This document shows, piece after piece, positions 1 to 22,858 of a stretch of DNA of 22,858 nt. The stretch covers positions 1 through 22,858 of the IMG/VR virus record IMGVR_UViG_3300025106_000012; one strand, 5' to 3'. Positions within the stretch are counted from its first letter, which is position 1, and each line of letters starts with the position of its first letter. The position numbers were made by a program, and so were the translations under genes. The DNA comes from a virus. A model generated the notes under the pieces. It ran no database searches and was not told the DNA's origin. It saw only the letters and a program-made list of their open reading frames with translations.

Positions 1-43
1 CGCCTCTAGCTTCCCCTACCCCGCGTTTCTCCCAATTTCAGAT

Positions 44-73
44 TTGACGATCGAGCAATTCTCCTGTTAGCTA
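44..73 (+). promoter_or_regulatory. Probable promoter of the split tRNA-Arg gene
   Basis: TTGACG at 44-49 matches a -35 box. TTAGCT (67-72) or TAGCTA (68-73) stands 17-18 bases further on as a weak -10 box. Transcription would start about 7-10 bases before the tRNA 5' end at 88, the usual position for a tRNA promoter. It was found by eye only. Confidence 0.35.
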
Positions 74-87
74 CACCTCCCTCAAAG

Positions 88-128
88 GCAGCCGTAGCTC
101 AATTGGATAGAGCATCTGACTACGGATT
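88..128 (+). tRNA. 5' half of tRNA-Arg(ACG), interrupted after the anticodon loop
   Basis: The sequence folds as the first half of a tRNA: acceptor strand 88-94, T8 and A9 at 95-96, D stem GCTC (97-100) pairing with GAGC (110-113), D loop with GG, A26 at 114, anticodon 5' stem TCTGA (115-119) and loop CTACGGA (120-126) with anticodon ACG at 122-124. It resembles bacterial tRNA-Arg(ACG) genes. The expected 3' stem TCAGA is not present; only the first T at 127 fits, and no T arm or acceptor complement follows. I infer that a phage integrated at the anticodon loop, and that an intact copy is rebuilt at the other end of the element. An intron or a decayed tRNA gene is the alternative. Confidence 0.8.
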
Positions 129-178
129 CCGTTATTCACGATAGCAGGGGATGTTTTCACGGGTTTCTGCTACGGATT
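120..178 (+). repeat. Candidate attachment core: CTACGGATT twice, 50 bp apart
   Basis: The 9-mer CTACGGATT, which is the tRNA anticodon loop plus the next two bases, occurs at 120-128 and again at 170-178. Similarity extends to TCTG just upstream of each copy and to a C two bases after each. The first copy lies exactly where the tRNA sequence stops. This fits an att core plus a second copy left by a previous insertion, or an accessory integrase site. The function is inferred. Confidence 0.45.
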
Positions 179-208
179 ACATGAACGTTTCCACCCACTG
201 AACAGGAC

Positions 209-454
209 ATGAGCAAGGCTGAAAAACTGCGGGATAAAATCCTCTCCGGAAAGTCGGATAGAAATATCCGGTTCGCGGATCTCTGCAAGTTTGTCGAGGC
301 TCTGGGTTTTGTGTGTTCCTCCACCGCCACAAGCCACCACGTCTATTCCCGCCCTGACGTGGTTGAAATTTTGAACTTCCAAGACGATGCTGGCTCTGCC
401 AAACCTTACCAAGTGAAGCAGGCCAGAAAGATCGTCGAGAAATACAACCTATGA
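209..454 (+). CDS. hicA: HicA-type toxin (mRNA interferase)
   Basis: This 81-residue protein has the HicA layout: an N-terminal helix, then a beta segment around residues 32-40 ending in the catalytic histidine region (SHHVYSRP, residues 42-49), and the family signature AKPYQVKQ (64-71) followed by a C-terminal helix. HicA proteins are small double-stranded-RNA-binding-fold ribonucleases that cleave mRNA and are held inactive by HicB. The length is typical. The gene overlaps the downstream hicB-like gene by four bases (ATGA), which supports the pair. No strong Shine-Dalgarno sequence precedes the start; a short AGGA lies too close. It sits between the attachment site and the lysogeny region, a common place for phage accessory genes that protect the host or stabilise the element. 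Confidence 0.88.
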   Translation: MSKAEKLRDKILSGKSDRNIRFADLCKFVEALGFVCSSTATSHHVYSRPDVVEILNFQDDAGSAKPYQVKQARKIVEKYNL

Positions 455-846
455 ATTACCCTGTCTTTATCGTTTGGAGCCCTGAGGATGAGCGTTTCCT
501 TGCCCATGTGGTGGATCTCCCGGGTTGCGTGGCTGACGGGGCTACCCAGGCTGAGGCTCTTGCCAATGCAGACATCATCGCCTCTGACTGGATCGCCACC
601 GCGCAAGCGCTCGATCGCGAGATTCCTTCTCCAAGCTCGCAGGAGGATCTGGAGGCTGCTACGGCAGAGCAGCAGCGGGCGGCGGCTCAGGCTTTCGAGG
701 AGGCTGTCAAAACGGCTGTCTCTGACATTTTGGAAGATCTCGTGCCAAAAATCGCTCGAAATCTCGAGGGAAAGTATTTCCGCAAACAGCCGCCGGCGCT
801 TCATTCCCGCGGGGTGTTTCATCACAGAATTCTGGCCGGGGCCTGA
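451..846 (+). CDS. hicB: HicB-type antitoxin
   Basis: Residues 3-50 carry the HicB fold signature: YPVFIVWSPEDERFLAHVVDLPG, then a GATQAEALANAD helix, as in the partly degraded RNase H fold of HicB proteins. HicB binds and blocks HicA and often represses its own operon through a C-terminal HTH or RHH domain. The C-terminal third here (about residues 65-131) is helical and charged and then becomes basic (KYFRKQPPALHSRG). I cannot recognise a standard DNA-binding domain in it, so the tail may be altered or frame-damaged. The start overlaps hicA by four bases. The gene ends ten bases from the convergent gene on the - strand. Confidence 0.82.
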   Translation: MNYPVFIVWSPEDERFLAHVVDLPGCVADGATQAEALANADIIASDWIATAQALDREIPSPSSQEDLEAATAEQQRAAAQAFEEAVKTAVSDILEDLVPKIARNLEGKYFRKQPPALHSRGVFHHRILAGA

Positions 847-855
847 TGCGCGGGG

Positions 856-1287
856 TCACTGTGAAGAGCGGACAAGCAGAATCGTGACAGTTCGGTTCAC
901 TGTGTGGGTTGCTCCAGCCTCGTCATAACCCACAAGAGGTTTGGAAAATGTCATTTTGATGGTGTTTCGGAGAATCGTTGCTGTTCCGGTGACGCGGCCC
1001 AATCCACCAAAATTGATATCGAAAGCGCCATCGGACCCGAGTGCTCCGGCGCTGGTATACATGGCCGGAGCAATGATGAAAATGCGCCCCTCGGCTGTGA
1101 CCCGGGCGGTGATCTTCTGGACGGGATCGGCCTGTGATATAGACGCGTCGGGAAGTTCCGTGGTTTGTTTGAGTGTCCCAAGATAGCGGCCTGGAATCGG
1201 AGCAGCGGCAAGATCTACTGCGATAAATGCCAGTAGAAATGCCAGTATTCTAAGCGAAAATGTGATTCTCATGAGCGTTCTAGCCAA
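856..1287 (-). CDS. Secreted or envelope protein of unknown function, candidate lysogenic-conversion gene
   Basis: The protein begins LARTLMRITFSLRILAFLLA, a classic signal peptide: basic start, long hydrophobic core and a likely cleavage after AVDLAAA. About 110 mature residues follow, rich in T, V, G and A, with a GRYLGTL motif near the mature N-terminus and alternating beta-like stretches. The function is not recognised. I chose the TTG at 1287 because GGAG lies eight bases upstream and because it overlaps the stop of the RHH gene at 1280-1282. The ATG at 1272 is the alternative start. The two genes are therefore translationally coupled and transcribed away from the phage operon, so the protein may be made in the lysogen and exported. 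Confidence 0.65.
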   Translation of the reverse strand: MARTLMRITFSLRILAFLLAFIAVDLAAAPIPGRYLGTLKQTTELPDASISQADPVQKITARVTAEGRIFIIAPAMYTSAGALGSDGAFDINFGGLGRVTGTATILRNTIKMTFSKPLVGYDEAGATHTVNRTVTILLVRSSQ

Positions 1288-1645
1288 TGGATTTTCTCCT
1301 CGGCTGGGGCGGGGATTTCCTCTGCGTCGCGGAAGTCCTCGGGTCCACCGGCCGCTGCGCACCACCACCTCCTGAGCCCGCTGCAGCGGGGCTCTGGGGC
1401 TCCGACTTTTCCTGCCAATCAGGGGGTAATTGACCTAGTTGTGAAAGAGGATTTTCAACGGATACTCGAAAGAGAAAACCGTGTGAAATCGCAAACTTTA
1501 GCGCATGGCGAGCCCACGCACTTCTTGAGTGCCCCCCGGTTTTAGCAAGCTGATCCATTGCCTGTTCCTCTTCGCGTGTAAGCGTTGTGCTGATCGAGAC
1601 AGCGCCTTTTCCTGGTCCATGTCCGGTCTTCATACGAGAAAACAT
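1280..1645 (-). CDS. Ribbon-helix-helix (CopG/Arc-like) regulator
   Basis: Residues 14-55 fit the RHH fold: a beta strand GAVSISTTLT, helix one REEEQAMDQLAK, a turn with GGHSRS and helix two AWARHALKFAI. RHH proteins dimerise and insert the paired strands into the DNA major groove. The C-terminal half (about residues 65-121) is proline-, glycine- and basic-rich and probably disordered. The start at 1645 is the first ATG and has no clear Shine-Dalgarno sequence; ATG 1633 is possible. The promoter must lie in 1646-1726, shared with the rightward RHH genes. I infer a repressor role from this divergent arrangement. Confidence 0.72.
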   Translation of the reverse strand: MFSRMKTGHGPGKGAVSISTTLTREEEQAMDQLAKTGGHSRSAWARHALKFAISHGFLFRVSVENPLSQLGQLPPDWQEKSEPQSPAAAGSGGGGAQRPVDPRTSATQRKSPPQPRRKSIG

Positions 1646-1657
1646 GCGTTAATTGTC

Positions 1658-1682
1658 AAAATTTAACAAACAGTTAAATTTT
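1658..1682. promoter_or_regulatory. Perfect 10-bp inverted repeat, probable operator
   Basis: AAAATTTAAC (1658-1667) and GTTAAATTTT (1673-1682) are exact inverted copies around the five-base spacer AAACA. The site lies 13 bases upstream of the leftward RHH gene and just upstream of the -35 box of the rightward promoter. Its position and symmetry suggest binding by a dimeric repressor. AT-richness in a GC-rich region makes chance less likely. Confidence 0.6.
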
Positions 1683-1685
1683 CCA

Positions 1686-1713
1686 TTGACTTCCAACTGG
1701 AACCAGTTATTTC
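1686..1713 (+). promoter_or_regulatory. Rightward early promoter with embedded palindrome
   Basis: TTGACT (1686-1691) is a good -35 box. TATTTC at 1708-1713, 16 bases later, is a weak -10 box. Between them AACTGG (1695-1700) and CCAGTT (1703-1708) form a perfect inverted repeat around AA, so a bound repressor would cover the promoter. AGGAGA follows at 1715-1720. The repeat is seen directly; the promoter assignment is inferred. Confidence 0.5.
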
Positions 1714-1726
1714 TAGGAGAATGAGA

Positions 1727-1900
1727 GTGAATAAAGCTGCAGACAGAGTCATCAAGGGTGTCTCGATGCCAAAGCAGGTGGAAGACACGGCCCGCCAGCA
1801 AATGGAAAAGCGGCGCATTCGGACGTTCTCAAACTATATCGAGATCCTGATCTGTGAAGATGCAGGCCGGTCAAATACCCAAGAGGAGGCGGCGGCATGA
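1727..1900 (+). CDS. Small Arc-like ribbon-helix-helix protein
   Basis: This 57-residue reading frame (59 if ATG 1721 is used) has an RHH pattern: beta strand KGVSMPKQV (residues 10-18), helix one EDTARQQMEKR and, after RIRTFS, helix two NYIEILICED. I prefer GTG 1727 because AGGAGA ends six bases before it. ATG 1721 would directly abut the AGGAGA. The gene is the first of the rightward operon and overlaps the next by four bases (ATGA at 1897-1900). Its length is close to that of P22 Arc (53 residues). A Cro- or Arc-like role against the divergent RHH regulator is inferred from position. Confidence 0.62.
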   Translation: MNKAADRVIKGVSMPKQVEDTARQQMEKRRIRTFSNYIEILICEDAGRSNTQEEAAA

Positions 1901-2076
1901 GAAACAACAAGCCGCTAAACATCACGCTTCCTCCGCGCGTCCGGGCTGGTCTGGATCGGTTCTGCCTGCACACGGAGCGCAAGCGCGCCAACGTCATCGC
2001 GGACCTTCTCCGCCTGAAGCTGCGGGAGGAGGGATTCTTGAAATCTGTAACTGGAGACGAGGAGGTGGCGGCATGA
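1897..2076 (+). CDS. Second small ribbon-helix-helix protein
   Basis: The 59-residue protein has a strand LNITLPPRV (residues 7-15), helix RAGLDRFCLHTER and, after KRA, helix NVIADLLRLKLREEG, which is the RHH order. It starts in a four-base overlap with the previous RHH gene and ends in a four-base overlap with the next gene. GAGGAGGCGGCGGC lies just upstream of the start as a Shine-Dalgarno region. Two adjacent RHH genes in one operon could act as separate repressors or as a heterodimer. Which operator each would bind cannot be read from sequence. Confidence 0.6.
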   Translation: MRNNKPLNITLPPRVRAGLDRFCLHTERKRANVIADLLRLKLREEGFLKSVTGDEEVAA

Positions 2077-2360
2077 GCAAGTCCATCATGTTCCCAATGA
2101 TCGATGGGGATGTGTTTCCAGACCCATTGATGGATGAGAGGGCGGTATTCGTCGCCATGATCAACACAGCGACCATCATTCGCAGATGTGGGGAGCCAAA
2201 GTCTTCCGGAACAGCTGCGAGAATCGAAATAATGTGCAGGGAACTGTTGCTCCGATTCGATGCCAGGTGTGAGCAGCGTCCGCTTGCACGTAAGCCTGAG
2301 GCGATTGAATCAGCTCAGCTTGTAAGCCTCTGCGCACCTCTGGAGGAGCCCGGAAAATGA
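2073..2360 (+). CDS. Small early phage protein, unknown
   Basis: I do not recognise this 95-residue protein. It begins MSKSIMFPMIDGDVFPDP and has a helical middle (residues 22-65) with a moderate basic and cysteine content (C40, C55, C66 and C87 by hand count). ATGA overlaps on both sides and GAGGAGG upstream of the start make it a firm member of the early operon. Its third-position bias is weaker than in the structural genes, as in the rest of this small-gene stretch. Confidence 0.6.
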   Translation: MSKSIMFPMIDGDVFPDPLMDERAVFVAMINTATIIRRCGEPKSSGTAARIEIMCRELLLRFDARCEQRPLARKPEAIESAQLVSLCAPLEEPGK

Positions 2361-2671
2361 GCGCTACGATCAGCGCCAAAGTCAAAATTATCAATGGGCG
2401 CCTTCTTACCAGGGCGAACATGGCGAACATTGTCGCGAAATCGACGGTTCTAACTGATCCGTGGGGCAACTCCATCCCCTCGCCTATTGAAAGGTTCAAA
2501 AACCACCCTGGATTGTTTCGGGAGTATAGAATCTGCAAGGAGCCGGAAGGATATATTTTCCGCTCAAACACTGGATCTTCCGGGATAAATGGGCACCACA
2601 AGTCTATCCGGAAGCTGGTGCTGGCTACTCTTCTGGGGTGCCCGAGAATCCGCGTGGAGGTGACCGAATGA
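2357..2671 (+). CDS. Small early phage protein, unknown
   Basis: This is a 104-residue protein with no family that I can name. It has a basic N-terminal segment (KVKIINGRLLTRANMANIV), a central PWGNSIPSPIERF and a basic C-terminal region (HHKSIRKLVLATLLG). The last part may form a helix that contacts nucleic acid. It overlaps the previous gene by four bases (ATGA) and the next by four. There are no membrane segments or metal-binding clusters. Confidence 0.58.
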   Translation: MSATISAKVKIINGRLLTRANMANIVAKSTVLTDPWGNSIPSPIERFKNHPGLFREYRICKEPEGYIFRSNTGSSGINGHHKSIRKLVLATLLGCPRIRVEVTE

Positions 2672-2985
2672 GCACGCTGCTTTCTAACCGGCCGATCAGA
2701 CTGCCGGCCCGCAAGGCGCCATCGATCGCGGATCTCAAGCCGACGTTCCTGACTATCTGGAGCGCACAGGTGGCTCAAGTAGAGCGCCTGATGGACAATG
2801 TGCAGGATGTAAAACAGCTGCGGGTGGCGATGCTCATGCTGCTGAATCTCAAGTGGCAGATCCAAGAAATGATCATCGGATCGGGCGAAGAGTGGTTCAG
2901 CGGCATGGCGGAGGATCTGCGCATCCAGAACGTCATGGAGAATGATTATTCGAAGCTGCAGAGGAGGCTGCTGACGATCTCATGA
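2668..2985 (+). CDS. Small helical early protein, unknown
   Basis: The 105-residue product starts at the ATG that overlaps the preceding stop (ATGA), preceded by GGAGG seven bases upstream. It is predominantly helical (about residues 20-105, for example VAQVERLMDNVQDVKQLRVAMLML), with alternating hydrophobic and charged residues suited to self-association or protein binding. It has no recognised motif. It overlaps the following small gene by four bases. Confidence 0.58.
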   Translation: MSTLLSNRPIRLPARKAPSIADLKPTFLTIWSAQVAQVERLMDNVQDVKQLRVAMLMLLNLKWQIQEMIIGSGEEWFSGMAEDLRIQNVMENDYSKLQRRLLTIS

Positions 2986-3143
2986 GGGCTCTGAAGGTTT
3001 CGCGGGTTCGAAAGTGGTATTGTATGGCATCTGCCTGGCCATCCCCTTTCGGTGACTATGTGTTTGCGGACTCGCGCGCTGCGGCGACCAGGCTTTTTCA
3101 ACAACGGCATCATGTGACGCCTTACCTGGTGAGGGCTGCCTGA
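2982..3143 (+). CDS. 53-residue phage protein, unknown
   Basis: The frame opens at an ATGA overlap and encodes a basic N-terminus (MRALKVSRVRKWYC), a SPFGDYVFADS centre and a helical AAATRLFQQR segment. Small phage proteins with a W-Y, then a 'FADSRAAA' style alpha-beta pattern, occur in many early operons. I cannot assign a function. Support comes from the unbroken overlap chain and GAGGAGG upstream of the start. Confidence 0.5.
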   Translation: MRALKVSRVRKWYCMASAWPSPFGDYVFADSRAAATRLFQQRHHVTPYLVRAA

Positions 3144-3144
3144 C

Positions 3145-3255
3145 ATGGATCCCGCTTCATTCTGCCGCGCCGTTTCTTTTTTTCTGGAATATGCATTCCA
3201 CGTCGGTCCGGCCGCAGCGCTGTGTATTGCAGCTTGGAGGGTTTTCAAATGGTAG
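3145..3255 (+). CDS. 36-residue hydrophobic peptide
   Basis: An ATG one base after the previous stop opens a 36-codon frame (MDPASFCRAVSFFLEYAFHV, then GPAAALCIAAWRVFKW). It is mostly hydrophobic and could cross the membrane once. Its stop overlaps the start of the next gene (ATGGTAG). It contains a T7 run that is part of a repeated tract (see the repeat features). It could equally be a non-coding leader of the HTH gene, so confidence is low. Confidence 0.35.
   Translation: MDPASFCRAVSFFLEYAFHVGPAAALCIAAWRVFKW
3169..3190 (+). repeat. Poly-T repeat, copy 1
   Basis: GCCGTTTC, seven T, then CTGGAAT. The same tract recurs at 3494-3517 with eight T and one extra G. It reads AVSFFLEY in the small peptide frame. 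Confidence 0.55.
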
Positions 3256-3452
3256 AGGTCGAAAAGCACTACCGCACCCGCGAGGCCGCTGGACTGCTCG
3301 GCGTCCACATGCGGACTGTCCAGCAATGGGTGCGATCCGGTGATATTTCGCCAGTAATCCAGCTGGGCCGGCGTGATGTCCGGATCCCGGCCACGGCGCT
3401 GCAGCGGTTCCTTGACCATCGCACGCTCAAGAGAGGGGCTGCCGCGCTATGA
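3249..3452 (+). CDS. Excisionase-like / MerR-type helix-turn-helix protein
   Basis: The 67-residue protein carries a winged-HTH excisionase pattern: YRTREAAGLLGVHMRTVQQWVRSG (residues 8-31) for the two helices, then a strand-wing DISPVIQLGRRDVRIPATALQRFLD. This is the HTH_17 / AlpA-like family, found in phage excisionases and in regulators of early genes. The start at 3249 has GGAGG upstream with good spacing; earlier in-frame ATG 3222 lies inside the preceding peptide. It overlaps the next gene by four bases. Whether it works as Xis or as a transcription factor is open because no integrase is seen here. Confidence 0.72.
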   Translation: MVEVEKHYRTREAAGLLGVHMRTVQQWVRSGDISPVIQLGRRDVRIPATALQRFLDHRTLKRGAAAL

Positions 3453-4261
3453 AGCCATCCCCCCAGCTTCCAGCGGAGTCCCCTGCCCCCGCCGCCGTTT
3501 CTTTTTTTTCTGGGAATCAGGAGTCTGAAGATAATCAGGTTGTTCAGCCGGCTCTGTTCCCGGATGAGCAGGCTTACGAGGAGGCTGAGCGGCGGGGCGA
3601 CTGGACGCTGGAGCGGCTGAGAGTCCGCCGGCCTGAGATCCTGACGCTTGTCTGCCGAATGATTGCGGAGGGCCTTTCGAATCTGGCGATCGCCCGGGCA
3701 TGCAGGGTGAGCCCGAACACAGTCCTGGCAGTCCGCCGGCTCGAGCAGAAATCTATAGACGACCATAAACAGGAGCTCTTGGCCCTGACGCGCGGTGCGG
3801 CGCGGCTGACTCTGGAGCGAGTGATCGAGACTGCTCCGACAATGAAGCCAGGCGAAGCAAGCGTGGCGTTCGGGATCGTCACTGAAAAGATGCTTCTGCT
3901 GGGTGGCGATGCCACCACCATAGTCGGCACGGCATCAGACAAAATGAAGCATGCCGACTTCAATGAGATGCTGGCCGCGCTCCCGCAGGCTGACGTTATC
4001 GAAATGGGTTCATCGGGGGGAATTTCGGGACAAAGGGCGGGCGCGGGTGGTGAGGGTTCGGGGGCGATTTCTGGGGGATCTGGGGGCGATTCTGATTCCA
4101 GATCAGATGTTTTTGAGGGGGCTGCGATAGATAGTGAGGCGGCTGCTACGGGTTGTGATACGGGATGCGGATCTGTGGGGGATGTGGGGCCGCGTGCCGG
4201 TGGTGGCGATGACCAGGGGGGGAGGGGGTCCGCCGAAGGCGGGGGGGGCCATCAATCCTAA
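3449..4261 (+). CDS. HTH protein, small-terminase-like or phage DNA-binding, with suspicious Gly-rich tail
   Basis: The 270-residue product has a Pro-rich disordered start (1-45), a helical LRVRRPEILTLVCRMIAEG, a helix-turn-helix LSNLAIARACRVSPNTVLAV (about 75-94) and a helical domain with TMKPGEASVAFGIVTEKMLLL (about 131-151). This order is common in phage HTH proteins and in small terminase subunits. The large terminase is 9 kb away, so an early DNA-binding role is equally possible. From about residue 188 the sequence becomes almost pure Gly, Ser, Asp and Ala up to the stop. Third-position G bias moves to the +1 frame at that point (see the finding), so the real C-terminus may differ. The start overlaps the previous gene (ATGA). 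Confidence 0.6.
   Translation: MKPSPQLPAESPAPAAVSFFSGNQESEDNQVVQPALFPDEQAYEEAERRGDWTLERLRVRRPEILTLVCRMIAEGLSNLAIARACRVSPNTVLAVRRLEQKSIDDHKQELLALTRGAARLTLERVIETAPTMKPGEASVAFGIVTEKMLLLGGDATTIVGTASDKMKHADFNEMLAALPQADVIEMGSSGGISGQRAGAGGEGSGAISGGSGGDSDSRSDVFEGAAIDSEAAATGCDTGCGSVGDVGPRAGGGDDQGGRGSAEGGGGHQS
3494..3517 (+). repeat. Poly-T repeat, copy 2
   Basis: GCCGTTTC, eight T, then CTGGGAAT, the partner of 3169-3190. The extra T changes the downstream reading relative to copy 1: it encodes AVSFFSGN here. Confidence 0.55.
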
Positions 4262-4265
4262 TTGA
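3963..4265 (+). other. Out-of-frame coding-like tract inside the tail of the HTH gene
   Basis: In the +1 frame relative to the 3449 gene, an open stretch runs from ATG 3963 to TAG 4128-4130 and continues from GTG 4134 to TGA 4263-4265. By hand count, 25 of 41 codons end in G from about 4008 to the TAG, against 15 of 41 in the Gly-rich frame, and 28 of 43 against 16 of 42 after the TAG. The products (RVVRVRGRFLGDLGAILIPD; then RRLLRVVIRDADLWGMWG) look more protein-like than the Gly-rich tail. It may be an overlapping gene, a frameshifted C-terminus, or a G-run length error at 4015-4020. Confidence 0.35.
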
Positions 4266-4269
4266 TTCC

Positions 4270-4746
4270 ATGGAAACTGAACGAGAACAAACGACGACGA
4301 TGGGCCAGACGCCGGAACCGGTTGATCTGGCGGAGGAGATGACGCTTGAGGATGACCTGGCTGCGGAGCTTGGGCTGAATCGGGATGAGATGAGGGCGCT
4401 GCGGCGATCGCACCTTGTGGAGGGCGAGACGTGGCTTCGAAAAAACAAGCGGCTTTTCCTGACGGCGGAAGGGGTGCGGCTGATCAAGGGTGCGGTGGGT
4501 GTGCGGCCGGAGCCGGTGATGGAGAAGCGGAGCGAGGTGGCGGGTGAGACGCTGAGGGTGCTGAGGATGCCACGCAACACGCGGATTCTGGAGGCGGAAA
4601 AAAAAGACGGGCGGGTGGTGCGGGTGCGGGTGAGCAGCAATGTGAATTTTGTGGTTGGGATGGAGATCCGCGCGCGGGCGGAGGGGCCGTATGGGGATGT
4701 GATGACGCTGGAGGGCCGCTGCCCGCGGTTTCGTGGGAGATGGTAG
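4270..4746 (+). CDS. Early phage protein with possible winged helix, unknown
   Basis: The 158-residue protein has an acidic N-terminal third (DLAEEMTLEDDLAAELGL), then LNRDEMRALRRSHLVEGETWLRKNKRLFLTAEGVRLIKG (about 36-74), which reads as a helix followed by a short beta wing. The C-terminal half is beta-rich (VLRMPRNTRILEA, VVRVRVSSNVNFVVGMEI). Many phage proteins with this two-part layout are unassigned; I name no function. It contains an A6 and an A8 run at lysine pairs. It ends in an ATGGTAG context just before the next gene. Confidence 0.6.
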   Translation: METEREQTTTMGQTPEPVDLAEEMTLEDDLAAELGLNRDEMRALRRSHLVEGETWLRKNKRLFLTAEGVRLIKGAVGVRPEPVMEKRSEVAGETLRVLRMPRNTRILEAEKKDGRVVRVRVSSNVNFVVGMEIRARAEGPYGDVMTLEGRCPRFRGRW

Positions 4747-4748
4747 CC

Positions 4749-4988
4749 ATGAGGTGGATCGGAAAAAAAAGTGGGGCGGCGCCGGTGGTGCTGTTCTCGG
4801 ACCCGGGGACGGGGCTGGAGATGGCGCGGAGGATGGCGGCGCGATTTGGATTTTGCAGCCGGCGGAAAGGATCTGCCGGGAATGGAGGTGAAAAGACAGC
4901 GGCGGCGGGGTGTCCGGGCTCCCCGCTGGCTGCGGCAGGGAATATGGCCGGGGCCGGCTGCAATGCTTTGGGGGGCGATGGGCGATGA
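4749..4988 (+). CDS. Small early protein, frame uncertain in second half
   Basis: The first 35 residues (MRWIGKKSGAAPVVLFSDPG, then TGLEMARRMAARFGF) look like a real protein with strong G3 bias. The second half in this frame is low-complexity Gly/Ala/Ser. Near 4850 the bias also looks good in a frame reading AIWILQPAERICREWR and ending at TGA 4889-4891, which overlaps an ATG at 4882. A frameshift or two short genes are possible. I kept the longer frame because its stop overlaps the next start (ATGA, 4985). ATG 4740 is an alternative start. An A8 run lies at 4763-4770. Confidence 0.42.
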   Translation: MRWIGKKSGAAPVVLFSDPGTGLEMARRMAARFGFCSRRKGSAGNGGEKTAAAGCPGSPLAAAGNMAGAGCNALGGDGR

Positions 4989-5170
4989 AGACGCACAACG
5001 GGATGTCGATCGAGGAGGCGATCACGAGGGGGGATGCGCGTGCGGGCTACTCGGGGAGTTTCCGGGATGTGAACCGGGCGTGCACGGATTGGCTGAGGAG
5101 GAGGTTACCGGACGAGGCGGCGACGCTGAAAGAAAAGATCAACGAGGACATGAGGAGGAAGAAGAAATGA
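4985..5170 (+). CDS. 61-residue early protein, unknown
   Basis: It starts in an ATGA overlap and encodes MKTHNGMSIEEAITRGDARA, then a helical region with RACTDWLRRRLP and a very basic C-terminus (NEDMRRKKK). The compact, charged, helical make-up suits an accessory nucleic-acid or protein-binding role, but no family is recognised. It overlaps the next gene by four bases at its stop. Confidence 0.58.
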   Translation: MKTHNGMSIEEAITRGDARAGYSGSFRDVNRACTDWLRRRLPDEAATLKEKINEDMRRKKK

Positions 5171-5364
5171 TGAACACGACGGAGATGTGCCTGTGCGGAG
5201 AAAAAAAGGAGCGCCGGGTGCAGTGGTGCAGCCGGTGCTGGGGAATGATCCCGAGGGATGACAAGTCGTCGTATCTGCGGGCGGTGGCGTATCTGCGGGT
5301 GGCTGTGAGCAATTGCAACGAGGCGCTGCACGAGGCCGGCCAGAAGGAGCAGCCATGCTTGTGA
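5167..5364 (+). CDS. Small zinc-ribbon-like protein
   Basis: The 65-residue product has CLCGEKKERRVQWCSRCWG (residues 8-26): C8, C10 and then C21 and C24, a spacing able to bind zinc. The rest is helical (SYLRAVAYLRVAVSNCNEAL). The start is ATGATG in an ATGA overlap with the previous gene. An A7 run codes the lysine pair between the cysteine pairs. Its stop lies inside the start of the exonuclease gene (ten-base overlap), so the two are translationally linked. The function is unknown. Confidence 0.6.
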   Translation: MMNTTEMCLCGEKKERRVQWCSRCWGMIPRDDKSSYLRAVAYLRVAVSNCNEALHEAGQKEQPCL

Positions 5365-5924
5365 TCGACACGGAGACGGGTGGGCTGGACTGGCGGCGGT
5401 GCGCGCTGGTGAGCGTGGGGGCGATCCATGCGGAGAGCGGTGCGGAGTTTTCGATGCTGATCCGGCCGCATGAGGGGCTGGATCTGGATGCGGGGGCGAT
5501 GGAGGTGACGGGACTCGAGCGGGCGCACCTGGAGGAGCATGGAACGGATGAGGGGGATGCGCTGCGGATGTTTGCAATGTGGCTGCATGTGTTTGGGCTG
5601 CAGGAGTGGTGCGGGTGCAATCCGGAGTTTGACCGCGGGTTTCTGGATGCGGGGTTTGCGCGGCACGGGATCGAGAAGCGGCTGCCGCGCCGGCCGGTGT
5701 GCCTGCAGACGCTGGCGTGGCTGGCTGCGGATCGGGGGCTGATCTCGCTGCCGGTCGGGAGCAATGGGATGCCGAAGCGTTCTCTGGACGCGATTCTTGA
5801 GGCTGTGGGGCTGGCCAGGAGCTCGGCGCGGCATGATGCGCTGGAGGACGCGCGGCTGACGCTGGGGGCCTACAGGAAGATCAAGGCGCGCTTCGATGCG
5901 CGGATTCAGATTTCCGGGCAATGA
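5355..5924 (+). CDS. DEDDh-family 3'-5' exonuclease (DnaQ-like)
   Basis: The 189-residue protein shows all three exonuclease motifs: Exo I IDTETGGLD with D5 and E7, Exo II GCNPEFDRGFLD with D93 (D98 possible) and Exo III ARHDALEDA with H160 and D165 (H-x4-D). These residues bind two metal ions and remove nucleotides from 3' ends. The length matches stand-alone phage and plasmid proofreading or RNase T-like exonucleases. It lies upstream of the replication loader and helicase, so a role in replication, recombination or host DNA turnover is likely. The start is the ATG ten bases before the end of the previous gene. No polymerase is encoded in the window. Confidence 0.85.
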   Translation: MLVIDTETGGLDWRRCALVSVGAIHAESGAEFSMLIRPHEGLDLDAGAMEVTGLERAHLEEHGTDEGDALRMFAMWLHVFGLQEWCGCNPEFDRGFLDAGFARHGIEKRLPRRPVCLQTLAWLAADRGLISLPVGSNGMPKRSLDAILEAVGLARSSARHDALEDARLTLGAYRKIKARFDARIQISGQ

Positions 5925-5962
5925 CGCCCGGGGAAAACAACCAACAATACGAAAGGATAGAA

Positions 5963-6316
5963 ATGTTCATAAATACGCTGACCCGTTTGAACAGGGGCTC
6001 GTGCATCAATGAGCTGGATGATGCGCTGGCGAAACTCACGCAGCAGTGCCGGATGACGGGGAAACCGGGGGTGCTGACGCTGAAACTCAAAATGAAGCCG
6101 GTGGATGCTTCGGGAGACATGATGGAGATCTCGGATGCGATCGCGGTTTCGAAGCCGGAGATGCCGCGGAAGGCGGCGCTCTTCTACGCGACGGATACCG
6201 GCCAGCTGTGCCGGAATGATCCGAACCAGCCGGATCTGCCGCATTTGCGGGAGGTGGATGGTGGCCAGGCGGCTGCCGAGGTGAAGACAGAAACATTCAA
6301 AGCAGCAGCGAAGTAA
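5963..6316 (+). CDS. Early phage protein, unknown
   Basis: I chose ATG 5963 because AAGGA stands five bases upstream. The frame is also open from ATG 5921 (ATGA overlap with the exonuclease), which would add 14 residues. The 117-residue product has an N-terminal helix, a beta hairpin (GVLTLKLKMKPV) and a disordered Ala/Lys-rich end. Position directly before the DUF2303 gene, and a shape resembling small proteins found beside that family, hint at a shared pathway, but I cannot name it. Confidence 0.6.
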   Translation: MFINTLTRLNRGSCINELDDALAKLTQQCRMTGKPGVLTLKLKMKPVDASGDMMEISDAIAVSKPEMPRKAALFYATDTGQLCRNDPNQPDLPHLREVDGGQAAAEVKTETFKAAAK

Positions 6317-6322
6317 AAAACC

Positions 6323-7102
6323 ATGAGCGAGAAAAATATGATTGAGACGGCGTTTGAGCGCGGCGTTGCGGCCGGGCCTGAGCGGTGGATTGAGGGTGTG
6401 CCTTACCTGGTGAATCCTCTGACGGGGAAGCCGGAGAGCCTGGAGGGCTTGCTGCTTGAGCCGGTGCGGGTGAATACGCACCGGACGTTCCAGACGACGG
6501 CAGGGTTTGTGGCCTACGTGGCGAGGTTCAAGGAGCCGGAGTCGAGCCTGTATCTGAAGGGGCAGGTGGTGATTGCTGAGATCGACCACGCGAACGAGAA
6601 GACGGGCGTGCTGGCGCTGGGGGGCCACACGGCGCAGATCGCCTATGAGCACACGACGGCGATGAAGGGCTGGATCCAGAACAATGGGAAGCATCTCTCG
6701 CAGCAGGAGTTTGCGGATCTGCTGGAGGAGCGGGCGGTGGATATCGTGCATCCGGACTCGGCCGAGATGATCGAGATCGCGCAGGCGCTCCACATCACGA
6801 AGAACAGCGCGGTGACGAGCGTGACCAGGCAGGGGGTGAACCACCACATCACGTTCAGCGATGAGCAGAAGGTGAAGGCGGGGAATGACGCGGATATCCC
6901 GTCGCGATTCGAGCTGAGGCTGCGGCCGTTCCTGGGATCGGATGTGACGATCGAGCTGGCGGCGCGGCTGCGGGTGAGCATGAGCAGCGGGAAGCCGACG
7001 TTCGTCTACGAGCTGAAGGACTACAAGGAGCGGCTGCTGGAGACGCTGCGGGTGCAGGTGGCGGCGATCGCTGATGAGGTGGATCTGCCGGGCTACATCT
7101 AG
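6323..7102 (+). CDS. DUF2303 family protein (YfdQ-like)
   Basis: This 259-residue protein matches the layout that I know for DUF2303/YfdQ: an N-terminal segment, a TFQTTAGFVAYVARFKEPES region (about 53-72), then AYEHTTAMKGWIQNNGKHLS (108-127), QQEFADLLEE (128-137) and a C-terminal beta-rich domain with LRLRPFLGSD. The family is frequent in phage early regions next to recombination and replication genes. Its biochemical role is not established. The length is typical. The start has only an A-rich leader (GTAAAAAACC), not a Shine-Dalgarno sequence. A 12-bp hairpin follows the stop. Confidence 0.82.
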   Translation: MSEKNMIETAFERGVAAGPERWIEGVPYLVNPLTGKPESLEGLLLEPVRVNTHRTFQTTAGFVAYVARFKEPESSLYLKGQVVIAEIDHANEKTGVLALGGHTAQIAYEHTTAMKGWIQNNGKHLSQQEFADLLEERAVDIVHPDSAEMIEIAQALHITKNSAVTSVTRQGVNHHITFSDEQKVKAGNDADIPSRFELRLRPFLGSDVTIELAARLRVSMSSGKPTFVYELKDYKERLLETLRVQVAAIADEVDLPGYI

Positions 7103-7114
7103 GCCAAACGATGC

Positions 7115-7147
7115 CACCGGGGCGGCTGTGAGCCGGCCGCTCCGGTG
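7115..7147 (+). terminator. Strong GC-rich hairpin between DUF2303 and the replication gene
   Basis: CACCGGGGCGGC (7115-7126) pairs with GCCGCTCCGGTG (7136-7147) with one G-U wobble and a nine-base loop. No T run follows, so intrinsic termination is unlikely to be complete. It could be a Rho-assisted pause site, an RNA-processing site or an mRNA stabiliser at the 3' end of the DUF2303 message. Confidence 0.5.
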
Positions 7148-7208
7148 ATGCATTGGATCGATGAAGCGGGCTCGGAATCTGGACGCGGCAACAACGGAAA
7201 AACAAAAA

Positions 7209-8168
7209 ATGGCAGGAGATTGGATAAAAACCCGGACGAATTTGAGCGGTGACCCGGCTGTGAAGGCTATCTCGCGCGGGCTGAAGCTGGACACGTTCAG
7301 CGTGGTGGGGCGGCTGCATGAATTTTGGTCGTGGGCGGACCAGCACACGGATGATGGTGAGCTGCCGCTGACGGTGCTGGATGATATCGATGAGGTTGCC
7401 CAGAAGCGTGGTTTCGCTGCGGAAATGGTTCGTGTGGGATGGCTTATCGACAACGGGAATGATGGCGTGTGCATTCCGAAGTGGGACCGGCACAATGGGG
7501 ACAGTGCAAAAAAACGGTGCCTGACTCAGGAGCGTATGGGGCGTTTGCGGAAGCGCAATCGTGACGCTGCACAAGCGGAATTGTTACCGGAATGTGACGC
7601 TGAGAGCGTCACTTTTAGCGAACAAAAGCGTCAACAGAGAAGAGAAGAGAAGAGTATATCCCCTATAGTCCCCGTAAACGGGGACGTGAAGGAAGCCGAC
7701 GAGGCTTTGCTGATCCGTGCTAAGTCGCTTTTTCTCGCGACTGCTCCGCGCCTTCCGCTTCGGCTTGATCGCTCGCAACTTGCTGCCTGGAAAAAAAACA
7801 AGGGGGCGGTGGAGCAGACGACGGAGGAGGAGTGGGTGCTGCTGGAGGAGGCGTACGCCCAGAGCGAGGGGGATGCGGCGCGGTTCCGGCGTAAGGATCT
7901 GGCGCAGCTGCTCAACAACTGGTGCGGGGAGATCACGCGGGCGGCGGATTGGAAAAAAAAGGCGGGGCCGCAGTGGCGCTGGCAGGTGCAGGCTGCGGCG
8001 AAGGCGGGCGGTGAGCGGGCGGCTGAGCCGAAGGGCTGGCGGGGGGCGGTGATCGAGATCTATCCGGACTCGGATTGCGATGGATTGGAATGGACGCAGC
8101 TGAGCGCGGATGTGAGGGCGGCTGTGGAGGAGCTTCTGAAAAAAAAGAACGGGGGCGGCGATGAATAG
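7209..8168 (+). CDS. Phage replication-initiation / helicase-loader-like protein
   Basis: The 319-residue protein begins MAGDWIKTRTNLSGDPAVKAIS, followed by a winged-helix-like domain (about 15-95: FSVVGRLHEFWSWADQHT, then a DGELPLTVLDDIDEVAQKRGF stretch and GWLIDNGNDGVCIPKWDRHNG). This is typical of phage proteins located just before DnaB-type helicases. The central region (about 115-170) is basic and disordered with a GTCCCCG hairpin. The C-terminal domain is Lys/Trp-rich with AWKKNK, ADWKKKAGPQWRWQ and LLKKKNG. I infer origin binding and helicase loading. I prefer ATG 7209 because homologues begin near here and an A-rich leader precedes it; ATG 7161 adds 16 residues. Confidence 0.65.
   Translation: MAGDWIKTRTNLSGDPAVKAISRGLKLDTFSVVGRLHEFWSWADQHTDDGELPLTVLDDIDEVAQKRGFAAEMVRVGWLIDNGNDGVCIPKWDRHNGDSAKKRCLTQERMGRLRKRNRDAAQAELLPECDAESVTFSEQKRQQRREEKSISPIVPVNGDVKEADEALLIRAKSLFLATAPRLPLRLDRSQLAAWKKNKGAVEQTTEEEWVLLEEAYAQSEGDAARFRRKDLAQLLNNWCGEITRAADWKKKAGPQWRWQVQAAAKAGGERAAEPKGWRGAVIEIYPDSDCDGLEWTQLSADVRAAVEELLKKKNGGGDE
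7668..7685 (+). other. Perfect hairpin inside the replication gene linker
   Basis: GTCCCCG-TAAA-CGGGGAC is a 7-bp stem with a four-base loop in the low-complexity linker, just after an AGAAG repeat tract (7636-7653). It might be a structured mRNA element or an origin-related element. It is also translated as VPVNGDV. Confidence 0.4.
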
Positions 8169-9546
8169 GGCTGAGGTGCAACTGCCGCAGAACATCGATG
8201 CGGAGAAGGGGCTGCTGGGCTCGATGCTGCAGAGCGGGGATGCGATCGACGGGTGCGCGAACATGGAGCCGGAGGCGTTTATCGTGCCGGCGCATGCGGT
8301 GGTGTTTGAGACGATCCGGGAGATGCGGGCGCGGATGGTGCCGGTGGATCCGATCACGGTGGGGGCTGCGCTGGAGAAGCGGGAGGTGCCGCTGGAGGTG
8401 GAGAATGCGGAGTTCTTCCTGATGGATTTGTTCACGTTTGTCCCGAGCGCGGCGAATTGGGACCACTATGCGGATCTGGTGCTGGAGGCGCATGGACGGC
8501 GGAAGGTGATCGCGGTGGGGACGTGGATGGACCGGTTTGCGCGGGGGCACCGGGGCCAGCTGGATGAGCTGATGAATGAGGTGGAGCAGAAGTTCATGGA
8601 GATGCGGGGCGGTGGCCGGAGCGATGATGCGCTGAAGCCGGTGAAGACGTTTGTGAATGATGCGGTGGACAGCCTGGAATCTGTTTTCAAGAACCGTGGG
8701 AAGCCGATCGGGTTGACGACGGGCCTGGTGGATCTGGACCGGATGACTGGGGGGCTGAAAAACACGCTGCTCTACGTGATCGCGGGCCGGCCGAGCATGG
8801 GGAAGACGGTGCTGGGGATGCAGATCGCGACCCATAATGCGCTGCAGGGGGTGCCGGTGGCGGTCTACTCGCTGGAGATGTCGGGCGCGGAGCTGGCGGA
8901 GCGGATGCTGGGAACGCAGGCGTCGATCAATCTGCAGCGGTGGCGGGATGGGTTTCTGGAAAAGGGTGACATGCCGCGGATCGGGGCGGTGGCGGATGAG
9001 ATTGCGCGGAGCAGCATGTGGATCGATGAGACGGCGTCGCTGACGATCATGGATCTGCGCGCCAGGGCGCGACGGGCGGTGACGAAGCGGGGGGCCCGGC
9101 TGATCGTGATCGATTACCTGCAGCTGCTGCGGGCGCCGAGCAAGCGGGCGGAGTTCAGCCGCGCGGCGGAGGTGGCGGACATTAGCATGAACCTGAAGGC
9201 GATGGCTAAGGAGCTGAAGGTGCCGGTGATCGTGTGCGCGCAGCTCAATCGCGAAAATGATGGCAAGCGGCCGGCGCTGTCGAACCTGCGGGAGAGCGGC
9301 CAGATCGAGCAGGATGCGGATGTGGCGGCGCTGATTCACCGGCCGTGGTTCGGAAAGGATCTGGAGGATGAGCAGAGATCGGAGTTTGCGGCGGAGGGTG
9401 AGCCGGCTGAGCTGATCGTGGCGAAGCAGAGGAACGGGCCGATCGGTCCGGTGGATCTGCGGTTCTTCGGCGCGTTTACCAGGTTTGAGGGAACGACGAA
9501 GAAAGCGTTCTCGAACAATAAAGCGGAAAGGCAAAAGAAAAAATGA
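8161..9546 (+). CDS. dnaB: Replicative DNA helicase, DnaB family
   Basis: The 461-residue protein has the DnaB order: an N-terminal primase-interaction domain (about 1-110: LPQNIDAEKGLLGSML near the start), a linker, then the RecA-like ATPase. Walker A is AGRPSMGKT (208-216), Walker B LIVIDYLQL (314-322), followed by KELKVPVIVCAQLNR and the characteristic SGQIEQDADVAALIHRP (379-395), which contains the glutamine-acidic switch region. The hexamer unwinds DNA ahead of the fork. The length is normal for a phage DnaB. The gene begins inside the end of the loader-like gene, so the two are made together. It ends in a lysine-rich tail and overlaps the next gene by four bases (ATGA). Confidence 0.92.
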   Translation: MNRAEVQLPQNIDAEKGLLGSMLQSGDAIDGCANMEPEAFIVPAHAVVFETIREMRARMVPVDPITVGAALEKREVPLEVENAEFFLMDLFTFVPSAANWDHYADLVLEAHGRRKVIAVGTWMDRFARGHRGQLDELMNEVEQKFMEMRGGGRSDDALKPVKTFVNDAVDSLESVFKNRGKPIGLTTGLVDLDRMTGGLKNTLLYVIAGRPSMGKTVLGMQIATHNALQGVPVAVYSLEMSGAELAERMLGTQASINLQRWRDGFLEKGDMPRIGAVADEIARSSMWIDETASLTIMDLRARARRAVTKRGARLIVIDYLQLLRAPSKRAEFSRAAEVADISMNLKAMAKELKVPVIVCAQLNRENDGKRPALSNLRESGQIEQDADVAALIHRPWFGKDLEDEQRSEFAAEGEPAELIVAKQRNGPIGPVDLRFFGAFTRFEGTTKKAFSNNKAERQKKK

Positions 9547-9938
9547 GCAAATTGATCTCTTACAACTGCTGGACGTGCCCGGTGTGCAAGGTTGTAAATG
9601 CGTGTGTGGGCGTTGGAAAATTCTCATGCACGCGGTGCGGGTGTGAGGTTGAGACGGTGAAGTGTAGCGATCACGAGGATTTGCTGGTGAAGAGATACCA
9701 CCCTGATCGCAAGGGTGCTGGATCTTTCAGCTACATGCCGTGGGTTGCTAAGATTGATGAGGTGGTGGGTGTGGAGATTCGGGTGGCGCGCTGCATTGTG
9801 CTGACGACGTTGCCTTGCGGGGCGCGGGTGGAGCTGTGGCCGGGCCAGCCGTTGCCGGATAAGGATGTGCCGTGCCCGTGTGGAAACCCGAAGCATTGGC
9901 TGTGGAGGTTTACGGATGGTGAAAGGGGGGTGGCGTGA
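9543..9938 (+). CDS. Cysteine-rich zinc-ribbon phage protein
   Basis: The 131-residue protein has four cysteine knuckles: CWTCPVC near residues 9-15, CTRCGC at 29-34, a CSDH at about 41-44, and CPCGNPKHW near the end. It probably binds one or two zinc ions. It starts in an ATGA overlap with the helicase gene and has an A-rich leader. Codon use is less G-biased than in the helicase gene, as in the whole 9.5-13.3 kb block. The function is unknown. Confidence 0.6.
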   Translation: MSKLISYNCWTCPVCKVVNACVGVGKFSCTRCGCEVETVKCSDHEDLLVKRYHPDRKGAGSFSYMPWVAKIDEVVGVEIRVARCIVLTTLPCGARVELWPGQPLPDKDVPCPCGNPKHWLWRFTDGERGVA

Positions 9939-10138
9939 GGGAGGAAAATACCGCATCGGACTGCCGGGAAATCGTGGAGGAGGCTGAGGATATTCTGACG
10001 GGCAGAAGCGCCGCAAATTGCGTTTTGAAAACGGTGATCGAATGGGCGGTGCGCTGGATCGCTGGGGTTGTTCGGGAAAAATTTCAGGCGTCGCCTGCCT
10101 CTGAGTGGCGAGATGGTCCGCGTGACTTAACAAAATAA
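9935..10138 (+). CDS. 67-residue early protein, unknown (GTG start)
   Basis: A GTG start in a GTGA overlap opens a 67-codon frame. The product is helical and acidic at the front (NTASDCREIVEEAEDIL), then has the hydrophobic stretch TVIEWAVRWIAGVVREKF (about 34-50), possibly amphipathic and membrane-associated. No family is recognised. The next gene starts two bases after its stop. Confidence 0.5.
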   Translation: MREENTASDCREIVEEAEDILTGRSAANCVLKTVIEWAVRWIAGVVREKFQASPASEWRDGPRDLTK

Positions 10139-10139
10139 A

Positions 10140-10538
10140 ATGAGAGAGATCACATCACACAAGGTCAACCTGGCGAACGATAAATTGGAAATCACGGTAA
10201 GGGACGAGCCGGGATCTGGAGGTGCATGCCACTGCTACAAAATCGGTGGATACGACGCCAGCCGCAACCCGGCTCTGGATAAATTTGACGATCAGTATGG
10301 GACGGCGACGTTCATCATGTTCCAGAATGGACCGATCAATGAGGCCGGGGTGAACGGCATCACGCAGGAGGCGCTGCTTGCCATCTGCATTGACCGGCTG
10401 GAGTCGTTTCAATCAGGGCCGTATGCCTGCCGTGAAAATGCACTGGCGCTGACAAAGCTGCAAGAGGCGCAAATGTGGCTCCAAAAACGGACTCGGGACC
10501 GCCTTGCGCGAGGCGTGGAGGGGACGCATGAGAAATAA
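10140..10538 (+). CDS. Candidate Acb2/Tad1-hairpin protein (anti-CBASS/Thoeris nucleotide sponge)
   Basis: The 132-residue protein has an N-terminal beta domain (about 1-75) with ITVRDEPGSGGACHCYKI and FQNGPINEAGVNG, then a helical hairpin (about 77-132) with ALLAICIDRLESFQSGPYAC, RENALALTKLQEAQMWLQKR and GVEGTH at the end. From memory, phage proteins with this C-terminal RENALALTKLQEA...WL pattern belong to the Acb2/Tad1 hairpin group, whose better studied members bind cyclic di- or trinucleotides and block CBASS or Thoeris signalling. Older annotations of the same family read 'ABC transporter ATPase', for which I see no Walker motif. The leader is A-rich with no Shine-Dalgarno sequence. The identification is good at family level; the function of this member is inferred. 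Confidence 0.58.
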   Translation: MREITSHKVNLANDKLEITVRDEPGSGGACHCYKIGGYDASRNPALDKFDDQYGTATFIMFQNGPINEAGVNGITQEALLAICIDRLESFQSGPYACRENALALTKLQEAQMWLQKRTRDRLARGVEGTHEK

Positions 10539-10941
10539 GAGTGCTGGTGGAGCGGACGCGATCCGCTGCCGGGGGATTTTCTCTTTCGTGGTGAGTGTGA
10601 AGGGGACTGAGTGGAAGGAGATCGTGAACGCGCGAACGCATGGAAAGGCGAAGCGAATATACCATCTCCAGGTGACGGACGCGTGGCCGGATGTGCCTTT
10701 CACGGATATGCGCTGCCGGAAGATCGGGGGTCCGCACACTTCGGAGCAATTCCGACACAATGCACGGTATCGCGGGATGCCGGATGTTGAATGCGGGCGG
10801 CGGGTGAATGTCAGCGGCCTGCCTGGAACCATCGTGGGACACAATGAAAGCGCGAACTTCAATGTGCTCTTCGATGACGATGCGGAGAGATATGCGGGGA
10901 TGACGCTCAATGTCCACCCCCAAGATGTGGTTCTGCAGTAA
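10528..10941 (+). CDS. Phage accessory protein, unknown
   Basis: The 137-residue product starts 11 bases before the end of the sponge-like gene, so the two are translationally linked. The N-terminal half (IFSFVVSVKGTEWKEIVNAR, KRIYHLQVTDAWPDVPFTDM) is an alpha-beta module frequent in small phage proteins. The C-terminal half (VECGRRVNVSGLPGTIVGHN, then SANFNVLFDDD) reads as a small beta barrel resembling a KOW/SH3 fold. No catalytic motif is visible. If the neighbour is anti-defence, this gene may belong to the same island. Confidence 0.6.
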   Translation: MRNKSAGGADAIRCRGIFSFVVSVKGTEWKEIVNARTHGKAKRIYHLQVTDAWPDVPFTDMRCRKIGGPHTSEQFRHNARYRGMPDVECGRRVNVSGLPGTIVGHNESANFNVLFDDDAERYAGMTLNVHPQDVVLQ

Positions 10942-10956
10942 GCCGGCTAAATCACT

Positions 10957-11217
10957 ATGGCCAAATACCAAAATGCGAAAGCGGGTGAATGGATCCAGCC
11001 GGTGAGGTCTGGATACAAGATGATGTGCTGCGATTGCGGCCTGGTTCATAAAATGGACTTCAGGCATGTGATTAAGGTTCGCAAAGACATGGTTCTTCCG
11101 ACTAGTGGCGGAAAAGTTCAATTCCGCGCCTGGCGGGATGACGCAGCGACTGCGGCAGCGAGGCGTGAGCGCGCGAAAGCGAATGCACATCCAGAACAGG
11201 AGGCGGGCCATGATTGA
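10957..11217 (+). CDS. Small CxxC phage protein, unknown
   Basis: The 86-residue protein contains GYKMMCCDCGLVHKMDFRHV (residues 19-38), a compact cysteine pair with a following histidine, and a C-terminal FRAWRDDAATAAARRERAKA helix. I recognise this as a recurrent phage hypothetical with conserved 'EWIQPVRSGYKM-CCDCGLVH', of unknown role. The start is 15 bases after the previous stop, and the end overlaps the next gene by eight bases. Confidence 0.65.
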   Translation: MAKYQNAKAGEWIQPVRSGYKMMCCDCGLVHKMDFRHVIKVRKDMVLPTSGGKVQFRAWRDDAATAAARRERAKANAHPEQEAGHD

Positions 11218-11524
11218 TGATGCCGCGATTATTAGCGCGATGATTGAGCAGGTTTCTAAGGCTGTGCCCAAAGGTGGAAATGAAACCGATGTGATCACGC
11301 TTGTGTCTCGCCCGATGTGGAGGGCGTGGTGCCGCGCTGTGGGAATCCCGGAATTTTCTGAGCCGACTGAATGGAAGGGCTGCCACACATTCAGAATCTA
11401 CGGGAGCAGGACGATCATCGTTGAATCCGAACAGATGGCAGCGGCGTCTTTCGAGATGACAGCGTTTATGACGCTGAGCTGGCAGGCATTTTTAAACCCG
11501 TTATGCAAACGCCAATCGAACTAA
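11210..11524 (+). CDS. Phage protein, unknown
   Basis: I place the start at ATG 11210, eight bases inside the previous gene; the earlier in-frame ATGs fall within the CxxC gene. The 104-residue product has a helical start (IDDAAIISAMIEQVSKAV), a WRAWCRAVGIPEFSEP centre and a beta strand FRIYGSRTIIVES. No family is recognised. It overlaps the DUF551 gene by 22 bases. Confidence 0.52.
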   Translation: MIDDAAIISAMIEQVSKAVPKGGNETDVITLVSRPMWRAWCRAVGIPEFSEPTEWKGCHTFRIYGSRTIIVESEQMAAASFEMTAFMTLSWQAFLNPLCKRQSN

Positions 11525-11877
11525 TAAAAGCCGAGCGCGAGCGGAAGGTCTCCGCTGAGGGGTGGACGCCTGTGAACTACCCGCTGTTTGAACACTTGAG
11601 CCGGGAACATGGATTGACCCTGCTGGACTCGGAGCTGCACGAAATCTGCCTGGTTGTCGATGAGATGGCTTGGCGCGCTGTGGACAGCGCGATGCCGGAT
11701 TCGGATGAAACGGTGATTGTGTTTGCCCCTGTGGCTGATGAGCCGGTGTGGCTGGGATACCACGATGGATATGAATGGCGGGATGTGAGTGGGGAGAAAA
11801 TCGAGGTGACGCATTGGAGGCCGCTTTGCGGGGGGCCTAACGCAAAAGTGGCCGATCCGAAGGATTCGGCCCACTGA
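11503..11877 (+). CDS. DUF551 domain protein
   Basis: The C-terminal half (about residues 62-108: AMPDSDETVIVFAPVADEPV then WLGYHDGYEWRDVSG and VTHWRPL) matches the DUF551 pattern of a W/MP-x-D start, a beta core and the terminal VTHWRPLP-like motif. DUF551 occurs in many temperate phages and prophages; its function is unknown. The N-terminal half is helical. It overlaps the preceding gene by 22 bases and is followed after 22 bases by the DUF5131 gene. Confidence 0.75.
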   Translation: MQTPIELIKAERERKVSAEGWTPVNYPLFEHLSREHGLTLLDSELHEICLVVDEMAWRAVDSAMPDSDETVIVFAPVADEPVWLGYHDGYEWRDVSGEKIEVTHWRPLCGGPNAKVADPKDSAH

Positions 11878-11899
11878 CTTGTTCTCAGGATTTTATTTT

Positions 11900-12856
11900 A
11901 TGGAAAACTCGAAAATCGAATGGACCGATCACACGTTTAACCCGTGGATCGGCTGCACTAAAGTAAGCCCAGGATGCACGCATTGCTACGCGGAGACCCT
12001 GATGGATACGCGACTCGGGCGCGTGAAATGGGGTGCGAGAAATGCCCGGATGCTCACGAGCGCCGCGAACTGGAAGCTACCGCTAAAATGGAACAGGGAT
12101 GCCTTGCTGCCAGAAAATCTCGAATGCCTGGTTTGTGGCTCGAGCAATAGCTTCGGACTCAACGCTGACGGTTTTTGTGAAACCTGTGAAATTGAAGGAT
12201 TCCCCATTCGCCCCCGCGTGTTCTGCGCGTCGCTTGCTGACTGGCTCGATGATGAGGTTCCTGCTGACTGGCTGGCGAGGCTTCTTGAGCTGATTTCCGC
12301 CACCCAGAATCTCGACTGGCTGCTTCTCACAAAGAGGCCGGAAAACTGGAATATGCGAATGGCCAAGGCGCAATCCATCAGGGTCGATGGTTATTCGTTT
12401 CCTGCCGCCCGCGAGATGATCGACGATTGGCACGCTGGAAAGCCTCCGGGAAATGTCTGGATCGGAACCAGTGTTGAGGACCAGAAGCGTGCGGATGAAC
12501 GGATTCCGAAGCTGCTGAATATCCCGGCCCGCATCCGCTTTCTTTCCTGCGAGCCGCTTCTTGGACCTGTGGATATTCAGGCAGCCATCAATAAAGTTCC
12601 GTGGGTAATAGGAGGTGGGAACGCTGAAATCCATTGGGTAATCTGCGGCGGCGAGAGCGGACCCGGATCACGCCCGATGCAGCCGGAATGGGCTCGGCAA
12701 CTCCGCGACGATTGCGAGCGAGCGGATGTTGCCTTCCTATTCAAGCAATGGGGTGGATTGGACAAAAAAGCAACTGGCCGAGAACTGGACGGACGGACGC
12801 ACGACGATATTCCTGAGAACGCAGAAGTGACCGGGGCGAAGGATTCCGTCCAGTGA
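11900..12856 (+). CDS. DUF5131 (phage Gp37/Gp68) radical-SAM-like protein
   Basis: The 318-residue protein opens IEWTDHTFNPWIGCTKVSPG and has C19, C26 and C29, a C-x6-C-x2-C arrangement like a radical-SAM iron-sulfur site. Family signatures follow: LTKRPENW, NVWIGTSVEDQ, RFLSCEPLLGPVDI, WVICGGESGPGSRPM and FLFKQWGG. Such proteins occur in many phages and their reaction is unproven. A zinc-ribbon-like insert (C76, C79, C93, C96) sits between the Cys motif and the rest. Start ATG 11900 has AGGA about 11 bases upstream; an in-frame TTG lies at 11879. Codon use lacks the G3 bias of the phage core, which suggests recent acquisition. Confidence 0.85.
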   Translation: MENSKIEWTDHTFNPWIGCTKVSPGCTHCYAETLMDTRLGRVKWGARNARMLTSAANWKLPLKWNRDALLPENLECLVCGSSNSFGLNADGFCETCEIEGFPIRPRVFCASLADWLDDEVPADWLARLLELISATQNLDWLLLTKRPENWNMRMAKAQSIRVDGYSFPAAREMIDDWHAGKPPGNVWIGTSVEDQKRADERIPKLLNIPARIRFLSCEPLLGPVDIQAAINKVPWVIGGGNAEIHWVICGGESGPGSRPMQPEWARQLRDDCERADVAFLFKQWGGLDKKATGRELDGRTHDDIPENAEVTGAKDSVQ

Positions 12857-12868
12857 TTGCCTGATTTT

Positions 12869-13288
12869 ATGAGATCACTACGCCAACAAATCGAGGAGAA
12901 GTGCATCCACTTCAACGGAGTCCAGAACGACACATGCAAGGCAGGCATCAAATACACGGAGTTGAAAGGACGCGGGTTCCCTTGCTTCCGTGGAGGTATG
13001 GCTTACAAGCTCAAAACGACCGAAACTCAAATCGGTTGCGACAAGCTGGAATGGCCGTCCGAGGAATACATCCAGAACGAACTGAAGGAGCATGACGATG
13101 CGTTCGCTAAGGTCGAGGCTGGACTGAATGCCGTGAAGCACATCCGCGAGGAGTATAAGGGAAGACACTTTCGCGGAGTCATTGAATGCCCGGTCTGCAA
13201 AGGAAAACTCCACGTCAGACACGCCGCTTGCAACGCCCACGTCCACGCTCATTGCGAGACGCCGGACTGCATTGCATGGATGGAATGA
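12869..13288 (+). CDS. Cysteine/histidine-rich accessory protein, unknown
   Basis: The 139-residue product has a first cluster around residues 12-45 (C12, C22 and C39: EEKCIHFNGVQNDTCKAG) and a C-terminal zinc-ribbon-like ECPVCKGKLHVRHAACNAHV, then HAHCETPDC. The front resembles a small phage protein that binds a metal. Codons end evenly in C, A and G, as in the DUF5131 gene and unlike the flanking genes. I do not recognise the family. ATG 12869 is the first ATG; TTG 12857 is the alternative start. Confidence 0.6.
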   Translation: MRSLRQQIEEKCIHFNGVQNDTCKAGIKYTELKGRGFPCFRGGMAYKLKTTETQIGCDKLEWPSEEYIQNELKEHDDAFAKVEAGLNAVKHIREEYKGRHFRGVIECPVCKGKLHVRHAACNAHVHAHCETPDCIAWME

Positions 13289-13289
13289 T

Positions 13290-13436
13290 ATGAGTGCTGG
13301 AAAAGGTGACTCTCCGCGGCCGGTGGATGGGGGGAAGTTTCGTGATGGGTGGGAACGGATCTTTGGGAATCCGAAGAAAGGGACCAAGGGGACGAAAACG
13401 GCGAAGGGGAAAGTAGTGAGGGGGAAAAATGGGTGA
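13290..13436 (+). CDS. Small phage protein MSAGKGDSPRP type
   Basis: The 48-residue product begins MSAGKGDSPRPVDGGKFRDG and ends in a Lys/Gly-rich basic tail. Very short proteins with this start, followed by KFRDGWERIF, recur beside phage packaging or recombination genes; the function is unknown. It sits just upstream of the large terminase gene and overlaps it by eight bases. Confidence 0.6.
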   Translation: MSAGKGDSPRPVDGGKFRDGWERIFGNPKKGTKGTKTAKGKVVRGKNG

Positions 13437-15135
13437 GATGATTGTGCCGACGCCGCATGCGGTGCTGAAGCTGCCGACGCGGGAGCAGGCGCTGGCGATG
13501 GGGCCGGAGCGGCTGCGGGAGATCCTGGCGGAGCGGGAGCGGCTGATTGAACTGGAGAGGGAGGATCCTTACCGGCATGGGTTCTACCTGGATTGCTGGC
13601 GGGATGCGGATGCGGAGCTGCAGGAGACGATGCTGCTGGCGCTTTTCGGTGGTAACGGGAGCGCGAAGACTTGGTACATGTGCCGGAAGGGTGTGGAGGT
13701 GATGCTGGAGAACCCGGGGGCGAAGGTGCTGTGGCTGCATGAGGCGGAGAAGCCGTCGATCCTGGTGCACCAGGCGTTTGTGTGGCATTTCCTGCCGAAG
13801 GAGCTGAAGGCGGCGGCGATGACGACGCGGCGGACGATGGTGACGAAGATCCGCTATACGGTGGCGACGGGGTTCTCGGATGGAAAGTTTGTGCTGCCTA
13901 ATGGCTCGATCGGGGTCTTTGGGGCTTACAAGCAGGATATCAATGACTATGAGGGGACGGGGTGGAAGCTGATCTGCGCGGATGAGAACTTGCCGCTTGG
14001 GTGGCTGAAGACGCTGATGTTCCGTCTGCCGCGGTGCAAGGGGAAGATGCTGTGGGGGTTCACGCCGATCAAGGGGATAACGCCGGCGGTGAAGCATCTG
14101 GTGAGCGGGGCGCAGACGGTGCGCTCGATTGCTGCGGATCCGCAGCTGCTGGCGGCGGATCGGGTGCATGTGCCGGATTGCCCGCCGGGCCACATGCCGT
14201 ATGTGCAGCGGGCGGTGTGGCCGGATACGAGGATGATTTATTTCCAGCCGTCGATGAATCCGTTTGCGGGGTATGAGGATTTCAAGAAGCTGCTGGTGGG
14301 CCGGCCGGTGGCTGAGATTGAGCAGCGGTGCTATGGGTATGCGCGGAATACGGTGGGGAGTGCGTTTCCTAAGTTTGGCGCGGTGCATGTGCTGTCGCGG
14401 GCGCGGGTGGAGCGGATGCTGGCTGGACCGGTGACGCGGCGGCACTATGCGGATCCGGCGGGTGCGCGGAATATGTTCCAGATCTGGATGGCGACGGATG
14501 TGGATGGGCGGCGGGTGGTGTACCGGGAGTGGCCGGATGTGCCGTCGTATGGGGAGTGGGCGGTGACGAGTGAGGATAGCCGGAGATGGGATGGGGATGC
14601 TGGGCCGGCGCAGCCGTCGCTGGGCTATGGGGTGATTGATTACAAGCGGATCATGCTGGAGGCGGAGGGAAACAAATGGGTGGATGGGGCGTGGAGCTTG
14701 TGCGGGGAGGAGATCTTTGAGCGGAGGTTTGACCCGCGCTCGGGGAAGGCGGGGGCGATGACGGAGGAGGAGGGCGGGGTGTCGCTGATGGATGTGTTCC
14801 TGGAGGATCAGGTGGATGGGGATGGGCGGCTGGTGGGGCCGTCGATGCAGTTTGAACAGGCGCCGGGGCTCTCGGAGGACCAGGGGATCATGCGGATCAA
14901 TGATCTGCTGGCGTGGAATGCGGAGCAGCCGCTGTGCGCGTTGCTTAATGAACCGAAACTTTATGTGAGTGAGGAGTGCCAGAACCTGATCTGGGCGCTG
15001 CAGACGTATACGCGGCACGATGGGGAGAAGGCGGCGTGCAAGGATCCGATCGATTGCCTGCGCTATGCGGTGACGGATGAGAGTGACTATGTGGATGCGG
15101 GGCGGATGGGTTCGTTTGGAGGGGGGAGCTACTAA
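13429..15135 (+). CDS. Large terminase subunit (packaging ATPase-nuclease)
   Basis: The 568-residue protein has a P-loop-like GGNGSAKT (74-81) and a Walker B stretch WKLICADENLP (179-189, with D185 and E186). It ends in a domain consistent with the RNase H-like nuclease, in which a CKDPIDCLRYAV near the end resembles the final acidic motif of terminase nucleases. It would thread concatemeric DNA into the prohead through the portal and cut it. The length and the next-but-one portal gene fit. The start at 13429 has AGGGGG just upstream. Third-position G bias is extreme. Confidence 0.82.
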   Translation: MGEMIVPTPHAVLKLPTREQALAMGPERLREILAERERLIELEREDPYRHGFYLDCWRDADAELQETMLLALFGGNGSAKTWYMCRKGVEVMLENPGAKVLWLHEAEKPSILVHQAFVWHFLPKELKAAAMTTRRTMVTKIRYTVATGFSDGKFVLPNGSIGVFGAYKQDINDYEGTGWKLICADENLPLGWLKTLMFRLPRCKGKMLWGFTPIKGITPAVKHLVSGAQTVRSIAADPQLLAADRVHVPDCPPGHMPYVQRAVWPDTRMIYFQPSMNPFAGYEDFKKLLVGRPVAEIEQRCYGYARNTVGSAFPKFGAVHVLSRARVERMLAGPVTRRHYADPAGARNMFQIWMATDVDGRRVVYREWPDVPSYGEWAVTSEDSRRWDGDAGPAQPSLGYGVIDYKRIMLEAEGNKWVDGAWSLCGEEIFERRFDPRSGKAGAMTEEEGGVSLMDVFLEDQVDGDGRLVGPSMQFEQAPGLSEDQGIMRINDLLAWNAEQPLCALLNEPKLYVSEECQNLIWALQTYTRHDGEKAACKDPIDCLRYAVTDESDYVDAGRMGSFGGGSY

Positions 15136-15182
15136 TGATGAATACGGGCTTGACAGGGGTGCCTTATACTGGGGGGTGCGAT

Positions 15183-15371
15183 ATGAATGAACCGAAGGCT
15201 TTGCTGTTGCGGCGCGGGGATGTGCTGAAGTGGACGGGGATCCCGGCGAGTGAGTTCAAGAAGCTGGTGCAGGCGGGGATCGTGCGTGGCCGGGCGCTGC
15301 GGCCGGGGGGACGGATGTTCTTTGCGCGGGAGCATATCCGCTCGGTGTTGATGGAGGCGGTGCAAAATTAA
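15183..15371 (+). CDS. Small helix-turn-helix (excisionase-like) protein
   Basis: The 62-residue product reads LLRRGDVLKWTGIPASEFKK, LVQAGIVRGR, then GGRMFFAREHIRS, the helix-turn-helix and wing of excisionase/MerR-type proteins. I chose ATG 15183, six bases after GGGGGG. ATG 15135, with GGAGG further upstream, would add 16 residues and is equally possible. It lies between the terminase and portal genes, an odd place for an excisionase. It may regulate late genes or take part in packaging as a small DNA-binding protein. Confidence 0.65.
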   Translation: MNEPKALLLRRGDVLKWTGIPASEFKKLVQAGIVRGRALRPGGRMFFAREHIRSVLMEAVQN

Positions 15372-15392
15372 ACAATCTTTGGAGGATCGATT

Positions 15393-17486
15393 ATGGCGGA
15401 TGATGTGGATGAGGTGGTGACGGTGGCTGGTTTGCAAAGGGAGCTGGAGGAGGCGGTGACGGATGGCAGCTTCTTTGTGGAGGCTTGCGTGCGGGCGTAT
15501 GAGGTGCGGAATTGCTTGTGGGCGGGCCAGCATGAGGATGGCAAGAAGCATGGGAGCGAGGGGGCGGAGGCGTTCCCGTGGGAGGCGGCGAGCGATGTGC
15601 GGATCCGCCTGGCGGATCAGGTGATCAATGACAATGCGCGGATCCTGCGGCTGGCGATGAAGCGGGGGATGCTGCAGGCGTCTCCGGTGGAGTCGCGGGA
15701 TGCGGCGAAGGCGACGGCGGTGACGACGTTTATGAAGGTGCTATTCGGGAAGCGGATGGCGCAGAATCTGCGGCGGGAGATCCCGCTGCTGGCGAATTGG
15801 CAGGAGCAGTGCGGTGTGGCGGTGCTGGCGATCTCGTATGATGAGGAGGTGCGGATGCGGAAGCGGCTGCTGACTCTGGATGAGCTGTCGCTGGCGGTGG
15901 CTGAGGCGCAGCAGGTGAACCCGGCGGAGGCTGAGGAGGGGATGCTGATGCTGGAGGCGCTGTGGGATGAGGCGCGTGAGGAGGAGGTGGCCAGGTGGCT
16001 GGCGGGGATGTTTGCGGATCTGCGGCCGGGTGTGGCGCGGCGGTGTGTGCGGGCGCTGCGCATGGATGGGGAGTGCAACATCCCGGTGCGGCGGGTGGTG
16101 AAATCGCAGCCGCAGTGGACGGCGCTGCGGGTGTTCCATGATGTGTTTTTCCCTGTGAATACGATGGAGCTGGCGACGGCTCGCTGGATCGCGTGGCGGG
16201 AGCCGCTGAGTGAGGTGGATCTGCGGGCGCGGGTGCTGACGGATGATTATGATGAGGGGGCGGTGGAGGAGGCTTGCGAGAAGCGTGAGGGCCAGACGGT
16301 GCTGGGGCGCGTGCAGTTCACGACGCCGCCGGCGGATAATACGTTTGTGGATGACATGGATGAGCTGATCGAGGTGATCCACATGTATCGGCGGGTGGTG
16401 GATGCGGATGGGTTTACGACGATAAGGGTGGTGCATTTCTGCCCGGGCTGCGAGGTGCCGTTTCTGGAGGAGGAGCTGGACTATGCGCATGAGCAGTACC
16501 CGTTTATCGATTTTGTGCGGGATCGGACGGAGCGGGTGCTGCTGGCGAACCGGAGCGTGCCGTCGCTGATCTCGACGCACCAGGCGGAGATCAAGACGCA
16601 GCGGGATTTCCGGACGGACCGGACGAGCATGACGATCAACCCGCCGCTGGAGGTGCCGCTATGGCGGGCGGATAAGCCGCTGACGATCGGGCCGGGCCGG
16701 AAGCTGCCTTACCGGAAGCTGGGTGAGAACCAGTGGCTGAAGCCGCCGCAGTTTGACGGGGATACGCTGAACATTGAGCGGCAGGTGCGGGATGATGTGG
16801 ATGAGTATTTCGGCCGGATTGCGGAGGGGGTGCATCCTTCGCGCCAGATGCTCTACCAGCAGAGCATGGTGGATGATTGGCTGACGGGGCTGATCCGGGC
16901 GGTGGACCAGACGCTGGCGCTGGTGGATGAGTTTGACCCGGGGCTTTTTGAGCAGGTGACGGGCCTGGCGCTGGGGGAGGGTGAGTCGATCCGGGGTGAG
17001 GTGGATCTGCTGTTTGATTTCAATGCGGCGGATCTGAATATGGAGTATGCGCTGAAGAAGGCGGAGGTGATGAACCGGGCGATCATCCCGACGGATAGCG
17101 AGAATGTGATCGACCGGGCGGCTTACACGAACTGGCTGACGCGTTCGATCGATCCGCTGATGGCTTCGATCGTGGTGCGGGATGTGGAGTCGGTGCGGGA
17201 TTCGGAGGCGGAGGATGAGCAGAAAAACTTTGCTCTGATCATGGCGGGGACGGAGCCGGCGATGAAGGAGAATGGCCAGAACTTTGGCCTGCGGCTGCGG
17301 GTGCTGGAGGGGATCTTGCGGGCGAACCAGGAGGATATCGGCCGGGAGCTGCAAAATAAACCGTCGAGCGCGGCGATGCTGCAGAAGCGGATGGAGCATC
17401 TGAAGTTCCAGGTGCAGCAACTTCAAAATGCGACGATCGGACGGATCGGCGCGGTGCCGGCGCTGGGGGCGCCCGGGGAACAATAA
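15393..17486 (+). CDS. Portal protein
   Basis: The 697-residue protein follows the terminase and precedes the scaffold and capsid genes, the usual place of the portal. It has the make-up of large portals: a helical N-terminal region (residues 5-60), a middle rich in charged helices and beta segments (FPWEAASDVRIRLADQVIND; DDYDEGAVEEACEKREGQTV), a long helical C-terminal stretch (LQNKPSSAAMLQKRMEHLKF) and acidic patches. No enzyme motif is present. It would form the 12-mer ring for DNA entry and neck attachment. GGAGG six bases before ATG 15393 sets the start. Identification rests on order, size and composition. Confidence 0.8.
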   Translation: MADDVDEVVTVAGLQRELEEAVTDGSFFVEACVRAYEVRNCLWAGQHEDGKKHGSEGAEAFPWEAASDVRIRLADQVINDNARILRLAMKRGMLQASPVESRDAAKATAVTTFMKVLFGKRMAQNLRREIPLLANWQEQCGVAVLAISYDEEVRMRKRLLTLDELSLAVAEAQQVNPAEAEEGMLMLEALWDEAREEEVARWLAGMFADLRPGVARRCVRALRMDGECNIPVRRVVKSQPQWTALRVFHDVFFPVNTMELATARWIAWREPLSEVDLRARVLTDDYDEGAVEEACEKREGQTVLGRVQFTTPPADNTFVDDMDELIEVIHMYRRVVDADGFTTIRVVHFCPGCEVPFLEEELDYAHEQYPFIDFVRDRTERVLLANRSVPSLISTHQAEIKTQRDFRTDRTSMTINPPLEVPLWRADKPLTIGPGRKLPYRKLGENQWLKPPQFDGDTLNIERQVRDDVDEYFGRIAEGVHPSRQMLYQQSMVDDWLTGLIRAVDQTLALVDEFDPGLFEQVTGLALGEGESIRGEVDLLFDFNAADLNMEYALKKAEVMNRAIIPTDSENVIDRAAYTNWLTRSIDPLMASIVVRDVESVRDSEAEDEQKNFALIMAGTEPAMKENGQNFGLRLRVLEGILRANQEDIGRELQNKPSSAAMLQKRMEHLKFQVQQLQNATIGRIGAVPALGAPGEQ

Positions 17487-17488
17487 TT

Positions 17489-17839
17489 ATGGCGAGTGTG
17501 AATCCGAAATCGAATGTGAAGCGGGCTGCTGTGAGGCTGCCTGTGCGGGGGCGTGAGGATGTGCGGCTGGTGCCGGTGGCGGCGGGGGCGCGGGTGCTGA
17601 CGGAGGCGGAGCTGGGGGCGGCGTTGCTGGTGGATGATGATAATCCGCTGTGGCTGGCTGTGAACCAGATCCTGATGTCGAATCTGGAGGGTGTGCGCTC
17701 GCAGGTGGCGCATGCTGATACGGCGCGGGAGCATGGGGCGCTGGCGCATTGCGCGGGGGGTATGGAGTGGCTGGGCTATGTGCTGGCGGAGCTCAATGGC
17801 CGGAGGGATGCGGCGCGCAAGGGGGTTTCGCTGCTGTGA
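17489..17839 (+). CDS. Small structural-region protein, unknown
   Basis: The 116-residue protein follows the portal gene by two bases. It has a basic start, VKRAAVRLPVRGREDVRLVPV, an acidic WLAVNQILMSN helix and a GGMEWLGYVLAELNGRRDAA helix near the end. Unknown small proteins between portal and scaffold are common in phages and may be head-completion or portal-associated factors. A terminator lies 82 bases after its stop. Confidence 0.6.
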   Translation: MASVNPKSNVKRAAVRLPVRGREDVRLVPVAAGARVLTEAELGAALLVDDDNPLWLAVNQILMSNLEGVRSQVAHADTAREHGALAHCAGGMEWLGYVLAELNGRRDAARKGVSLL

Positions 17840-17863
17840 GATTTTCCTGATCGGGCCTATTTT

Positions 17864-17890
17864 GGGTTAACTCGGGTTAGGTCGGGTGCG
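17864..17890 (+). repeat. 10-bp tandem GGGTT repeats upstream of terminator
   Basis: GGGTTAACTC, GGGTTAGGTC and GGGTGCG follow each other at 17864, 17874 and 17884. They lie in the non-coding gap (17840-18020) between the last portal-side gene and the scaffold gene. Nothing else of coding type is visible in that gap. Confidence 0.5.
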
Positions 17891-17920
17891 CTTTGGCGGG
17901 GGGGCCTAGCAATTTTTATG

Positions 17921-17962
17921 GACCGCGTGGCAGATGTGAATCCGCCACGCGGTCTTTGCTTT
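17921..17962 (+). terminator. Strong Rho-independent terminator
   Basis: GACCGCGTGGC (17921-17931) pairs perfectly with GCCACGCGGTC (17944-17954) around a 12-base loop and is followed by TTTGCTTT. An 11-bp GC-rich stem with a following T run is a good intrinsic terminator. It splits the terminase-portal unit from the scaffold-capsid unit. Confidence 0.8.
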
Positions 17963-18020
17963 CCATGGGGGCCGCATCAAGTGGGAACAACATGGGATGT
18001 AACTCTTGGATGGAGGATCC

Positions 18021-19109
18021 ATGGCGAAGGGAAATGTGAAACCGAATGGCGGAGGTTCCGAGCAGACTGGCGGTGACGCTGGTGTGCTGACTGATGACGC
18101 GTTGATCGCGGAACTGGGCCTGAGCGCTGAGCTCGGGCAGGACGGGACGGATGCTGATGAGGATGCCGGCGGCGATAACGGCGGCGAAACCGACGATGAG
18201 GGGACTGAGGAGGTCTCCGGAGACGGCGATGGGGATGAACCTGATGATGACGGGGAGCCGGAGGACGAGGAGTCTGAGGATGGCGATGCGGAGTCTGAGG
18301 GGGAGGAACAGGATGACGCGGAGGAGGAGGACGAGGAGTCTGACGAGGACGCGGAGGAGGAACAGGAGCGGCTGCCACGGAGTGTGCAGAAGCTGCAGAA
18401 GCGTGTGCGGAAGCTGACGCTGCGGGCGAAGAGCGCGGAGGAGAGGGTGCAGGCTCTGGAGCCTGAGGTGCAGCGCTTGCAGGAGGAGCTGGGATCGGCG
18501 AAGGCGCCGGTGATCGCTCCGACGGAGGCGAATCCGCTCTCGAACCTGTCTACTGAGGCGGCTGTGAATGAGCGGCTGCAGCAGATGAAGGCGCTGAAGC
18601 GGTGGTGCCTGGCGAATGCTGACGGGGGCGAGGTGGAGGGCTCGAATGGTAAGATCGAGCTGACGGCGGCGCAGGTGCGTGAGCGGCTGGCTTACGCGGA
18701 GGATGTGCTGTCGGACTTCGGGCCGGCGCGGATCGAGTATCTGCGGGAGGCTGCGAAGTTTGATGCGTATGCGCGGAAGGCGTTCCCTGGGTTGTTCCAA
18801 AGTGGCTCGAATGAGAGCCGTGCGGTGGAGGAGTTCCTGTCGCGGTGTCCGGAGATCACGAAGCTGCCGAACTGGCGGATTATTGTGGGCGATGCCCTGG
18901 TGGGTGGCGCGATGAGGCTGAAGAGCAGTGCGGCGAAACCGGTGAAGCGGGAGCAGGCGGTGAAGCCTGCTGCGCGTGCGGCGGTGAAGCCTGCGGCTGC
19001 CAGGCCGGCGCCGGCTAAACGGGTGGTGGCTGCAAAGTCGCGGGCGAAATTCTACGAGAGCGGCAGCACGGATGACCTGGCTGCGGCGATCGCGGAGGGG
19101 GCCGTGTGA
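18021..19109 (+). CDS. Scaffold protein (acidic, coiled-coil)
   Basis: The 362-residue product starts MAKGNVKPNGGGSEQTGGDA. An extremely acidic stretch of Asp/Glu/Ser follows (about 30-120), then a coiled coil (RSVQKLQKRVRKLTLRAKSA and on to about 165). After a folded middle with VNERLQQMKALKRWCLANAD, it ends in an Ala/Lys/Pro-rich basic tail. Scaffolds direct capsid assembly and leave the prohead, and they are commonly acidic, coiled and found just before the major capsid gene, as here. GGAGG five bases before ATG 18021 sets the start; ATG 18006 is the alternative. A protease is not visible. Confidence 0.72.
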   Translation: MAKGNVKPNGGGSEQTGGDAGVLTDDALIAELGLSAELGQDGTDADEDAGGDNGGETDDEGTEEVSGDGDGDEPDDDGEPEDEESEDGDAESEGEEQDDAEEEDEESDEDAEEEQERLPRSVQKLQKRVRKLTLRAKSAEERVQALEPEVQRLQEELGSAKAPVIAPTEANPLSNLSTEAAVNERLQQMKALKRWCLANADGGEVEGSNGKIELTAAQVRERLAYAEDVLSDFGPARIEYLREAAKFDAYARKAFPGLFQSGSNESRAVEEFLSRCPEITKLPNWRIIVGDALVGGAMRLKSSAAKPVKREQAVKPAARAAVKPAAARPAPAKRVVAAKSRAKFYESGSTDDLAAAIAEGAV

Positions 19110-19176
19110 AGAAGTGGCTGGCTGCGTTGCGCGGCTGGCCGAAACCAAAAATCAAATACCAAGAAAGGACCAAATT

Positions 19177-20181
19177 ATGGCAAAATTGCTTGAAACGGGC
19201 CAGGTGGGAAAGCGGGAACATTTGCTGGACGTGATCAGTCTCGTCGATGCGAAGAAGTATCCGCTGACCTCGATGGCGAAGAAGTCGGTGGTGCCGAAGA
19301 ACACCACGATTGAGTACCAGGTGGACAGCTATGCGGACCCGTCGTTTGACGGTGTGCTGGATGGCGAGGATGTGACGGCGCATGAGAACATGGCGGAGAA
19401 CCGGGCGAAGCTTGCGGCTCGTATCCAGATCTTCCGCCGCTCGCCGATGGTGAGCCTGCTGTCGCAGGAGGTGAGCGATCCGGCTGGCGTGGGCAGCGGT
19501 GGGGAGATGGCGCGCGCGGTGGCGAAGTCGCTGGAGATGCTGAAGCGTGACATGGAGTGCGCGTTCTGCTCTGACCGCGAGTCGCAGTCGGAGTCGAAGC
19601 CGAATCCTTACCGGACGCGTGGTCTGGGCAACTGGATCAACAATTCGGCGCAGTCGGACCTTCCGGTGACGGATGGCTACCGGACGCCGGCGGCGAGCAT
19701 TGACACGACTGCGACGGGGAGCCTGGCGGAGTCGAATGTGAATGCGGTGCTGCAGTCGATGTGGGATGAGACGGGCGCGGACAAGACGTTCACGCTGCTC
19801 TGCGGTCGCTCGCTGCGTTCGCGGTTCACTACGTTCACGGCGATCCAAACGGCGTCGACGAATGTGATGAGCGCGGTGCGGATGTTCATGCAGAACGATG
19901 CGCGGAAGATCGTGAACACGATCGACATCTGGGAGGGGGACTTCGGGACGCTGGAGCTGATGCCGAGCCACTGGCTGGCGAAGGATAACGCGAGCTCTGC
20001 GGTGCAGCGGGCGCGTGGTTACATCATCGACCGGGATCTGGTGGAGATCGCGTTCCACACGGCGCCGAAGCGCAAGCCGCTTCAGGATGGGGGTGGCGGG
20101 CCGCGGGAGATCGTCTACGCGATCGCGGCGCTGCTGGTGAAGAACCCGCTGGCGCTGGGGGCGTTCAAGGCGACGAGCTAG
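19177..20181 (+). CDS. Major capsid protein, SU10-like (DUF5309)
   Basis: The 334-residue protein fits the HK97-fold, SU10-like capsid family: an N-terminal region with EHLLDVISLVDAKKYPLTS, then NTTIEYQVDSYADPSFDGVL, a helical spine RAKLAARIQIFRRSPMVSLL and DMECAFCSDRESQSES, and a C-terminal TFTLLCGRSLRSRF and LELMPSHWLAKDN. The length is typical. It follows the scaffold and would form the capsid shell. AAGGA eight bases before ATG 19177 sets the start. The next gene is a small structural protein after a repeat-rich gap of 94 bases. Confidence 0.8.
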   Translation: MAKLLETGQVGKREHLLDVISLVDAKKYPLTSMAKKSVVPKNTTIEYQVDSYADPSFDGVLDGEDVTAHENMAENRAKLAARIQIFRRSPMVSLLSQEVSDPAGVGSGGEMARAVAKSLEMLKRDMECAFCSDRESQSESKPNPYRTRGLGNWINNSAQSDLPVTDGYRTPAASIDTTATGSLAESNVNAVLQSMWDETGADKTFTLLCGRSLRSRFTTFTAIQTASTNVMSAVRMFMQNDARKIVNTIDIWEGDFGTLELMPSHWLAKDNASSAVQRARGYIIDRDLVEIAFHTAPKRKPLQDGGGGPREIVYAIAALLVKNPLALGAFKATS

Positions 20182-20191
20182 TCAAAATTAG

Positions 20192-20252
20192 TTTTCAGTT
20201 TTCGGTTTTCAGTTTTCGGCGGGAGCCGGGGACTGGAGGCCGGGACTGGGGG
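20192..20252 (+). repeat. Two adjacent 14-bp tandem duplications
   Basis: TTTTCAGTTTTCGG occurs twice in a row (20192-20205 and 20206-20219). After five bases, GCCGGGGACTGGAG (20225-20238) and GCCGGGACTGGGGG (20239-20252) form a second, imperfect pair of the same length. Each TTTTC unit is itself repeated every 7 bp. They fill the non-coding gap between the capsid gene and the next gene. Confidence 0.75.
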
Positions 20253-20275
20253 CGCAACGAAAGAAGAATAAGAAG

Positions 20276-20740
20276 ATGAAAACTATTGTGTTGGATGCAA
20301 TCGAGGAGCGGGTGCGGGGGTTCTCGCATTTGTTCAAAATCACGTTTGCGGATCTCTCGGGAACCGCGGCGACGACGAAGACGCAGGGGCTGGTGACGCT
20401 GCCGGTGGGCTCGCTGGTGCGGAATGCGGCTTTCTTCCTGAAGTCGGGGTTTGTGGGTGCGTCTGTGACGAACCTGACCCTGGAGGTGGGATGGAATGGC
20501 GCTTCTGTGGATGACCCGAACGGGCTGATCGAGGCTGCGGAGCTGGCGACGGCCGGGACGGAGATCCTTGCGGGGGATGCGACGGGTGTGGCGTTTGCGA
20601 CGAAGCGGACGGGGTTTGCCCCGCAGGAGTCTTCGGCGATCGAGGCGCTGTTCACGGCGACGGGGGCGAACCTGACTGCGCTGACTGCTGGCGAGGTGTG
20701 GGTGGCGCTGGATGTGGTGGATCTCTCGAAGCTGGGCTGA
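20276..20740 (+). CDS. Probable capsid decoration or head-associated protein
   Basis: The 154-residue product is beta-rich with Ala, Thr and Gly: KITFADLSGTAATTKTQGLV, TLPVGSLVRNAAFFLKSGF and VTNLTLEVGWNGASVDDP. These are typical of small head proteins placed just downstream of the major capsid gene. No active site is visible. Its ATG lies eight bases after AAGAAG; there is no strong Shine-Dalgarno sequence. The start of the next gene overlaps its stop by one base (TGATG). Confidence 0.6.
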   Translation: MKTIVLDAIEERVRGFSHLFKITFADLSGTAATTKTQGLVTLPVGSLVRNAAFFLKSGFVGASVTNLTLEVGWNGASVDDPNGLIEAAELATAGTEILAGDATGVAFATKRTGFAPQESSAIEALFTATGANLTALTAGEVWVALDVVDLSKLG

Positions 20741-21099
20741 TGGCTATGGTTCTCGGTCAGGAGAACTTTGCTGAGGCTATTCTGACCCTGCCGGGGGATC
20801 TCCCCCGGCAGGTGATGAATGAGTTTGTGCGTGGCTGGCGGATGCAGGAGGTGATGGCTGAGGCGAACCAGCAGGCGGCTGCTGCGGCTGCGCCGAAGGA
20901 GCAGACGTGGGCGGATGGGATCGGCCAGGTGACGATGCGGATCACGCCGGAGGCGTACCATTTCTGGGGCCAGCGGCTGGGGTATGATTGCTGGAAGGAT
21001 AAGAAGTTCCGGGAGGAGTTCCGGAGGGATAACCCGGCTTGCCGTGTGCGCAATGTGGCGCGCAAGACGATGCTGCATGTGGATGGGCTGAGGGGATGA
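20740..21099 (+). CDS. Neck-region protein, unknown
   Basis: The 119-residue protein begins MAMVLGQENFAEAILTLPGD, continues with a helical VMNEFVRGWRMQEVMAEANQ, an Ala-rich linker and a small globular YHFWGQRLGYDCWKDKKFRE. It sits between the head protein and the neck/adaptor gene, with a one-base overlap before and a four-base overlap after. Phage neck proteins often occupy this spot. The family is not recognised. Confidence 0.55.
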   Translation: MAMVLGQENFAEAILTLPGDLPRQVMNEFVRGWRMQEVMAEANQQAAAAAAPKEQTWADGIGQVTMRITPEAYHFWGQRLGYDCWKDKKFREEFRRDNPACRVRNVARKTMLHVDGLRG

Positions 21100-21923
21100 G
21101 GAGGGTGACTTTCAAGCGGATGCTGGATGGGTGCGCGACGCGGCTGGGGCTGAGCCCTGCGGCGCTGCAGGCGGACCAGGCGGCGGCGCTGGCGAAGTAC
21201 CTGGAGGATCGTGTGCGGGATGTGTGGGAGCTGTACAACTGGCCGTTCTCGCGGGCGGTGGAGGAGCGGGTGTTTGCCCCGCGCTATGAGGATGGGGGCC
21301 TGATCGCGACGGGGGATGTGGTCTACAAGGATGGGGCCTACTGGTCTGCGATGGTGGGGGTGGATGAAGATTTCAATGCGGTGATTGAGTGGCTGGCGAA
21401 TCCGGATTTCGACCGGTTCATTTTGCTGGAGCAGCCGGGCCTGACGCCGATGGCAGAGGTGCTGGTGGTGTGGGATGCGGATCCGACGATCGTGAAGTGC
21501 CCGGGGCGCGTGCCGTTTCAGATCGGGCCGAATGGGATCGAGGTGGCGGATGATGCGCCGGATGTGGTGTGGGTGGAGTTTTCGCGCTACTGCCCGCGGT
21601 TCTCGAGTGTGGCGTGGCTGCCGGAGGTGGCGTACGCGGCGGGGGATGTGGTGTTCCATGAGGGGGATTGCTGGCTGGCGCTGGCGGTGAGCACGGGGAG
21701 CGTGCCGGCGGAGGGAAATGCGAACTGGGCGCTGCAGGAGATGCCGCACCAGCTGGCGCGGTATGCGGAGCTGGGGGCTGTGGCGGATTGCCTGAATGAG
21801 AGCAACCAGCATGACAAGGGGAAGCGGATGGAGGATCTGGCGGAGGAGCGGCTGCTGGATGAGCTGGAAAAGCTGATTTCTAAACAAAACCAAATTCCAC
21901 GGTTTGCCGTGGTGACGCAGTAA
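21096..21923 (+). CDS. Neck/adaptor protein with carbohydrate-binding-like modules
   Basis: The 275-residue protein begins with a helix-rich MRRVTFKRMLDGCATRLGLS, RVRDVWELYNWPFSRAVEER region like head-to-tail adaptors. Two segments then repeat a short pattern: GDVVYKDGAYWSAM (about 66-79) and GDVVFHEGDCWLALAVSTGS (about 183-202), the latter followed by P and a WALQEMP end. This is the small aromatic-rich, chitin-binding-like (ChiC/CBM5/12) beta module found in phage tail proteins. It would join the portal or neck to the tail and could contact host glycans. ATG 21096 overlaps the previous stop (ATGA). Confidence 0.58.
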   Translation: MRRVTFKRMLDGCATRLGLSPAALQADQAAALAKYLEDRVRDVWELYNWPFSRAVEERVFAPRYEDGGLIATGDVVYKDGAYWSAMVGVDEDFNAVIEWLANPDFDRFILLEQPGLTPMAEVLVVWDADPTIVKCPGRVPFQIGPNGIEVADDAPDVVWVEFSRYCPRFSSVAWLPEVAYAAGDVVFHEGDCWLALAVSTGSVPAEGNANWALQEMPHQLARYAELGAVADCLNESNQHDKGKRMEDLAEERLLDELEKLISKQNQIPRFAVVTQ

Positions 21924-21947
21924 CGAAGGAGCGAAGGAGCAAAGGAT

Positions 21948-22166
21948 ATGGCGAATACGAGACAAACGAATCTGCCGGGGTTTGACATCCCGTCGCATGA
22001 CTATGTGGCGCTGACCTACCATGGCAGCACGAACAATATCAATACGGCGACTTACAAGGTGGGTGGCGCGAGCGGAACAACGGTGGCTGTGCTGACTCTG
22101 GTCTACGTGGGGGGGACGCCGAGCGCGAATGATGCGCTGGTGTCGTCGATCACGAAAACTGCCTAA
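21948..22166 (+). CDS. 72-residue structural protein, unknown
   Basis: A small beta-rich product: LPGFDIPSHDYVALTYHGST, NNINTATYKVGGASGTTVAV and LVYVGGTPSANDA. I have seen similar short proteins with NINTATYKVGG in phage tail and fibre regions, but the role is not assigned. GAAGGAGCAAAGGAT just upstream provides a Shine-Dalgarno site. Confidence 0.65.
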   Translation: MANTRQTNLPGFDIPSHDYVALTYHGSTNNINTATYKVGGASGTTVAVLTLVYVGGTPSANDALVSSITKTA

Positions 22167-22171
22167 CTGCT

Positions 22172-22759
22172 ATGGGTCTGAAATTTAATCCTTTTACGGG
22201 CGGGTTTGACAACCCGAGCACGCGGCAGCTGCTGGATAGCGGGCTGCCGATCCAGGCGGCGGATGTGCAGGATAGCTCGGCGGTGGGCCGGGGAGTGCTG
22301 ACTGCGGCGGATGCGGCTGCGGCGCGGGCGGCTATCGGGGCGTTCTCGACTGCTGGCGGGACGCTGAGTGGCTGGATTGAGATCGAAGCAACGGAACCGA
22401 TGAACAGGCTCTCGGGGTATGCCGACGATCCTGATACGCGGCCGTATCTCATTTTCTTTCGCTCGAGGGGCACGAAGGAAAATCCGACGCCGACGCAGGT
22501 TAATGACAGGATCGGGAAAATTGCGGTTCACTGCCAAACGGCCTCGGGTGACAGGGGGCTGGGCTCGGTGTACTGGACGCAAACCGCTGCTTACACCGGT
22601 GGGAACTATGTGCGTGGCAAGTTTGAGGTGTGGCTCTCGGGTGCTGATAACGACTACTCTCCAAAATTCTCGGTGGAGGCGGATGGCACAGCGACTGCGC
22701 CGACGCTGAAATCTGTGTTCCACACGGTAAGCCGGCCAGCCGCTGAAGGCCCGAATTGA
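22172..22759 (+). CDS. Tail fibre-like structural protein
   Basis: The 195-residue product begins MGLKFNPFTGGFDNPSTRQL and continues with an Ala-rich GRGVLTAADAAAARAAIGAF segment, common at the start of phage fibre and baseplate proteins. A beta-sandwich-like C-terminal half follows (IGKIAVHCQTASGDRG, NYVRGKFEVWLSGADNDYSP). It probably attaches to the tail and supports a fibre or host-contact domain. No catalytic motif is visible. The next genes are cut by the window edge. Confidence 0.6.
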   Translation: MGLKFNPFTGGFDNPSTRQLLDSGLPIQAADVQDSSAVGRGVLTAADAAAARAAIGAFSTAGGTLSGWIEIEATEPMNRLSGYADDPDTRPYLIFFRSRGTKENPTPTQVNDRIGKIAVHCQTASGDRGLGSVYWTQTAAYTGGNYVRGKFEVWLSGADNDYSPKFSVEADGTATAPTLKSVFHTVSRPAAEGPN

Positions 22760-22764
22760 CTCAA

Positions 22765-22824
22765 ATGAAAAGACACCGGGGCGGGAAAAGCAGGAGGAGG
22801 AAAAACGATACGTTGCCTCAATGA
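22765..22824 (+). CDS. Possible 19-residue basic peptide
   Basis: An ATG six bases after the fibre stop opens MKRHRGGKSRRRKNDTLPQ. Its TGA overlaps the next ATG by four bases (ATGA, 22821-22824). It begins with ATGAAAAGACACC, nearly the same as the next gene's start ATGAAAAAGACACC, so it may be a duplicated gene start, not a gene. Confidence 0.22.
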   Translation: MKRHRGGKSRRRKNDTLPQ

Positions 22825-22858
22825 AAAAGACACCATTAGCCGGTGGCATTAAAAATGA
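22821..22858 (+). CDS. Start of a gene cut by the window edge
   Basis: ATG 22821 opens MKKTPLAGGIKN and continues in frame to the last base. AGGAGGAGGA lies about 20 bases upstream, far for a Shine-Dalgarno site. Nothing about its product can be read from 12 codons. Confidence 0.4.
   Translation, partial: MKKTPLAGGIKN

Follow-up and report, generated by a model that had tools for sequence, protein, structure and literature searches.

Organization of the control region

The sequence analysed is a linear virus contig of 22,858 bp, a 22.9-kb fragment referred to below as the window, in which two oppositely oriented sets of genes are separated by a gap of 75 bp (Table 1). The three open reading frames listed for this region in the first-pass annotation were all found: one leftward, encoding the protein named here RHHL, and two rightward, encoding R1 and R2. 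The gap between RHHL and R1 holds two palindromes. The R1 and R2 genes overlap by 4 bp and both end in the same GAGGAGGnGGCGGCATGA junction, so each of them looks translationally coupled to the next gene.

Further to the right, the small genes are followed by the HTH_17 gene, the marker HTH gene, and genes of an exonuclease, DUF2303, a replication initiator and DnaB, and then by a terminase-like and an SU10-type capsid protein gene; the terminase-like gene, being without family match, is so labelled by its position and homology to relatives. The description of the region as built only from ribbon-helix-helix (RHH) proteins was too strong, as the HTH_17 gene and the further HTH gene share the rightward operon.

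In the leftward operon, the protein encoded next to RHHL gave no match in a Pfam scan; several relatives carry a leftward lipoprotein gene directly after RHHL. The HicA/HicB-like genes directly adjoin the attachment site, and the HicB-like protein matches its family in the N-terminal part only, with no DNA-binding domain detected in the remainder. A DUF5131 gene, whose role in the phage is unassigned, is located at 11879-12856 (Pfam E=3e-85).

Table 1. Features of the control region and its surroundings in the window
Feature	Position	Strand	Basis or remark
5' half of tRNA-Arg(ACG), ending in the anticodon loop; attachment-site sequence	88-127	+	Sequence; relatives
HicA/HicB-like toxin-antitoxin pair	209-846	+	Pfam/PHROG matches; neighbour, outside the switch
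Secreted/signal-peptide-like protein	856-1272	-	ORF; follows RHHL by 7 bp as second leftward-operon gene
RHHL, proposed immunity repressor	1280-1645	-	Held-out profile, syntenic homologues, AlphaFold/Foldseek
Putative DNA-reading ribbon of RHHL, AVSISTTL, residues 15-22 (x1=A15, x2=S17)	1580-1603	-	Alignment; co-variation in relatives
Left palindrome AAAATTTAAC-AAACA-GTTAAATTTT (10+5+10), candidate second operator	1658-1682		
Probable -35 element TTGACT of the rightward promoter	1686-1691	+	Comparison with relatives
Right operator TTCCA-AC-TGGAA, TTCCAACTGGAA	1691-1702		12-bp palindrome; family motif TTC-N6-GAA
Palindrome AACTGG-AA-CCAGTT (6+2+6)	1695-1708		Overlaps the 1691-1702 operator; takes in part of a second box 10 bp further along
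R1, 59 aa, first rightward gene	1721-1900	+	RHH-like by eye, putative
R2, 59 aa, second rightward gene	1897-2076	+	Weak RHH_5 match; alignment
HTH_17 protein, excisionase/MerR-like	3249-3452	+	Pfam E=3e-12, PHROG 66; downstream in the rightward operon
Conserved HTH-containing early gene, marker for finding relatives	3449-4261	+	

The leftward and rightward proteins

All three proteins had been taken for RHH proteins, which was confirmed for RHHL, is weakly indicated for R2 and found no match to back it for R1. The window RHHL was recognized by a profile of its family built without it (E=1.5e-17), and its AlphaFold model consists of an extended ribbon followed by two confident helices (24-37 and 41-54). 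The top Foldseek matches of this model were CopG/Arc-type and other RHH proteins, at non-significant values (E>0.8), and the RHHLs of relatives match RHH_1 weakly, under the cut-off (17.2 bits for L234). RHHL is a member of the RHH (MetJ/Arc/CopG) superfamily, for which a profile or a fold is the criterion. Its assignment as a NikA/MobC mobilisation protein was rejected: the Pfam match lies far under the cut-off and no relaxase was seen.

R2 matches Pfam RHH_5 at E=0.028, under the cut-off, and in the alignment its segment PLNITLP resembles the PLTVTLP ribbon of relatives. R1 gave no RHH match in Pfam or NCBIfam that would place it in the superfamily, and its single-sequence AlphaFold model, which is a weak test, is one long helix, so this structure lends no support to R1 as an RHH protein. 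A profile of the relatives' rightward RHH proteins missed both R1 (E=0.29) and R2 (E=1.2). The rightward proteins of relatives are themselves members of the RHH superfamily, those of L086, L090 and L216 exceeding the RHH_1 curated cut-off of 20.5 bits, and a profile of the aligned proteins matches CopG (E=4e-6).

With CopG and antitoxins as the top fold and profile matches, the pair might be a plasmid-type maintenance or toxin-antitoxin regulator (CopG/ParG/antitoxin) with no role in lysogeny. No toxin or ParA partner was noticed in the operons seen, however, and dozens of phages have the pair at one fixed place, where the early operon begins. We hold this reading to be very improbable.

Palindromes, promoter and operator motif

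Both perfect palindromes claimed for the gap, at 1658-1682 and 1695-1708, are present. Of dinucleotide-shuffled sequences, 0.5% had a longest arm of 10 within 75 bp. Taken by itself, the 6+6 palindrome falls short of significance, two arms of at least 6 having P=0.07 in shuffles. The two-palindrome architecture of the window recurs in relatives, and in a blind search nearly every region of theirs had a TTC-N6-GAA palindrome, often doubled at about 10 bp.

The site at 1691-1702 is the only TTCYNNNNRGAA match in the window. Taking the window together with five relatives, there are one to four such matches per genome, and in each of the six genomes one or two of them fall in the intergenic region between RHHL and the rightward gene. 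The left palindrome of the window has no match to the operator motif and was rejected as an RHHL site, unlike the left element of L086, L087, L089 and L092, which does match it. A second element, GCAAGAATTnTCTTGCG, is kept in the intergenic regions of L086, L191, L089, L263 and L277 despite their differing RHHL specificities, and is a candidate site of the rightward RHH protein.

Placing one palindrome inside a rightward promoter, as the first reading did, gains little from consensus matching (one promoter found, 1.9 expected); only the comparison with relatives strengthens TTGACT as its -35 element. Of 26 regions, 18 have a TTG just 5' of the operator (background 15%), although in L262, L263 and L277 it is possibly part of a neighbouring operator copy. 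This placement is consistent with the operator occupying the spacer between -35 and -10.

Relatives and breadth of the arrangement

Relatives were found only through replication-protein and marker-gene alignments. A single-sequence RHHL search of viral contigs and phages returned nothing, as did a TerL search, and a near-identity search of the window among named phages gave no match. Alignment of the replication protein led to viral contigs that share the early region. In five of them (L086, L087, L089, L090 and L092) the position and orientation of RHHL are taken by a homologue; the gene facing it, 78-84 bp away, encodes a rightward protein of 57-58 aa, and in four of the five this protein scores above the RHH_1 cut-off. 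Longer maps run from late genes through a giant virion protein, a tyrosine integrase (predicted, see below) and two small genes to the leftward operon headed by RHHL, to the right of which lie the divergent RHH gene, HTH_17, the marker and the replication genes.

RHHL and marker searches added about 100 more loci with 45 distinct divergent RHH pairs, 26 of them below 85% identity. Among 80 marker loci the pair was present in 66 and absent from five, the remaining nine having too little upstream sequence, so that the gene order, which the first-pass annotation proposed to look for elsewhere, recurs in 66 of the 71 testable loci. These 66 comprise 52 recognized automatically and 14 with overlapping long ORFs and the same geometry. 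Several unrelated RHH sequence types occupy the slot; the seeds for three of the types were hand-picked from the same loci.

In two loci without the pair, L260 and L282, a C1-type HTH gene stands in the RHHL position. That of L260 encodes 143 aa and matches HTH_3 above the cut-off; that of L282 (146 aa) was assigned by sequence similarity. Two others, L264 and L291, have a 49-aa gene opposite a short gene resembling an RHH protein, and L261 has neither an RHH pair nor an integrase match. As had been noted for the window, no CI/Cro-type HTH is present: no HTH_3-type repressor, the mark of a CI/Cro immunity region, was found in the seven contigs scanned (the window, itself a fragment, and six relatives), and one of 28 further contigs has an HTH_3 match above the cut-off, namely the gene that replaces RHHL in L260. 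The strongest argument for the RHHL slot being the repressor slot is this natural exchange of RHHL for a C1-type gene.

The leftward operon headed by RHHL contains ArdC-/ArdA-like anti-restriction genes, recognized by eye, at 1421-2389 in L089, 6404-6928 in L092 and 3834-4352 in L229. A small protein with a 'IETSPPGGIVDWNGNVLGAAPV'-type (PEGA-like) stretch is encoded by the gene after RHHL in L219, L220, L225, L238, L244 and others, and also near the integrase in G003, G004, G007 and G009; it is a candidate lysogenic-conversion gene. In the same four G contigs the interval between integrase and RHHL repeatedly contains an accessory gene for a secreted protein that, by eye, resembles formylglycine-generating enzyme.

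With regard to hosts, an RHHL search of eight Verrucomicrobiota/Planctomycetota genomes carrying the replication gene found nothing, and 6 of 388 genomes sampled from the phylum to which a Verrucomicrobiia MAG belongs have the marker gene, with other regulators close to it. No host or lysogen carrying exactly this module was seen. A chromosomal relative on a 3.75-Mb contig, G144 (L298), has RHH-like and XRE-like genes (by eye) in its leftward operon, at 9228-9914 and 12044-12250.

Co-variation of RHHL with the operator core

One operator per locus was chosen by a script that did not use protein sequences; in L192 the finder took a wrong site, and the site was read by eye instead. Across relatives, the outward ribbon residue x2 of RHHL predicts the six-base core of the operator. 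The cores are TAGGTA, TAGCTA or TACCTA for R, TTGCAA for W, Y or H, TCACGA for S (four relatives), CCATGG for D, TTATAA for I or L, TATACA for V, TAATTA for N and CTGTAG for F; L199 and L230 fit the rule only roughly. Pairs with the same x2 share 4.6 of the 6 core bases versus 2.5, with P=0.0005 as the lowest value that 2000 permutations can give; the tracking is just as good among RHHL proteins whose identity outside the ribbon is below 40%.

Two loci with 100% identical rightward proteins, L227 and L234, differ in x2 (V to N) and in the core (TATACA to TAATTA), and between L191 and L194, with 98% identical rightward proteins, x2 changes from R to W and the core from TAGCTA to TTGCAA. With rightward ribbons set by hand and the window left out, loci with the same x2 and different rightward ribbons have 5.5 of 6 core bases in common, and those with the same rightward ribbon and different x2 have 2.6, which is background. 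Because the core follows x2 and not the rightward ribbon, it is most likely RHHL, rather than the rightward RHH protein, that reads the TTC-N6-GAA operator.

The small rightward protein could instead be the reader of the right operator, acting as an Arc-like autorepressor: the operator falls within the rightward promoter, and P22 Arc controls its own promoter (PMC7549136). This conflicts with the finding that operators sharing a rightward ribbon but not x2 are only as alike as background, and we hold it to be very improbable. The suggestion that each palindrome could serve a different repressor is supported for one of its halves, as the right operator does co-vary with the RHHL ribbon and not with the rightward one.

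The window does not obey this residue rule: it combines x2=S with the core CAACTG and has x1=A in place of S or M, and therefore at least one further contact must matter. The co-variation speaks for recognition, not for repression or immunity.

Integrase, attachment site and temperate lifestyle

The tRNA-Arg 5' half found in the window recurs in four relatives, immediately before the integrase. As the phages carry tRNA-Arg(ACG) from its 5' end to the anticodon loop, the tRNA would be made whole from the 5' side upon integration, in contrast to the usual tRNA attachment by duplication of the 3' end. The tyrosine integrase of relatives is predicted from matches below the Pfam cut-off, at about E=3e-7 in L086 and L090 and 0.003 in L087; 20 of 28 further contigs have an integrase match. 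The relatives thus possess both integrase and attachment site, by which a temperate phage is recognized, and the window has the attachment sequence only. No integrase is present on its contig, and the case for its lysogeny is made by this sequence and by the relatives.

The lack of an integrase in the window, and the ArdA/ArdC-like and other small genes of the relatives' leftward operon, would also suit RHHL as a timing repressor and autoregulator of the early genes and of a leftward accessory/anti-restriction operon, with lysogeny depending on another factor or the phages not being truly lysogenic. Several observations weigh against it: the module adjoins the integrase and attachment site, a C1-type gene takes the RHHL slot, L261, without an integrase match, is also without the RHH pair, and the operator specificities are as varied as expected of immunity groups. 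We regard this explanation as unlikely.

Comparison with known systems

P22 Mnt and Arc consist of 82 and 53 aa, respectively (PMC7549136). Mnt represses arc and ant, and Arc represses mnt and moderates ant (PMC11016777), within immI, a secondary region that works through Ant beside C2/Cro (PMC11016777, PMC7549136, PMC2629481). In our phages, as in immI, two small RHH-type repressors (91-121 and 48-60 aa) would govern a phage promoter region; here, however, no Ant and no C2/Cro were found, and the pair heads the early operon near the integrase. The Pfam Arc model is absent among the matches, as is an antirepressor ant among those of the scanned genes between 2073 and 4261. The earlier likening to Arc/Mnt therefore applies to the layout and not to Arc family membership, and neither P22 Arc/Mnt family proteins nor a P22-type immI were identified. 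The best reading by analogy is that the module may work like P22 immI promoted to main switch.

In SSV1 it is the RHH protein F55 that has a CI-like function; it occupies tandem repeats at its own promoter as well as at early promoters (PMC5569661). It resembles RHHL in this proposed lysogeny role, but SSV1 is an archaeal fusellovirus with a single RHH regulator, tandem ATAGATAG sites and no divergent RHH partner described. In Pf prophages, insertion of an Arc-family gene accompanies deletion of the repressor gene orf89 in 12 of 182 (PMC7549136). Pf, however, is an inovirus, the role of the Arc gene is putative, and neither a divergent RHH pair nor an operator code is described.

With lambda-type CI/Cro regions the module shares divergent repressor genes around early-promoter operators, diversified operator specificities and a C1-type gene in the same slot (L260, L282); it differs in that the lambda type uses the HTH_3 fold and recognition here would be through a beta-ribbon. 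Our search, conducted for the most part outside subscription journals, found no paper in which two divergent RHH genes are described as the principal immunity region of tailed phages.

Proposed mechanism

Dozens of relatives with divergent pairs, integrases and no CI/Cro support the core of the first-pass annotation, a phage switch of RHH proteins, in which the assignment of both small rightward proteins to RHH is putative. Judging from these comparisons of sequences, this is probably the region by which a temperate tailed phage controls immunity (lysis or lysogeny), with RHHL repressing and the rightward RHH protein being Arc/Cro-like. RHHL, made from the first gene of the leftward operon, would bind the doubled TTC-N6-GAA operator as RHH dimers. 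Since this operator appears to sit between -35 and -10 of the rightward early promoter, RHHL may shut off the early genes in a lysogen, i.e. those of the small RHH protein, the excisionase-like HTH_17 protein and replication, and it is probably an autoregulator as well. Upon derepression, the short rightward protein or proteins would be made first and serve as the Arc/Cro-like counterpart, probably at the left palindrome close to the leftward promoter.

For the whole temperate phage lineage we lean, by a little, towards RHH repressors as the sole immunity repressors, whose groups would diverge mainly through one RHHL ribbon residue and six operator bases, in what is nearly a one-residue code.

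Significance

Phage immunity has been modelled on helix-turn-helix repressors, and RHH repressors in phages are known mainly as side regulators, as in P22 immI, with a CI-like role in the archaeal virus SSV1. Uncultured temperate phages of a widespread group appear to take the decision between lysis and lysogeny through two divergent RHH genes around one short operator region, without a lambda-type repressor. Natural RHH repressors with their operators, differing from one another at a single ribbon residue, are a ready data set for the study of DNA recognition by the beta-ribbon, and they inform how immunity specificities diverge. The absence of a CI gene is no ground for calling a phage virulent.
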